Source: Pseudorhodoferax soli
GTDB taxonomy: Bacteria; Pseudomonadota; Gammaproteobacteria; Burkholderiales; Burkholderiaceae_C
Length of the DNA: 64,000 nt
Reading direction: 5' to 3'
NCBI RefSeq assembly: GCF_003337555.1
Contig: NZ_QPJK01000001.1
Span: forward strand, 310,001-374,000
Shown: piece by piece, positions 1 to 64,000 of the stretch
Layout of the letters: each line of letters opens with the position of its first letter
Position numbering within the stretch: the first letter of the stretch is position 1
Notes under the pieces: model-generated
What the model was told of the DNA's origin: nothing
The model's input: only the letters and a program-made list of their open reading frames with translations
Database searches by the model: none
Made by a program: the position numbers and the translations under genes

Positions 1-1820
1 ATGGCCGCGCCCTGCTGGTTGATGAGGATGTGGGCCAGCGCCGTGCGCACGGTGTCGGCCAGGCCCTGGGTGTCGCCTTCGAAACGCAGGCCGGTGCGGT
101 TGAGGAGCGAAGCCCACTGCGCGGCGCTGCGCTGGCGCGCGGCCTGGAACCAGGCGGCCGGCGCCACGGCCTGCGGCAGGCGGGCCGGCACCGTTTGCGG
201 CAGCACGACCACGATGTCGCCGCTGGCGCCTGCGGGCAGCTCGACGGCGTACTGCAGCGCGACCGACGCGAAGCCCTGCGGGTCTTCCCAGTGCGCGGCC
301 TGGTCGGCGCCGGCTGGGTGCCGCAGCGCGCGCAAACCGCCCGCCCCGCCCTGGCCGAACAGCAGCCGCGTGGGCCGGGTGGTGGTCGCGAGCAAGGGCT
401 GGCCGTCGCGCGCCAGCACGCCGTCCTGCCAGTCCAGCCGGTGCAGCGGCGCAACGCCGCCCGGGATGTTCAGGAACTGCGTCGGCGGGTTGACCTGGAA
501 GGGGCGCACCGCCAGCCACAGCGTGATGGTGCGGGCCTGTGCCGTGGGGTTGTGCAGTCTGTAGCGCACCTGCGTCTGCAGGCCGCCCGCGTCGTCGGCG
601 AAGGCCGTGGTCTCGAGGCGGAACTGCGGGTGTGTCCAGGCCACCTGCGGCATCGGCATGTAGCCGCGGTAGAGGCTCTGCGCGACCTGCACATCGGCCC
701 AGCCGTGCAGTTGCCCGTCGATCTCGACGAAGGGCTCGACCGAAGGCCCGGCCTTCATCGGCTCCACGGCCCCGTCTTCCGACATCAGCGCCTGCGCGGC
801 CCCGCCCGGCACGCCCAGCACCGTCCAGTAGGCCTGCTCGCCGCTGAAGCCGCGCGGGAACTGCCCGCGCCGGGAGAGCGTCGCCTGCTTCTCGACCAGG
901 GCGTTCGGCGAGCCCAGTGCGCCGGCGTCCAGGAACTCCACGCCCTGCAGTGCGAGGCGGTCGCCTGCCCCCTGCTCGATCACCAGGCGCAGTTGCCGCG
1001 CCTCCTGCTCCGGGGCATACAGCACTTCGTGCCCACCGAGGCCCGCCGCCACGGCCTGCAGGGTCCGCCAGTCCTGCCCGTCCAGCGAGCCTTCGACGCG
1101 GTAGCGGCTGGCATGCTGCCCCGGTGCCCAGTGCAGCACCATGCCGCTGAGTTCGCGCGGCTGGCCGAAGTCGGTCTGCAGCACGACCGGCTGGCCGGCC
1201 GTGGGCGCTGCGGCGCTCCAGGGCATCGGCTGCGGCGCACCGTGACCCGCCTGCCACATCGGATCAGGCCACTGCGCGGGCGGCTCCGGCAGCGGCTCCA
1301 TGGCCAGTGCGTCGAAGCACAGTTCGCCGCGCGCGCCCTGCGCGCCCACCAGCACCAGTTCGATGCGCTCGGTGTGGCGCAGGGTCTTGTCCGCCGCCGG
1401 GCCCCACGCGAACCCGATGTGCCGGCGCTTGGTGGCCAGCGCCGTCCATTGCGCCGGTGCGGCGAGATCCGCGCGCCGGTGCCACCAGACGTTGTTGCCG
1501 CTCGCATCGACGAGCTTGAGTTCCAGCGCCGTGAGCGCGCCCTGCCCACGGACCGGGATGGCGAGCACGAAGTTGCCCTCGAAGTCCAGCGGCAAGGCCC
1601 GGCCCAAGGCCACATGGCCCGCGACGCGGCCGAAGTCGTAGCGCACGCAGGCCGCGCTGCTGCGGTCCGGCGCGGGCCGCAACTCGGCCTGCACCTGGTC
1701 GGTGGCCGACAGCGTCCACGCCTGCAGGTCCGTGAAGTCGGCCAGGGTGCGCGCCTGTGCGAGCGCAGGCGCCAGCGCGGGCATGAGCCAGGCCCAGAGC
1801 AGCAGTGCGATCCACCGCAT
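1..1820 (-). CDS. Secreted discoidin (F5/8 type C) domain protein, probable glycoside hydrolase; C-terminus outside window
   Basis: Seen: an open frame from ATG 1820 to the left edge without a stop (606 residues, partial). It begins with a signal peptide (MRWIALLLWAWLMPALAPALA), followed by a beta-sandwich stretch (about residues 25-185) rich in W/F/G that resembles CBM11/CIA30-like modules. A discoidin-like segment (about 195-320; WSAAAP, RYRVEGSLDGQDW, RQLRLVIEQ) follows. The last visible residues (ALAHILINQQGAA) resemble the entry to a six-hairpin glycosidase domain, but that domain is not in view. Its ATG overlaps the stop of the upstream permease (ATGA), so it is the last visible gene of the glycan operon. 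Inference: exported enzyme or binding protein acting on the polymer whose fragments the ABC system imports. The domain order is clear; the activity is not. Confidence 0.7.
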   Translation of the reverse strand, partial: MRWIALLLWAWLMPALAPALAQARTLADFTDLQAWTLSATDQVQAELRPAPDRSSAACVRYDFGRVAGHVALGRALPLDFEGNFVLAIPVRGQGALTALELKLVDASGNNVWWHRRADLAAPAQWTALATKRRHIGFAWGPAADKTLRHTERIELVLVGAQGARGELCFDALAMEPLPEPPAQWPDPMWQAGHGAPQPMPWSAAAPTAGQPVVLQTDFGQPRELSGMVLHWAPGQHASRYRVEGSLDGQDWRTLQAVAAGLGGHEVLYAPEQEARQLRLVIEQGAGDRLALQGVEFLDAGALGSPNALVEKQATLSRRGQFPRGFSGEQAYWTVLGVPGGAAQALMSEDGAVEPMKAGPSVEPFVEIDGQLHGWADVQVAQSLYRGYMPMPQVAWTHPQFRLETTAFADDAGGLQTQVRYRLHNPTAQARTITLWLAVRPFQVNPPTQFLNIPGGVAPLHRLDWQDGVLARDGQPLLATTTRPTRLLFGQGGAGGLRALRHPAGADQAAHWEDPQGFASVALQYAVELPAGASGDIVVVLPQTVPARLPQAVAPAAWFQAARQRSAAQWASLLNRTGLRFEGDTQGLADTVRTALAHILINQQGAA

Positions 1821-2647
1821 CACTTCACCCCGCCCGACAGGATGCCGCTCACGTAGAAGCGCTGGGTGCACAGGAACAGCAGCAGCACGGGCGCCACCGT
1901 CACCACGGCGCCGGCCATCATGAGTTCGCTGTCCTGCACATGCTCGCGCGACAGCGAGGCGAGCGCCAGCGGCAGGGTGTGCAGGCGGTCGCCGGTCAGC
2001 ACGATCAGCGGCCACATGAAGTCGTTCCAGCTGCCGAGGAAGGTCAGCACGGCCAGCGTCGCCAGCGCCGGGCGCAGCAGCGGCAGCACGATGCGCCGGA
2101 AGATGTAGAACTCGCCCGCGCCGTCGATGCGCGCCGCCTCCAGCAGTTCGTCGGGGATGGTCTCGGCCTGGCGGCGGATCAGGAAGATGCCGAAGATGCT
2201 GGCCATGCCGGGGATCAGCACGCCGAGGTAGGTGTTCACCAGCCCCATGTTCTTGAGCAACAGGAACAGCGGCAGCATCGCCACCTGGCCCGGGATGACC
2301 AGCGCGCTCACGAGCAGCTGAAAGATGCGCTCCTTGCCGGCGAACGCGAGCTTGGCGAAGGCGTAGCCCGCGGCGCTGTTGAAGGCCAGCGACAGCAGCG
2401 TGCTCGCGCTGGCCAGCAGCACGCTGTTGGCGATGTAGCGCCACAGGCCCTCCAGCGCGAACAGCTCGCGGTAGTTGTGCAACGTGGCCTGCGCCGGCAG
2501 CAAGGGCGGCGGCACCGTGCTGGCCTCGCCGGGGGCCATGAACGAGACGCTGAGCATCCAGACCAGCGGGCTCAGCGCGAACAGCGCGATCAAGAGCAGC
2601 AGGCCATGCACGGCGATGCCCTGCCCCGCGGTGCCATGCCCGGGCAT
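1820..2647 (-). CDS. ABC sugar transporter permease, MalG-like (CUT1 type)
   Basis: A 275-residue inner-membrane permease. About six hydrophobic segments are visible, and the cytoplasmic EAA loop reads EAARIDGAGEFYIFRRIVLP, the coupling helix that docks on the ATPase. The N-terminal block (LSPLVWMLSVSF) and the segment SWNDFMWPLIVL are typical of MalG-type CUT1 components. ATG 2647 overlaps the TGA of the preceding permease (ATGA), and its own stop overlaps the next ATG, so translation is probably coupled. No ATP-binding subunit is encoded in the visible operon. By analogy with MsmX/UgpC-type systems, a shared ATPase elsewhere is likely. Substrate is inferred only from the flanking GH1 and GH144-like enzymes. 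Confidence 0.93.
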   Translation of the reverse strand: MPGHGTAGQGIAVHGLLLLIALFALSPLVWMLSVSFMAPGEASTVPPPLLPAQATLHNYRELFALEGLWRYIANSVLLASASTLLSLAFNSAAGYAFAKLAFAGKERIFQLLVSALVIPGQVAMLPLFLLLKNMGLVNTYLGVLIPGMASIFGIFLIRRQAETIPDELLEAARIDGAGEFYIFRRIVLPLLRPALATLAVLTFLGSWNDFMWPLIVLTGDRLHTLPLALASLSREHVQDSELMMAGAVVTVAPVLLLFLCTQRFYVSGILSGGVK

Positions 2648-3531
2648 CACCAGCGCCTCCACCGGCGCAGCGCCAGCAAGGCGCCCGTGAACACCATCAT
2701 GAGCACGAACAGCAAGAAGGCCACGGCGCTGGCCGAGCCCAGGTTCCACCACTTGAAGCCCTCCTCGTACATCAGGTAGAGCACGCTGACGGTGCTGCGC
2801 GCCGGCCCGCCCTGGGTCATCACATAGGGCTCGCCGAACAGCTGGAAGTAGCCCGTCACCGTCAGGATACCCACCATGGACAGCGTGGGCCCGAGCAGCG
2901 GCAGCGTCACGCGGCGAAAGCGCTGCCAGGCGCCGGCGCCGTCCATCGCCGCCGCCTCGTAGAGATCGCGCGGGATGCCCTGCAGCCCCGCCAGCAGGAT
3001 CACGGCGTTGTAGCCAAAGTTCTTCCACACCGCGAACAGCACGATGGCCGGCATGGACCAGCGCGGGTCGCCGAGCCAGTCCACCGGTGCGATGCCGACC
3101 TGCGCCAGCAGGTGGTTGACCCAGCCGTAGCGCGTGTGCAGCAGGTAGCGCCAGATCACGGCCACGGCCACCATGGTCGCCACCACCGGCGCGAAGACCG
3201 CGGTGCGGAAGAAGCCCTGCACGCGCGCGGCCGCCGCATGCAGCAGCAGCGCGCACAGCAACGAGAGCCCGAGCGACAGCGGCACGCCGAGCAGCACGAA
3301 GTACAGCGTGTTGCCCAGCGCGTTCCAGAACTCCGCCGAGCGCAGCAGCGCGAGGTAGTTCTGCAGGCCGACGAAGCGCAGCTGGCGCATGTCGGCCAGC
3401 GCGTAGAGGTCGAAGTCGGTGATGCTGAGCAGCAGCGCCATGAGCACGGGCAGCAGGAAGAACACGGCGATCAGCGCGAGCGCGGGGCCGGCGAAGATCC
3501 ATGCCACCCAGGTGGCCCGGCTGCGCCTCAC
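2647..3531 (-). CDS. ABC sugar transporter permease, MalF-like (CUT1 type)
   Basis: A 294-residue membrane protein with the MalF/UgpA arrangement: a hydrophobic N-terminus (AWIFAGPALALIAVFFLLPV), a periplasmic loop (RFVGLQNYLALL) and an EAA loop (YEAAAMDGAGAWQRFRRVTL). The GTG at 3531 was chosen because it overlaps the stop of the binding-protein gene (GCGTGAGG) and gives normal family length; there is no ATG before residue 10. It pairs with the following MalG-like permease to form the heterodimeric channel. Specificity cannot be read from the sequence; neighbours suggest beta-glucan oligosaccharides. Confidence 0.92.
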   Translation of the reverse strand: MRRSRATWVAWIFAGPALALIAVFFLLPVLMALLLSITDFDLYALADMRQLRFVGLQNYLALLRSAEFWNALGNTLYFVLLGVPLSLGLSLLCALLLHAAAARVQGFFRTAVFAPVVATMVAVAVIWRYLLHTRYGWVNHLLAQVGIAPVDWLGDPRWSMPAIVLFAVWKNFGYNAVILLAGLQGIPRDLYEAAAMDGAGAWQRFRRVTLPLLGPTLSMVGILTVTGYFQLFGEPYVMTQGGPARSTVSVLYLMYEEGFKWWNLGSASAVAFLLFVLMMVFTGALLALRRWRRW

Positions 3532-4832
3532 GCGCGCCCTTCGCCGGACGGCTGCAGCAGCCAGCGGCGCTTGGCCAGGATCGCATCGACCTGGGCATCG
3601 AGTGCGGCCAGCGTCGGGGTCGCCGCGTCGCCGCCGCGGACCAACTGCTCGGCCGCGCGCTGCATCTCCACGGCGATGCGCTCCCATTCGAGCACGGCCG
3701 GGGCAGGCTTGACGCGCTGCAACTGGTCGGCGAAGGCAGAGGCCCTCTCGTCCGCGTGCAGCCCGGCCAGTGGCCAGGCGCTGCGGCGCGACGGCAGGTT
3801 GCCAGTCAGCCCATGGAAGCGGGCCTGCACCGCGGGCTCGTTCAGGTACTCGACGAGGCGCCAGGCCGCGTCCTGCCGCGGGCTGCGGCTGTGCACCACC
3901 AGGCTCGCGCCACCGGCGATCGACGCGCCCGGGCCGTTGGGCCCCGGCAGCGCCGCGCAGCCCCAGCTGGCCTGCTGCTGCGGCGGCAGGCGGCGCTTGA
4001 GCTCGCCCATGTTCCAGGGGCCGGAAACGAAGAAGGCGAAGCGGCCCTTGCCGAACTCGGTCCACAGGTTGCTGATCTGCTCCTTGCCCTGCAGGTCGGC
4101 CCAGCCGCGGCGGAAGAAGCCGCTGTAGAAATCCAGCGCGCGGCCGAAGCCGGGGTTGGAGAAGTTGCCGCGCGTGTCCTGCTCGCGCAGCAGGCCCTCG
4201 TCCTGCTGCAGGGCCAGCGCCAGCAGCGGCTCGAACTCGTTGACGGCCAGGAACATCGGCTTGCCCTGGCCCGCGAGCCGCAGCTTGAGCGCCTCCAGCA
4301 TCTGCGCCCAGCCGGCCCAATCCTGCGCCATCTGCGCGAAGCCGGCCTGGGCCAGCAGATCGCGGCGGTAGAACAGCAGCCGCGTGTCCACGTACCAGGG
4401 CAGGCCCAGCAGGGCCGGCGCACCGGTGGCCGCACGCGCGGCGATGCGCGCGGCCCGGTTGGTGGCCAGGATGCCGGGGAAGTAGTCGCCGGTGTCGACG
4501 ACCGTGGACGCCTGCACGCGCGCCTGGAGCGGTGCCAGCACACCGAGCTGCGCCATCTCGGCGATCCAGGTGTTGCCCAGCTGGAAGACGTCGGGCAGGC
4601 TGTTGCCCACGTAAGCGGTCAGCAGCTTCTCGTGCGCGGACGACCAGGGAATCTGCTGCACCTGCACCGCGATCCCCGGATGCCGCTGCGCGAAGCCCGG
4701 CAGCAGTTCGCGGACGACCTCGGCCTCGCGGCCCATGGCCCAGAACTGCAGGGGCTGCCGGCCCGACGAAGCGGTGCAGCCGCTCAGCGCCACGGAGGCG
4801 CCGGTGCCCAGCAACAGTGTGCGCCGGCGCAT
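3528..4832 (-). CDS. ABC sugar-binding lipoprotein (family 1 extracellular solute-binding protein)
   Basis: A 434-residue solute-binding protein. Its N-terminus, MRRRTLLLGTGASVALSGC, carries an Arg-rich n-region and a lipobox (LSGC, acylated Cys19), so it is a lipoprotein and may use the Tat route. The body has the family-1 pattern: ITLNFW-like start (LQFWAMGREAEVV), AYVGNSLPDVFQLGNTW, and FFVSGPWNMGEL near the hinge. It lies 5 nt after the GH144-like gene and overlaps the permease downstream. An upstream GTG at 4841, overlapping the previous stop, is a possible alternative start. It presumably captures oligosaccharides made by the extracytoplasmic glucanase. Confidence 0.92.
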   Translation of the reverse strand: MRRRTLLLGTGASVALSGCTASSGRQPLQFWAMGREAEVVRELLPGFAQRHPGIAVQVQQIPWSSAHEKLLTAYVGNSLPDVFQLGNTWIAEMAQLGVLAPLQARVQASTVVDTGDYFPGILATNRAARIAARAATGAPALLGLPWYVDTRLLFYRRDLLAQAGFAQMAQDWAGWAQMLEALKLRLAGQGKPMFLAVNEFEPLLALALQQDEGLLREQDTRGNFSNPGFGRALDFYSGFFRRGWADLQGKEQISNLWTEFGKGRFAFFVSGPWNMGELKRRLPPQQQASWGCAALPGPNGPGASIAGGASLVVHSRSPRQDAAWRLVEYLNEPAVQARFHGLTGNLPSRRSAWPLAGLHADERASAFADQLQRVKPAPAVLEWERIAVEMQRAAEQLVRGGDAATPTLAALDAQVDAILAKRRWLLQPSGEGRA

Positions 4833-4837
4833 GCCCC

Positions 4838-6367
4838 TCACGACACCTCGTCCGCGTCGCCCTCGCTCAACCATCCGCCTTCGAAGCCAGCGCGCGAAAG
4901 GCCCAGCCGCACCGCGGGGTTGGCCCGCATGCGCTCCCAGACCAGGCCGCTGCGGTGGTTCTCGAACATGGCGACGATCGGGCCCTGGTCGATACCCAGG
5001 TAGTCGGTGTCCACCCAGCCGAAGCCGGGCTTGATGCTGCCGTGCTTCAGCGTCACGTCGGCCGGCACGCTCTGGTTGAAGGCGTCGAAGAAGCCGTACG
5101 AGCCCATGATGTACGGGCCATGCCGGGCCGCCATGCTGGCCAGCGTCGGCAACACGATCTCGGGGGCGAACGGCAGGGACGCGGCCACGGCGGTGGGCGC
5201 GATCGTGCCGTCGTCCACCGTGTCGGCCAGGCCCACGCCGCGCGCGGCGTAGGTGCGAAAGCGCCGTGGCACGCCCTTGACGTTGCGCACCACATCGGCC
5301 GGGCCGTTGCACGCCGCCAGCCCCCACATGGTGTTGCCGTAGCCCTTCCAGCCCAGGGGGTTGCGTTCGGCGTAGGCCTGGTGCGCGTAGGCGGCGCGGC
5401 GCGAGTTCTCGAAATAGTCGAGGCCCTTGCTGCGCATGAACGCGTCCTGGATGCCGCGCAGGTCCAGCCAGACCTGGCTGTACTGGTGGCCGAACAAGGG
5501 GCCGAAGCTGAGCTGGGCCTGGCCTTCGACCGCGCCCCAGTGGGCGGCGTAGCCCTGGGTCCAGGCGGCGTAGGCGTCGCCGCGCGCGGGATGCGTGGGC
5601 GAGCCGAGCGCCAGGATGTAGACCAGCATGGCCTCGTTGTAGCCGACCCAGTCCAGGCTCAGAAAGCCCGCGTGGCGGGCCTTCGCGCTCGCACTGTGGT
5701 CGCTGCCGGCGACCAAGAGGTCTGCAGGCGCCTTGCGCACGTCCGGCAGCCAGCCATGGGCGATGGCCGGCGCGCGCGGCTGCATCCACTGCCAGTCCAC
5801 CCGCTCGTACAGCGCCGCGCTGAGGCGGCGGATCTCCTGCTCGGTCGGGTGGTCGCCGTCGAAGTAGCTGCCTGAGAACAGCACGCCGGCCATCAGCAGC
5901 GCGGTGTCCACGCTGGACAGTTCGATCTGCCCGTAGCGCCGCCCGCTCTCGAGATGCAGGAAGCGGTAGAAGAAGCCGCGGTGGCCGGCCATGCCCGCCT
6001 CGGCCTCGCCCTGCGGTGCATTGAGCAGGAAGCGCAGCGTCTTGCGCGTGCGTGCCGCGGCCTGCGCGCGCCCGACGTAGCCGCGCTCGGCGCCGATGCC
6101 ATAGGCCGTGAGGCCGAAGCCGACCGCGGCGATGCTGCAGAACGAGGGCGAGGGAAAGCGGTCCGGCACCAGGCCGGTCACCGGATGGGCGGTTTCCCAG
6201 AAGTAGTTGAAGGTCTGGCGCTGCAGCTTGTCGAACGCGAAGGCTGGCGCGGCCGTGTCGGCGTCTGCGGGCAGGCTTGCGAGCGCCGGCCCGCTGGCGG
6301 CGGCCAGCGCGGCAATGCAGAACTGGCGGCGCGAGGCTGCGGTGGCGAAATCGATGGAGAAGGTCAT
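4838..6367 (-). CDS. Exported glucoamylase-like protein (PF10091), GH144-type glucanase candidate
   Basis: A 509-residue protein starting MTFSIDF, with a twin-arginine-like export signal (SRRQFCIAALAAASGPALA). The mature part shows the PF10091 'Glycoamylase' pattern: FNYFWETAHPVTGLVPDR, SIAAVGFGLTAYGIGAERGY, HRGFFYRFLHLESGRRYG, SSVDTALLMAGVLFSGSYFD and YERVDWQWM. In characterised members this (alpha/alpha)6 fold includes GH144 endo-beta-1,2-glucanases that release sophoro-oligosaccharides. It sits 4 nt behind the GH1 gene and 5 nt before the binding protein. Inference: periplasmic or exported depolymerase feeding the ABC importer. Family membership is firm; beta-1,2 specificity is a hypothesis. 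Confidence 0.85.
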   Translation of the reverse strand: MTFSIDFATAASRRQFCIAALAAASGPALASLPADADTAAPAFAFDKLQRQTFNYFWETAHPVTGLVPDRFPSPSFCSIAAVGFGLTAYGIGAERGYVGRAQAAARTRKTLRFLLNAPQGEAEAGMAGHRGFFYRFLHLESGRRYGQIELSSVDTALLMAGVLFSGSYFDGDHPTEQEIRRLSAALYERVDWQWMQPRAPAIAHGWLPDVRKAPADLLVAGSDHSASAKARHAGFLSLDWVGYNEAMLVYILALGSPTHPARGDAYAAWTQGYAAHWGAVEGQAQLSFGPLFGHQYSQVWLDLRGIQDAFMRSKGLDYFENSRRAAYAHQAYAERNPLGWKGYGNTMWGLAACNGPADVVRNVKGVPRRFRTYAARGVGLADTVDDGTIAPTAVAASLPFAPEIVLPTLASMAARHGPYIMGSYGFFDAFNQSVPADVTLKHGSIKPGFGWVDTDYLGIDQGPIVAMFENHRSGLVWERMRANPAVRLGLSRAGFEGGWLSEGDADEVS

Positions 6368-6371
6368 GGCA

Positions 6372-7718
6372 TCACACCTCGTCAAACAGGCATTGGCCAT
6401 TGCTGGCGATCACACGCGCGTAGTGCGCACCGCTGTCCTTGAGCGTGCGCCGCTGGTTCTGGAAGTCGACATGCACCAGGCCGAAGCGCTTGGAGTAGCC
6501 GTGCGCCCACTCCAGGTTGTCCAGCAGCGACCAGGCGTAGTAGCCGCGCAGGTCACAGCCGTCGGCGATGGCCTGGCGCAGCACCCGCAGGTGTTGGCGC
6601 AGGTAGTGCATGCGCAAGGGGTCGTGCACCGCCCCGCCCTGCGCCACCGGCGGGTCGTAGAAGGCCGAGCCGTTCTCGGTGATGTAGACGGGCGGGTTGC
6701 CGTAGCGCGTGCGCACCCAGTTCAGCGTGTCCAGCAGGCCCTGCGGGAACACCTCCCAGCCGGTCTCCGAATACGTGGCGCCGGGCTGCACGGGCCGGTC
6801 CACCGGCAGCGGAAAGCGGCCCCCGTCGTCGCGCACCACGTTGCGCGTGTAGTAGTTGATGCCCAGGAAATCGATGGGCGTGCGGATCAGCTCCAGGTCG
6901 GAGGCCGGGAACGACGGCCAGGCCGCGCCGAACATCTGCACCAGCACCTCGTCGTAGCGGCCGCGGAACACCGGGTCCATGAAGTGCCGGTTCATGTAGG
7001 CATGGGCCCGGCGCGTGGCGGCGCGGTCCTGCAGCGCATCGGAGGCCGGGTACTTGGGTTCCAGGTTCACGACCAGGCCGATGCGGTGCGCGCCGCTGGC
7101 ACGGTAGGCCTGCACCGCCTTGCCGTGGGCCCGCAGCAGGTTGTGCGCCACGATGGGGGCCTCGTACAGGTTGCGGTGCCCCGGCGCCAGCGCACCCGAC
7201 AGGTAGCCCCCATCCATCACGACCCAGGGCTCGTTGAGCGTGGTCCACATCTTCACGCGGCCGTCCAGGCGCCGAAACACGCGCTCGGCGTACTCGGCGA
7301 ACCAGTCGGCGCTGTCGCGGTTGAGCCAGCCGCCGCAGTCGTCGAGTGCCGCCGGCAGGTCCCAGTGGTACAGCGTGGCGTTGGGCGCGATGCCGGCCTC
7401 GAGCAGGCCGTCGACCAGGCGTTCGTAGAAGTCGAGGCCGGCCTCGTTCACCGCGCCCGTGCCCTGCGGCAGCACGCGGCCCCAGGCGATGCTGAAGCGG
7501 TAGCTCTGCAGCCCCAGGCGCCGCATCAGCGCGATGTCTTCCGGCCAGCGGTGGTAGTGGTCGCAGGCCACGTCGCCGGTGTCCCCGTCGCGCACCATGC
7601 CTGGCGTGTGGCAGAAGCGGTGCCAGATCGAGGCGCCCGCACCGTCCGCCAGGGGCGAGCCCTCGATCTGGTAGGCGGCCGTTGCCGCGCCCCACAGGAA
7701 ATCGTCTGGGAAATCCAT
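6372..7718 (-). CDS. Cytoplasmic GH1 beta-glucosidase
   Basis: A 448-residue glycoside hydrolase family 1 enzyme, full length, without a signal peptide. It begins MDFPDDFLWGAATAAYQIEG, the family's N-terminal signature. The acid/base Glu163 lies in TLNEPW and the nucleophile Glu348 in YITENG. The start at 7718 gives the standard GH1 N-terminus and has GGTGGA upstream; further in-frame starts only add a basic tail. It is the first gene of the operon and would cleave imported beta-linked oligosaccharides from the non-reducing end to glucose. Downstream genes follow with gaps of 4-5 nt or overlaps. Confidence 0.95.
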   Translation of the reverse strand: MDFPDDFLWGAATAAYQIEGSPLADGAGASIWHRFCHTPGMVRDGDTGDVACDHYHRWPEDIALMRRLGLQSYRFSIAWGRVLPQGTGAVNEAGLDFYERLVDGLLEAGIAPNATLYHWDLPAALDDCGGWLNRDSADWFAEYAERVFRRLDGRVKMWTTLNEPWVVMDGGYLSGALAPGHRNLYEAPIVAHNLLRAHGKAVQAYRASGAHRIGLVVNLEPKYPASDALQDRAATRRAHAYMNRHFMDPVFRGRYDEVLVQMFGAAWPSFPASDLELIRTPIDFLGINYYTRNVVRDDGGRFPLPVDRPVQPGATYSETGWEVFPQGLLDTLNWVRTRYGNPPVYITENGSAFYDPPVAQGGAVHDPLRMHYLRQHLRVLRQAIADGCDLRGYYAWSLLDNLEWAHGYSKRFGLVHVDFQNQRRTLKDSGAHYARVIASNGQCLFDEV

Positions 7719-7973
7719 GCCATCCACCCGTTCTACCGATGCCGTACCAGTCCGCACGCCCCAGGACATGCAGACCTTCCGTTTGCGTCGCCTTTCGGCC
7801 CGGCCCGCCGACGACGCGGACAGCCACATGGTGGCTGCCGCGCCATCGACCTGGCAAGGCTTTCCGCCTGAACGGTTGGCAGTCGAACGACAAACGGCTA
7901 CAGCCAGTGTGCGATGCCAGCGCGCCCAGCGCCATGGTCGTAAACACTGCCTCGCGGTGATCGCACCAGCGCG

Positions 7974-7989
7974 ACAAGTTACAACTTGT
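7974..7989. promoter_or_regulatory. 16-bp inverted repeat, candidate operator
   Basis: Perfect 7-bp arms ACAAGTT and AACTTGT separated by AC. It overlaps the -35 hexamer of the plus-strand promoter, which is where a repressor would act. The binding protein is unknown; no DNA-binding regulator gene is adjacent. Confidence 0.45.
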
Positions 7990-8014
7990 TAGTACCGCCG
8001 GAATGCCATATAAA
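7986..8014 (+). promoter_or_regulatory. Sigma70-like promoter for hybrid kinase
   Basis: TTGTTA (7986-7991), 17-bp spacer, TATAAA (8009-8014). It is the only good vegetative-type pair in the region and points at the kinase gene, leaving a leader of about 120 nt. Confidence 0.55.
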
Positions 8015-8139
8015 GCGTCAACTTCGTTCGATTCAATGCGCTAATCCGCGCCTCAGTGGCTCCGGCCGGGCCGTCGACGGAGTCCGCACCCGTCCAATGG
8101 CCACCACGGCCGCATGCCCGCGACCCGGGCTGGAGACAC

Positions 8140-11196
<3,057 letters not shown>

Positions 11197-11258
11197 CGCC
11201 GGCTTGCACGGCCGGCCGGCCACGTAACATCCGGCCGCTTCATTGTCCGAGGAGACCC

Positions 11259-12269
11259 ATGCCGTCCAACCCGTTCGCCCGGCTGCGCGCGCCCGCGCAG
11301 CCCCTCACCCGCCGCTGGCTTGCCCGGCTCGCGCTGGCCGCCTGCGCTGCCTGCGCCGCCCCCGCCTTCGCCCAGCCGCTGGACGGCGGCCCGCTGCGCA
11401 TCGTCGTCGGCTACCCGCCCGGCGGCGCCACCGACCGCGTGGCCCGCATCGTCGGCGACAAGCTGGCGACCAAGCTCGGCGTGCCCGTGCTGGTGGAGAA
11501 CAAGCCCGGCGCAGGCGGCCGGCTGGCGGCCCAGCAGGCCAAGGCCACACCCGCGGGCCAGAACGTGCTGATGCTGGCCAACCCGGCTGTGATGGTGGTG
11601 GCGCCGCTGGTGTTCAAGGACAACGGCTACGACGCCGAGCGCGATTTCGTGCCCGTCTCCCACGTCAACGACTACGAGTTCGGCCTGGCCGTCTCCACCG
11701 CCGTGCCGGTCAAGGAACTCTCCCACCTGTTGGCGTGGATGCGCGCCAACCCCAACCAGGCCAACGTGGGCGTGCCGGCCACCGGCAGCCTGCCGCACTT
11801 CTTCGCGCTGATGCTGGGCGACAAGGCCAAGGTGCGCACCGAGGTCATCGGCTACAAGGGCTCGGCCCCGGCCATCACCGACCTGATCGGCGGCCAGCTG
11901 CCGATGGCCGTGGACACCTTCGACGTGCTGGTGCCGCAGCACGAGGCCGGCAAGCTGCGCGTGTTGGCGGTCTCGGGCAGCAAGCGCTCGGCCTTCGCGC
12001 CCGACGTGCCCACCTTCAAGGAAGCCGGCCTGGATCTCGCTGCGCTGGGCTGGAACACCTTCTTCGCGCCCGCCACCATGCCGGCCGAGAAAGCCGCGCG
12101 GCTGGCCGCCGCCATCCACGAGGTCATGCAGGATCCGGACACGCAACGCAAGTTCACCGACACGCGCATGCAGCCCGTGGTCGCCACGCAGGCGCAGACC
12201 GCGGCCATGCTCAAGGCCTACCGCGCGCAGTGGGCGCCGGTGGTGCAGAAGTCGGGCTACCAGCCGTGA
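11259..12269 (+). CDS. Bug-family (TctC-like) periplasmic substrate-binding protein
   Basis: A 336-residue periplasmic binding protein. An Arg-containing n-region and signal peptide end near PAFAQPL. The Bug-family loops are visible: IVVGYPPGGATDRVARI, VENKPGAGGRLAAQQ and YKGSAPAITDLIGGQLPMAVD. GAGGAG lies upstream of ATG 11259. These proteins usually bind carboxylates and serve tripartite tricarboxylate transporters, yet no TctA/TctB genes are nearby. It is the first of two tandem Bug genes (gap 15 nt). Confidence 0.93.
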   Translation: MPSNPFARLRAPAQPLTRRWLARLALAACAACAAPAFAQPLDGGPLRIVVGYPPGGATDRVARIVGDKLATKLGVPVLVENKPGAGGRLAAQQAKATPAGQNVLMLANPAVMVVAPLVFKDNGYDAERDFVPVSHVNDYEFGLAVSTAVPVKELSHLLAWMRANPNQANVGVPATGSLPHFFALMLGDKAKVRTEVIGYKGSAPAITDLIGGQLPMAVDTFDVLVPQHEAGKLRVLAVSGSKRSAFAPDVPTFKEAGLDLAALGWNTFFAPATMPAEKAARLAAAIHEVMQDPDTQRKFTDTRMQPVVATQAQTAAMLKAYRAQWAPVVQKSGYQP

Positions 12270-12284
12270 GCGGCCAGGCCACGC

Positions 12285-13271
12285 GTGGTTGAGGCCCGGC
12301 TGTCAGGCTCCTGCACCCTTCACCGCGGCCCATGGGGGCGGTGGCGTGCCTGCGGCCTCGCCTGGCTGCTCGCGGCAGGAGCGGCCATGGCCTGCGACCG
12401 CGACGTGGTGACCGTGGTCGTGCCCTATCCGGCCGGTGGCTCGATGGACAGCACCATGCGCATCGTGGCGGACGCAGCCAGCCGCGCCACACAACGCAGC
12501 TTCGTCGTGCGCAACATCGGCGGTGGCGCCGGCACCATCGGCGTGCAGCATGTGCTGCAACAGCCGGCCGATGGCTGCACCGTGTTGGCGGGCAGCCTGA
12601 CCACACTGGTGCTGGCGCCTGCGCAGATTGCCTCGGCCGGCTACGGACCCGCGGACTTCCAGCCCATCGGCGAGACCGGCCAGACCGACTACCTGGTGCT
12701 GGCAGCGCCGTCCCTGCCCGTGGATCGGCTGCAGGACCTGCCCGCGCTGGCAGCGCGGCGCCAGTCCGCCATCGCCGCGGGCCACCCGGGCACCGAGAGC
12801 GTGCAGTACCTCGCCCTGCCGATCCTGGCGCGCCAGCTGCAGATCGAGCTGCTGCCCGTCCCGTACAAGGGCTCCGCGCCCATGCTCAACGACCTTGCAG
12901 GCGGGCACATCGATCTGGCGATCGTGGCCAGCCCGGCCGGCGCCGTGGCCGCCGAGCAAGGCCGCGCCAAGCTGCTGGCCCGGCTGTCCGAATGGATGGC
13001 CAGCGATGCCGGCGGGCGCACGCCTCCGCTGGAGTCCTGGGCGGGCTGGTTCGTGCCGCAGGCGGTCTCCGAGCGCAGCACCGCGTGGCTGCGCCAGGCC
13101 CTCCTGGACGCGCTGGCCGCGCCCGAGGCCGTGCAGGCCCTTCAGCGGCTGGGCCTGACACTGCCGGCGGCCACCGCGCAGCAGGACTTCGCGCAACGCT
13201 ACGCGCGCGACGCGCAGCGCTTCAGTCCACGCCCGGGGATGGTGGCACCCAGTCCTGCACATAGGCGATGA
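12285..13271 (+). CDS. Second tandem Bug-family substrate-binding protein
   Basis: A 328-residue divergent Bug protein. The only upstream in-frame start is GTG 12285; it is followed by a signal peptide (ACGLAWLLAAGAAMA) and a mature start CDRDVVTVVVPYPAGGSMD. Other family features are IGGGAGTIGVQHVL and YKGSAPMLNDLAGGHIDLAI. It is not a close copy of its neighbour, so an old duplication or separate recruitment is likely. Its last 50 bp overlap the 3' end of the convergent LysR gene, which is unusual for two real genes. No transporter membrane subunits are adjacent. Confidence 0.87.
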   Translation: MVEARLSGSCTLHRGPWGRWRACGLAWLLAAGAAMACDRDVVTVVVPYPAGGSMDSTMRIVADAASRATQRSFVVRNIGGGAGTIGVQHVLQQPADGCTVLAGSLTTLVLAPAQIASAGYGPADFQPIGETGQTDYLVLAAPSLPVDRLQDLPALAARRQSAIAAGHPGTESVQYLALPILARQLQIELLPVPYKGSAPMLNDLAGGHIDLAIVASPAGAVAAEQGRAKLLARLSEWMASDAGGRTPPLESWAGWFVPQAVSERSTAWLRQALLDALAAPEAVQALQRLGLTLPAATAQQDFAQRYARDAQRFSPRPGMVAPSPAHRR

Positions 13272-14178
13272 ATTGCAACACCTCCGCGCTGCAGCGCGCG
13301 GGGTCGCGCGGCAGCACCAGCCCCAGGGGCGGCATGGGCGGCGTCATCTCCGGGCTGCAGGCCAGCGCGAACAGCAGGCCCGCATCCAGCAGTTGCACCG
13401 CCACGTTGCGCGGCACCAGCGCCAGCAGATCGCGCTGCTGCAGCATGGCCAACGTCATCAGGATCGGCCGGGCCGAAACCCAGCAGACCTGCGGCGCGAT
13501 GCCCAGCAGGCTGCACAGCCGATCGAAGTCGTGCGCTGCCAGGGTGGAGGGCGGCGGCAGCAGCCAGACGGCGGCCGCCAGCTGCGCGGTGCCGACCGGC
13601 TGCACGGCCAGCAGCGGATGCTGCGGGCCGCAAAGCACCACATAGCGGTCCTCGACCAGCGGCACGAACGCCAGATGCGCCGGCAGCTGCACCGGTTCTC
13701 GGCAGGCCAGCAGATCGACGGCGCCCTGGTCCAGCAGCTTGAACAATTCGTCCGCGCCAGCGGACCGCACGTCGACCGCCACTTCCGGATGGCGCACGGT
13801 GAAGCCAGGCAACAGCGGCGCGACGAGGCCGGACAAGGCTGCCGCGATGGCGGCGATCCGCACATTGCCAGCAGCCCCCGCATGCACCGAGGCGGCCGCC
13901 ACGGCCCCGGCCTGCAGCTGTGCCAGCGCGTTGCGCACCAGCGGCAGCAGCGCGCCGGCCAGGGGCGTCGAGCGCATGCCGCGTGCGTGCCGCTCGAACA
14001 GCGGAGCACCCAGCATCGTCTCCAGCTCGGCCAGCGCATGGGTCGCACCGGGCTGGCTCATCGGAATGGACGCCGCGGCGCGCTGCAGATTGCCCAGTTC
14101 AGCCGTGCGCACCAGCAGTTGCAGGTGGCGCAGCCGGGCACGCGCCATGAGGCGGGCGAACAAGACGGTTGGCGTCAT
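13222..14178 (-). CDS. LysR-family transcriptional regulator
   Basis: A 318-residue regulator. The N-terminal winged helix reads LRHLQLLVRTAELGNLQRAA with SQPGATHALAELE as recognition helix, then APLFERHARGM. The C-terminal effector domain includes ALSGLVAPLLPGF and LACREPVQLP. This resembles the Cbl/GbpR-like subgroup rather than GcvA. The start at 14178 (MTPTVLFARL) lacks a strong ribosome site; MARARLRHLQ ten codons on is an alternative. It is divergent from the M28-like lipoprotein gene and probably controls it; it also overlaps the end of the second Bug gene. Confidence 0.87.
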   Translation of the reverse strand: MTPTVLFARLMARARLRHLQLLVRTAELGNLQRAAASIPMSQPGATHALAELETMLGAPLFERHARGMRSTPLAGALLPLVRNALAQLQAGAVAAASVHAGAAGNVRIAAIAAALSGLVAPLLPGFTVRHPEVAVDVRSAGADELFKLLDQGAVDLLACREPVQLPAHLAFVPLVEDRYVVLCGPQHPLLAVQPVGTAQLAAAVWLLPPPSTLAAHDFDRLCSLLGIAPQVCWVSARPILMTLAMLQQRDLLALVPRNVAVQLLDAGLLFALACSPEMTPPMPPLGLVLPRDPARCSAEVLQFIAYVQDWVPPSPGVD

Positions 14179-14183
14179 CAGCA

Positions 14184-14278
14184 ATTCTATTTCTGAATAT
14201 CTTGCGGGCGCAACGAATTGGACTGTCGCTGGCGAGATGCACAAAATCACGCCCAATCGCGAGATGACCATTCTATTT
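14184..14278. promoter_or_regulatory. Paired ATTCTATTT repeats, candidate LysR sites
   Basis: ATTCTATTT occurs at 14184-14192 and again at 14270-14278, 86 bp apart in the only AT-rich stretch here. The first copy continues into a dyad (TATT-TCTG-AATA). The spacing and divergent layout suit LysR recognition and activation sites. Confidence 0.4.
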
Positions 14279-14334
14279 TTCAATGCCGCCAGGACGCTGA
14301 CGGTGTTTGAAGACATCACCCGGAGACAGACAAG

Positions 14335-16209
14335 ATGAAGATACGCAATGTGGCGTGGCGCCTTGGCACGCTGGCATTCGCCACCACCCTGGCCGCCTGC
14401 AACGGCGGCGGCGGCGGCGGCGGCGACAACGATGCGCCCGACGCTCGCCTGAGCACCGTGGACAAGGCCCAGCTGATCAGCCCGACCGAGGCCACGCAGT
14501 GGTTCCAGACCAAGGCCGGCTGGGGCGCGACGTACACCGGCTCGCCGGCCTGGAAGTCCTACATGGGCTTCATCGAGGAACGGCTGCAGGAGTACGGCGC
14601 CCAGGGCATCACGCGCGCCCGCTTCCCGTACGAGCGCTGGTACACCACCGAATATCCTGACAAGACCGGCTGGTCGCTGACGTCCGACGGCACCGCCGTG
14701 GACGTGGCCTCGTATGCCACGCAATCCGGCTCCACCGGCCCGAACGGCGTGACGGCGCAGCTGGTGCTCTACGACCTTTCGGCGCCTGCCGCCACGCGGC
14801 CCACCGCCGCGCAGATGGCCGGCAAGATCGTCGTCGTCAAGCAGACGCCCTACACCTACACGGGCCTCAGCGCGGGCTACACCGATTACGAATTCCGCAC
14901 CAACGAGGACCAGTTCCTGGCGCCGTTCACCGCTGTCGATCCGAGCTACGAGGCGAGCTACCGCAACCGCCAGCAGTACGGCCAGATGGGCGCCACCATC
15001 AACAACTTCTTCCGCGCCAGCAGCAACCTGCCGGTCGGCCACGTGGTGGTGCTGGACATGCCGCCTGGCGCTGCACAGGGTGGGCGCCAGCACGGCACGC
15101 CTGACCGCTACGAGGTCCCCGGGCTGCTGCTGGACAAGGTCAATGGTGCCAAGGTGATCGAGGACGCGCGCGCCGGCAAAACCGCCACGCTGAAGCTGAA
15201 CGCGCAGGTCGAGCAGGACGCGCTGGCCTACACGCTCGTGGCCACGCTGCCCGGCAAGGACTTCGGCACCAACAAGGACACCGCCGTCATGATGGCCACG
15301 CACGTCGACGGCCCCGCGCTGATCCAGGATGCGGGCTCGCTGGGCATCCTCGCGGTGGCCAAGTACTACAGCCAGATCCCCCGGGAGCAACGACCGCGCA
15401 GCATCTACATGGTGTTCGACACGCGGCACTTCGTACCGGGCGCCGAGCGCACCTACCCGTTCGACTTCGTCGAGGACAACCACGACAGGCTGAGCAAGTA
15501 CATCATCGGCGGCGTGTCGATGGAGCACGTGGGCGGCGCCCAGATGGCCGATGCCGGCAACGAGTTCCGTGCCACAGGGCGGGCCATGACGACCTACGTC
15601 AACACGCACGGCAACGATGTCAATGTGGCCAAGGCCATCGAGGCGGTGAAGATGGGCGCCCTGCCGCGTGCACAGGTAAACGCCGAGGAACGCCCCGGCG
15701 TCAATGGCAAGCAGCAGAACAACTGGTTCGGCCGCAACTTTGCCGCGCACCTGGAGTCCCTGGGCAACCACCCGGTCTGGCACATCACGGGCGACTGGCC
15801 CAGCTCTGGCTACCAGGCGTTCTACCCAGGCATGGACCGGTTCTCTTCCGAAGTCTTCATCGCCCAGGTCGCCACGGCTTCCAAGTTGGTGGGTGACCTC
15901 ATGACGACCAAGGACCTGGTGCCGATGTCGTCCTCGTGGTCCAAGATCGACCAGGGCATCCGCGCGCTGACCGATGCCGACTTCAGCACGCCCGCCGAAG
16001 CCGCCGCCCGCCGCAGCGCTCTGCTGGCACAGAGCCAAGCGCTGTTCGCTTCGGTGAAGAAGAGCGACTACAGCAAGACGCCGGCCGAGCTGGACGCGCT
16101 GAAAGCCGCCTTGACGAGCTCCTCCGTGGCCAATGCGCGGCAACAAACCATCCTCGGCCTGATCGGGGACGTGCGGGCCCGCGTTGCCGCGGCAACGACG
16201 AAAAGCTGA
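14335..16209 (+). CDS. Lipoprotein with degenerate M28-like peptidase domain
   Basis: A 624-residue lipoprotein: signal TLAFATTLAAC with lipobox (acylated Cys22), then a flexible glycine run. A PA-like insert (about residues 110-310) precedes an M28-like core with ATHVDGPALIQDAGSLGILA, where His323 and Asp332 sit in the positions of the first zinc ligands. The usual acidic pair (as in FDGEE) is replaced by MVFDTRHF, and the downstream ligands are not obvious, so catalysis is doubtful. Start at 14335 follows GGAGACAGAC. It is divergent from the LysR gene. It could be a binding protein or an altered hydrolase. Confidence 0.72.
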   Translation: MKIRNVAWRLGTLAFATTLAACNGGGGGGGDNDAPDARLSTVDKAQLISPTEATQWFQTKAGWGATYTGSPAWKSYMGFIEERLQEYGAQGITRARFPYERWYTTEYPDKTGWSLTSDGTAVDVASYATQSGSTGPNGVTAQLVLYDLSAPAATRPTAAQMAGKIVVVKQTPYTYTGLSAGYTDYEFRTNEDQFLAPFTAVDPSYEASYRNRQQYGQMGATINNFFRASSNLPVGHVVVLDMPPGAAQGGRQHGTPDRYEVPGLLLDKVNGAKVIEDARAGKTATLKLNAQVEQDALAYTLVATLPGKDFGTNKDTAVMMATHVDGPALIQDAGSLGILAVAKYYSQIPREQRPRSIYMVFDTRHFVPGAERTYPFDFVEDNHDRLSKYIIGGVSMEHVGGAQMADAGNEFRATGRAMTTYVNTHGNDVNVAKAIEAVKMGALPRAQVNAEERPGVNGKQQNNWFGRNFAAHLESLGNHPVWHITGDWPSSGYQAFYPGMDRFSSEVFIAQVATASKLVGDLMTTKDLVPMSSSWSKIDQGIRALTDADFSTPAEAAARRSALLAQSQALFASVKKSDYSKTPAELDALKAALTSSSVANARQQTILGLIGDVRARVAAATTKS

Positions 16210-16266
16210 GCTGCATTCCGGCCGAAGGCAGGCGCGACGGCGCGGCACCGCCCCTACCATGGGGGG

Positions 16267-16716
16267 ATGTCCCATCCCCTCCCCCCCACCGCGCCGCCGG
16301 GCCGCAGCGTCGTCCACCGTGTACGCGTGGAGTTCGGCGACTGCGACCCCGCGCGCATCGTCTGGTTTCCGAACTACTTCCGCTGGATCGATGCGGCGGG
16401 CCACCACTTCTTCGTGCAATGCGGCGTGCCACCCTGGCATGAACTGGAGAAGGAGCGCGGCATCCTCGGCACGCCCATCGTCGACACGCATGCGCGCTTC
16501 ATCGCCACCGCCAGCTACGGCGATGTGCTCGACATCGCGGTGAGCGTGGCCGAATGGCGGCGCAGCAGCTTTGTGCTGCGCCACCGCGTCACGCGCGGCG
16601 AGACGCTGATCATGGAATGCGACGAGGTGCGCATCTTCGCGGCGCACCGCGCCGACCATGCGCCCGGCATCCGCGCCGTGCCGATCCCCGACGACATCCG
16701 CGCCATGTGCAGCTGA
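16267..16716 (+). CDS. Acyl-CoA thioesterase, 4HBT/YbgC hotdog family
   Basis: A 149-residue hotdog-fold protein. VEFGDCDPARIVWFPNYFRWID contains the conserved Asp and the Pro/Phe-Pro-Asn-Tyr block of 4-hydroxybenzoyl-CoA thioesterases. No signal peptide. It lies about 100 nt before the SDR and both probably act in acyl-CoA or aromatic acid metabolism. The substrate is not deducible. Confidence 0.87.
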   Translation: MSHPLPPTAPPGRSVVHRVRVEFGDCDPARIVWFPNYFRWIDAAGHHFFVQCGVPPWHELEKERGILGTPIVDTHARFIATASYGDVLDIAVSVAEWRRSSFVLRHRVTRGETLIMECDEVRIFAAHRADHAPGIRAVPIPDDIRAMCS

Positions 16717-16814
16717 GGGCGCGCGGCCAGCGCGGGTGGGCGGCGTCGCATGCGTTGCACCACTGGCCGGCGCCATGCGGCATGCTGCGCCGTCCGTCAA
16801 CAAGGAGGCAACGC

Positions 16815-17579
16815 ATGTCACTGTTCTCACTGGCCGGCCAGGTGGCCATCGTCACGGGTTCCTCGCGCGGCATCGGCCGTGCCATCGCCGAGCGCATGGC
16901 CGAGCATGGCGCCAAGGTGGTCATCTCCTCGCGCAAGGCCGAGGCCTGCGAGGAAGTGGCGGCCGCCATCTGCCGCACCCATGGCGATGGCGCGGCCATC
17001 GCCATCCCCGCCAACATCTCGTCCAAGGACGAACTGCGCCACCTGGTCGAGGAGACCGGGCGCCGGCTCGGGCCCGTCGACGCGCTCGTCTGCAACGCCG
17101 CCAGCAACCCCTACTACGGCCCCATGGCCGGCATCGAGGACGCGCAGTTCCGCAAGATCCTGGAGAACAACGTCATCGCCAACCACTGGCTGATCGGCTT
17201 TGCCGCGCCGGGCATGGTGGAGCGCCGGCGCGGCAGCATCACCATCGTCTCGTCCATCGGCGGGCTGCGCGGCTCGCCCATCCTCGGCGCCTACTGCATC
17301 TCCAAGGCCGCCGACATGCAGCTGGCCCGCAACCTCGCGGTGGAATACGGGCCGCACAACGTGCGCGTGAACTGCATCGCGCCCGGCCTCATCAAGACCG
17401 ACTTCGCGCGCGCACTCTGGGAAGACCCCGAGCTGCTGACCAAGCGCACCGCCACCACGCCGCTGCGCCGCATCGGCGAGCCCGACGAGATCGCCGGCGC
17501 GGCGGTGTTCCTGGCCTCGCAGGCCGGCGCCTTCATGACCGGCCAGAACCTCGTCATCGACGGCGGCGTGACGATTTGA
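16815..17579 (+). CDS. Short-chain dehydrogenase/reductase
   Basis: A 254-residue classical SDR. It has the NAD(P)-binding TGSSRGIG motif, NAAS, the catalytic Ser in TIVSSIGG and the Tyr/Lys pair in YCISKAAD, ending GQNLVIDGGVTI. ATG 16815 follows a strong AAGGAGG. Its stop abuts the stop of the convergent TetR gene. It resembles DHRS4/FabG-type reductases; together with the thioesterase it suggests modification of a hydroxyacyl or keto substrate. Confidence 0.93.
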   Translation: MSLFSLAGQVAIVTGSSRGIGRAIAERMAEHGAKVVISSRKAEACEEVAAAICRTHGDGAAIAIPANISSKDELRHLVEETGRRLGPVDALVCNAASNPYYGPMAGIEDAQFRKILENNVIANHWLIGFAAPGMVERRRGSITIVSSIGGLRGSPILGAYCISKAADMQLARNLAVEYGPHNVRVNCIAPGLIKTDFARALWEDPELLTKRTATTPLRRIGEPDEIAGAAVFLASQAGAFMTGQNLVIDGGVTI

Positions 17580-18173
17580 TCAGCGCGCGGCCAGGCTCTC
17601 CAGCACGCCGCGCACCTGCGCCAGCACCGCATCGGCCTCGGCCCGGTCGGCCTTGGCCATGCCGCGCGAGATCGCCATCGCGCCGACCAGCGCAGCTACC
17701 ACGGTGCTGGCTAGCGCCTGGCGCTCTGCCTGCGGCGCGTCGCCGGGCAGGCTCGCCTCGACCCCGGCGCGCAGCTCGGCGAATGCATCGGCATAGCTGC
17801 GGCTGACGGCCTCGCCCTGGCGCGCGGTCTCGCAGGCGGTCGAGACCAGCGGACAGCCCTTGGCCATGTCGTCGCGCACGTTCAGGCTCAGGTAGCGGTC
17901 CAGGTAGGTCGCCAGGCTGCGCTGGCGACCCGCGCCGCCGCCCGCTGCGCGCGCGACCCGCCCGTGCCCGGCCTCGAACGCATGCGCGAAGGCCTGGGCC
18001 GCGAGGTCCTGCTTGTCCGTGAAGTGCTTGTACAGCGCGCCGTGCGTGAGCCCGGCCTGCCGGCACACATCGGCCACGCCCACGCCGTCGATGCCGTGCT
18101 GCTTGAACAGCTGGCCCGCGGCTTCGAGCAAAGCCAGCTTGTTCTGCTGCGCCTGTTCCTTGGTCACCTTCAT
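17580..18173 (-). CDS. TetR-family repressor
   Basis: A 197-residue regulator with an N-terminal HTH (ALLEAAGQLFKQHGIDGVGVADVCRQAGLTHGALYKHFTDK) and a helical ligand-binding domain with Cys in KGCPLVSTACE, seen in AcrR/NemR-like members. It is divergent from the MFS gene with 79 bp between starts, the classic repressor/exporter layout, so it probably represses that promoter. Confidence 0.92.
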   Translation of the reverse strand: MKVTKEQAQQNKLALLEAAGQLFKQHGIDGVGVADVCRQAGLTHGALYKHFTDKQDLAAQAFAHAFEAGHGRVARAAGGGAGRQRSLATYLDRYLSLNVRDDMAKGCPLVSTACETARQGEAVSRSYADAFAELRAGVEASLPGDAPQAERQALASTVVAALVGAMAISRGMAKADRAEADAVLAQVRGVLESLAAR

Positions 18174-18187
18174 CGCATGCCCCTGCG

Positions 18188-18216
18188 TTGACAATTTTTG
18201 ATTGCGGTCATTATCA
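18188..18216 (+). promoter_or_regulatory. Sigma70-like promoter for MFS operon
   Basis: TTGACA (18188-18193), 17-bp spacer, TTATCA (18211-18216). The region contains short dyads (CAAT-TTTTG-ATTG; TCA-TTATCAT-TGA), the likely TetR operator area between the divergent genes. Confidence 0.6.
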
Positions 18217-18252
18217 TTGAAACCTTCGCCACCTCCAAAACCCACACACACC

Positions 18253-19545
18253 ATGCTGGCCCACCGTCTTGCCGCGCTGCTGCAGCGCCGCGGAATCCAC
18301 TACGCCTGGGCCATCGCGGCCATCACCTTCCTGGCCATGCTCGTCACCTCGGCCGCGCTCGGCCTGCCCGGCGCGCTGATGCAGCCGCTGGGCAAGGAGT
18401 TCGGCTGGAGCACGACCGAGCTGTCCTCCGTCTTCGCCACGCGCTTCGCGCTGTACGGCCTGCTCGGCCCGTTCGCGGCCGTGGTGCTGATGCGCTACGG
18501 CGTCTCGCGCGTGGTGGCGTTCGCTGCCGCGGTCATCGCCAGCACGCTGGTGATGGGCATGTTCATGCACACGCTGGGCGAGGCCTTCGCGCTGTGGGGC
18601 GTGGTGCTGGGCATCGGCACCGGGCTCACGGCCATGGTGCTCGGCGCCATGGTGGCCAACCGCTGGTTCGTGCAGCGCAAGGGCCTCGTGATGGGCCTGC
18701 TGGCCGGCAGCAGCGCCACGGGGCAATTGCTGTTCCTGCCGGTGGCGGCCTGGCTCATCGAGCACCACGGCTGGCGCTGGGCGCTGCTGCCGGTGGTGGC
18801 GGCCTCGGCGCTGGTGTTCGTGCTGGTGCTGCTGTTCATGCGCGACAGCCCGGCCCAGCTGGGCCTGGCCGCGTACGGTGCCGACCCGAACGCCCCGCCG
18901 GCCCAGCCCGCACCGCGCGCGAACTGGGCGCTGCCGTTCAAGACCCTGGCCAGCGCCTCGCGCGTGCCGGCGTTCTGGGTGCTGGCCGGCACCTTCTTCA
19001 TCTGCGGCCTGAGCACCAATGGCCTGGTGCAGACGCACTTCATCTCGCTGTGCGGCGACTACGGCCTGGGCGCGGTTCCTGCCGCCTCCGTGCTGGCCAT
19101 GATGGGCATCTTCGACCTGATTGGCACCACGCTGTCGGGCTGGCTGACCGACCGCTACGACAGCCGCAAGCTGCTGTTCTGGTACTACGGCCTGCGCGGG
19201 CTGTCGCTGTTCTGGCTACCGTATTCGGAGTTCACCATCGCCGGCCTGTCGCTGTTCGCGGTGTTCTACGGGCTGGACTGGATCGCCACCGTGCCGCCCA
19301 CCGTCAAGCTGGCGGCCGCGGAGTTCGGCCCGGAGCGCGCGCCGCTGGTGTTCGGCTGGGTCTTCGCCTCGCACCAGCTCGGCGCGGCGGTCGCGGCTTA
19401 CGGCGCGGGCCTGTCGCGCTCGGTGCTGGCCTCTTACACGCCAGCCCTCATGACGGCCGGTGCCGCCTGCCTCGTCGCCGCCGTCGCCGTGCTGCTGGTG
19501 CGTGCCCGCACCGCCCCGGCCGCGCTGGCGCCCGCGCGGCCCTGA
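18253..19545 (+). CDS. MFS transporter
   Basis: A 430-residue major facilitator protein with about 12 membrane segments. Visible are the loop between TM2 and TM3 (MRYGVSRVVAF), NRWFVQRKGLVMGLLAGSSATGQ and the second-half loop WLTDRYDSRKLL. It resembles monocarboxylate/oxalate-formate antiporter relatives rather than multidrug exporters. First gene of an operon with a hydrolase (4 nt on) and a ketopantoate-reductase-like enzyme. The divergent TetR suggests induction by substrate. Transport direction is unknown. Confidence 0.9.
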   Translation: MLAHRLAALLQRRGIHYAWAIAAITFLAMLVTSAALGLPGALMQPLGKEFGWSTTELSSVFATRFALYGLLGPFAAVVLMRYGVSRVVAFAAAVIASTLVMGMFMHTLGEAFALWGVVLGIGTGLTAMVLGAMVANRWFVQRKGLVMGLLAGSSATGQLLFLPVAAWLIEHHGWRWALLPVVAASALVFVLVLLFMRDSPAQLGLAAYGADPNAPPAQPAPRANWALPFKTLASASRVPAFWVLAGTFFICGLSTNGLVQTHFISLCGDYGLGAVPAASVLAMMGIFDLIGTTLSGWLTDRYDSRKLLFWYYGLRGLSLFWLPYSEFTIAGLSLFAVFYGLDWIATVPPTVKLAAAEFGPERAPLVFGWVFASHQLGAAVAAYGAGLSRSVLASYTPALMTAGAACLVAAVAVLLVRARTAPAALAPARP

Positions 19546-19549
19546 CGCC

Positions 19550-20674
19550 ATGGCGCGCGCATGGGCCTGCGCCCTCGGGCTGCTCGTGGCGCTGAGCGCG
19601 CAGGCAGCGCCCGCCGTGCCAAGCACGCCGGCCACCGACCCCGGCACCGCCTGCGACCGGCAGGCCCAGCCCGCCGGCTGCCTGCTGCGCCTGGCGCTGC
19701 CGCAGGATGCCGGCCAGCTGGCCTACTACGTGTCGCAGCAACCCGCCGCCGCACCGGCACCCGACACCGCCCTGCTCGTCATGCACGGCTACCCGCGCGA
19801 TGCGGCGCACAGCTTCAACGCCGGGCTGGCTGCGGTGCAGGGCGCCGGCCTGCAGGGCCGCGTGCTGGTCGTGGCGCCGCTGTTCCAGGTCGGTCCAGCG
19901 CAGGCGCAGCGCTGCCACACGCCCGGCGAGACGACCGCCCAGGCCGGCGATGCACGGTGGCGCTGCGGCACCTGGCTGGCCGGCGAGGCGTCCGAAGGGG
20001 CGCAGCCCATCACCTCCTTCGCGGCACTCGATGCGCTTGTGGCCGAACTCGCGCGCCAGTGGCCCAGCCTGCGCACCGTCACGCTCGCGGGCTTCTCGGC
20101 CGGCGCCCAGCTGCTGCAGCACCACGTGGCCTTTGCAGCCGCAGCGCCGCCTGGCGTGCGGCTGCGCCATGTGATCGCCGACCCGGGCACCTGGCTGTAC
20201 TTCGATCCGGTGCGGCCACGGCCGGCGGGCGGTGGCGCGGCCGATCCATCGCCGTGCAGCCCTGCAGCCGATGCCCCGGCGGCCTGCCGGTGGGCAATGC
20301 AGACGCCCGATGCCGCGGCATGTCCGCACTACGACCAGTGGAAGTACGGCGTGGCCGACCTGCCGGCCCACCTGGGCGACGCGGCGGCCGCCCGTGCGCG
20401 CTACCGCGCCGCGGACCTGGCCTACCTGGCCGGCGGGCTCGACGACGGCCCCGGCCCCGGCAATGCCGACAAGGTGCTGGACCACGGCTGCGCCGCCCAG
20501 CTGCAAGGCCCATACCGGCTGCAGCGCGCCCAGGGCTATGCCGCCTACGAGCAGCAGGTGCTGCAGCCGGCCCGGCCGCGGCCTTTGCACGTGGTGCCGG
20601 GCTGCCGGCACGACGTGGCCTGCGTGCTGCCCGCTGCCGCGGCACGGCCGGCCCTGTTCCCCGGCGTGCGCTGA
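19550..20674 (+). CDS. Exported alpha/beta-hydrolase
   Basis: A 374-residue protein with signal peptide (CALGLLVALSAQAAPA). The alpha/beta-hydrolase core shows TALLVMHGYPRDAAHSFN and the nucleophile elbow AGFSAGAQLLQHH; a C-terminal His lies in VPGCRHDVACVL. Many cysteines suggest periplasmic disulfides. It follows the MFS gene by 4 nt. It may release a molecule that the transporter carries; the true substrate is unknown. Confidence 0.78.
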   Translation: MARAWACALGLLVALSAQAAPAVPSTPATDPGTACDRQAQPAGCLLRLALPQDAGQLAYYVSQQPAAAPAPDTALLVMHGYPRDAAHSFNAGLAAVQGAGLQGRVLVVAPLFQVGPAQAQRCHTPGETTAQAGDARWRCGTWLAGEASEGAQPITSFAALDALVAELARQWPSLRTVTLAGFSAGAQLLQHHVAFAAAAPPGVRLRHVIADPGTWLYFDPVRPRPAGGGAADPSPCSPAADAPAACRWAMQTPDAAACPHYDQWKYGVADLPAHLGDAAAARARYRAADLAYLAGGLDDGPGPGNADKVLDHGCAAQLQGPYRLQRAQGYAAYEQQVLQPARPRPLHVVPGCRHDVACVLPAAAARPALFPGVR

Positions 20675-20715
20675 CCGCATGCACGCGCCCCATCCCCCCA
20701 CCCACAGGTGACCCC

Positions 20716-21642
20716 ATGAAGATCCTCGTTCTCGGCGCCGGCGCCATCGGCGCTTACTACGGCGCCCGGCTGCTGCAGGCCGGCGCCTCCGTGTCCTTCC
20801 TCGTGCGCAGCGCGCGCGCCCGGCAGCTGCGCGCGCACGGCCTGCGCGTCCACAGCGAGCTGGGCGACTTCTCCGGCGCGGTCGACGTGGTCGAAGCCGG
20901 CGACGCCCTGCCCGAGGCCGACGTCGTGCTGCTGGCCTGCAAGACCTACGACCTGCCCGAGGCCATGCGCAGCATCGCGCCGGCCGTCGGCGCGCGCACG
21001 GCCATCCTGCCCTTCCTCAACGGCATGCAGACCTACGACCTGCTCGACGCCGCCTTCGGCAAGGCATCGGTGCTGGGCGGCGTGGCCTACATCGCCGTGG
21101 CACTGCAGCCCGATGGGTCCACGCGCCACCTGGGCGCCGCGGACCGGGTGGTCCTGGGTGCGCGCACGCCGCAGCTGCAGTTGCTGGCCGATGACCTGTA
21201 TGGCCTGCTGGCGCGCAGCCCGGGCCTGCGCGCGGTGGACGCGCACATCGCGCAGCAGCTGTGGACCAAGTGGGTCATGCTGTGCAGCGGCGCCGCGGTG
21301 ACCTGCCTGTTCCGCGGCACCATTGCCCAGATCCTGGCCACGGCGCATGGCCGCGGCTTCGTCGAGACGGCGTTGGCCGAGTGCCTGCAGGTCGCCTCGG
21401 CCGAAGGCTTCGCACTGGCGCCGGACGCGGTCGCGCAGATCAAGGGCCTGCTGCTCAATCCTGCTTCGGCGTGGAAGGCATCGATGGCGCGCGACATCGA
21501 CGCCGGCATGGCCAGGCTGGAGGCCGACGGCATCGTCGGCGACATGCTGGTGCGCGCCGCGCGCCACGGCGTGCCGGCGCCCACGCTGCAGGCCGCCCAT
21601 GTGCACCTGCAGGTCTACCTGCAGCAGGCCGCTGCAGCCTAG
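20716..21642 (+). CDS. Ketopantoate reductase-family (ApbA/PanE) oxidoreductase
   Basis: A 308-residue protein of the 2-dehydropantoate 2-reductase family: MKILVLGAGAIGAYYGARL with the Rossmann motif, ACKTYDL, FLNGMQTYDLL with the conserved Asn, and QLWTKWVMLC with the catalytic Lys. The context (MFS, hydrolase) is not pantothenate synthesis, so it is more likely a paralogue reducing another 2-keto acid. Confidence 0.88.
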   Translation: MKILVLGAGAIGAYYGARLLQAGASVSFLVRSARARQLRAHGLRVHSELGDFSGAVDVVEAGDALPEADVVLLACKTYDLPEAMRSIAPAVGARTAILPFLNGMQTYDLLDAAFGKASVLGGVAYIAVALQPDGSTRHLGAADRVVLGARTPQLQLLADDLYGLLARSPGLRAVDAHIAQQLWTKWVMLCSGAAVTCLFRGTIAQILATAHGRGFVETALAECLQVASAEGFALAPDAVAQIKGLLLNPASAWKASMARDIDAGMARLEADGIVGDMLVRAARHGVPAPTLQAAHVHLQVYLQQAAAA

Positions 21643-21664
21643 GCGGCCGCTTGCGGGGGTCGCC

Positions 21665-21967
21665 TCAGGCGTAGACGTTGAGCAGCGCGCCGGCCATGCG
21701 GTCGGCCGTGCGGAACACGGTGGCATTGGCCACGAAGGCGTTCCTGGCCGACAGCTGGTCGACCATCTCGGATTCCAGCGACATGCCGACCGACTCAGCG
21801 CGCCGGGTCGCTGCGTCCACGCCGCCCACCTCGCTGCGCGATTGCTGCACCACCTCCAGCCGCGTGAAGCCCTCGGTCTGCGCATTGGCAACGTTGTGCG
21901 CGGAAGCCTGCAGCCGCTGCTGGGCGGCCTGCATGCCGCTGGAAGCGATGGAAGAGAGGGGGGCCAT
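21665..21967 (-). CDS. Minimal flagellar rod/hook-like protein
   Basis: About 100 residues. The N-terminus (PLSSIASSGMQAAQQRLQAS, then AHNVANAQTEGF) matches the flagellar rod N-terminal domain, and the C-terminus (EMVDQLSARNAFVANATVFR, TADRMAGALL) matches the FlgB/FlgC/FlgE C-terminal domain. The central domain is missing, and no flagellar genes are nearby. ATG 21967 chosen for family fit; GTG 21985, with GAGCGGA upstream, would add six residues. Confidence 0.7.
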   Translation of the reverse strand: MAPLSSIASSGMQAAQQRLQASAHNVANAQTEGFTRLEVVQQSRSEVGGVDAATRRAESVGMSLESEMVDQLSARNAFVANATVFRTADRMAGALLNVYA

Positions 21968-22032
21968 GGAACGAGATTGGGCCACTCATCCGCTCATCGA
22001 TCAAGCGAATAATTGGCAAGATTCGTGCGCCG

Positions 22033-23241
22033 TCACGACATCCAGGCCAGCGCCTGGCCCGCCAGCGCGGCCAACGCGACCACCCACACAGGCGAGCAGC
22101 GCCCCACCACGAGCAGGCCGAAGGCCGCCAGCGCGAGCGCGAAATCGTTGCGGCCCTGGATGGCACTGGTCCAGACCGGGTCGTAGAGCGCGGCCAGCAG
22201 CACGCCGACCACGGCCGCGTTGACACCGGCCAGCGCGGGCTGCACGCCCGGCCGCCCGCGCAGCGTTTGCCAGAACGGCAGCGCAGCCAGCAGCACCAGC
22301 GCGGCCGGCACGAAGATGACCAGCAGCAGCATCAGCCCGCCGACCCAGCCCTGCCAGGGCCAGTGGGCCGCCGCACCGAGATAGGCAGCAAAGGTGAACA
22401 GCGGGCCCGGTACCGCCTGCGCCGCACCGTAGCCGGCCAGGAACTCCGCATTGCCGAGCACCCCGCCGGGGACCACGCTGGCCTGCAGCAGCGGCAGCAC
22501 CACATGGCCGCCGCCGAACACCAGCGCGCCGGCGCGGTAGAAGCCGTCGATGAGCGCGGCCGTCGGCGTGCCGGCCACCGCAGCCCACAGGGGCAACAAG
22601 GCCAGCGGCAGCAGGAACAGCACCAGGGCCAGCACGCCGCCACGGCGCGACAGCGGCCAGCGCTGCGGCGCAGGCGCGGCCGCTGCAGCCGGCAGCCGCA
22701 GCAGCCAGCGCCCCGCGAGCGCCGCGGCCGCGATCACGAGCACCTGGGCCAGCGCCACGGGCCAGGCCAGCAGCACCAGCGCGGCCACGATGGCCAGCGC
22801 GGCGCGCTGGCGGTCCGGGCACAGCGTGCGTGCCATGCCCCAGACGGCCTGGGCCACGATGGCCACGGCCGCCACCTTGAGGCCGTGCACCCAGCCCGCC
22901 GCGGCCAGCGCCGGCTGCCGCACGATGAGCTCGGCCAGCGCCACCAGCAGCAAGGCCGACGGCAGCGTGAAGCCCACCCAGGCCGCCAGCATGCCCCAGC
23001 CACCGGCACGCCCCAGGCCCAGCGCCATGCCCACCTGGCTGCTGGCCGGCCCCGGCAGGAACTGGCACAGCGCCACGAGGTCGGCATAGGCGCGGTCGTC
23101 GAGCCAGCGCCGCCGCTCCACGAACTCGGTGCGGAAGTAGCCCAGGTGGGCGACCGGCCCGCCGAACGAGGTCAGGCCGAGCCGCAGGAACACCAGCAGC
23201 ACGCGCCAGGGGCTGTCGGTTCGGACGGTGGGAACGGGCAT
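22033..23241 (-). CDS. chrA: Chromate transporter ChrA, two-domain
   Basis: A 402-residue membrane protein with two CHR repeats. The first has TSFGGPVAHLGYFRTEFV and LVALCQFLPGPASSQVG; the second LVFGGGHVVLPLLQ and AGYGAAQAVPGPLFTFAAYL. The paired FGG and PGP motifs are hallmarks of ChrA, which expels chromate. The ATG at 23241 was preferred to a TTG six bases upstream. It follows the His-rich gene by 64 nt in the same direction as the czc genes and may be the last cistron of that operon. Confidence 0.92.
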   Translation of the reverse strand: MPVPTVRTDSPWRVLLVFLRLGLTSFGGPVAHLGYFRTEFVERRRWLDDRAYADLVALCQFLPGPASSQVGMALGLGRAGGWGMLAAWVGFTLPSALLLVALAELIVRQPALAAAGWVHGLKVAAVAIVAQAVWGMARTLCPDRQRAALAIVAALVLLAWPVALAQVLVIAAAALAGRWLLRLPAAAAAPAPQRWPLSRRGGVLALVLFLLPLALLPLWAAVAGTPTAALIDGFYRAGALVFGGGHVVLPLLQASVVPGGVLGNAEFLAGYGAAQAVPGPLFTFAAYLGAAAHWPWQGWVGGLMLLLVIFVPAALVLLAALPFWQTLRGRPGVQPALAGVNAAVVGVLLAALYDPVWTSAIQGRNDFALALAAFGLLVVGRCSPVWVVALAALAGQALAWMS

Positions 23242-23305
23242 CGGCAAGTCGCAGCACGCAAAAGGAACGCATGCTATGCGCCCCGCACGACAGCCCGGCG
23301 TCGCC

Positions 23306-23698
23306 CTACTTCAACGCGAAGCGCACGTTCGCCGGCTTCCTGCCGGCCAGCTGCACGGTGGCCACCACCTTGGTGCCGGCCGCGGTGGGGAAGCTGCCCC
23401 TGGCCTCCAGCCGGTCGCCGGCCGGCGCCAGCGCGGCCTCGGTCTTGGCGCTGCCGGCCAGCAAGGTGAGCTTGCCCGTGGCGCCCTTCAGGTCAGCCGC
23501 CTTGCCGTGGTCGCGCACGTACAGCGCGATGCTGTCGGCCTTGGCCACGAGCTCGAAGTCCATGTCGCTGGCCTCGACCACCACGCCGCCGTGCAGGGGC
23601 TGGTGGTCGTGGGCTGCGCCATGGCTGTGGGCCTGTTGGGCCGAAGCGGCGCCGGCCAGGCTCAGCGCGGCGAACAGGGTGAGGGTCAGGGTCTTCAT
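23306..23698 (-). CDS. Small His-rich periplasmic protein of the czc operon
   Basis: 130 residues: signal peptide (LTLFAALSLAGAASA), then QQAHSHGAAHDHQPLHGGVV with seven histidines in a short span, then an all-beta domain (MDFELVAKADSIALYVRD). GAGGA precedes ATG 23698. Similar domains occur attached to CzcB-like adaptors. It lies 38 nt after czcA. Inference: periplasmic metal buffer or chaperone handing ions to the efflux pump. Confidence 0.8.
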   Translation of the reverse strand: MKTLTLTLFAALSLAGAASAQQAHSHGAAHDHQPLHGGVVVEASDMDFELVAKADSIALYVRDHGKAADLKGATGKLTLLAGSAKTEAALAPAGDRLEARGSFPTAAGTKVVATVQLAGRKPANVRFALK

Positions 23699-23736
23699 GG
23701 TGTGTCCTCGTTGCAGGAAGGTTGGAGAAAAGGGCA

Positions 23737-26862
<3,126 letters not shown>

Positions 26863-26869
26863 GGGCGCC

Positions 26870-27967
26870 CTATCGGATCTGGTTGACCAGGCTCGCGCCC
26901 TGGTGGACCACGCGGTCGCCCGGTTTCAGGCCCGCGGTCGCGACGACGTTGGCGCCGTCCAGCGGTTCGGTCGTCAGCACGCGCGGCTCGAAGCGCTCGG
27001 GCGCGACCTTGACCCACACGATGCTCTGGTTCGAGGGGTTGCGCGCCAGTGCGGCGGCCGGCACGGACACGCCGCTCAACTGGCTCTTGGTCTGCACGAC
27101 CACCTGCACCGGCTGGCCCACGGCCAGGGCCTGCAGCGCCGGCCCTTGGGCCGCGAACTGCAGCGGCAACGCCTGCTCGCGCAGCGCCCTGGCCGCGCCC
27201 ACGAAGCGCAGCGGCACGCGCGTGCCGCCTACGGCCAGCGCGCCGCCCGCGATGTCGGCCGCCAGGGCCGGGTCGTAGGCCAGGGCCTCGATGCGCAGGC
27301 GTGTCGGGTCGACGATCTCGAACACGAGTTCGCGCGCATCGACGACGGCGCCGGCGATGGCGGTGGCCGATGCGATGACGCCGGACACGGGCGCCACCAG
27401 CGCCTCGCGGCCCGACAGCGCGCCGGCCATCACGCCGGCCCGCTCGCCCAGGCTGGCCAGCTCGCTCTCGGCCGCCTCGATCTCCTTGCGCGGCACGGTG
27501 TCGGCCAACTCGCGCAGGCGTGCCAGCCGCTTCTCGGCCAGCGCGCGCGCGGCGCGCAGTTCGGCCACCTGGGCGGCCTGGCCGGCACGCTCCAGCGGCG
27601 CGGCTGCCGGCGCCACATAGGCCAGCACCTCGCCCTTGCGCACGGCCTGGCCGGGCGTGGGAAAGCCGCGCGGGCCGGGCTCCAGCCGGCCCGGCTGTGT
27701 GGGCTGCACGCGGCCGCCCGCGTTCGGGTCCATCACCACCTTGCCCGCCAGCGTGAAGGCGCGCGGCAGCTGCTGTTGTTCGGCCACCAGCGTGCGCACG
27801 CCGATCTGGCGCTGCGTGGGCTTGGGCAGGAACACGCTGCCGTCTGGCAGGCGCTGGGGTGCATTGGCGTTCGCGCCCGCGGGGGCTTCGCCATGGTCGT
27901 GGCCTTCGCCGGCCAGCACGGGGCCGGCCAGCAGGCTGGCGAGCAGGAGGTTGGCGACGGCCTTCAT
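26870..27967 (-). CDS. czcB: Membrane-fusion protein of metal RND pump, CzcB family
   Basis: A 365-residue periplasmic adaptor. After the signal ([12 protein letters not shown]) comes [16 protein letters not shown], a His-rich N-terminus. The hairpin/lipoyl part ([17 protein letters not shown] ... [10 protein letters not shown]) and the beta-barrel ([21 protein letters not shown]) follow. It ends [16 protein letters not shown] as in HlyD/CzcB proteins. ATG 27967 overlaps the stop of the upstream gene. It links CzcA to the outer-membrane channel. Confidence 0.92.
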
Positions 27968-28491
27968 GCGGCGGCTCCCAGGTTCGGACGGCGGCGTTTG
28001 AACACGGTCACAAGCGCGAGCAGCAACACCAGGCCGCCGGCCGCCCACGGGGCCCAGGCACGCCAGCCGTGCGCATGCGGTGCCTCGGCGGCAGCGGCCT
28101 CGGCGTGGATGTCGAGTTCGCCCGCCAGCAGGTCGGCATCGGCGCCGGCCGTGACGGTGGCCGTCACCGGGTGCGTGCCGGGGCCGGGTTCCGCGGCCAG
28201 CTCGGCCTCGAACTCGCCGGCCGCCACGCTCTTGAGCGCCACGGGCTGGCCGTTCAGTTCCAGCACCAGTTGGGCGTTGTCCACCGGCGCGTTGCTGGGC
28301 GCGTGGTCCAGCCAGATGCGCAGGTGGTGGCCGTCGAGCACGCCGACGAGTTCGAACAGGTCCGAACTCGCGGCGAAGCGCGGCAGCGCGGGGCCGGCGG
28401 CTGCCGGTTCGGCACCGCCATGGTCGTGGCCGTCGCCGGCGCGTGCCGGGCCGGCCAGCAGCAGCGCCAGGGTCAGGAAGAGAAATCGCAT
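27964..28491 (-). CDS. His-rich single-span membrane protein between czcC and czcB
   Basis: 175 residues: signal peptide ([15 protein letters not shown]), then [15 protein letters not shown], then a soluble Ig-like region (residues about 40-125), then PHAHGW and a C-terminal membrane segment ([15 protein letters not shown]) with a basic end. The GDGHDHG motif nearly matches the N-terminus of CzcB (GEGHDHG) encoded next. Not a named family to me. Probably a membrane-anchored periplasmic metal-binding accessory of the pump. Overlaps czcB by 4 nt. Confidence 0.78.
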
Positions 28492-28514
28492 GGAAGTTCT
28501 TTCGCGAAGAGGGT

Positions 28515-29759
28515 TCATTGCGGCAACAGGCCCAGGGCCTGGCGCAGCGCGGAGATGGCCTGGTGCACGGCCACGCGGGCACGCGCGCTCTGGCGTTCGG
28601 CCTCGTAGGCCTCCAGCTCCACGCGCAGGCGGTTGGGCAGGTCGGTCTCGCCCAGGCGGAACGAGGTCTCGAAGAAGCCGCGCGTCTGCTGCGCCAGCGC
28701 CGTGCGCCGGGCGGCCGCCGTGGCCACGGCCTGGGCCGTGGCCAGGCGCGCGCGCGCCACGGCGGCATCGGCCGCGAGGCGCTGGGCCTGCAGCACGCGC
28801 AGCTGCTCGGCCTCGATGCGTTCCGCACTGGCCGTGGCCACCTTGGCACGGTGGCCCGAGGCCGAGCCCAGCGGCACGCGCAGGCCGACCGTCAGCGCGT
28901 GGGTGTTGGACTCGCCATAGGCGCCGCGCTCGCGTGTGACGAGCAGCGCCAGTTCGGGGTTGGCGCGCTTGCGCACGGCCGCCAATTCCTGCGCATGGGC
29001 GGCCAGGCGTGCGCGGTCGTCGAGTTCGACCAGTGCGGGATGGGTGGTGTCGGGCGCCGTGGCCTGCGGCAGCGGCTCGGCCAGCGCCACGCCGGCCGGC
29101 GGCTGCACGCCCAGCGCTGCGAGCGCCTGGCGCGCCTGCACCACGGCCAGCGCGGCTTCGGCCACCTCGGCCTCGGCTTGGGCGCGTGCACCGTCGGCCT
29201 GGTTCTGGTCGGCGCGCGCGAGGTCGCCGGAGGCCACGCGGCGCGCCACGTCGCGCGCCAGCTTGTCCGCGCTGTCTTCACGCGCAGCGGCGGCCTGCTG
29301 CTCCAGCAACGCCAGTTGCAGTGCCCACCAGGCCTCGCGCAGCTCACCGGCCAGGCGCCACTGCGCCGCGCGCAGCCGGCTCTCCAGCGCCAGCCCTTCG
29401 GCGCCTGCCTGGGCCTGCGTCAGCGCACGCTCGCGCGGCAGCCACAGCGGCACGGCCACCCCGGCCTCGATCTCGCGCGCGCCGTCGTTGCCGCTCAGCC
29501 GGTCGGACTTGAGCGCGGCTTCGAGCGCGGGCGGCTCGGGCGTCCAGCGGTCGGCCGCCACGCGCTGGGCCTGGCCGGCATCGCGCCGTGCGGCGGTGCC
29601 GGCCTGTTCGGGCTGCTGGGCCCAGGCCTGGGCGAAGGCCTCGGCCAGGCTGCTGGCGGGCGCGGGCGGCGTCTGGGCCAGCGACGGCAGGCTGGCCAAC
29701 GCCAGCACAGCGGCGCCCAGCCGGTGGGATGCCCGCCGGGGCGAAAACTTCCAATGCAT
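28515..29759 (-). CDS. czcC: Outer-membrane efflux channel, CzcC/TolC family
   Basis: A 414-residue outer-membrane factor with signal peptide ([12 protein letters not shown]-like: [12 protein letters not shown]). Long alpha-helical repeats rich in Ala/Gln/Glu are characteristic ([68 protein letters not shown]). Together with CzcB and CzcA it completes the trans-envelope pump. It follows czcI by 72 nt. Confidence 0.9.
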
Positions 29760-29831
29760 GCGAATCCTCGTGGAAGCGGACGGACGTCCGCGAACCGGCC
29801 CCGCACAGGGGCCGACCAAAGCCTCAGGGGC

Positions 29832-30176
29832 TCAGGCGAGGAAGCGGTGGGGTGGACGGATCAGCCGCTCGGGCAGTCCGTCGGTGATGCTGCGCTGGTA
29901 GGGCGTGGCGTGGCGCAGGTCCGGCAAGCCGGTCGGCAGCGCCGCGGGCCAGCCGAGCAACGCGGCGCACATGCCGCCGTGGCAGCCCACGCAATCGAGG
30001 TGCGGCACCTGCGGCCCGTTCTCGGCCTGGGCCGGCTCGTGCGCGTCCAGGTGCACGTGGTGGCCGAAGTGCGCCTCGGCCGTCGTCGGTTCGTGGCGGC
30101 AGACTTCCGCCGCCGCAGACCAGGTGGCCTGCAGCACGAGCACGAGCATCAGCACGACAGAGAGGAAACGGCGCAT
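29832..30176 (-). CDS. czcI: CzcI-family periplasmic metal-resistance protein
   Basis: 114 residues: signal peptide ([20 protein letters not shown]), then His/Cys-rich sequence with [22 protein letters not shown] and [16 protein letters not shown]. First gene of the operon and divergent from the response regulator, as in czcICBA operons of Cupriavidus. CzcI is thought to act in metal sensing or pump regulation; its exact role is unclear. The promoter carries the 18-bp palindrome at 30249-30266. Confidence 0.83.
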
Positions 30177-30210
30177 GGATGGAGGGTTGCTGCGTTGCAG
30201 CAGCGGCGCG

Positions 30211-30266
30211 AGTGTAGCGGCCGGACATGCAACCCGGATGGCGAAGTGGATGACAAATTTGTCATC
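30211..30266. promoter_or_regulatory. 18-bp palindromic box and -10 for czcI; shared with czcR
   Basis: GATGACAAATTTGTCATC at 30249-30266 is a perfect palindrome in the 123-bp gap between czcI and the regulator gene. On the minus strand a -10-like TACACT lies at 30216-30211, with no recognisable -35, as expected for an activator-dependent promoter. The half-site resembles CusR/CopR boxes of OmpR-type metal regulators. The same half-sites recur at 32284-32301. Confidence 0.75.
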
Positions 30267-30299
30267 GAAACAGCGCTTGCCGGCACCACACAATGCCCC

Positions 30300-30977
30300 A
30301 TGCAATTGCTGGTGATCGAAGACGAAACCAAGCTCGCGCAGTACCTGCAGAAGGGCCTGCGCGAGGAAGGTTTTGCGGTGGACGTGGCGCACGACGGCGT
30401 GACCGGCCTGGAGGCCGCGTTGCAGCACGCCTACGACCTCGTCGTGCTCGACGGCATGCTGCCGGGGCTGGACGGCTTCGCCGTGCTGGCCGCGCTGCGC
30501 CAGAGCCGCCAGACCCCCGTGCTCATGCTGACCGCGCGCGGCGAGGTCGAGGACCGCGTGCGCGGCCTGCGCAGCGGCGCCGACGACTACCTGGTCAAGC
30601 CCTTCGCCTTCTCCGAACTGGTGGCCCGCATCCAGGTGCTGCTGCGCCGCGCGAGCGCCACGCCGGCAGAGGCCACGGTGCTGCGCCTGGCCGACCTGGA
30701 GGTCGATCTGATCCGGCGCCGCGTGCTGCGCGCCGGCCAGCGCGTGGAGCTGACCAACAAGGAGTTCAACCTGCTCACGTTGCTGCTGCGCCGCCAGGGC
30801 GCGGTGCTGTCGCGCACCGAACTCGCGGCCCAGGTCTGGGGCATGAACTTCGACAGCGAGACCAACATCGTCGAGGTGGCCGTGCGCCGGTTGCGCGACA
30901 AGGTGGACCGGCCATTCGAGCGGCCGCTGCTGCACACGGTGCGCGGCATGGGCTACGTGCTCGAAGCCAGGGCATGA
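30300..30977 (+). CDS. czcR: OmpR-family metal-responsive response regulator (CzcR/CusR type)
   Basis: A 225-residue regulator. Receiver: [20 protein letters not shown], phospho-Asp51 (VVLDGMLPG), Thr in MLTAR and Lys in LVKPFAF. The C-terminal winged helix reads [17 protein letters not shown] and ends [12 protein letters not shown]. Nearest known subgroup is CusR/CopR/CzcR. It is divergent from czcI and its ATGA overlap couples it to the kinase. It probably binds the GATGAC-N6-GTCATC boxes on both sides of this module. Confidence 0.93.
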
Positions 30978-32320
30978 CGCAGCGCAGCCTGCGCGCGCGG
31001 CTGTCGCTGTGGCTGGCGCTGCAATCGCTGGCCGGGCTCGGCCTGGTCTGCGGCGCGCTGTACCTGGCATTGGACTGGACGCTGGCGCAGCGCCGCCACG
31101 AGACGCTCGCGCAGAAGGAAACCGCCGTGCGCGAACTGCTGGCCGAGGGCCGCGCCGACCACCGGCCCGAAGACCTGCCGCACCTGCTGGACGACATGCT
31201 GGCCGGCCATGGCGACCTGGCGCTGACGCTGACCGACGGCGCCGGCCGCACCGTGTTCAGCCGGCCCCTGCCGGCGGATGTGCGGGCCGCCGCGCACCGC
31301 TTCGCCGTGGCCGTGGAGGGCTGGCCCGCACCCGTGCAGGCCAGCCTGCAACTGGACCCGCGCGCCGACGCCGCGCTGCTGCGGCGCATGGCGGGGCTGC
31401 TGCTGCTGGCCGCGCTGGGCGGCACGGCCGTGATCTCGCTCGGCGGCTGGTGGCTGGTGCGCCTGGGCCTGGCGCCGCTGCGCGAGCTGGCGGCGCAGAC
31501 CGGCCAGCTCGACGCCGACACGCTGGCCCGTCGCCTGGACGGGCGCGCCCAGCCCGCCGAACTGCAGCCCTTGATCGCGCAGTTCAACGCGCTGCTGGAC
31601 CGCCTGGCCAGCGCTTACGCGCAGATGGAGGCCTTCAACGCCGACGTCGCACACGAACTCAACACGCCCCTGGCCACGCTGATCAGCGGCAGCGAACTGG
31701 CGCTGCGCCGCGCCCACAGCGCAACCGAGCTGCAGGAGGTGCTGGGCTCCAATCTTGAGGAACTCGACCGGCTCGCCCACATCGTGGCGGACATGCTGTT
31801 CCTCTCGCGCGCGCAGCGCGGCAGCAGCGCGCGGCGCACGCAGGTGGCCAGCCTCGCGGCGCTGGCGGCCGAGGTGGCCGAGTTCCACGAGGCCGCGCTG
31901 CAGCAGGCCGCGCTCGCGGTGCGCATCGAAGGCGATGCGGCCGCCGCGGTGGATGCGGGGCTGCTGCAGCGCGCGCTGTCCAACCTGCTGGGCAATGCCA
32001 CGCGGCATGCCACGCCGGGCAGCACGGTGCTGGTCGCCATCGCCCGCGCGGACGGCCGCACCCGCATCACGGTGGAGAACGCCGGCGCGGCCATCGCGCC
32101 CGAGCACCTGCCGCGGCTGTTCGACCGCTTCTTCCGCGCCGACCCCGCGCGCAGCCAGGCCGACCAGCACCATGGCCTGGGCCTGGCCATCGTGGCGGCG
32201 ATCGCCCGCATGCATGGTGGCGGCACGCTGGCCGAATCGGCCGCGGGACGCACCCGCATCGGCCTGTGGCTCGGCGATGCGCAGATGACGCAAACGTCAT
32301 CGAACGGTGCGGCTTCCTGA
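30974..32320 (+). CDS. czcS: Heavy-metal sensor histidine kinase (CzcS/CusS type)
   Basis: A 448-residue kinase. TM1 ([22 protein letters not shown]), a short periplasmic sensor of about 110 residues, TM2 ([20 protein letters not shown]), HAMP, HisKA with His227 in [13 protein letters not shown], and HATPase_c ([29 protein letters not shown]). ATG 30974 overlaps the regulator's stop. The periplasmic part is smaller than in CusS. Its last codons contain a second palindromic box (32284-32301), so the 3' end doubles as a promoter region. Confidence 0.92.
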
Positions 32321-32338
32321 GGTTTGGATTTCCAGAAT
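32284..32338 (+). promoter_or_regulatory. Second palindromic metal-regulator box, inside czcS 3' end, with -10
   Basis: GATGACGCAAACGTCATC (32284-32301): 7-bp arms, same GATGAC/GTCATC halves and same 18-bp length as the czcI box. A -10-like CAGAAT lies at 32333-32338. Box centre to -10 centre is 43 bp here and 44 bp at czcI. It would drive the small gene at 32387. Confidence 0.7.
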
Positions 32339-32386
32339 GCAAGGCACCGCGCAACACCGCGCGGACCATCCGACAAAGGAAACACC

Positions 32387-32749
32387 ATGCCTCGCCCCTC
32401 CGCCCTCCTGCTCTCCCTGGCCGCCGTGTTCGGCCTGGCCCAGCCCGCACTGGCGTCCGACGCCCCGCCCACGCGAGAGCAGGTGCGCGCCGCGGTGCTG
32501 CAGGCACAGGCCCGCGGCCAATGGCCGGCCGGCGGCGAAGCCGGCGTCTGGACAGCGCCCGCCACCGGCACGCCGTTGAGCCGCGCGCAGGTCCTGCGCG
32601 AACTGGCCGCCTCCGGCCCTGCGCCCTCCGGCGAAGTCGGAGACATCGGCCAGCTGGCGGCTGACCACCGCGACACCACGCGCGCCGAGGTGCGTGCGCA
32701 GGCCGTGCAGGCGCTGCGTGCGGGCGCGCTGCCGGGCGGCGAACTCTGA
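32387..32749 (+). CDS. Small secreted DUF4148-like protein in the czc regulon
   Basis: 120 residues: signal peptide (LLLSLAAVFGLAQPALAS), then two similar units, TREQVRAAVLQAQARGQWPA and LSRAQVLRELAASG, as in DUF4148 proteins of Burkholderiales. AAAGGA precedes ATG 32387. No His-rich motif. Function of the family is unknown. The upstream box (32284-32301) suggests metal-dependent induction with the efflux operon. Confidence 0.75.
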   Translation: MPRPSALLLSLAAVFGLAQPALASDAPPTREQVRAAVLQAQARGQWPAGGEAGVWTAPATGTPLSRAQVLRELAASGPAPSGEVGDIGQLAADHRDTTRAEVRAQAVQALRAGALPGGEL

Positions 32750-32767
32750 CAACGACCGTGCTGCGGC

Positions 32768-33910
32768 TCAGGGACCCGCAGCCGTCCGCTCCAGCGCCGC
32801 CCGGGCTGCGGCCCGGTGCAGGTCGGCATGCGCCAGATCGGCGATCGGCGCCAGCAGGCCCGCGTCGAACTCGCTCAGCGGCAGGCCCTGCGCGACACGC
32901 CGGGGCCAGTCCGGATGCGTCAGCGCGCCACGGCCCAGCGCCACGAAGTCCGCCTCGCCGCGCGCCAGCATGCCGGCCGCCCGCGCGGGGTCGTGCAGCC
33001 CGCCGTTGGCCAGCACGGGCAAGCCGGCGTAGCGCTTGGCCAAGGCGGCCAGGCTGGGGCCGATGCCGAAGGCCGGCTGCCATGCCATGTGCTCCGTGGT
33101 GTGCAGGTAGTCGAGGGGCAGCCGGCCCAGCAGCTCGAACAGCGCGCGCGCCTCGGCCTCGCCGCCCCGCCACTTGCAGGCGAAGTCATTGACCTTGGCC
33201 TGCGAGATGCGCAGGCCGACCACGAAGTCCGGACCGACGGCCGCGCGGACCGCCCACGCGACCTCGCAGATCAGGCGCAAACGGCCCGCCAGCGCGCCGC
33301 CATGGCCGTCCTCGCGCAGGTTGCTGCCTTCGGACAGGAACTGGTCGAGCAGATAGCCGTTGGCGCCATGGATCTCGACACCGTCGAAGCCCGCCTGCCG
33401 GGCACGCCGCGCCGACAGCGCAAAGCCCTGCACCGCATGATCGATCTCCTGCGGCGCCATGGCCGCGGGCAGCGGATACGCGCCGCTGCCGCGGTAGAAG
33501 GGCATCTGGCGGCCGACGGGCTGCACGGCCGAAGGCCCCACCGTGCCCACGCGGTGCGGGTTACCCTGCGACAGGGCGCCGGCGTGCATCAGCTGGGCCA
33601 GCATGCGCGCGCCCTGCGCCTGCACGCCGGCGATGATGCCGCGCCAGGCCTGCTGCTGCGCCTCGTTGGCCATGCCCGGCTGGAACAGGTAGCCCTGCGA
33701 GAAGTCCTCGTCCGTGTACAGCCCTTCGGTGATGACCAGCCCGAAGCCTCCTTCGGCGAAGCCGCGGTAGTAGTCCGCCATGTGCGGCGTGGGAAGGCCC
33801 TGGGCCGATGCGCTGACGCGCGTCATGGGCGCCACCGCGAGACGGTTGGCAAGCTGCAGGCGCCCGAGGGCGAGCGGCTCCGACAGGCGCTGGTGGGCGT
33901 GGTGTTCCAT
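32768..33910 (-). CDS. NADH:flavin oxidoreductase, old yellow enzyme family
   Basis: A 380-residue FMN enzyme of the OYE family: PLALGRLQLANRLAVAPMTR at the N-terminus, VEIHGANGYLLDQFLSEGSN with the substrate-binding His/Asn, NLREDGHGGALAGRLRL (NxRxDxYGG variant with His for Tyr) and VLANGGLHDP near the phosphate site. It reduces activated C=C bonds with NAD(P)H. ATG 33910 chosen; a GTG at 33916 overlapping the upstream stop is possible. Forms an operon with the RidA-like gene. Confidence 0.93.
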   Translation of the reverse strand: MEHHAHQRLSEPLALGRLQLANRLAVAPMTRVSASAQGLPTPHMADYYRGFAEGGFGLVITEGLYTDEDFSQGYLFQPGMANEAQQQAWRGIIAGVQAQGARMLAQLMHAGALSQGNPHRVGTVGPSAVQPVGRQMPFYRGSGAYPLPAAMAPQEIDHAVQGFALSARRARQAGFDGVEIHGANGYLLDQFLSEGSNLREDGHGGALAGRLRLICEVAWAVRAAVGPDFVVGLRISQAKVNDFACKWRGGEAEARALFELLGRLPLDYLHTTEHMAWQPAFGIGPSLAALAKRYAGLPVLANGGLHDPARAAGMLARGEADFVALGRGALTHPDWPRRVAQGLPLSEFDAGLLAPIADLAHADLHRAAARAALERTAAGP

Positions 33911-33912
33911 GG

Positions 33913-34308
33913 TCACTGCCCACCGGACGCATCGACTGCGGCAATCGCTTCGATCTCGATGCAGGCCTTGGCGTCGTAGAGGGCACGCACCTCGGCAATG
34001 GTGTCGGCCGGATAGGGCGCGCGAAAGAACTCGCGCCGCAGCGCCACCACGTCCTGGAAATGCCCCATGTCGGTGACGAAGATCGTGACCTTGATGACGC
34101 GGTCCAGGCGCGAGCCGCCCGCCTCCAATGCCCGCTGCAGGTTGGCGAAGGCCTGCCGGCCCTGCGCCAGGAAGCCGCCTTCGACGATGCGGCCATCCGC
34201 GCCCGCACCGGCCTGTCCGGAGATGAAGACGAGCTCGCCGAAGCGCATGCCCTGGGACAGCAGGAAGGGTGCGTAGTGGTCGGGCTCGGTCGTGATGCGT
34301 TCAAGCAT
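33913..34308 (-). CDS. RidA/YjgF-family protein lacking the catalytic Arg
   Basis: A 131-residue Rid-family protein: ELVFISGQAGAGADGRI, FANLQRALEAGGSRLDRV and KACIEIEAIAA. In true RidA imine deaminases the block PAR-(S/T) supplies the catalytic Arg; here it reads PADT with Asp102, so canonical 2-aminoacrylate deaminase activity is unlikely. It belongs to one of the Arg-lacking Rid groups, often tied to catabolic pathways. Immediately upstream of the OYE gene and divergent from a GcvA-type LysR regulator. Confidence 0.87.
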   Translation of the reverse strand: MLERITTEPDHYAPFLLSQGMRFGELVFISGQAGAGADGRIVEGGFLAQGRQAFANLQRALEAGGSRLDRVIKVTIFVTDMGHFQDVVALRREFFRAPYPADTIAEVRALYDAKACIEIEAIAAVDASGGQ

Positions 34309-34345
34309 GGTGAGGTTCCTCGGTTGCGATGAAGATGGCAGAACA

Positions 34346-34362
34346 GGTGATTTGCTTTCACC
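34346..34362. promoter_or_regulatory. Inverted repeat between divergent RidA and LysR genes
   Basis: GGTGA-TTTGCTT-TCACC, 5-bp arms with a 7-bp centre, placed mid-way in the 105-bp divergent gap. Position suits a LysR binding site controlling the ridA-like/OYE operon. Confidence 0.4.
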
Positions 34363-34413
34363 CTTCTGCACGCAGGAACGCATCTTCTTCCTGACGAAAA
34401 TTCTCTACAAACG

Positions 34414-35346
34414 ATGAATAATCAGGTAATAGATGAATTCATCTCACCAACACCGCTGAACGTGCGCCGCCTTCCCCCACTCTCCTCGCTCCGTGCCTTC
34501 GAGGCCGCGGCGCGCCACGCCAGCTTCAAGCGCGCGGCAGAAGAGCTGGCCGTGACGCCCACGGCCGTGAGCCACCAGATCCGGGCGCTGGAAGAGTCGC
34601 TCGGGCTGGCGCTCTTCGCGCGGGCGGTCCGCCAGGTTCGGTTGACCGAAGCCGGCGCGCAGCTGTATCCGGTGCTGCAGCAGGGCTTCGATGCCTTCGA
34701 GGCGGTGCTGCTGCGCCTGCGGCAGCCGAACCGACGGGCCCAGGTCACGATCTCCGCGACCAATGCCTTCACGGCGAAATGGCTGATCCCGCGGGTCGCC
34801 GGCTTCCACGCGCTGCATCCGCAGATCGACCTGCAGCTGCACGCTTCCGACGAGGCCGTGGACCTGGGCAAGCGCCAGGTGGACATCGCGGTCCGCTACG
34901 GGCGTAGCCCCTATCCCGGCCTGGTGGCCGAGGTCCTTTTCGAAGACAGCTACGCGCCGGTGGCCAACCCGCTGCTGCGCGTGGCCAGCGCCGCGGATCT
35001 GGCCACGGTGCGGCTCATCCACTTCGACTGGAAGAGTGCCTCACCGACCCACCCGACCTGGGACCGCTGGTTCGCCCACGCGGGATGGCAACCGGACGCC
35101 GCGCTGGGCCAGCTGCGCTACTCCGACGAAGGGCATGCGATCCAGGCGGCCGTGGCCGGCCAGGGGGTCGCGCTGCTGAGCCTGGCGATGGTGGCGCAGG
35201 AGCTGGCCTCAGGCCAGCTCGTGCAGCCCTTCGGCCCCGCCATCGCCGGCCACGCCTACCACCTGGTCACACGCGCCGACCACGGCCCGGCGGCAGCGAC
35301 CAGCGCCGTGCTGGCGTGGCTGCGGTCGCAGGCGCCGCCAGGCTGA
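34414..35346 (+). CDS. GcvA-type LysR transcriptional regulator
   Basis: 310 residues. The N-terminal HTH reads LPPLSSLRAFEAAARHASFK and RAAEELAVTPTAVSHQIRAL, with LGLALFARAVRQVRLTE; the effector domain contains ATNAFTAKWLIPRVAGFHAL and VDIAVRYGRSPYPGL, all hallmarks of the GcvA subgroup. It is divergent from the RidA-like/OYE operon, which it probably regulates. The first 18 codons (to LNVRRLPPL) could be untranslated if a later GTG is used. Confidence 0.92.
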   Translation: MNNQVIDEFISPTPLNVRRLPPLSSLRAFEAAARHASFKRAAEELAVTPTAVSHQIRALEESLGLALFARAVRQVRLTEAGAQLYPVLQQGFDAFEAVLLRLRQPNRRAQVTISATNAFTAKWLIPRVAGFHALHPQIDLQLHASDEAVDLGKRQVDIAVRYGRSPYPGLVAEVLFEDSYAPVANPLLRVASAADLATVRLIHFDWKSASPTHPTWDRWFAHAGWQPDAALGQLRYSDEGHAIQAAVAGQGVALLSLAMVAQELASGQLVQPFGPAIAGHAYHLVTRADHGPAAATSAVLAWLRSQAPPG

Positions 35347-35361
35347 GGGCGCCGGCTGGCG

Positions 35362-36078
35362 CTAGGCGCCGGGCCCATCGCCGGCCAGGTCGCCGGTCAG
35401 GTCGCTGGTCAGGTCGCTGGTCCACCGGTCGGTCGCCACCATCTCTTCGAGCGGCCGGCCATGGCGCCAGTCCTGCAACTCCAGCATGGGCTTCGGATAG
35501 AACGCCGGCACCGGCCCCAGGCACAGCACGGCGATGGCTTGCGCGCCTTCGGGCAACTGCAGCAGCTGCCCCAGCGCGGCCGGCTCGAACAGCGAGACCC
35601 AGCCCATGCCCAGGTTCTCGGCCCGCGCCGCGAGCCACAGGTTCTGGATCGCGCAGGCGGCCGAGCACAGCGCCATGTCGCGCGGCATGGTGCGCCGGCC
35701 GAACAGCGTGCCGTCGTCGGGCGCCAGCACCGCCACCAGCAGCTCGGCGCAGTCGCGCACGCCCTCGACCTTGAGCGCGAGGAACTCATCGGAGCGCTGC
35801 TGCATGGCAGCGGCCGTGGCCAGCCGCTCCTGCTCGACCAGTTGCGCGATGCGCTCGCGCAGCGCCGGATCCTGCACGCGGATCAGCCGCCAGGGCTGCA
35901 TCAGGCCGACCGAGGGCGCGCAATGGGCGGCCCGCACGACACGCGCGAGCACCTCGTCCGCCACCGCCTCTCCGGGCACGAAATGCCGCATGTCGCGGCG
36001 CTCCTGCAGCACGCTGTAAAGGCTCGCCCGGTCTTGCGCGCCGAAGCGGGTTGGCGGCTGGCCATCGGGCGTGGACAT
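35362..36078 (-). CDS. bluB: 5,6-dimethylbenzimidazole synthase BluB
   Basis: A 238-residue flavin-destructase of the nitroreductase fold that makes the lower ligand of B12 from FMNH2. Signature blocks: SVLQERRDMRHFVPGE, CAPSVGLMQPWRLI, ENLGMGWVSLFEPAAL and LCLGPVPAFYPKPMLE. ATG 36078 chosen; an ATG at 36099 adds seven residues. The C-terminus ends in a short repeat (TSDLTSDLTGDLAGD) encoded by a 12-nt tandem repeat absent from the usual family. No other cobalamin genes are nearby. Confidence 0.9.
   Translation of the reverse strand: MSTPDGQPPTRFGAQDRASLYSVLQERRDMRHFVPGEAVADEVLARVVRAAHCAPSVGLMQPWRLIRVQDPALRERIAQLVEQERLATAAAMQQRSDEFLALKVEGVRDCAELLVAVLAPDDGTLFGRRTMPRDMALCSAACAIQNLWLAARAENLGMGWVSLFEPAALGQLLQLPEGAQAIAVLCLGPVPAFYPKPMLELQDWRHGRPLEEMVATDRWTSDLTSDLTGDLAGDGPGA
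35380..35422. repeat. 12-nt tandem repeat in the 3' end of bluB
   Basis: Three full and one partial copy of gcYggYcaggtc in tandem, giving the repeated S/G-D-L-T/A residues at the C-terminus. Copy number could vary by slippage. Confidence 0.8.
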
Positions 36079-36194
36079 GGGGCTTTCAGGCAGGGGCATG
36101 GGTGGGGATTTTCAGCGACCGGGAAGAAGCCGCGGCAACCGCGCCGGGCTAGACTGCTGGCCGACGCCGCGCGACCCCTGACCAACCGCCATCG

Positions 36195-37421
36195 ATGCTC
36201 CCGAAGAACCGTTCTCCTTTTGCCCGCGGCCTGCACACCTGCGCAACCGCCGTGCTCGCCCTCACGCTCCCCGGCACCGCCATCGCCCAGAAGCGCTACG
36301 ACCCTGGCGCCAGCGACACCGAGGTCCGCATCGGCCACATCGGCCCCTACTCGGGCCCGGCTTCGGCCTACGGCACCATCGGCAAAGCCGCCAGCGCGTA
36401 CATCGCGAAGGTCAATGCCGAAGGCGGCGTCCACGGCCGCAGGATCGTGCTGCTCAGCGTGGACGACGGCTACAACCCGGCCAAGACGGTCGAGCAGGCA
36501 CGCAAGCTGGTCGAGCAGGACGAGGTGCTGGCGCTGTTCGCCCCGCTGGGCACGGCGCAGAACCTGGCGATCCAGCGCTACATGAACGCGAAGAAGGTGC
36601 CGCAGCTGTTCGTGGCCACGGGGGCCACGCGGTTCGGCGATGCCAAGGCCTTCCCCTGGACCATGGGCTGGCAGCCGACCTACCAGGACGAGGCCCGCAT
36701 CTACGCCCAGCACATCCTGGCCACGCGGCCGAATGCCAAGGTGGCCGTGCTGCTGCAGAACGACGATTTCGGCAAGGACTACCTCAAGGGCTTCCTGGAC
36801 GCGCTGGGCGACAAGGCCGCCACCATGGTCGTGGCCCGCGCCAGCTACGAGGTGACCGACGCCACGGTGGACAGCCAGATCATCGCGCTCAAGGCCAGCG
36901 GCGCGGACGTGTTCTTCAACATCGCCACGCCGCGCTTCGCGGCGCAGGCCATCCGCAAGGCCGCCGAAACCGGCTGGCGGCCGCTGCAGTACCTGGCCAG
37001 CGTGTCGATCTTCGTGCAGGCCGTGCTCAAGCCGGCCGGGCTGGACAACGCCACCGGCGTGATCTCCGCCTCGTTCATCCGCGACCCGGACGACGAGACG
37101 CTGAAGGACACGCGCGAACTGGCCGACTACCGCACCTTCATGCAGCAGTACTACCCGGCCGGCGAGGCCAGCGACTTCCTCAACGTGCTGGGCTACTCCA
37201 CCGCGCAGACGCTGGTGCAGACCATCCGGCAGGCCGGCGACGACCTCACGCGCGAGAACCTCATGCGCCAGGCGGCCAACCTGTCGATGGTGCTGCCCAT
37301 GCTGCACCCCGGCATCGAGGTGAAGACCGGCCCGGACGACTACCGGCCCATCGAGAAGGTGCAGCTGGTGCGCTTCAACGGCACGCGGTACGAGGCCATG
37401 GGCCGGCCGGTGGGACGCTGA
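36195..37421 (+). CDS. Branched-chain amino-acid type ABC substrate-binding protein (LivJ-like), orphan
   Basis: A 408-residue periplasmic type I binding protein: signal peptide (VLALTLPGTAIAQ), EVRIGHIGPYSGPASAYGTI, VNAEGGVHGRRIVLLSVDDG, LFAPLGTAQNLAIQRY and NDDFGKDYLKGFLDAL. Such proteins bind amino acids or aromatic acids. No LivH/M/G/F genes lie beside it, so it must share a transporter or act alone. Confidence 0.92.
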   Translation: MLPKNRSPFARGLHTCATAVLALTLPGTAIAQKRYDPGASDTEVRIGHIGPYSGPASAYGTIGKAASAYIAKVNAEGGVHGRRIVLLSVDDGYNPAKTVEQARKLVEQDEVLALFAPLGTAQNLAIQRYMNAKKVPQLFVATGATRFGDAKAFPWTMGWQPTYQDEARIYAQHILATRPNAKVAVLLQNDDFGKDYLKGFLDALGDKAATMVVARASYEVTDATVDSQIIALKASGADVFFNIATPRFAAQAIRKAAETGWRPLQYLASVSIFVQAVLKPAGLDNATGVISASFIRDPDDETLKDTRELADYRTFMQQYYPAGEASDFLNVLGYSTAQTLVQTIRQAGDDLTRENLMRQAANLSMVLPMLHPGIEVKTGPDDYRPIEKVQLVRFNGTRYEAMGRPVGR

Positions 37422-37588
37422 AGGAACGCAGCCGCGCCATCCTCTGGATCGCATCGCCTGGCCCGCGGGCCTGGCCACACCGTCTGTTCCGCCCACCCGG
37501 CCGCGTGTCGGCCAGACAGCACAACACGCAAGTTGCTCCATCAGAATGGGACGACACGCCCCTGGGCGCCCTCTGTCGAAGGACCTCC

Positions 37589-38389
37589 ATGCCGGATATC
37601 GCCGTGTTCCTCCAGTCGGTGAAGTTGCCCGTGATGTCGGAGGTGGCGCACGCACTGATCCGCACGCTGAACGACGACAACGCGTCCAACCAGGAGGTTG
37701 GGGCCATCATCGCCAGGGACGCCGCACTGACCGCAAGGCTGCTGCGGCTGGCCAACAGTGCGAGCTTCGGCCTGAGCCGGCGGGTCGCCACGCTGGACGA
37801 TGCGATCGCCCTCGTCGGCATGGGCCGGGTGCGTACCCTGGGGCTGGCTGCCTCGATGGGCGATGCGTTCCCCGTGGTCGACGGCCTGAGCCGCACCGAG
37901 TTCTGGCACAGCTGCATGGTCAGCGCCGGCTACGGCCAATGGTTGTCGTCGCAGATCGGCCTGGACACCAGCCACGCCTGGCTGGCCAGCATGATGGTGC
38001 GGCTGGGCGAACTCATGATCGCGCAGGCCCAGCCGGCCAGCCTGGCCGAGATCGAGAAGCTGCCGCACCCGCCCGGCGGTCGTTGGGAGCGTGAGACACG
38101 GCTCACCGGCTTCAGCGAAGGCCAGATCACGGCCGAACTGGCACGGCGCTGGAACTTCCCGGCCGAGATCGTGCACGCGCTCGACGCGGCGTCCGACCCG
38201 ATGGCGAGCAAGCCCTTCGACCGGCTGGCCGCCGTGGTGCATCTGGCCATGCTGCTGGCTGACATGCCGCCCGGCGGACCCGAGATGCTCGACGCGCTAC
38301 CGGCCGAGGTGGTACAGGCATTGCAGCTGCGGACCGAATGGATGCGCGCCAGATTCCCTGCGCCGGAGTCGTTCATCGACCTGGATTGA
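37589..38389 (+). CDS. HDOD-domain signalling protein
   Basis: A 266-residue protein nearly filled by an HDOD domain: LPVMSEVAHALIRTLNDDN, AIIARDAALTARLLRLANSA, VATLDDAIALVGMGRVRTLG and the degraded HD region FWHSCMVSAGY. HDOD proteins are non-enzymatic HD relatives linked to chemotaxis and c-di-GMP signalling. ATG 37589 has AAGGA at good spacing; a GTG at 37505 would add 28 residues. The chemoreceptor gene downstream (opposite strand) is consistent with a signalling role. Confidence 0.88.
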   Translation: MPDIAVFLQSVKLPVMSEVAHALIRTLNDDNASNQEVGAIIARDAALTARLLRLANSASFGLSRRVATLDDAIALVGMGRVRTLGLAASMGDAFPVVDGLSRTEFWHSCMVSAGYGQWLSSQIGLDTSHAWLASMMVRLGELMIAQAQPASLAEIEKLPHPPGGRWERETRLTGFSEGQITAELARRWNFPAEIVHALDAASDPMASKPFDRLAAVVHLAMLLADMPPGGPEMLDALPAEVVQALQLRTEWMRARFPAPESFIDLD

Positions 38390-38433
38390 CGGGCCCGCCG
38401 GCCCTCCAGAACGCCGGCGCCGCTCGGCCGCCC

Positions 38434-38450
38434 GGCTCGCTGGACGAGCC
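38434..38450. terminator. Candidate bidirectional hairpin between convergent genes
   Basis: GGCTCG-CTGGA-CGAGCC, perfect 6-bp stem with 5-nt loop between the HDOD gene and the convergent outer-membrane protein gene. There is no U-tract, so its efficiency as a terminator is uncertain. Confidence 0.35.
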
Positions 38451-38458
38451 CCCGAGGT

Positions 38459-39106
38459 TCAAAACCCCAGCCGCAGCCCCACGCTGAACACCGCCTTGCG
38501 CTCCGCGCGCCCCAAGGTGCCGTCGATCTGCACGTTCTTGAAGATCTCGCGGCGCAGGCCGAACTGCAGCGTGGGCTTGCCGTGCTGCTGGCCGAACGCC
38601 TCGACATGGGCCGTCACCGCACCCAGTTCGAACTCCTTGGCCACGCCCCAGGTGGCATGCGTGCCGCCGCCGTCGGGCCGGTGCGCGCCCAGGTTCAGGT
38701 GCAGCGGGCCGCCGTCCAGGTTGCAGGTGACGAGGCCGTTGACATAGGTGGCGTCGCCGCGCTCGCGGTGCAAATGCATGCGACCGACCACGGCGCCCGC
38801 GTTGCAGCCGCCTTCCACCGAGGGCGTGAGCCGCATCTTGGCCTGCACGGCCGTGCTGGTTTCGGGCACGGAGAAGTTCCGCTCCACGCCCACGCCCAGT
38901 TCCAGCCAGTCCAGCACGCCCACGCCCAGCGCGCTCGTCCACAGCCGGTCGCGGCCGGCCGGGCGGGCGTACCAGCTCTCGAGCTGGCCGCCGCCGACCT
39001 CGGCCACGTTGGCATCGTCCACCGTGAGCGGGCGACCGGCCCAGGCCGGAGCCGAGACCGTCGATGCGGCCAGCAGCCAGGCCGCCGCGCGGCATGCGCG
39101 CTTCAT
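38459..39106 (-). CDS. Small outer-membrane beta-barrel-like protein
   Basis: 215 residues with signal peptide ([18 protein letters not shown]), alternating-hydrophobicity strands ([44 protein letters not shown]) and a C-terminal aromatic ([10 protein letters not shown]), the signal for Bam insertion. No family name recognised. ATG 39106 overlaps the stop of the chemoreceptor gene, so the two are co-expressed. Confidence 0.75.
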
Positions 39107-40674
39107 GTCGCCTGCCGCCGCAGGTCCAGCGCCGCCGGGCTGCTGCCCGGCAAGCGGAACGCCGCCACCGCGTTCACCAGGCCTTGCGCCTGGCCCTTGA
39201 GGCTGCTGGCCGCCGCGGCGATCTCCTCGACCAGCGCGGCGTTCTGCTGCGTGCTGCGGTCCATCTGCGTGACGGCGTCGCCCACCTGCGAGATGCCGGC
39301 GGCCTGGCCGTCGCTGGAGGCGGTGATCTCTCCGACGATGTCGGTCACGCGGCGGATCGCCGCGACGATCTCGGCCATGGTGCCGCCAGCGCTGCCGACC
39401 AGCCGCGTGCCGGCCTCCACGCGCTGCACGCTGGTGCCGATCAAGGCCTTGATTTCCTTGGCCGCCTCGGCCGAGCGGCTGGCCAGCGAACGCACCTCGG
39501 ACGCCACCACCGCGAAGCCGCGGCCCTGCTCACCTGCGCGCGCCGCCTCCACCGCGGCATTGAGCGCGAGGATGTTGGTCTGGAACGCGATGCCGTCGAT
39601 GGTGCCGATGATGTCGGCGATGCGGCGCGAGGATTCCTCGATCTCCTGCATGGTGCGCACCACCTCGCCCACCACCGCCCCTCCCTGGGCGGCCACGGTG
39701 CTGGCCTTGGCGGCCAGCGCATTGGCCTGGCGCGCGCTGTCGGCGTTGTGCAGCACGGTGGCGCGCAGTTCCTCCATCGAGGCCGAGGTCTCCTGCAGCG
39801 CGCTGGCCTGCTGCTCGGTGCGCATGCTCAGGTCCTGGTTGCCCTGGGCGATCTCCACACTGGCGTGGGCCACGCTGTCGGAGTTGTGCTGCACGCTGCG
39901 CACGATCTCGCTGAACTGGGCCTGCATGCGCGCCATGGCAGAGAGCAGGCGCCGCGTCTCGTCGTTGCCGTGCGCTGCCGCGCTGACGGTGAGGTCGCCA
40001 TGGGCCAGGCGGTCGGCCATGCCCACGGCATCGGCCATGGGCCGCTCCATCTGGCGCGTGAGCCAGACGGCCGCGCCGACGAGCAGCACCGCCGCCACGG
40101 CCAGCGCCAGCACCACCTGCAGCGCCGCGGTCTGCACGCTGCGCGCGGCTTCGTCGCGCACGACCTGGCCATTGCGCTCGATGGCATCGGCCTGCGCGGC
40201 CATCTGCGTCTCCAGGTCGGAGAAGGCCTTCTGGAACGCTGGATAGGCCGCCTGCGCGGCGCCGGCATCGCTCCCGGCCAGTTGCTGGATGCGCTGCGCC
40301 GCCGCGGTGTAGGTGGACACCAGCGGCAGCGTGGTGGCCACGACGCGCTTGACCTCGTCCGAGGTGGGCAGCTCCTGCAGCTGCGCCAGCGCCTTCTGGA
40401 AGGTCCCGGCATGGGCCACCAGGTCCTGCTTCGCCTCGGCGATCTGTGCAGCGTTGCCGCCCTGCGCGCCCAGCAACGCCAGCAGCACGTCGCCGCGCAC
40501 GGCGTCGTGCATCATGTCGGCCTCCTGGCTGCTCTGCAGCGCCGTGCCGAGGTCGACCGCACGGCCGATCTCGGCGGCCAGCCGGTTGCCATTGAGCAAA
40601 CCGATCGCCCCGACGAGGCCGGCCATCACGACGCCGACCACCCCCAACCCCAGCACCTGGCTGCGCAGCTTCAT
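39103..40674 (-). CDS. Methyl-accepting chemotaxis protein
   Basis: A 523-residue chemoreceptor. TM1 ([21 protein letters not shown]), a four-helix-type periplasmic ligand domain of about 150 residues, TM2 ([19 protein letters not shown]), HAMP ([20 protein letters not shown]) and the signalling hairpin [20 protein letters not shown] followed by [20 protein letters not shown]. Methylation-helix Glu/Gln pairs are visible ([16 protein letters not shown]). No CheR-binding pentapeptide at the C-terminus. Translationally coupled to the outer-membrane protein gene. Confidence 0.94.
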
Positions 40675-40953
40675 CGCGGCTTTCCTTTTGTGGGCGGAAC
40701 CCGCGGCCATTTCATCAGCCGGCCGGCGCGCCGGCCACCGGCCGCCGACGAAGGGCGGCGCTGGCGGACCGAACGGTGCGGCCATGACGCCAAAACCACA
40801 GCCGCAAGCCCGTTGGATACTTTTGTGCGGCCGCGTCCATGGCGCTGGCCTCCCGCGCCGGATGGCCTTGCGAGCGACCGCGGGCGGCAACTTGGCGACA
40901 ATCGCGCCCCGCTTCCCAACCGCACGCCACGCCTCTTGTCTTCGCTCCCGCCC
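40675..40953. other. Divergent intergenic region, chemoreceptor and mutS
   Basis: 279 bp. It contains a 16-bp perfect GC-only palindrome (GGCCGGCGCGCCGGCC, 40721-40736) close to the chemoreceptor start. I see no convincing -35/-10 for mutS and no sigma28 motif for the chemoreceptor. Confidence 0.5.
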
Positions 40954-43605
40954 ATGCCCAAGCCTGACTTCTCGGCCCACACGCCGATGATGCAGCAGTA
41001 CCTCACGCTGAAAGTCGACTTCCCCGACACGCTGGTCTTCTACCGCATGGGGGATTTCTACGAGCTGTTCTACGCCGACGCCGAGCGCGCCGCGGCGCTG
41101 ATGGACATCACGCTCACGCGGCGCGGCCAGTCGGCCGGCGAGCCCGTCACGATGTGCGGCATCCCGTTCCATGCGGTGGAGAGCTACCTGGCCAAGCTGA
41201 TCCGGCTCGGCGAGTCGGTGGCGATCTGCGAGCAGGTCGGCGAGGTGACGGGCAAGGGCCCGGTAGAGCGCAAGGTGGTGCGCGTCGTCACGCCCGGCAC
41301 GCTGACCGACACCGCGCTGCTCGCCGACAAGACCGAGTCGGTGCTGGCAGCCTTCTACCCCGGCCCGCGCCAGCGCTGTGGCCTGGCCTGGCTGGCGCTC
41401 ACGCAGTCCGAACTGCAGTTGGCCGAGTGCAGCATGGACGAACTGCCGGGCTGGCTGGCCCGCATCGGCCCGGCCGAGCTGCTGCTGCCGGCCGACGTGC
41501 CCGATGCGCTGGAGGCCCGCATCCGCAGCCTGCGCCTCACCACACCGCAGGGCGGCCCGCTGGCGCTGTCGCTGCGCCCTGCATGGCAGTTCGATGGCGC
41601 GCTGGGCCAACGCAAGCTCTGCGAGCACCTGCACGTGGCCAGCCTCTCGGCCTGGCATGCCGAAGGCCTGCCGCAGGCGCATGCCGCGGCATCGGCGCTG
41701 CTGGCCTTCGCCGAGCACACGCAGGGCCAGGCGCTGTCGCACCTGCAGGCGCTGCGCGTGGCGCGCAGCGACGCGGCCATCGACCTGCCGCTCAGCACGC
41801 GGCGCAACCTCGAGCTGGTGCAGACCCTGCGCGGCGAGGACAGCCCCACGCTGTTCTCGCTGCTGGACACCTGCATGACCAGCATGGGCAGCCGCTTGCT
41901 CAAGCGCTGGCTGCTGGAGCCGCAGCGCGACCGCAGCGAAGCACACGCGCGCCTCCTGGCCACCGCCGTGCTGCGCGACGCACCGGGTGCCGGCCACTAC
42001 GCCAAGCTGCGCGGGCAGCTCAAGGGCACGAGCGATGTGGAACGCATCACGGCGCGCACCGCGCTGGGCCAGGTGCGCCCGCGCGAACTCGTGGCGCTGC
42101 AGCTGGCGTTGCAGCGCGCCGGCCTGCTGGCCGACAGCATCGACGGCCTGACCGGCCTGCTGGCGCACATCCGCCAGGACCTGCAACCGCCGCCCGACTG
42201 CGCGGCACTGCTGGCCGCTGCCATCCTCGAGGAGCCGGCCGCGCTGGTGCGCGACGGCGGCGTGATCGCCACCGGCCACGACGCCGAGCTCGACGAGCTG
42301 CGCGCGATCCAGAACAACTGCGACGCCTTCCTGCTCGACCTGGAGACGCGCGAGCGCGCCCGCACCGGCATCGGCAACCTGCGGGTGCAGTTCAGCAAGG
42401 TGCACGGCTTCTACATCGAGGTCACGCAGGGCGCGCTCGACAAGGTGCCGGCCGATTACCGCCGGCGCCAGACGCTCAAGAACGCCGAGCGCTTCATCAC
42501 GCCCGAGCTCAAGGCCTTCGAAGACAAGGCGCTGTCGGCGCAGGAGCGCGCACTGGCGCGCGAGAAGTGGCTGTACGACCGGCTGCTGGGCCAGCTGCAG
42601 GCCTTCGTGCCCGCGCTGTCGCGCCTGGCCCAGGCCATGGCCGCGCTCGACGTGCTGTGCAGCTTCGCCGAGCGCTCGCTGACGCTGAACTGGTGCGCGC
42701 CGCAGTTCGTGAAAGAGCCCTGCATCGAGATCGAGCGCGGCCGCCACCCGGTGGTCGAAGCGCGCCTGGCGGAGACCTCGCAGGCCGCCTTCATCGCCAA
42801 CGACACGCGGCTGCACGTGAAGCAGCGCATGCAGATCATCACCGGCCCCAACATGGGCGGCAAGTCGACCTACATGCGCCAGGTGGCGCTGATCGTGCTG
42901 ATGGCCAGCATCGGCAGCCACGTGCCGGCCAGCAGCTGCCGGCTCGGCCCCATCGACGCGATCCACACGCGCATCGGCGCGGCCGACGACCTGGCCAACG
43001 CGCAATCGACCTTCATGGTCGAGATGACCGAGGCCGCGCAGATCCTGCATGGCGCAAGCCGCCACAGCCTGGTGCTGATGGACGAGATCGGCCGCGGCAC
43101 CTCGACCTTCGACGGCCTGGCGCTGGCCAGCGGCATCGCCGCCCAGCTGCACGACCGCACGCAGGCCTTCACACTGTTCGCCACGCATTACTTCGAGCTG
43201 ACCGAGTTCCCGGCCAAACACCATGCGGCGCAGAACGTGCACGTGAGCGCGGCCGAATCGGGCGGCGACATCGTGTTCCTGCACGAGATCCAGGCCGGCC
43301 CGGCCAGCCGCAGCTACGGCATCCAGGTGGCGCGGCTGGCCGGCATGCCGGCCCCGGTGCTCCACCATGCGCGCCACACCCTGGAAGCGCTGGAGCAGCA
43401 GGCCAGCGCGAGCCAGGCGCAGATCGACCTGTTCGCGCCGCCGCCCGCAGCCGCCGTGGCCGAACCCAGCCCCGTAGAATCCGCGCTGGCCGGCATCGAC
43501 CCCGATGCGCTGACGCCGCGCGAAGCGCTCGATGCGCTGTACCGCTTGAAGAACATCGCCCGCCGCGAACAGGCCACCCTCGCCGCCAACACCCCCACAC
43601 CATGA
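40954..43605 (+). CDS. mutS: DNA mismatch repair protein MutS
   Basis: Full-length 883-residue MutS. Mismatch-reading motif RMGDFYELF (Phe35, Glu37), connector and lever domains, ATPase with Walker [10 protein letters not shown] (Lys637), Walker [19 protein letters not shown] and the signature loop [16 protein letters not shown]. The C-terminal tail ends with a short dimer/tetramer region ([20 protein letters not shown]). It detects mispairs and recruits MutL. Its TGA overlaps the ATG of the proteasome-like gene. Confidence 0.98.
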
Positions 43606-44429
43606 CCTACTGCGTCGCACTCAAACTCAACGCCGGACTGGTGTTCCTGTCCGATTCGCGCACCAACGCAGGTCTCGACCAGATCAGCACCTTCCGCAAG
43701 ATGATCGTGTACGAGCGCGCGGACGACCGCTTCATGGTGCTGCTGTCGGCCGGCAACCTGTCGATCTCGCAGTCGGTGCGCGAGATCCTGCAGGTCGAGC
43801 AGTTGCGCGAGGACGAGGACAGCGAGCCCATCACCATCTGGAACGCTAAGAGCATGTTCGATGCCGCGCGCGTGCTGGGTGCGGCCGTGCGCCGCGTCTA
43901 CGACCGGGACGCGGCCTCGCTGCGCCAGTCGGGCGTGGAGTTCAACGTCTCCATGATCTTCGGCGGCCAGATCAAGGGCGAAGGCATGCGGCTGTTCCAG
44001 GTGTACTCGGCCGGCAACTTCATCGAGGCCACGCCCGAGACGCCCTACTTCCAGATCGGCGAATCCAAGTACGGCAAGCCCGTGCTGGACCGCGTGATCA
44101 CGCCGGACACGCCGTTGGACGAGGCCGCCAAGTGCGCGCTGGTGTCGATGGACTCCACGCTCAAGTCCAACCTCTCGGTGGGCCTGCCGCTGGACCTCGT
44201 GGTCTACGGCGTGGACGATTTCCGCACCGACAAGGTGGTCTGCATCGACGACCAGAACCCCTACTTCCGCATGCTGCACGGCTCCTGGGGCCAGAAGCTG
44301 CGCGAGGTCTTCGACAGCATCGAAGACCCGCAATGGACCGGCGGCCCGACCGAGCTGCCGCTGATGGTCGCAGCCAGCCGCGGCAAGCCGCTGCGCAAGA
44401 TCACCAACCCGGACGAGCGCCTGATTTGA
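43602..44429 (+). CDS. Anbu-type proteasome homologue (predicted Ntn protease)
   Basis: A 275-residue Ntn-hydrolase of the COG3484 'predicted proteasome-type protease' group (Anbu). It starts [20 protein letters not shown], placing the presumptive nucleophile Thr2 directly after the initiator Met; FRKMIVYER and [14 protein letters not shown] are group features. Anbu forms open-ring oligomers with unclear substrates. The usual companions (alpha-E, transglutaminase-like and ATP-grasp genes) are not here; instead it is coupled by ATGA to mutS and by TTGA to a hydrolase. Confidence 0.87.
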
Positions 44430-45283
44430 GCGCTGCCGCGGGCGGGCGCGGGCTGATCGTCTTCTCGCACGCCAACAGCTTCCCGGCCTCGACCTACCGC
44501 GTGCTGTTCGCGGAGCTGCGCGCCCGCGGCTTTCGCCTCGCTGCGGTCGAGAAGTACGGCCACGATCCCGCCTACCCGGTCAGCAACAACTGGCCGCACC
44601 TGGTGCAGCAGCTGGTGGACTTTGCCACGCAGCAGACCGAAGCCCGGAGCGAGAAGGCCTGGCTGGTGGGCCATTCGCTGGGCGGTTTCCTCAGCGTGAT
44701 GGCGGCCGCGCGCGCGCCGCAGCTGGCGCGCGGCGTGCTGCTGATCGATTCACCGCTGATCGGCGGCTGGCGCGCCACCACGCTGGGCCTGGCCAAGCGC
44801 ACGCCGCTGGTGGGTTCGGTCTCGCCCGGCCGCATCAGCCGCGCGCGGCGCAATGCCTGGCCCGATGCGGCGGCGGCGCTGGAGCACTTCCGGCACAAGA
44901 AGGCCTTCGCCAAGTGGGCACCCGAGGTGCTGGCCGACTACATCGCCCACGGCACGCACGATGCGCAGCACGAGGGCCAGGCGCGCCGCGTGCTGTCCTT
45001 CGACCGCGACGTGGAGACCGCCATCTACAACACCCTGCCCGACCACCTGGACCGCCTGCTGCGCCGCCACCCGCTCAAGTGCCCCGTGGCATTCCTGGGC
45101 GGGCGCCAGTCGGCCGAGATGCGCCAGGTCGGCATGGCCATGACGGCGCGCATCGTCGGCGCCGACGGCAAGGGCGATCCGGGCCGCGTGATGATGCTGG
45201 ACGGCAGCCACCTGTTCCCGATGGAACGGCCGCTGGCAACGGCCGCGGCCATCGAGGCCTCGCTCGCCAACATGGGCGCTTAG
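44426..45283 (+). CDS. Cytoplasmic alpha/beta-hydrolase
   Basis: A 285-residue alpha/beta-hydrolase: GLIVFSHANSFPASTYR as oxyanion strand, nucleophile elbow VGHSLGGFLSVMAA, and a C-terminal His in LDGSHLFPME. The TTG at 44426 overlaps the Anbu stop (TTGA) and is the only start giving the full first strand. Its 3' end overlaps the convergent monooxygenase-like gene by 4 nt. Substrate unknown. Confidence 0.85.
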   Translation: MSAAAGGRGLIVFSHANSFPASTYRVLFAELRARGFRLAAVEKYGHDPAYPVSNNWPHLVQQLVDFATQQTEARSEKAWLVGHSLGGFLSVMAAARAPQLARGVLLIDSPLIGGWRATTLGLAKRTPLVGSVSPGRISRARRNAWPDAAAALEHFRHKKAFAKWAPEVLADYIAHGTHDAQHEGQARRVLSFDRDVETAIYNTLPDHLDRLLRRHPLKCPVAFLGGRQSAEMRQVGMAMTARIVGADGKGDPGRVMMLDGSHLFPMERPLATAAAIEASLANMGA

Positions 45284-45606
45284 CCGGCTTTCGGCGCCAA
45301 CGGGTGCGCGATGCGGCCGTCGCCATGCGAGGCCAGCACCTGCGCGACGACCACGTGGTAGCCCGCCAGCCAGCGCGCCTGCTGCTGCTTGGCCGCGCGG
45401 TGCGTGGGGTGCTGCATGAGCTGCTCCAGCGCTGCCATGCTGTCCCAGTAGTAGCTGTTGGCGACCAGGCCCGTGGACGGGTTCTCCCAGCTTTCCTCGC
45501 CCAGGTAGCCGGGGATGGCACGCGCAAGCTCGGCGATGGCCGCGTCCGTCCGGTGGAACTCTGCGTCGAACGCGCCCGGCGCGAAGGTGAAGGTGGAGAC
45601 AAACAT
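45280..45606 (-). CDS. ABM-type (antibiotic biosynthesis monooxygenase) small protein
   Basis: 108 residues of dimeric alpha/beta-barrel type: MFVSTFTFAPGAFDAEFHRT, GYLGEESWENPSTGLVANSY and YWDSMAALEQLMQHPTHRAA with the conserved Trp and His. These proteins act as cofactor-free monooxygenases, heme-degrading relatives or binding proteins. It lies 10 nt behind the PaiB-like gene. Confidence 0.8.
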   Translation of the reverse strand: MFVSTFTFAPGAFDAEFHRTDAAIAELARAIPGYLGEESWENPSTGLVANSYYWDSMAALEQLMQHPTHRAAKQQQARWLAGYHVVVAQVLASHGDGRIAHPLAPKAG

Positions 45607-45616
45607 GCGCGCCGCC

Positions 45617-46240
45617 TCAGAGGGTGCGGCGCATGGCCTGCGCGAGTTCGGCATGGTCCAGCGCGTCGAGCCGCACGGCGGCGCCTTCGCGGTCGCGCGG
45701 CTCCTTGTTCTGGCTGAGCTTGGACTTGCCGACCAGGCGCGTGACGCTGATCTCGATGCCCACGATGTGCTGCAGCAGGCCGTCGATGAATGCGGGCGCG
45801 GAGTCGCCCATGCGCCAGGGCTGCGGCTCGGCCGCCTCGTGCCGGCGCGTGAGCCGGGCGACCAGGCCGCGCACGAAGCGCTCGTCGTCGCGGATGGCGA
45901 GGACGCCGTGGGCGTGCACCACCTCGTAGTTCCAGGTCGGCACCTGGCGGTGCGCCTCGTGCTTGCTCGGGTACCAGTTGGGCGAGATGTAGGCCTGGGG
46001 GCCATGGAACACCACCAGCACGGGCGTGCCCGTCGGGCAGCGCTGCCACAGCGGGTTGGCGCGTGCCACATGGGCCGTGAGCAGGCCCAGCGGGCCGGTG
46101 CCGGCATCGAACTCGAACGGGATGTGCTCGGCGTCCAGCCCATCCGGGCCGTGGTTCACGAGCGTGCCCAGCGGATAGGCCTGGACCAGGCGCTGCAGTT
46201 CGGCGGGCCGTTGTTCGGCGAAGTGGGCGGGCAGGTACAT
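45617..46240 (-). CDS. FMN-binding negative transcriptional regulator, PaiB family
   Basis: 207 residues with the PaiB split-barrel signature: MYLPAHFAEQRPAELQRLVQ, LGTLVNHGPDGLDAEHIPFE, FHGPQAYISPNWYPSKHEAH and VPTWNYEVVHAHG, then KLSQNKEPRDREG at the C-terminus. PaiB-like proteins bind flavin or heme. ATG 46240 gives the family start. Divergent from a MocR regulator, an arrangement often seen for this family. Confidence 0.9.
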   Translation of the reverse strand: MYLPAHFAEQRPAELQRLVQAYPLGTLVNHGPDGLDAEHIPFEFDAGTGPLGLLTAHVARANPLWQRCPTGTPVLVVFHGPQAYISPNWYPSKHEAHRQVPTWNYEVVHAHGVLAIRDDERFVRGLVARLTRRHEAAEPQPWRMGDSAPAFIDGLLQHIVGIEISVTRLVGKSKLSQNKEPRDREGAAVRLDALDHAELAQAMRRTL

Positions 46241-46270
46241 CGTGGTGCTGGGCGAGAGGTCGACAGGCCG

Positions 46271-46297
46271 CACTGTGGCGCACGACCGGCACAATGG
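46271..46297. promoter_or_regulatory. Two direct repeats, candidate MocR sites
   Basis: CACTGTGG (46271-46278) and CACAATGG (46290-46297), start-to-start 19 bp, in the 82-bp gap between the divergent PaiB and MocR genes. MocR regulators typically bind direct repeats. Confidence 0.3.
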
Positions 46298-46322
46298 GAA
46301 GAACCAGTTTCATCACATTCGC

Positions 46323-47786
46323 ATGGACCAGTTGCAGCGTCTCACGGGCACCGGCGCCGGCCGCCGCATCTACCAACTGCTGCGTGCGCAGATCGCCGAC
46401 GGCAGCCTGCCGGCCGGTGCGCGGGCGCCCTCCACACGGGCGCTGGCCAGCGAGCTGGGCGTCTCGCGCACCACCGTCACGGCGGTCTACGAGCAGCTGG
46501 CGGCCGAGGGTTTCCTGCTGACATCGGGCGGGCGCGCGGCGCGCGTGGCGACACCGCCGGCGCCGGTGGCAGCGCCTGTGGCGCGCAACAGGCGCGCCGG
46601 CCAGGTGCCGCCCGTGCTGTCCGCCTTCGGCCACCGCGTCGCGGCCATGGCGCTGCCGGTGCTGGCGACGGACACGCCGCCCCGCATCGATTTCCTGTAC
46701 GGCGCGCTGGCCCCGCGCGACTTCCCGGTGCTGGCCTGGCGGCGCGCCTACCAGGCCGAGCTGCTGCGCCAGCAGCCCAGCCTCTACTACGCCGCACCCG
46801 AGGGCGATGCCGCGCTGCGCCGCGCGTTGCAGGCCTACCTGCACCGCGCGCGCGGCCTGGCCTGCGCGGCCGAGCAGATCCTCGTGGTGCACGGCGCGCA
46901 GCAGGCCATCGACCTGTGTGCGCGTCTGCTGCTCGACGCCGACGACGCCTTCGTCTTCGAAGACCCCGGCTACCTGATGGCACGGTGCAGCTTCGAGGCC
47001 ACCGGCGCGCAGCTGCTGGCCGTGCCGGCGGACGCCCAGGGGCTGGACACCGCGCGCTTGCCGCAGAAGGCGCGGGCGCGGCTGGTCTACGTCACGCCCT
47101 CGCACCAGTTCCCCCTGGGCGGCGTGCTGCCGATCGCCCGGCGCATGGCGCTGCTGCAATGGGCGCAGCGCCAGCAGGCCTGGGTGGTCGAGGACGACTA
47201 CGACGGCGAGTTCCGCTACGGCCAGCGGCCGATCGCGGCGCTGCAGGCCATGGACACCGACGGCCGCGTGCTCTACATCGGCACGGTGTCCAAGGCCTTG
47301 TCGCCGCAGCTGCGCCTGGGCTACATGGTGTTGCCGCCGCCGCTGGTGCCGGTGTTCCGCCAGGCCAAGCGCCTGGCCGACCGCCATGCGCCCGTGCTGG
47401 AGCAGCGCGTGCTGGCCGCGCTGCTGGACAGCGGTGCCTACGAACGCCATGTGCGGCGCATGCGCCGCAGCCATGAACGCCGGCGCGCCGCCCTGCTCGA
47501 GGCGGTGGCGCAACTGCCCGGCGGTGCCCGGGTGACCGGCACCGCTGCCGGCCTGCACGTGGTGCTGTGGCTGCCGGCGCTGCGCCCGCGGGACGAGGCG
47601 GCGCTGGCGGCGGCGGTGCGCCAGCGTGGCGTGGGCGTGTACCCGGTCTCGCCATTGTTCGCCGGGCCGGCCGGGCACAGCCGCCCCGCGGGGCTGGTGC
47701 TGGGTTATGCCGGGCTCACGGCCGAGCAGATTGCGCAGGGCATGGCGGTGCTGGCCGCGGTGTTGCGCGAAGGGCTGCGCGGCTGA
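46323..47786 (+). CDS. MocR-family regulator (GntR DNA-binding plus aminotransferase domain)
   Basis: A 487-residue fusion. N-terminal GntR winged helix (IYQLLRAQIADGSLPAGARA, PSTRALASELGVSRTTVTAV), a linker, then a class I aminotransferase-like domain with LYYAAPEGDAALRRALQAYL, VVEDDYDGEFRY and PLP-Lys324 in GTVSKALSPQLRLGYMV. MocR proteins sense PLP or aminated ligands. It likely controls the divergent PaiB/ABM pair. Confidence 0.93.
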   Translation: MDQLQRLTGTGAGRRIYQLLRAQIADGSLPAGARAPSTRALASELGVSRTTVTAVYEQLAAEGFLLTSGGRAARVATPPAPVAAPVARNRRAGQVPPVLSAFGHRVAAMALPVLATDTPPRIDFLYGALAPRDFPVLAWRRAYQAELLRQQPSLYYAAPEGDAALRRALQAYLHRARGLACAAEQILVVHGAQQAIDLCARLLLDADDAFVFEDPGYLMARCSFEATGAQLLAVPADAQGLDTARLPQKARARLVYVTPSHQFPLGGVLPIARRMALLQWAQRQQAWVVEDDYDGEFRYGQRPIAALQAMDTDGRVLYIGTVSKALSPQLRLGYMVLPPPLVPVFRQAKRLADRHAPVLEQRVLAALLDSGAYERHVRRMRRSHERRRAALLEAVAQLPGGARVTGTAAGLHVVLWLPALRPRDEAALAAAVRQRGVGVYPVSPLFAGPAGHSRPAGLVLGYAGLTAEQIAQGMAVLAAVLREGLRG

Positions 47787-47805
47787 CGCGGCTCGGGCGC
47801 CGAGC

Positions 47806-47832
47806 GCAGCGGTGCCGAGCTGCGACCGCTGC
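47806..47832. terminator. Candidate hairpin between convergent MocR and Bug genes
   Basis: GCAGCGGT and ACCGCTGC form an 8-bp stem with an 11-nt loop about 20 nt after the MocR stop. No U-tract follows. The rest of this 147-bp gap shows nothing else. Confidence 0.35.
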
Positions 47833-47933
47833 AGCATGCCGGTGATCTGCCGCGCGCTCGCATGGATGGCCTGCATGGCCGGGCGCGAACCTCCCGAGGG
47901 TGCCGGCAGGCAGATGCGCCATGCCCGGGCCGC

Positions 47934-48902
47934 TCACCTGGCGGCCGCCGCGATCAGGCCCGCCAGCGCCGCCGCATCGCCGCCGACAGGGATCGCCCCC
48001 ATGCCCTGCAGGCGTTCGCGCATGGCGGGGCCTGCCACGGCATGGCGGGCCGCCACCTCCAGGCGCGCCACGATCTCCGGCGGCGTGCCGCGGGGCGCGA
48101 ACAGCGCGAACCAAGCCACGGCCTCGAATCCGGGGTAGCCGGATTCGGCCACCGTCGGCAGTTCCGGCGCGAGCGCCAGGCGCTCGCGCGAAGACACGGC
48201 CAGCGCGCGCAGCTTGCCCTCGCGCACCAAGGGCAAGGAGGCGGCATTGGCGAAGAACATCGTCACCCGGCCGCCGACCACGTCGGGCAACGGGCTCGCG
48301 CTGCCGGGCACGTGCACCATCTCCAGCCCGGCCGCGCGGCTCAGCATCTCGCCACCACGGTGCGACGAGGTGCCGTAGCCGGCCGACGCATAGCTCAGCC
48401 CCCAGGGCCGGCTGCGCGCCAGGGCCACCAGCTCCTGCAGGGTGCGGGCCGGTACGTCGTTGCCCACCACGAGGATGCTGGGGCTGACCGCGACCTGCGA
48501 GACCGGAACCAGCTCAGTGGTCGGGTCATAGGGCAGCTTCACGCCGAAGCGGGCATCTCCGACGATGGCGGCGTCGCCGGACAGCACCAGCATGTAGCCA
48601 TCGCCAGGGGCCTTGGCGACGCGGCCCACGCCGATGGTGCCGCCGGCTCCGGGCAGGTTCTCCACGACCACCGGCACGCCCAGGCTCTGCGTGAAGCTCT
48701 CGGCCAGCGCGCGGCCGATGGCATCGGGTGCCGTGCCGGCCGCGAACGGCACCACCAGGTGCATGGGCCGCACCGGCCAGGCCTGCTGGGCCAGCGCCAG
48801 GCCAGGCACCGCGCTGCACCAGAGCATGGCCACGGCGAGCCAGGCGCGGCCGGGCAAGCCGCGCAGGCGGGGAAACGGAAGGGCGGTCGATGGCATCGGC
48901 AT
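47934..48902 (-). CDS. Bug-family substrate-binding protein (third copy)
   Basis: A 322-residue periplasmic protein with signal peptide (WLAVAMLWCSAVPGLALAQ), HLVVPFAAGTAPDAIGRALA, VENLPGAGGTIGVGRVA and HVPGSASPLPDVVGGRVTMF. AGGAG lies 7 nt before ATG 48902. Solitary and divergent from the winged-helix/TPR regulator, which may control it. No TctA/TctB genes. Confidence 0.92.
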   Translation of the reverse strand: MPMPSTALPFPRLRGLPGRAWLAVAMLWCSAVPGLALAQQAWPVRPMHLVVPFAAGTAPDAIGRALAESFTQSLGVPVVVENLPGAGGTIGVGRVAKAPGDGYMLVLSGDAAIVGDARFGVKLPYDPTTELVPVSQVAVSPSILVVGNDVPARTLQELVALARSRPWGLSYASAGYGTSSHRGGEMLSRAAGLEMVHVPGSASPLPDVVGGRVTMFFANAASLPLVREGKLRALAVSSRERLALAPELPTVAESGYPGFEAVAWFALFAPRGTPPEIVARLEVAARHAVAGPAMRERLQGMGAIPVGGDAAALAGLIAAAAR

Positions 48903-48999
48903 GGCATTTCTCCTGCATGAAGTTCGGTCGCCAATGCTCCGTGCAAAGCCCAGGAACGCACTGAGCCGGACCGCAACGATTCCTGAGGATTTCATTAAC

Positions 49000-50595
49000 A
49001 TGCCCCGCAGCTCGTCTTGCCCGCCCACCGTGACGTCTCCTTCGGACACCTCTGCCTTCGCGCTGGGCCCCTGGCGGGTGGACCCACAGCTCGACACCCT
49101 GCACGACGGCCAGCACAGCGTCAAGCTGGAGCCGCGCACCATGCGGCTGCTGTGCGTGCTGGCGCAGGCCCAGGGCGGCCTGGTGCGCACCGAGACCTTG
49201 CTGGACACCGTCTGGCCGCAGGTCGTCGTGACTCCGGGATCGCTGTACGAGGCCGTGGCGCAGCTGCGCAAGATCCTCGGCCCGGACGCCATCGCGACGG
49301 TGCCGCGCAAGGGCTACCGCCTGGCGCTGCTCGCCGCGCCGAGCACACCGGTGGGCATGGTGGCGGCGCCTGCGCTGGGGCCGCATGCGCTCGCGGTGCT
49401 GCCGCTGCGCGCACGCCAGCTGCCCGACAGCCATGCCTTCATCCGCGAGAGCCTGCTCGACGAGCTGATCGCCGAGTTGTCGCGCCATCCGCAGCTGGTG
49501 GTGGTGGCACTCGGCACCATGCTGAGCTACGCCGGCCAGGAGCACCTGTCCCCGCAGCAGATCGGGCGCGAGCTGGGCGCGGCCTACCTGGTGGACGGGC
49601 TGCTGGAGCTGCGCGGCGACACGCTGCGCGTGCGCGTGCAAATGGTGTCGACCGCGCAAGGCACGCAGAGCTGGGTCGATGCGGTGGAGCTGCCGCTGGC
49701 CGCCTGGTGGGACACCGGCGCCCTGGTCGCCGGCAGGCTGGCGCGTGCGCTCAATCTGGAACTGCTCGACCAGGCCGCGCGCGCGCCCGCGCCCGCGCTC
49801 CCGGGACCGGACGCGTCGCAGGCGCAGGCCCTGGCCAGCCGGGCCTGGATCGCGCTGTTCGCCCGCCCCGAAACGCGCGAGGTCACGGCGCAGGCGCAGG
49901 CCTGGGCCGAACAGGCGATCGCGCTGGCGCCGGCGCTGCCGCTGGCCTCGACCTGCCTGGCGTTCTGCCATTGGCGCCAGGCGCAGTTCGGCTGGGGCGC
50001 CGTGGCGGCGGCGGCGCAGCGCGCGCTGGCGTTGCAGCACGCCGAACAGGCCGTGGCGCTGGATCCGCGGGAGCCCGATGCGCACTACGTGCTGGGGCTG
50101 GTGGCCTACAGCCTGGGCCAGGCCGCGCGCGCCGAAGAGTCGCTGCGCCACTGCATGCGGCTGTCCGGCTCGCATGCACCCGCGCACGGCCTGCTGGCGC
50201 TGATCCGCACCCGGCGCGGCCACCCGCAGGAGGCGGCTGCGCTGTGCGCGCGCGCCTTTGCGCTGAGCCCGCGGGAGCCGCTGCGGGTGGTCTGGCATCT
50301 GGCGCTCGCCTGGGCGGGATTGGCGCTGCACGACTATGCGGCCGCACTGGAAGCCTCGCAGCAGGCCATGGCGGTGAACCCGGACTTCGGCACCGCCTAC
50401 CTGACCGGCGCCGCGGCCGCGCAACAGCTCGGGGCCACCGAGGAAGCCCGGGCCTGGGTGGCCTTCCTGCGCCAACGCACCGCCTTCACCAGCCTGCAGG
50501 CCGTGCGCGAACGCCTGCCACCCGCCCGCGAAGCCGCGCACCGCGAACAGATGGACCAGCTGCTGCGCCTGCTCGCCGCGGCGGGCATGCCGTAG
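49000..50595 (+). CDS. CadC-like winged-helix regulator with TPR repeats
   Basis: 531 residues, apparently soluble. An OmpR-type DNA-binding domain sits at the N-terminus (FALGPWRVDPQLDTLHDG, VKLEPRTMRLLCVLAQAQGG and ATVPRKGYRLALL). A TolB/adenylate-cyclase-like block follows (LAVLPLRARQLPDSHAFIRE, IGRELGAAYLVDGLLELRGD). TPR-like helices run from about residue 300 to the end (EQAVALDPREPDAHYVLGLV). There is no receiver domain and no clear membrane segment, unlike CadC. Divergent from the Bug gene by 97 bp, so likely its regulator. Confidence 0.85.
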   Translation: MPRSSSCPPTVTSPSDTSAFALGPWRVDPQLDTLHDGQHSVKLEPRTMRLLCVLAQAQGGLVRTETLLDTVWPQVVVTPGSLYEAVAQLRKILGPDAIATVPRKGYRLALLAAPSTPVGMVAAPALGPHALAVLPLRARQLPDSHAFIRESLLDELIAELSRHPQLVVVALGTMLSYAGQEHLSPQQIGRELGAAYLVDGLLELRGDTLRVRVQMVSTAQGTQSWVDAVELPLAAWWDTGALVAGRLARALNLELLDQAARAPAPALPGPDASQAQALASRAWIALFARPETREVTAQAQAWAEQAIALAPALPLASTCLAFCHWRQAQFGWGAVAAAAQRALALQHAEQAVALDPREPDAHYVLGLVAYSLGQAARAEESLRHCMRLSGSHAPAHGLLALIRTRRGHPQEAAALCARAFALSPREPLRVVWHLALAWAGLALHDYAAALEASQQAMAVNPDFGTAYLTGAAAAQQLGATEEARAWVAFLRQRTAFTSLQAVRERLPPAREAAHREQMDQLLRLLAAAGMP

Positions 50596-50667
50596 CGAAC
50601 GGCATCTTCAGAAATCCCTGAGGGCGGCCTGAGGACGCAGCGCCGGCCGCGCGCAACACTGCATTCA

Positions 50668-50686
50668 CGCCGGCACGGTGCCGGCG
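50668..50686. promoter_or_regulatory. 19-bp near-perfect palindrome upstream of small membrane gene
   Basis: CGCCGGCAC-G-GTGCCGGCG: 9-bp arms around one base, ending 11 nt before the ribosome site (AGGAG) of the gene at 50706. Could be an operator or an attenuating/terminating hairpin after the upstream regulator gene. Confidence 0.4.
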
Positions 50687-50705
50687 GGAATCCGCAGGAG
50701 CCCCC

Positions 50706-51026
50706 ATGCGCACACCCCACCCCGCCGCCTTCGCCTTCCTGGCGCCATCCCATGCCCGCTACCTGGCCGTGCTGGACTGGAGCTTCGCCGTGCTCAGCAC
50801 GCTGCGGCTGCTGACCTACCTGCCGACCATGTGGGCCATCCACCACCAAGGCGACTCCAGCCAGCATTCGCTGCTGACCTGGCTGGTCTGGGTGGGCGCG
50901 AACGCGGCCATGGGGGCCAGCCTGTATGAACGCAGCGGCCGCAGGCTGAACAAGCTGGTCCTGGTCAACGCCGCCAACGCACTCCAGTGCCTGGCCACCG
51001 CTGTGCTCGTGGCCTGGTACCGCTGA
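50706..51026 (+). CDS. Small PQ-loop-like membrane protein
   Basis: 106 residues with about three membrane helices (VLDWSFAVLSTLRLLTYLPT, SLLTWLVWVGANAAMGASLY, VLVNAANALQCLATAVLVAW). The segment TYLPTMWAIHHQGDSSQHSL with LLTWLVW resembles a PQ-loop half-transporter (SemiSWEET size). AGGAG precedes the ATG. Function not recognised. Confidence 0.7.
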   Translation: MRTPHPAAFAFLAPSHARYLAVLDWSFAVLSTLRLLTYLPTMWAIHHQGDSSQHSLLTWLVWVGANAAMGASLYERSGRRLNKLVLVNAANALQCLATAVLVAWYR

Positions 51027-51056
51027 CCGCCGCGTGCGCCAGCCGCGCACCTCGGC

Positions 51057-51704
51057 TCAAAACAAACTTGCAGCGATGTTGATGCTGAACGCCAATATCG
51101 TTGCGTTGAATGCGAACGACAGCAGCGTCTGCAGCAGCACCACGCGCCGCATCGCCACGCTGCTCACGCTCACGTCGGAGGTCTGCGAGGCCACGGCGAT
51201 GGTGAACGAGAAGTACAGGAAGTCGCCGTAGTTGGGCCGGAAGCCGGCATCGTCGTCCGGAAAGCGCAGGCCCTTGCCATGGCTGCGGTAGTAGACGCTG
51301 GCATAGCTCAGCGCGAACACCATGGGCAGCAGCGTCCACGAGCCCACGACAGTGGCCAACGCCAGCAGCACATGCGGCCAGGCATGCGGCACGCCGGGCA
51401 GCTTGGCGGCCGAGAGTTCGAACACCACACCGACCAGGCTCGCCACCGCGGCCAGGCTGACCAGGGCCAGCACCGTGGCCGCGCTCTCGGCCTGGGCAAC
51501 GGCCGCCCGCTGCACACGGCCATGGTCGGCGCGCACCATCATGCCGGCCAGCAGCACGAGGTAGAGCCAGACTGCCACGTTCCAGCCCAGCAGCGCGCGC
51601 GTGACCAGGTTGGGCGCGGGCAGCAGCAGCGCGCAGGCCAGGCCCGCGGCGCACGAGCCGACCAGGTAGGGGCGCACGCGCAGGTGCTGCAAGAGGCGCG
51701 ACAT
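51057..51704 (-). CDS. DUF1345 membrane protein
   Basis: 215 residues, about five membrane helices, with the DUF1345 blocks WNVAVWLYLVLLAGMM, YASVYYRSHGKGLRFPDDDA and YGDFLYFSFTIAVASQTSDV; the last resembles an ion-channel-like turn. Function unknown. It follows the IclR gene by 6 nt, at the end of the cupin operon. Confidence 0.87.
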   Translation of the reverse strand: MSRLLQHLRVRPYLVGSCAAGLACALLLPAPNLVTRALLGWNVAVWLYLVLLAGMMVRADHGRVQRAAVAQAESAATVLALVSLAAVASLVGVVFELSAAKLPGVPHAWPHVLLALATVVGSWTLLPMVFALSYASVYYRSHGKGLRFPDDDAGFRPNYGDFLYFSFTIAVASQTSDVSVSSVAMRRVVLLQTLLSFAFNATILAFSINIAASLF

Positions 51705-51710
51705 GGCGTG

Positions 51711-52547
51711 CTACAGCAGGTCGGCCTTGGCCAGCGCCGGCACCTCGGCGATGCGCTCGGCCACGGCGGCGCAGGCGGCCAGCAGCGGTGCCACATAGGC
51801 CTTCGCGGGGTCGTCCTTCTGGCGGAACACCAGCGTGGTCACGCTGATCGCAGCCACGGGCCGGCCGTCGGGCCCGCGCACGGCGGCGCCGAAGCAGTAG
51901 ACGCCGTTCTCGTGCTCCTCGCGGTCGGTGGACCAGCCCGCGGCCGCGGTGGCGGCGAGCTCGGCCTCGAAGGCGCCGCGCTCGGTCAGCGTGTGCCCGG
52001 TGTGGCGCGGCAGCGGCAGGCCCTTGAGCAGCGCGGCGCGCTCGGCCGCGGGCAGCGCCGCCAGGTAGGCCTTGCCCACGGCCGTCACGTGCAGCGGCAC
52101 GCTGGTGCCGATGCGCGAACTCATGCGCACGGCCGAGGGGCTTTCCAGCTTCTCGATGAAGACCATGCTGCGGCCATTGGGCACCGCCAGGTGCACGGTC
52201 TCGCCGGTGATGTCGCGCAGGCGCTTGAGTTCGTCCATGGCCGCGAGCCGCAGGTCGGAGCGGCCCCAACTGCGCGCAGCCAGCTGGATCAGCCGCGGGC
52301 CCAGGGCGAGGCCGTGCGTGGCAGCGTCTTCCACGAGCATGCGCTCGGCCACCAGGCCGGCGACGATGCGGTGCACGGTGGGCCGCGGAAAGCCCGTGGC
52401 GCGCATCAGCGCGGCCACGTTGGGCGGCTGCTCCGCATCGGCCACGAGCTGCAGCACGCGCATGAACTTGCCGAAGGCCTGGGTGCCGGCGACGGCAGGC
52501 AGGGCCGCGTCGTCGGGTTCGGGGGAGAGGTCGGGCGCCGTGGTCAT
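51711..52547 (-). CDS. IclR-family transcriptional regulator
   Basis: 278 residues: winged helix (FMRVLQLVADAEQPPNVAAL, MRATGFPRPTVHRIVAGLVA) and an IclR effector domain (MSSRIGTSVPLHVTAVGKAY, GVYCFGAAVRGPDGRPVAAI, ISVTTLVFRQKDD). Lies in the catabolic operon it probably regulates, 14 nt after an SDR gene. Candidate operator repeats are at 55529-55560. Confidence 0.93.
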   Translation of the reverse strand: MTTAPDLSPEPDDAALPAVAGTQAFGKFMRVLQLVADAEQPPNVAALMRATGFPRPTVHRIVAGLVAERMLVEDAATHGLALGPRLIQLAARSWGRSDLRLAAMDELKRLRDITGETVHLAVPNGRSMVFIEKLESPSAVRMSSRIGTSVPLHVTAVGKAYLAALPAAERAALLKGLPLPRHTGHTLTERGAFEAELAATAAAGWSTDREEHENGVYCFGAAVRGPDGRPVAAISVTTLVFRQKDDPAKAYVAPLLAACAAVAERIAEVPALAKADLL

Positions 52548-52561
52548 TGCGGCGCGGATTA

Positions 52562-53281
52562 TCAAGTCACCATGTAACCGCCATCGACCGGCAGGATCAC
52601 GCCCGTCATGAAGGCGGCCGCGGGCGTGCACAGGAACACGGCCGCGCGGGCCACGTCGTCGGGCGTGCCCCAGCGTGCCAGCGGCGTGCGCGCGAGGATG
52701 GGGCCGGCGCGCGCCGGGTCGTCCTGCAGCGCCTGCGTGAGCGGCGTGGCGATCCAGCCCGGCGCCACCGCGTTGACGCGGATGCCGTCGGGCGCATAGG
52801 CGATCGCCAGCGACTTGGTCAGCTGCGCCACGCCACCCTTGCTGGCCGCATAGCCCGGCACCAGGCCGCCGCCGAAGAAGCTCAGCATCGAGGCGGTGTT
52901 GACGATGCAGCCACGCCGCGCCTTGAGCCGTTCGCGCGTGGCCGTGCACACGCGCATGGTGCCCGTGAGGTTCACGTTCAGCACGCGCTGGAACACTTCG
53001 AGGTCGTGCTCGGCGCCGCGCTGGATGATGCCGGCGCAGTTGAAGACGATGTCGAGTTCCGGCATGTCGGCCAGCGCGGCGTCCAGGCTCGCGGCGTCCG
53101 TCACATCGCACTGGCGCGGCTCGACGTTGGCTGCCAGCGTGCCGTCGCCCGCGCCCAGGCCCAGCGCCGTGACCTCGGCGCCCAGGGCGGCCAGGTGGTT
53201 GGCGATGACAGCGCCGATGCCCTGCGTGGCACCGGCGACCAGGGCGCGCTTGCCCTTGAGGAGGTCTGCTTGGTAGGTCAT
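52562..53281 (-). CDS. Short-chain dehydrogenase/reductase (operon gene 4)
   Basis: 239 residues: VAGATQGIGAVIANHLAALG, FNCAG, TASMLSFFGGG with catalytic Ser and YAASKGGVAQL with Tyr/Lys; ends ILPVDGGYMVT. Resembles KduD/gluconate 5-dehydrogenase-type SDRs. ATG overlaps the stop of the Bug gene (ATGA), so it is translationally coupled. Probably oxidises or reduces an intermediate of the pathway. Confidence 0.92.
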   Translation of the reverse strand: MTYQADLLKGKRALVAGATQGIGAVIANHLAALGAEVTALGLGAGDGTLAANVEPRQCDVTDAASLDAALADMPELDIVFNCAGIIQRGAEHDLEVFQRVLNVNLTGTMRVCTATRERLKARRGCIVNTASMLSFFGGGLVPGYAASKGGVAQLTKSLAIAYAPDGIRVNAVAPGWIATPLTQALQDDPARAGPILARTPLARWGTPDDVARAAVFLCTPAAAFMTGVILPVDGGYMVT

Positions 53282-54246
53282 CCGGCCTTGATTCCCAGCT
53301 TGGTGATGAGGTCCTTGAAGTACGCGTTGTCCTTCTGGATCTTGGCCTTGAACGCCACGTCGTCGGCGTAGACGAAGCCCAGGTTCTGCTTGTCCAGCGT
53401 CTCGCGGAAGCTCGGTTCGCTGGAGGCCTTGAGCGCGAGGTCTTTCAGGTAGGCCACCACCTGCGGCGGCGTGCCCTTGGGCGCAGCGATGCCGCGCCAG
53501 GTGCCGATCACAAGGTCGATGCCGCGCTCTTTCAGCGTGGGCACCTTCTCGAAGCCCTTCACGCGCTGCTCGGCCATCACGGCCAGCGTCTTGAGCTTGC
53601 CCGACTGCACATGCGTGGTGACCTCGGCCGGGCTCACGGCCACGGCATCGATGTGGCCGCCCAGCAGCGCCAGCACGCCGGGGCCTGCGCCCTGGAAGGG
53701 CACGTGGTTGAACTTCACGCCGGTCTTGTCCTCCAGCGCGGAGGCCGCCAGATGCCAGATCGAGCCGGGGCCGGCATTGCCCATGCCCATCTTGCCGGGC
53801 TCCTTTTTCGCGGCGGCCAGGAACTCCTCGACGGTGTTCCACGGTGCATCGCTGCGCACGGTGATGGCCGCCTGGTCGGCGTTCAATTGCGCGATGGGCT
53901 GCAGGTCGTCGGCCGTGATCTTGCCGATGCCGATGTGCGCCAGCGTTGCCAGTTCCACGGTGATGATGGCCAGGCGGTAGCCGTCGGGCTTGGCGTGCAT
54001 CACGTCCTGCCAGCCGATGGAGCCGCTGGCGCCGGGCTTGTTGACGATGATGAAGCTCTGCGTGGTGTGCTTGCGCGTGGCGTCGGCGAAGGAGCGCGCC
54101 AGCGCGTCGGTGCCGCCACCGGGCTGGAAGGGCACGACGAGCTCGATCGGCTTGTTCGGAAATTCGGCTTGGGCGAAGGCCGTGCCGGCCAGGAACGGCA
54201 GCCCAGCCAGGCTGGCGAACTGCCTGCGGGACAGGAAATCGGACAT
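53278..54246 (-). CDS. Bug-family substrate-binding protein (operon gene 3)
   Basis: 322 residues. The signal is Tat-like (LSRRQFASLAGLPFLAGTAFA), followed by ELVVPFQPGGGTDALARSFA, VNKPGASGSIGWQDVM and VPFQGAGPGVLALLGGHIDA. AAGGAG lies before ATG 54246. Inside a catabolic operon, so its ligand is probably the substrate of the pathway (an aromatic or keto acid). No membrane transporter subunits are included. Confidence 0.93.
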   Translation of the reverse strand: MSDFLSRRQFASLAGLPFLAGTAFAQAEFPNKPIELVVPFQPGGGTDALARSFADATRKHTTQSFIIVNKPGASGSIGWQDVMHAKPDGYRLAIITVELATLAHIGIGKITADDLQPIAQLNADQAAITVRSDAPWNTVEEFLAAAKKEPGKMGMGNAGPGSIWHLAASALEDKTGVKFNHVPFQGAGPGVLALLGGHIDAVAVSPAEVTTHVQSGKLKTLAVMAEQRVKGFEKVPTLKERGIDLVIGTWRGIAAPKGTPPQVVAYLKDLALKASSEPSFRETLDKQNLGFVYADDVAFKAKIQKDNAYFKDLITKLGIKAG

Positions 54247-54281
54247 CGAAAAGTCTCCTTGGTGCATCGGTGGGAAGGGGA

Positions 54282-54995
54282 TCAGTAGGTGGCGCGGCCG
54301 CCCGACAGGTCGAACACCGCGCCGGTGTTGAAGCTGCAGGAATCCGATGCGAGCCAGGCCGCCATCGCGGCCACCTCTTCGGGCTCGCCCAGGCGCTGCA
54401 TCGGGCTCTTGGCGACCATGGTCTGCACATGCTCGGGCGCCATCTGCGCCAGGATGGGTGTGCGCACCGCGGCCGGCGCGATGGCGTTGACGAGGATGCC
54501 GGTGCCGGCCAACTCCTTGCCCAGCGACTTGGTCAGCGCCAGCACGCCGGCCTTGGCCGCGCTGTAGGCCGAGGCGTTGGGCGTGCCCTCCTTGCCGGCC
54601 AGCGAGGCGATCAGCACCATGCGGCCGCGGCCGGCGCGGCGCATCAGCGGCACCACGGCGTGGCAGACGTTGAACGTGCCGACCAGGTTGACCTGCACCA
54701 CCTGCTGCCAGACCTCGGGATCGAACTGGTCCAGCGCCATGGTCGGGCCGGTGAAGCCGGCGCTGTGCACCAGCACGTCGATGCTGCCCCAGCGCTCGGC
54801 CGTTTGCTGCGCGGCACGTGCCACCGCCGCGCGGTCGGCCACGTCGACCTGCAGGTCGCCCTCGGCCGACAGGTCCCAGACCACCACGCTGGCGCCGAAC
54901 GACCGCAGCAGCCGTGCGGTCTCGGCGCCGATGCCGCTCGCGCCGCCCGTGACCACGGCCACGCGGCCCGTGAAGTCGTACGAGGCTGCGCTCAT
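54282..54995 (-). CDS. Short-chain dehydrogenase/reductase (operon gene 2)
   Basis: 237 residues: VTGGASGIGAETARLLRSFG, HSAGFTGP, IASLAGKEG, YSAAKAGVLALTKSLGKEL and SGGRATY at the end. Asp in VWDLSAEGD suggests NAD preference. ATG 54995 overlaps the cupin stop (ATGA). Sits 35 nt before the Bug gene. Confidence 0.92.
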   Translation of the reverse strand: MSAASYDFTGRVAVVTGGASGIGAETARLLRSFGASVVVWDLSAEGDLQVDVADRAAVARAAQQTAERWGSIDVLVHSAGFTGPTMALDQFDPEVWQQVVQVNLVGTFNVCHAVVPLMRRAGRGRMVLIASLAGKEGTPNASAYSAAKAGVLALTKSLGKELAGTGILVNAIAPAAVRTPILAQMAPEHVQTMVAKSPMQRLGEPEEVAAMAAWLASDSCSFNTGAVFDLSGGRATY

Positions 54996-55519
54996 CGAAC
55001 GAACTGCTTGACGTAGTCCGCGCCCAGGCCCACCGCCTCGAAGTGCTTCTTGCACATGTCGATCTTGGTGAACACGTCCTCGTAGCCCATGCCCTTGCCG
55101 TACGGGTCGGTGTAGTACATGACACCGTTGACCTGGAAGTAGGTGATCATTTCCTTCACGTCCTCGGGCACGTAGAGGGTGTGCGTCTCGCCCGGTGGCT
55201 CGAACACATAGCCGCCCTCCTCGGCCCACCAGTCGTGCTCCAGGTACTTCCAGCGGCCCTTGAGCACGAAGCCGTGCACGGCCTGCGGATGGCGGTGCCG
55301 GCTCAACACACCGGACTTGCGCACGCGCAGCAGGTTCATCCAGTAGCCCTGACTCGCGTTCAGGCACAGCGGGCGGAACCAGACGTTCTCGGCCTGCGGC
55401 ACCCACAGCCGCTCGTCCGTGGGGATCGCGTTGGGGATCACGATCTCGGGCAGCGCCTCGGGCGGATTGGGGTACTGGTAGGGCGTCAGCGGCTCGGGAT
55501 CGGTGCGGTCGGTCGGCAT
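54992..55519 (-). CDS. Cupin dioxygenase, 2,4'-dihydroxyacetophenone dioxygenase-like
   Basis: 175 residues closely resembling DAD enzymes, which cleave 2,4'-dihydroxyacetophenone to 4-hydroxybenzoate and formate. Visible: LWVPQAENVWFRPLCLNASQ, LLRVRKSGVLSRHRHPQAVH with metal ligands His75/His77, Glu94 in KYLEHDWW and His113 in PPGETHTLYVP; the His spacing equals that of DAD. First gene of the operon. ATG 55519 keeps the operator repeats (55529-55560) outside the coding region; an upstream in-frame start at 55552 is rejected for that reason. Confidence 0.85.
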   Translation of the reverse strand: MPTDRTDPEPLTPYQYPNPPEALPEIVIPNAIPTDERLWVPQAENVWFRPLCLNASQGYWMNLLRVRKSGVLSRHRHPQAVHGFVLKGRWKYLEHDWWAEEGGYVFEPPGETHTLYVPEDVKEMITYFQVNGVMYYTDPYGKGMGYEDVFTKIDMCKKHFEAVGLGADYVKQFVR

Positions 55520-55528
55520 TGTGATTTG

Positions 55529-55560
55529 TCCATATTGTGGATATGTGTCCATATTGTAGA
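55529..55560. promoter_or_regulatory. Repeated TCCATATTGT sites, candidate IclR operator
   Basis: TCCATATTGTGGA (55529-55541) is a dyad (TCCA-TATTG-TGGA), and TCCATATTGTAGA (55548-55560) repeats it 19 bp on. A palindrome plus direct repeat is the pattern bound by several IclR regulators (PcaU/PobR type). It lies between the cupin operon and the divergent PLP gene. Confidence 0.65.
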
Positions 55561-55653
55561 AATCTGGAACCCGGCCGCCGCCCCGGGATTACCCGCAGCC
55601 GGCGCGTGCGGGGGCATCATGCGCACTGGCTTTCTCCTGCGGAAATTCACGCG

Positions 55654-56853
55654 ATGCATCTCCCACCCGACGACGCCTGGCATGACGCCACCCGCATGCT
55701 GCACGGCGACGCCGGCCTGTCGGACGACACGGCCGTCAGCGCGCCCATCCACTACAGCGCCACCTTCAAGGCGCGCGACGCTGCCGCGTTCGCGGCCATG
55801 GCCGGCACGCCACGCCACGCCGCTTACTACACGCGCTATGGCAACCCCACGCACGAGCGCGCCGCGGCCATCGTCGCCGCGCTGGAAGGCACCGAGACCG
55901 CGCTGCTCACGGCCTCGGGCATGGGCGCCATCAGCACCACGGTGCTGGCCCTGGTGCAGGCCGGCGACCATGTGGTGGCGCAGACGCGGCACTACATGAG
56001 CACCGCCAAGCTGTTCGACGAGGTGCTGCCGCGCTTCGGCGTGCAGGTCAGCATCGTCGAGCAGAGCGACCTGGCCGCCATCGCCGCCGCGCTGCGGCCC
56101 GAGACGCGGCTCATCCTGGTGGAGACGCCGGCCAACCCCACGCTGGTGCTGACCGACCTGGCCGGCGTGGCGGCGCTTGCGCAGCCGCGCGGCATCCTGA
56201 CCATCGCCGACAACACCTTCGCCTCGCCCGTCAACTGCAAGCCGCATGCGCTGGGCATCGACATCGTGGTGCACAGCGCCACCAAGTCACTGGGCGGCCA
56301 CCACGATTTGACGGCCGGCGTGATCTGCTGCTCGGATGCGCTGGCCGAGCGCATCTGGCCCATGCACACCACGCTGGGCGCCGTGCTCTCGCCCATGGAC
56401 GCCTGGCTGCTGCTGCGCGGCCTGCGCACGCTGGCGGTGCGCATGGAGCGCATCAACGCCAACGCGCTGGCACTGGCGGCCTGGCTGGAGCGCCAGCCGC
56501 AGGTCGAGCGCGTGCACTACCCGCTGCTCGAAAGCCATCCGCAGCACGCGCTGGCCCGGCGCCAGATGGCCGGCGGCGGCCCCGTCATCGCGTTCGCGCT
56601 CCAGGCCGGCTACGCCGCCACGAGCCGCTTCGTCGCCTCGCTGCGGCTGGCCACGCAAGCCGTGAGCCTGGGCGGCGTGGAGACGCTGATCGTGCACGCG
56701 GCCGCCATGTGGGCCGGCACCATGAACGAGGCGCAGATGGCCGCGGCGGGCATCGCGCCCAACTTCGTGCGGCTGGCCGTGGGGCTGGAAGACATCGGCG
56801 ATCTGCAGCGCGACTTCGCACAGGCGCTGGCGCGCATGGAGGCAGGCGCATGA
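55654..56853 (+). CDS. Cys/Met metabolism PLP-dependent enzyme (cystathionine gamma-synthase/lyase family)
   Basis: 399 residues with PLP-Lys211 in [17 protein letters not shown], the phosphate loop [38 protein letters not shown] and IADNTFASP. Could be cystathionine gamma-lyase, methionine gamma-lyase or O-acylhomoserine sulfhydrylase; the sequence does not decide. Divergent from the cupin operon across the IclR-type repeats. Coupled by ATGA to the DUF3750 gene. Confidence 0.92.
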
Positions 56854-57611
56854 GCAAGTGGCTGCGCTGGCCGCTGCGCCTGCTGGCCCTGGTGGGGCTG
56901 CTGCTGCTGGGGCCCATCGGCGTGCTGGCCTCGGGCAAGCTGGACCTGGACACGCCCTGGCACAGCCGCGAGCGCTCGGCCACCGGCCAGGCGCCCGACC
57001 CGGCCGTGGAGCGGCGCGCCGTGGTGCAGGTCTATGGCGCGCGCATCGTGCGCTGGCGCGGTGCCTTCGGCATCCATCCCTGGATTGCGGTCAAGCGCGC
57101 GGGCGCCGACAGCTACACCACGTGGCAGATCCTCGGATGGCGTGCGCGCTACGGTGGCGATGCGCTGGTGCAGGGCGAGAGCACCCTGCCCGACACGCAT
57201 TGGTACGGCGCCTACCCGCGCCTGCTGGTGGAGCACCGCGGCCCCGAGGCCGAGGCCATGATCGACCGCATCGAGGCCGCCGTGGCCCGCTACCCCTGGG
57301 GCCACACCTACGGCCTGTGGCCCGGCCCGAACAGCAACACCTTCGTGGCCTGGGTCGCGCGCGAGGTGCCCGAGCTGCGGCTGGACCTGCCGCCCACCGC
57401 CATCGGCAAGGACTACCTGGGCCCGACGCAGTTCGTCGCGCACGCGCCCAGCGGCACCGGCTGGCAGGTCTCGCTGCTGGGCCTGGCCGGCATCACGCTG
57501 GCGCGCGACGAGGGCCTGGAGCTCAACGTGCTGGGCCTGGGCTTCGGCGTCGACGTGGACGACCTGGCCCTGCGCCTGCCCGGCGTGGGCAAGCTGCCGG
57601 GGCCGCTGTAG
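56850..57611 (+). CDS. DUF3750 membrane-anchored protein
   Basis: 253 residues: N-terminal membrane segment (LRLLALVGLLLLGPIGVLA), then the DUF3750 blocks VQVYGARIVRWRGAFGIHPW, THWYGAYPRLLVEHRG and YPWGHTYGLWPGPNSNTFVA. The His-x-Trp and Asn-Ser-Asn-Thr-Phe pattern resembles a papain-like fold (LRAT/NlpC-type), but function is unknown. Ends 4 nt from the convergent dkgB stop. Confidence 0.87.
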   Translation: MSKWLRWPLRLLALVGLLLLGPIGVLASGKLDLDTPWHSRERSATGQAPDPAVERRAVVQVYGARIVRWRGAFGIHPWIAVKRAGADSYTTWQILGWRARYGGDALVQGESTLPDTHWYGAYPRLLVEHRGPEAEAMIDRIEAAVARYPWGHTYGLWPGPNSNTFVAWVAREVPELRLDLPPTAIGKDYLGPTQFVAHAPSGTGWQVSLLGLAGITLARDEGLELNVLGLGFGVDVDDLALRLPGVGKLPGPL

Positions 57612-57615
57612 CCGG

Positions 57616-58425
57616 TCAGTCCCAGGCGGGCGCCAGGCTGGCCGGATTGGCCTGGCGCTCGCCGCGCTCCAGCGTGGCGATGCGGGCCATCTCGTCCTCG
57701 CTCAGGCGCAGTTGCTGCGCCTGCAGGTTGGCCGCCAGGTTCTCGCGCCGGGTCGATGAGGGGATCACCGCATAGCCCTGCTGCAGCGCCCATGCCAGCG
57801 CCACCTGCGCGGTGCTGGCCCCATGCGCCTGGGCGATGGCTTGCAGCACCGGATCGCCCAGCACGCGGCCGTAGGCCAGCGTCATGTAGGACGTCAGGTG
57901 CACGCCCTGGTCGCGCATGAAGGCCGCAAGCGTGCGGTTCTGCAGGTAGGGCGAGAGCTCGACCTGGTTGGTCGCGATGCGCTCCGCGCCCAGGATGCCG
58001 ATGGCCTCGCGCAGCAGCGCCACCGTGAAGTTGGAGACGCCGATCAGCCGGGTAAGGCCCCGGTCCTGCGCCTCGGCCAGCGCGCCCAGGTACTCGGCCA
58101 TGGGCACCGCGTTGCCGGGCGAAGGCCAGTGGATCAGCGTGAGGTCGACCTGCTCGGTGCGCAGCTTGCGCAGGCTGTCCTTGAGACTGGGCACGAGCGT
58201 GCCCCGCGCGAAGTGGTCGGTCCAGACCTTGGTCGTCAGGAACAGTTCGGCGCGCGGCACGCCGCTGTCGGCAATGGCCTGGCCGACCTCGGCCTCGTTG
58301 CCATAGATCTGCGCGGTGTCGACGGCGCGGTAGCCGACATCGAGCGCATTGCGCACGGAGTCGATCACGACCTGGTCCTTCAGGCGGAAGGTGCCGAGAC
58401 CGAAGGGAGGAATGCTGGTGTTCAT
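57616..58425 (-). CDS. dkgB: 2,5-diketo-D-gluconate reductase B (aldo/keto reductase)
   Basis: 269 residues, near collinear with E. coli Dkg[32 protein letters not shown] (Asp, Tyr), TTKVW (Lys), [13 protein letters not shown] (His), [25 protein letters not shown] and [17 protein letters not shown], ending LAPAWD. NADPH-dependent reduction of methylglyoxal and other aldehydes is the known activity. AAGGA precedes ATG 58425. Upstream dyad at 58486-58503. Confidence 0.94.
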
Positions 58426-58746
58426 GGTGGTCCTTTCCAGCGCCGCAGTGTGGGCCTGTTCGTCTGGCAGAAACACCGCGCCAAGAGGCAAACATTTTTG
58501 CCTTCGGATCAACGATCCAGCCGCGCACGCAGCGGGCGCCTGCGCCCTGTGTTTCATTGATTTCCTGGCGGAACGGCTGGCGCAACAAAGCTGATACACA
58601 ACTCCCGGAAATGTGCATTACCGCACAGTCTGCATACTAAAAAATGAGGTTGCCGATCTCCATTGGGCAGTCCTACGATGCATACGCCCGGTGTGATTAG
58701 TCTGCTGGCAGCGGTAAGTCCGGGGCCCGCTGCCAAGGAGAAGACC
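58426..58746. other. Divergent intergenic region, dkgB and response regulator
   Basis: 321 bp, AT-rich in parts. It contains the dyad at 58486-58503 and a second small one (TGTGC-ATTACC-GCACA, 58613-58628). A -10-like CATACT (58633-58638) lies about 110 nt before the regulator gene, but no matching -35 was found. Confidence 0.5.
58486..58503. promoter_or_regulatory. Inverted repeat upstream of dkgB
   Basis: AGGCAAA-CATT-TTTGCCT, perfect 7-bp arms with 4-nt centre, about 60 bp upstream of dkgB. Candidate operator for an aldehyde-responsive regulator, or a small hairpin. Confidence 0.45.
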
Positions 58747-59439
58747 ATGGAAACACTGCTGGATGTGCCCCTCTACGAACCGATCGATGCCGATGCGACG
58801 ACCGCCGTGCCGCGCACCGCGCGCCGCATCCTGCTCATCGACGACCACGAGCTCGTGCGTGCCGGCATCCGCACGCTGTACCCCGTGCTGGGCGGCCTGC
58901 GCATCGAGTGGGTGGAGGCATCCACGCTGGACGAGGGCCTGCAGCTGTACGGCGAGCGCACGCCGGTGGACGCGGTGCTGCTCGACCTGAACCTGGGCGA
59001 CTGCAAGGGCCTGCAGGGGCTGCGGCGCTTCATGCAGGCCTTCCCGCTGGCACGCGTGGCGGTGTTCAGCGGCACCCAGGACGAATTCGTCGTGCGCCAG
59101 GCGCGCGCGCTGGGCGCCGTGGGCTATGTTCCCAAGAGCGCGCACATGGACCAGATGCGCCACTCGCTGCAGGCGCTGCTGGACAGCGCGCGCCAGCGCC
59201 GCCCGGCCATGGACACCAACCTGTTCCCGCATTTCCCGTCCTCGGCGATGTTCGACCGCGTCGCCGAACTGGGCCCGCGCCACCTGGAGATCCTGGAACT
59301 CGTGCTGTCGGGCTGCGGCAACCAGGAGATCAGCAACTCGACCGAGCTCTCGCTGGGCACGGTCAAGAACTACGTGTCCTCGCTGCTGCTGGCGCTGGAC
59401 GTGCGCTCGCGCTCGCACATGATCAGCCTGTTCCGTTGA
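58747..59439 (+). CDS. NarL/LuxR-family response regulator
   Basis: 230 residues. Receiver with LLIDDHELVRAGIRTLYPVL, phospho-Asp80 (VLLDLNLGD), Ser in VFSGT and Lys in YVPKSAH. LuxR-type HTH: LGPRHLEILELVLSGCGNQE and ISNSTELSLGTVKNYVSSLL. AAGGAG before ATG 58747. Only 22 nt before the hybrid kinase gene; together they precede a type VI secretion cluster and may regulate it. Confidence 0.93.
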   Translation: METLLDVPLYEPIDADATTAVPRTARRILLIDDHELVRAGIRTLYPVLGGLRIEWVEASTLDEGLQLYGERTPVDAVLLDLNLGDCKGLQGLRRFMQAFPLARVAVFSGTQDEFVVRQARALGAVGYVPKSAHMDQMRHSLQALLDSARQRRPAMDTNLFPHFPSSAMFDRVAELGPRHLEILELVLSGCGNQEISNSTELSLGTVKNYVSSLLLALDVRSRSHMISLFR

Positions 59440-59461
59440 GCCGCCCGCGTTCCGGCACACC

Positions 59462-61240
59462 ATGCCGAACGCAGCCTTCACCGCCGTCGAAAGCGCCGCG
59501 CCGGACGACACGCCGCCGGTCGAGCGGCGCGCGCGCCGCTCCACTGCGCGGCGGCTGCGCGATGCCGGGGTCGACGAGGCACTGGCCAGCTGGCCGGCCT
59601 GCCTCGCCGCCGGCTGGCTCATGCCCCTGGGTCTTGCCTGGCCCGGCCCGCCGGGTGCCGGCGTGGTGGCGCTGCTCGGCCTGGCGGCGACCGCAGCGCT
59701 GGCCTGCGCGCTGATCGCGCGGCAGCTGGGCCGCATGCCGACGGCGGCACGCCGGCGCCAGCACGCGCGGCGCCGTGCGTGCGGCGTGCTGCTGCTGGCC
59801 TGGACCGTGCTGCTCTGCGCCCTGCCCTGGCTGCTGCCGGCGACACCAACGGCCGCCGCGCCGCCCGTGGCCCTGCTGGCACTGGCACCGCTGCTGGCCG
59901 CGCTGCTGGCGCCGCTCGGCCCGGCCGTGGCGCTGCTGGCCGCCGTGCCGGCGTCGCAGGCCCTTGCCTGGGCGTCGCACGGGGCCGCCGCGGCCGCCAT
60001 CGGCAGCGCCGGCGCAGCGGCCCTGCTCTGCGGCGCGCTGGCCCTGCTCGGGCATCGCCGCTGGCGGCGCCAGCGCCAGGCCTTCTCCGAACGCGGCGAT
60101 GCGCTGCACGCGCTCGAGACCGCGCTGCGCGCCGCGCACCAGGCTGACCGCGACAAGACCCGCTTTCTCGCCACCGCCACGCACGACCTGCGCCAGCCCG
60201 TGCACGCGCTGGGCCTGTTCGCCGGCGCGCTGGAGTTGCGGCTGCTCGGCACCGAGCAAGAGCCGCTGGTGCGCAACGTGATCCGCTCCATCGAGGGCCT
60301 GGAGCGCTCGTTCAACGCCATGCTGGACGTCTCGCGGCTCGATGCCGGCGCGGTGGAGCCCAACCTGCAGCACTTCCCGCTGCGCGACGTGTTCCGCCGG
60401 CTGCACATGCAGTACGCCGGCCAGGCCGAGGCGCGCGGCCTGGGGCTGCGCTTCTCGCCCGGCGGCAAGTCGGTCACGAGCGACCCGCAGCTGCTCGAAC
60501 GCATCCTCGGAAACCTGCTGCAGAACGCGCTGCGCTACACCGAGCGCGGCGGCGTGGTGCTGGTGGCGCGCTCCACGCGCGACCACATCCACGTGGAGGT
60601 CTGGGACACCGGCATCGGCATCGCGCCGGCCGAGCTGCCGCGCGTCTTCGAGGAGTTCTACCAGTGCGGGCGCTCCACCCGCGGCCGCACCCAGGGACTG
60701 GGCATGGGCCTGGCCATCGTGCGGCGCCTGGCCCGGCTGCTGGACCACGGGCTGACCGTGGCCTCGCACCCCGGGCGCGGCACCATGTTCCGGCTGGCCA
60801 TCGCGCGCGGCGGCCTGCCCGAGATCCGCGACGCCACCGCCGCCGCGGACACCCGGCCGATGCCGGTGCCGCAGGCGCGCGCCGTGCTCGTGATCGACGA
60901 CGACGAGGCCATCCGCGAAGGCCTGCGCATCCTGCTGGAGGAATGGGGCTATGCGGTGGCGGCCGTGGCCAGCGCCGAAGCGGCCCGGCACGCGGCCGCC
61001 GGCATGGAACTGCCGCCCGACCTGATCATCTCCGACCTGCACCTGGGGGAGGACGCCGACGGCATCGCCGCCATCGCCGCCGTGCGCCGCCAATGCGGCT
61101 ACGAGGTGCCGGCCATCGTCGTGACCGGCGACACCACGCACGAGGAGCTGCAGCGCGCTGCCGACGCCGGCCACACGGTGCTGGTCAAGCCGCTGCAGCC
61201 GCGCAAGCTGCTCGGCACGGTGCGCGGCATGCTGCCCTGA
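59462..61240 (+). CDS. Hybrid sensor histidine kinase with C-terminal receiver
   Basis: 592 residues. Up to six N-terminal membrane helices (residues about 45-200), a short coiled linker, HisKA with His241 in TATHDLRQPVHALGLFAGAL, HATPase_c (QGLGMGLAIVRRLARLL) and a receiver with LVIDDDEAIREGLRILLEEW, Asp525 (IISDLHLGED) and Lys in VLVKPLQP. The DLRQP His box defines a subgroup that often pairs with NarL-type regulators, here the preceding gene. Confidence 0.92.
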   Translation: MPNAAFTAVESAAPDDTPPVERRARRSTARRLRDAGVDEALASWPACLAAGWLMPLGLAWPGPPGAGVVALLGLAATAALACALIARQLGRMPTAARRRQHARRRACGVLLLAWTVLLCALPWLLPATPTAAAPPVALLALAPLLAALLAPLGPAVALLAAVPASQALAWASHGAAAAAIGSAGAAALLCGALALLGHRRWRRQRQAFSERGDALHALETALRAAHQADRDKTRFLATATHDLRQPVHALGLFAGALELRLLGTEQEPLVRNVIRSIEGLERSFNAMLDVSRLDAGAVEPNLQHFPLRDVFRRLHMQYAGQAEARGLGLRFSPGGKSVTSDPQLLERILGNLLQNALRYTERGGVVLVARSTRDHIHVEVWDTGIGIAPAELPRVFEEFYQCGRSTRGRTQGLGMGLAIVRRLARLLDHGLTVASHPGRGTMFRLAIARGGLPEIRDATAAADTRPMPVPQARAVLVIDDDEAIREGLRILLEEWGYAVAAVASAEAARHAAAGMELPPDLIISDLHLGEDADGIAAIAAVRRQCGYEVPAIVVTGDTTHEELQRAADAGHTVLVKPLQPRKLLGTVRGMLP

Positions 61241-61375
61241 GAAGCCGGGCGGACGCGCACCGTCCAGCCATCCCCTTTTCACGGGATGCCGCGCCGGCCC
61301 AAAGTGACTTTCGTCCGCTGTGCAGCAGGTCCTGCCGTCCTAAAGTGGTCCGCAACCCCCCTGCAGGACCACTGC

Positions 61376-62371
61376 ATGCCAACGCTCGACATCGACGCGC
61401 TCCTCACCCCCCTCGCCGGCGCCATGCCGTGCGGGCCGGCGCTGGACCACGACGACGCCTTCCAGGCGCTGGAGCGCGCCGCGGCGGGCACGCCCGAGCA
61501 GCAGTACGGCACCAAGCTCATCGCGGCCACGCCGCCCGATTGGCATGCCGTGCACCGGCATGCGCAGGACCTGGCCGCCCGCACGCGCGACCTGCGTGTG
61601 GCCGTCTGGCTCACGCGCAGTGCCGCCCATGTCGAGGGCCTGGTCGGCATGGTGCAGGGCCTGCAGCTGCTGCAGGGCCTGCTGGAGCAGCACTGGCCGC
61701 TGGTGCATCCGCAACTGGATGCCGGCGACGACAACGACCCCACGGAACGCATCAGCGCCATCTGGCCCCTGTTCAAGGAAGAAGGCCTGGCCGACCTGCG
61801 CCGCGCCGCGCTGACGCCTGCGCGCAATGCCGTCACGGTGCGCGATCTGGAACTGGCCTTCGGGGGCGCCAAGCCGCATGGCGGCGAAGCCGTTCCCACG
61901 GCCGAGGCCCTGTCTCCCGCCATTGCTGCCGCCCAGGCGCAGACCCCGGCGCTGGCTGGCGCGATGCAGGCCGGCCTGCCCGCCGTCCAGGGCATGGCGG
62001 CGGCGCTGGACCGGCAGCTCGGCGCCGGCCGGTCGCCCGATCTGAAGCCGCTGGCCGCGCTGCTGGGCGCCGTGGCCCAGGCCGGCCAGCAGGCGCAGGG
62101 AGGGCCTGCACCGCTCCCCGTGGCGAACGCCGCGGCGGCCGGAGCGGCCCTGGCTGCACCAGCGCCCGGCAGCATCAACTCGCGCGAGGACGCGATCCGC
62201 ATGCTGGAGCGCGTCAGCGACTGGATCGAGCGCAACGAGCCGAGCAACCCCGCCCCGCTGTTCATCAAGCGTGCGCAACGCCTGATGACCAAGAGCTTCC
62301 TCGAGATCATCCGCGACCTGATGCCCGACGGCGTGGGCCAGATCGAGAAGCTGGCCGGCGCCCCGAAGTAA
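61376..62371 (+). CDS. tssA: Type VI secretion system protein TssA
   Basis: 331 residues with an ImpA N-terminal domain: DIDALLTPLAGAMPCGPALD, RDLRVAVWLTRSAAHVEGLV, GLQLLQGLLEQHWPLVHPQL and PTERISAIWPL. An Ala/Gly-rich linker (about 220-260) leads to a short C-terminal helical domain (NSREDAIRMLERVSDWIERN, EPSNPAPLFIKRAQ). TssA caps and coordinates baseplate and tail assembly; this is the short-C-terminus class. First gene of the visible T6SS operon; the 135-bp leader contains its promoter. Confidence 0.93.
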   Translation: MPTLDIDALLTPLAGAMPCGPALDHDDAFQALERAAAGTPEQQYGTKLIAATPPDWHAVHRHAQDLAARTRDLRVAVWLTRSAAHVEGLVGMVQGLQLLQGLLEQHWPLVHPQLDAGDDNDPTERISAIWPLFKEEGLADLRRAALTPARNAVTVRDLELAFGGAKPHGGEAVPTAEALSPAIAAAQAQTPALAGAMQAGLPAVQGMAAALDRQLGAGRSPDLKPLAALLGAVAQAGQQAQGGPAPLPVANAAAAGAALAAPAPGSINSREDAIRMLERVSDWIERNEPSNPAPLFIKRAQRLMTKSFLEIIRDLMPDGVGQIEKLAGAPK

Positions 62372-62415
62372 ACCATCCGACCGCCCCGCGTCCACCGAAC
62401 CGAAGGAGCCCCACC

Positions 62416-62943
62416 ATGGCCACCAGCAGTCAGAAGTTCATCGCCCGCAACCGCGCCCCGCGCGTGCAGATCGAGTACGACGTCGAGCTCTACGGCGCCG
62501 AGAAGAAGGTGCAGCTGCCCTTCGTCATGGGCGTGCTGTCCGATCTCTCGGGCAAGCCGGCCGAGCCGCTGCCGCCCGTCAACGAGCGCAAGTTCCTGCA
62601 GATCGACGTGGACAACTTCGACGCGCGCATGGAGTCGATGAAGCCGCGCGTGGCCTTCCCGGTCACCAACACGCTGACGGGCGAGGGCAAGCTCTCGGTC
62701 GAGCTCACGTTCAAGAACCTGGACGACTTCTCGCCCGCTGCCGTGGCGCAGAAGGTCGACGGGCTCAAGCAGTTGCTCAAGGCGCGCCAGGAACTGGCCA
62801 ACCTCCTGACCTACATGGACGGCAAGACCGGCGCCGAGGACCTGCTGGCCAAGGTGATGGCCGACCCTGCGCTGCTGGCCTCGCTGGCCGCAGCGAAGAA
62901 GCCCGAAGCGCCTGCAGCCGACCAGCCGGCCGCCGCCGCCTGA
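62416..62943 (+). CDS. tssB: Type VI secretion sheath small subunit TssB (VipA)
   Basis: 175 residues: SSQKFIARNRAPRVQIEYDV, LPFVMGVLSDLSGKP, KFLQIDVDNFDARMESMKPR and LTFKNLDDFSPAAVAQKVDG. TssB pairs with TssC to form the contractile sheath. GGAG-type ribosome site (GAAGGAG) before ATG 62416. Ala/Pro-rich tail is variable in the family. Confidence 0.97.
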   Translation: MATSSQKFIARNRAPRVQIEYDVELYGAEKKVQLPFVMGVLSDLSGKPAEPLPPVNERKFLQIDVDNFDARMESMKPRVAFPVTNTLTGEGKLSVELTFKNLDDFSPAAVAQKVDGLKQLLKARQELANLLTYMDGKTGAEDLLAKVMADPALLASLAAAKKPEAPAADQPAAAA

Positions 62944-62986
62944 CGCCGCCGGCTCCTGTATCCGCATTCCCGGGAGAGACGCAACC

Positions 62987-64000
62987 ATGGCCGAAGACAC
63001 ACTCCAGAGCGCAGCGCCGCTGCAAGGCATCGCGTACGAGGGCAGCGAGTTCGCCGCGCTGTTGAACCAGGAGTTCAGACCCAAGTCCGACGACGCCCGC
63101 AACGCCGTGCAGAACGCGGTGCTCACCTTGGCGCAGCAGGCGCTGGCCTCGACCAAGCTGATCGACGGCGACGTGATGGCCAGCATCGAGGCCATGATCG
63201 CCGAGCTCGACGAGCAGCTCTCCAGGCAGGTCAACCTGATCCTGCACCACCCGGACTTCCAGGCGCTGGAGAGTGCCTGGCGCGGCCTGCACTACCTGGT
63301 CAACAACACCGAGACGGACGAGATGCTGAAGATCAGCGTCATGAACATCTCGAAGAAGGACTTCGGCAAGACGCTCAAGAAGTTCAAGGGCACGGCCTGG
63401 GACCAGAGCCCGCTGTTCAAGAAGATCTACGAGGAGGAGTACGGCCAGCTCGGCGGCGAGCCCTTCGGCGCGCTGGTGGGCGACTACTACTTCGACCACA
63501 GCCCGCCCGACGTGGAGCTGCTGGGCGAGATGAGCAAGGTGGCCGCCGCCGCGCACACGCCCTTCATCGCCGCGGCCAGCCCCAACCTGATGCAGATGGG
63601 CTCGTGGCAGGAGCTCTCCAATCCGCGCGATCTGACCAAGATCTTCACGACGCCCGAGTACGCGGCCTGGCGTTCTCTGCGCGCCTCGGACGACGCGCGC
63701 TACATCGGCCTGGCCATGCCGCGCTTCCTGGCGCGGCTGCCCTGGGGCGCCAAGACCGCGCCCGTGGAGGAGTTCAACTTCGAGGAATCGACCACCGGGG
63801 CGGACCACTCGGCCTATGCCTGGGCCAACTCGGCCTATGCCATGGCCGTCAACATCAACCGCTCGTTCAAGATGTACGGCTGGTGCACGCGCATCCGCGG
63901 CGTCGAGTCGGGCGGCGCGGTGGAGGGCCTGCCGACCCACACCTTCCCCACGGACGACGGCGGCGTGGCCATGAAGTGCCCGACCGAGATCGCCATCGGC
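62987..64000 (+). CDS. tssC: Type VI secretion sheath large subunit TssC (VipB), truncated by window end
   Basis: The first 338 codons of TssC, still open at the right edge. Visible: VNLILHHPDFQALESAWRGL, LVNNTETDEMLKISVMNISK, FGALVGDYYFDHSPPDVELL, IAAASPNLMQMGSWQELSNP and LAMPRFLARLPWGAKTAPV. GGGAGAG before ATG 62987. It interlocks with TssB in the sheath. Further T6SS genes (hcp, tssE and so on) are expected beyond the window. Confidence 0.97.
   Translation, partial: MAEDTLQSAAPLQGIAYEGSEFAALLNQEFRPKSDDARNAVQNAVLTLAQQALASTKLIDGDVMASIEAMIAELDEQLSRQVNLILHHPDFQALESAWRGLHYLVNNTETDEMLKISVMNISKKDFGKTLKKFKGTAWDQSPLFKKIYEEEYGQLGGEPFGALVGDYYFDHSPPDVELLGEMSKVAAAAHTPFIAAASPNLMQMGSWQELSNPRDLTKIFTTPEYAAWRSLRASDDARYIGLAMPRFLARLPWGAKTAPVEEFNFEESTTGADHSAYAWANSAYAMAVNINRSFKMYGWCTRIRGVESGGAVEGLPTHTFPTDDGGVAMKCPTEIAIG

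Follow-up and report, generated by a model that had tools for sequence, protein, structure and literature searches.

The palindromic box and the type of regulator considered here are already known from the CusR, CopR and AgrR systems. The E. coli CusR box is quoted as TGAC/GTCA around 6 bp, and both this box and the CusR, CopR and CzcR sites of Pseudomonas are palindromes located between a heavy-metal regulator gene and a divergent operon (PMC11195947), an arrangement shared by the locus described below. In Cupriavidus metallidurans NA4, AgrR recognizes the box ATKACANNNNTGTMAT in promoters with a good -10 and a poor -35 element, its targets being prsQ2, czcI2, copA2 and czcL/czcR2, with prsQ2, which codes for a small predicted periplasmic protein called CopQ-like, among the best-bound (PMC7380067). 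According to the same source, the AgrR binding position has its centre at -43.5 in the agrR promoter itself and slightly further upstream in most others, and AgrR is reported to use in-phase direct repeats and is active when unphosphorylated. In C. metallidurans most cop transcription starts are also reported to have a motif some 50 bp ahead of them (PMC7563307), and the Cupriavidus proteins CopQ, CzcJ and MmmQ are described as metal-induced, with a signal sequence and repeats, several of them being encoded beside metal efflux genes (PMC2864759).

The DUF4148 family has been met near such regulators before. The B. pseudomallei genes BPSS1996 and BPSS1038 code for DUF4148 proteins and lie directly downstream of irlR2S2 and irlRS, respectively; the linkage to two-component systems was regarded in 2020 as possibly coincidental, and one member of the family was tied to virulence in Burkholderia pseudomallei (PMC7549894). 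No operator in front of either gene was found in the available text of that work. In Achromobacter a DUF4148 operon was among those most induced by arsenite and antimonite (PMC11719878). The operator is therefore of a known kind, and a DUF4148 target was found neither in the available accounts of CusR, CopR and CzcR sites (PMC11195947, PMC13209446) nor, as a CzcR-type operator before a DUF4148 gene, elsewhere in the literature searched, from which most subscription journals are missing.

The window, i.e. the whole 64-kb stretch of DNA that was analysed (C1:310001-374000), comes from an 8.16-Mb genome in 30 contigs and contains a czc-type cluster with the following features.

23737..26862, minus strand: CusA/CzcA-family heavy-metal RND pump (TIGR00914, 776.8 bits, cut-off 701.45)
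28515..29759, minus strand: czcC-like TolC-family outer membrane gene, start picked by eye (TIGR01844, 20.8 bits, cut-off 225.15)
29832..30176, minus strand: czcI-like gene for a small secreted protein, heading the divergent efflux operon (NF045614, 52.9 bits, cut-off 100)
30211..30216, minus strand: -10-like TACACT of the putative czcI promoter, 44 bp (44.0) from the box 1 centre
30249..30266, no strand: box 1, perfect 18-bp palindrome GATGACAAATTTGTCATC between the divergent czcI and czcR, predicted CzcR/CusR/AgrR-type operator
30289..30294, plus strand: -10-like CACAAT on the czcR side, 5 bp ahead of the ATG and at a distance of 34 bp from the centre of box 1
30300..30977, plus strand: czcR-type heavy-metal response regulator (TIGR01387, 313.9 bits, cut-off 279.2; Response_reg, Trans_reg_C)
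30974..32320, plus strand: czcS-type heavy-metal sensor kinase (TIGR01386, 376.6 bits, cut-off 292.55)
32284..32301, no strand: box 2, GATGACGCAAACGTCATC, in the final czcS codons, predicted operator of the DUF4148 promoter
32333..32338, plus strand: -10-like CAGAAT of the putative DUF4148 promoter, 43 bp (43.0) from the box 2 centre
32387..32749, plus strand: small secreted DUF4148 protein, 120 aa (PF13663, 48.4 bits, cut-off 27)

The minus-strand operon runs from the czcI-like gene through the TolC-type gene and further genes to the CusA/CzcA-family pump. The regulator and the linked kinase both pass the cut-offs of their NCBIfam heavy-metal subfamilies, and the small gene that follows czcS after a gap of 66 bp, which had been called DUF4148-like from the letters alone, scores well above the Pfam cut-off. 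The naming of czcI is less secure: NF045614 is its best match, at a score below the cut-off of that profile.

The two matched 18-bp palindromes announced by the sequence-only reading, one between czcI and the regulator and the other inside the last codons of the kinase, lie exactly there, and the recomputed distances to the box centres, 44 bp for TACACT and 43 bp for CAGAAT, agree with its claim, as does the lack of a -35. Boxes 1 and 2 are the only exact matches to GATGACN6GTCATC in the window, in 100 dinucleotide shuffles of which none occurred, and sites with up to two mismatches number six, compared to 1.66 expected. Box 2 has perfect 7-bp arms flanking CAAA. The whole genome holds three exact sites, namely box 1, box 2 and C11:110514, and 45 sites with at most one mismatch; the reversed pattern gave two exact genome sites, a weak control because it contains CTA/TAG, which is rare in GC-rich coding DNA. 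No -35 element was seen in either box promoter, the hexamers at the expected place being ATCCGG and CGGCTT, and no promoter-like pair emerged from a sigma-70 scan. As a -10, CAGAAT is weaker than the TAnnnT present in most relatives.

Compared by eye with the AgrR consensus, box 1 is an exact match and box 2 is one base off per half (ATGACG vs ATGACA). The locus resembles the AgrR system in its heavy-metal response regulator, the poor -35 and the combination of a small secreted-protein target with czc genes; it differs in that the AgrR target PrsQ2 is CopQ-like and CopQ has RDPFTDG-type repeats, whereas the predicted target here has the DUF4148 repeat. Likewise, CopQ, CzcJ and MmmQ share with the window protein a signal sequence, repeats and efflux neighbours, the repeat motif being different. 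The C. metallidurans cop motif at about 50 bp is near the position of about -53 expected for the window boxes (PMC7563307), the P. aeruginosa CzcR motif GAAAC-N6-GTAAT differs from them (PMC13209446), and BPSS1996 and BPSS1038 follow IrlRS-type systems just as the DUF4148 gene follows czcRS in the window.

The same genome carries on contig C11 a second cluster (L007) with the same order, czcC-czcI-box-czcR-czcS-box-DUF4148, and diverged boxes. Its czcR is 84% and its czcS 66-67% identical to the window genes; the TolC-type and czcI-like genes were recognized by eye. There are two boxes upstream of czcR, GATTACTTTTTTGTCATA and GATGACAAAAATATCATC, the former with TACACT at 44 bp on the czcI side (locus L264), while the box at the end of the kinase gene, CCTGACGAAAACGTCATT, overlaps the stop codon of czcS, with GACACT 43 bp away on the DUF4148 side. 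Two DUF4148 paralogues on C11 also have a box, namely TATGACAAATTCGTCATC with GATAGT at 43 bp (L006:16302) and GGTAACAAAAACGTCATC with GAAACT at 43 bp (C11:142183, L112). Altogether a box precedes 4 of the 13 DUF4148 genes of this genome, the remaining nine scoring at most 2.4 bits with the trained box matrix. These nine, distributed over C1, C2, C4, C6, C11 and C12, are alike, most having GEVGYVP after the signal peptide (by eye), and are presumably under other control.

When relatives were searched for the kinase, 81 of the 200 genomes sampled from the window's family gave a match. The loci examined numbered 71, including 70 fetched from among the matches listed and L007; three had no regulator/kinase pair in reach, leaving 68. 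The commonest DUF4148 layout is a gene divergent from czcR within 400 bp (34/68); in six loci DUF4148 follows czcS on its own strand, again within 400 bp, in five it is nearby in another layout and in 23 it was not found nearby. The six same-strand loci are the window, its C11 paralogue L007, L010, L011, L012 and L013 (including genomes G175, G075, G190 and G180) and represent three genera (g1, g75 and g88); all six small genes pass the Pfam DUF4148 cut-off. Loss of box 2 from relatives keeping this gene order was looked for, and the box was retained in all six loci together with a -10-like hexamer at 43-44 bp. In G175, the closest relative, the second box half reads GTCACC, and the pair that G175 forms with the window adds little alone because the two czcS genes are 92% identical. 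Across the six, the box is offset from the czcS stop by -57 to -4 and precedes the DUF4148 start by 94-121 bp; since the offset to the stop varies while the -10 stays at 43-44 bp, box 2 looks like part of a DUF4148 promoter and not like a relic of czcS coding sequence.

On the other side of the pair, a fixed mismatch rule detected a box in the 260 bp upstream of czcR in 54 of the 67 testable loci (13 had none), and a matrix trained on those boxes did so within 200 bp in 63 of 67, a partly circular count. In the 63 box-bearing loci the divergent TAnnnT lies at 43 bp in six and at 44 bp in 41 (47/63), with only four other matches closer than 90 bp. Towards czcR, nAnAAT was counted 32 times at 32-34 bp over the 63 loci, mostly 5-8 bp from the ATG, which suggests that the czcR transcript may be leaderless and autoregulated.

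Beyond the family, the order-level sample gave a kinase match in 22 of 200 genomes, four of them from the window's own family, and a strict core box was found within 250 bp upstream of the regulator in 11 of these 22 loci, own and other families taken together. From other families only L247 combines a divergent DUF4148 gene with a box and TACATT at 43 bp, and L245 has a doubtful DUF4148 match (E 0.067). The exact 18-mer by itself is not specific, occurring in 115 of the 200 family genomes, many times with a GC-rich centre (by eye); out of six further stretches, mostly fetched around exact 18-mers, a DUF4148 match was found in one only (L197, beside czcRS). In L194 the exact box 2 sequence (G078:C16:29418-29435) follows another sensor kinase gene and has TACAGT at 44 bp; no DUF4148 gene was found within its 8-kb stretch.

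DUF4148 is present in 137 of the 200 sampled genomes of the family. Tests were made on 133 distinct upstream regions, part of the matches listed, of DUF4148 genes that had been called in the loci with a purpose-built HMM. An untrained rule (core TKACN6GTMA with its centre 60-200 bp upstream of the gene) found a box before 37 of 55 DUF4148 genes having a czcR- or czcS-like gene in the locus (0.22 in shuffles), and a core allowing one mismatch, combined with TAnnnT at 43 or 44 bp, preceded 40 of the 55 (0.14 in shuffles). Where the fetched stretch contained neither regulator nor kinase, the untrained core box preceded only 3 of 78 genes (0.27 in shuffles), among which some linked genes may hide because many were seen only in about 1.3 kb. 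The trained matrix reached 10 bits in 55 of the 133 regions vs 1.1 expected, a count that is partly circular because the matrix was built from the czcR-upstream boxes of the same loci. The proposal of a czc regulon including the DUF4148 gene thus gains from the six same-strand loci and from the 37 of 55 linked promoters, as far as comparison of sequences can tell. The wider expectation that the boxes give this protein family a context for its function holds for a subset, mostly encoded beside such two-component systems; it does not extend to the nine box-less genes of this genome. Membership of DUF4148 as a whole in the regulon was ruled out, the box being absent from 75 of the 78 genes whose fetched stretch contained neither of the two partners.

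In 53 box-bearing DUF4148 promoters, whose sequences are related so that they are not independent events, TAnnnT occurs at 43 bp in eight and at 44 bp in 31 (39/53), with three counts elsewhere between 20 and 75 bp; the window's CAGAAT belongs to the 14 that are not TAnnnT. With the same peak in the czcR-divergent promoters of relatives, the geometry suggested earlier, that of a CusR/CzcR-type promoter, is borne out. A further 44 named loci are close relatives of a histidine-type DUF4148 (Ideonella, Comamonas, Hydrogenophaga, Piscinibacter, Xenophilus, Ottowia, Caldimonas and others), a set that is not fully independent, as some of its genera are probably represented among the family genomes too; a box of at least 10 bits was found in 40 of them and TAnnnT exactly at 44 bp in 43. 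In five (L239-L243) DUF4148 lacks a divergent czcR, and the 44-bp promoter is nevertheless present in four of the five. The DUF4148 gene of Comamonas testosteroni ATCC 11996, which is preceded by a box and TACACT at 44 bp, is flanked by an RND pump gene and an eptA-like gene (by eye). When 33 promoters chosen for a 44-bp TAnnnT were aligned, they were found to share the palindrome, GtC 11 bp past the second half-site, GTcGGG 11 bp further and TTtCTACAGT. The 11-bp half-site repeats suggest that a second regulator dimer may sit between the box and the polymerase.

To our knowledge, DUF4148 is described as a domain with no known biochemical activity. The window protein carries the [TS]RxQV...ARxxG repeat of the family. 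The motif H[PW]xH within the first 75 residues occurs in 20 of 57 box-bearing vs 3 of 76 other DUF4148 proteins, a difference for which the Fisher value is overstated because the sequences are related, and is absent from the window protein. AlphaFold models of two DUF4148 proteins had mean pLDDT values of 63.3 and 64.6, with short helices of low confidence only. A search of annotated plasmids with the window protein and the C11 paralogue gave no matches, and a histidine-type relative used as query retrieved five records, all annotated DUF4148. Identity of CopQ with DUF4148 was considered and rejected: the CopQ translation has RDPFTDG-type repeats and no DUF4148 repeat, and RDxxTDG, the motif of the CopQ/PrsQ family (PMC2864759), has no match in the window protein.

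The observed sites, geometry, conservation and linkage are most readily explained if the CzcR-type regulator encoded between the two palindromes, or a close paralogue of it, uses both as operators, so that the pump and the DUF4148 protein would be co-activated; we regard this as highly probable, and comparative evidence supports the regulon well. As to binding, activation, metal and protein role, we infer the following sequence. Periplasmic metal, probably Zn, Cd or Co judging from the pump family, would activate the sensor kinase, which would in turn activate the CzcR-type regulator. Bound as a dimer to box 1 and box 2, the regulator would bring RNA polymerase to promoters lacking a -35, with the -10 placed 43-44 bp from the box centre. 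Binding at box 1 would turn on czcI with the efflux operon, and probably czcR itself via the closer -10; binding at box 2 would turn on the DUF4148 gene, which could also be reached by read-through from czcRS across the 66-bp gap. The DUF4148 protein would be made together with the pump and exported to the periplasm or the cell surface, where it probably buffers or hands on metal, or shields the envelope. The layout of the shared switch suggests that this secreted protein helps in metal handling, and a metal-buffering or envelope-protecting role is consistent with the predicted regulation and with the histidine motif in part of the family.

More tentatively, with the balance close and tipped slightly against it, the two-component-linked branch of DUF4148, many members of which have [WY]HPAxxExGxTxHPDH just past the signal peptide, may be a dedicated periplasmic metal-handling protein of Comamonas-type Burkholderiales and their relatives. 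It would be activated by a CzcR-type regulator from a composite promoter (palindrome, 11-bp half-sites and TACAGT at 44 bp) and would fill the slot held in Cupriavidus by the unrelated CopQ/PrsQ proteins.

Even with genuine boxes, the main activator of the DUF4148 gene could be a paralogous heavy-metal regulator, either the C11 copy or one of the CopR type, instead of the adjacent CzcR, in which case the signal could be copper or mixed metals. The genome does hold a second czcRS cluster, C. metallidurans CopR and CzcR, roughly 60% identical, are said to be possibly able to elicit cross-regulation (PMC7563307), and the acting regulator may differ because CusR, CopR and CzcR of Pseudomonas bind one and the same palindrome (PMC11195947). 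However, in every one of the six loci that have this gene order box 2 stands beside czcRS, a point in favour of the cognate pair, and we lean against a paralogue as the main activator while considering it quite possible.

Box 2 lies within coding sequence and the DUF4148 gene follows czcS closely, so that the box might be a coincidence of czcS codons and DUF4148 simply the third gene of a czcRS operon. This is improbable, given the shifting offset to the czcS stop at constant distances to the -10 and a narrow range to the DUF4148 start, the exact box never arising in the shuffled windows, and the same type of promoter preceding DUF4148 genes that are divergent from czcR. Finally, box 2 could by eye form a 7-bp stem with a 4-base loop, but palindromes acting as RNA hairpins or terminators are scarcely credible here: a scan of positions 30100-32800 gave no terminator-like site (a G+C-rich stem followed by a T-run), and the palindrome is found upstream of divergent genes at a fixed distance from the -10.

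With operators of the CzcR-type regulator or its paralogue as the preferred reading, the conserved box and the exact spacing make the linkage between DUF4148 and two-component systems look systematic in the window's family, and the promoter data point to which DUF4148 branch, which cells and which signal to test. The box and its spacing can also serve as a promoter signature when metal-regulon genes without a known function are sought in these bacteria.

A few other sites were seen in the course of the analysis. The box at C1:1303378 was set aside, as it adjoins a MerR-like gene (by eye). The third exact palindrome of the genome (L006:4015-4032, C11:110514) is located between a small secreted gene, L006:4220, which has no Pfam match, and a divergent gene for a His-rich zinc-ribbon protein (by eye); on the side of the former the nearest hexamer is GATATT at 53 bp, and on the zinc-ribbon side TAGACT lies at 43 bp. 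L038 also has a His-rich zinc-ribbon gene of similar type, there divergent from czcR. Boxes were also observed upstream of eptA-like phosphoethanolamine transferase genes at L007:15222-15239, with AAGAAT at 43 bp and a gene matching Pfam EptA_B_N, and at L242:3845-3862, with TAGGAT at 44 bp, and lipid A modification may be part of the regulon.
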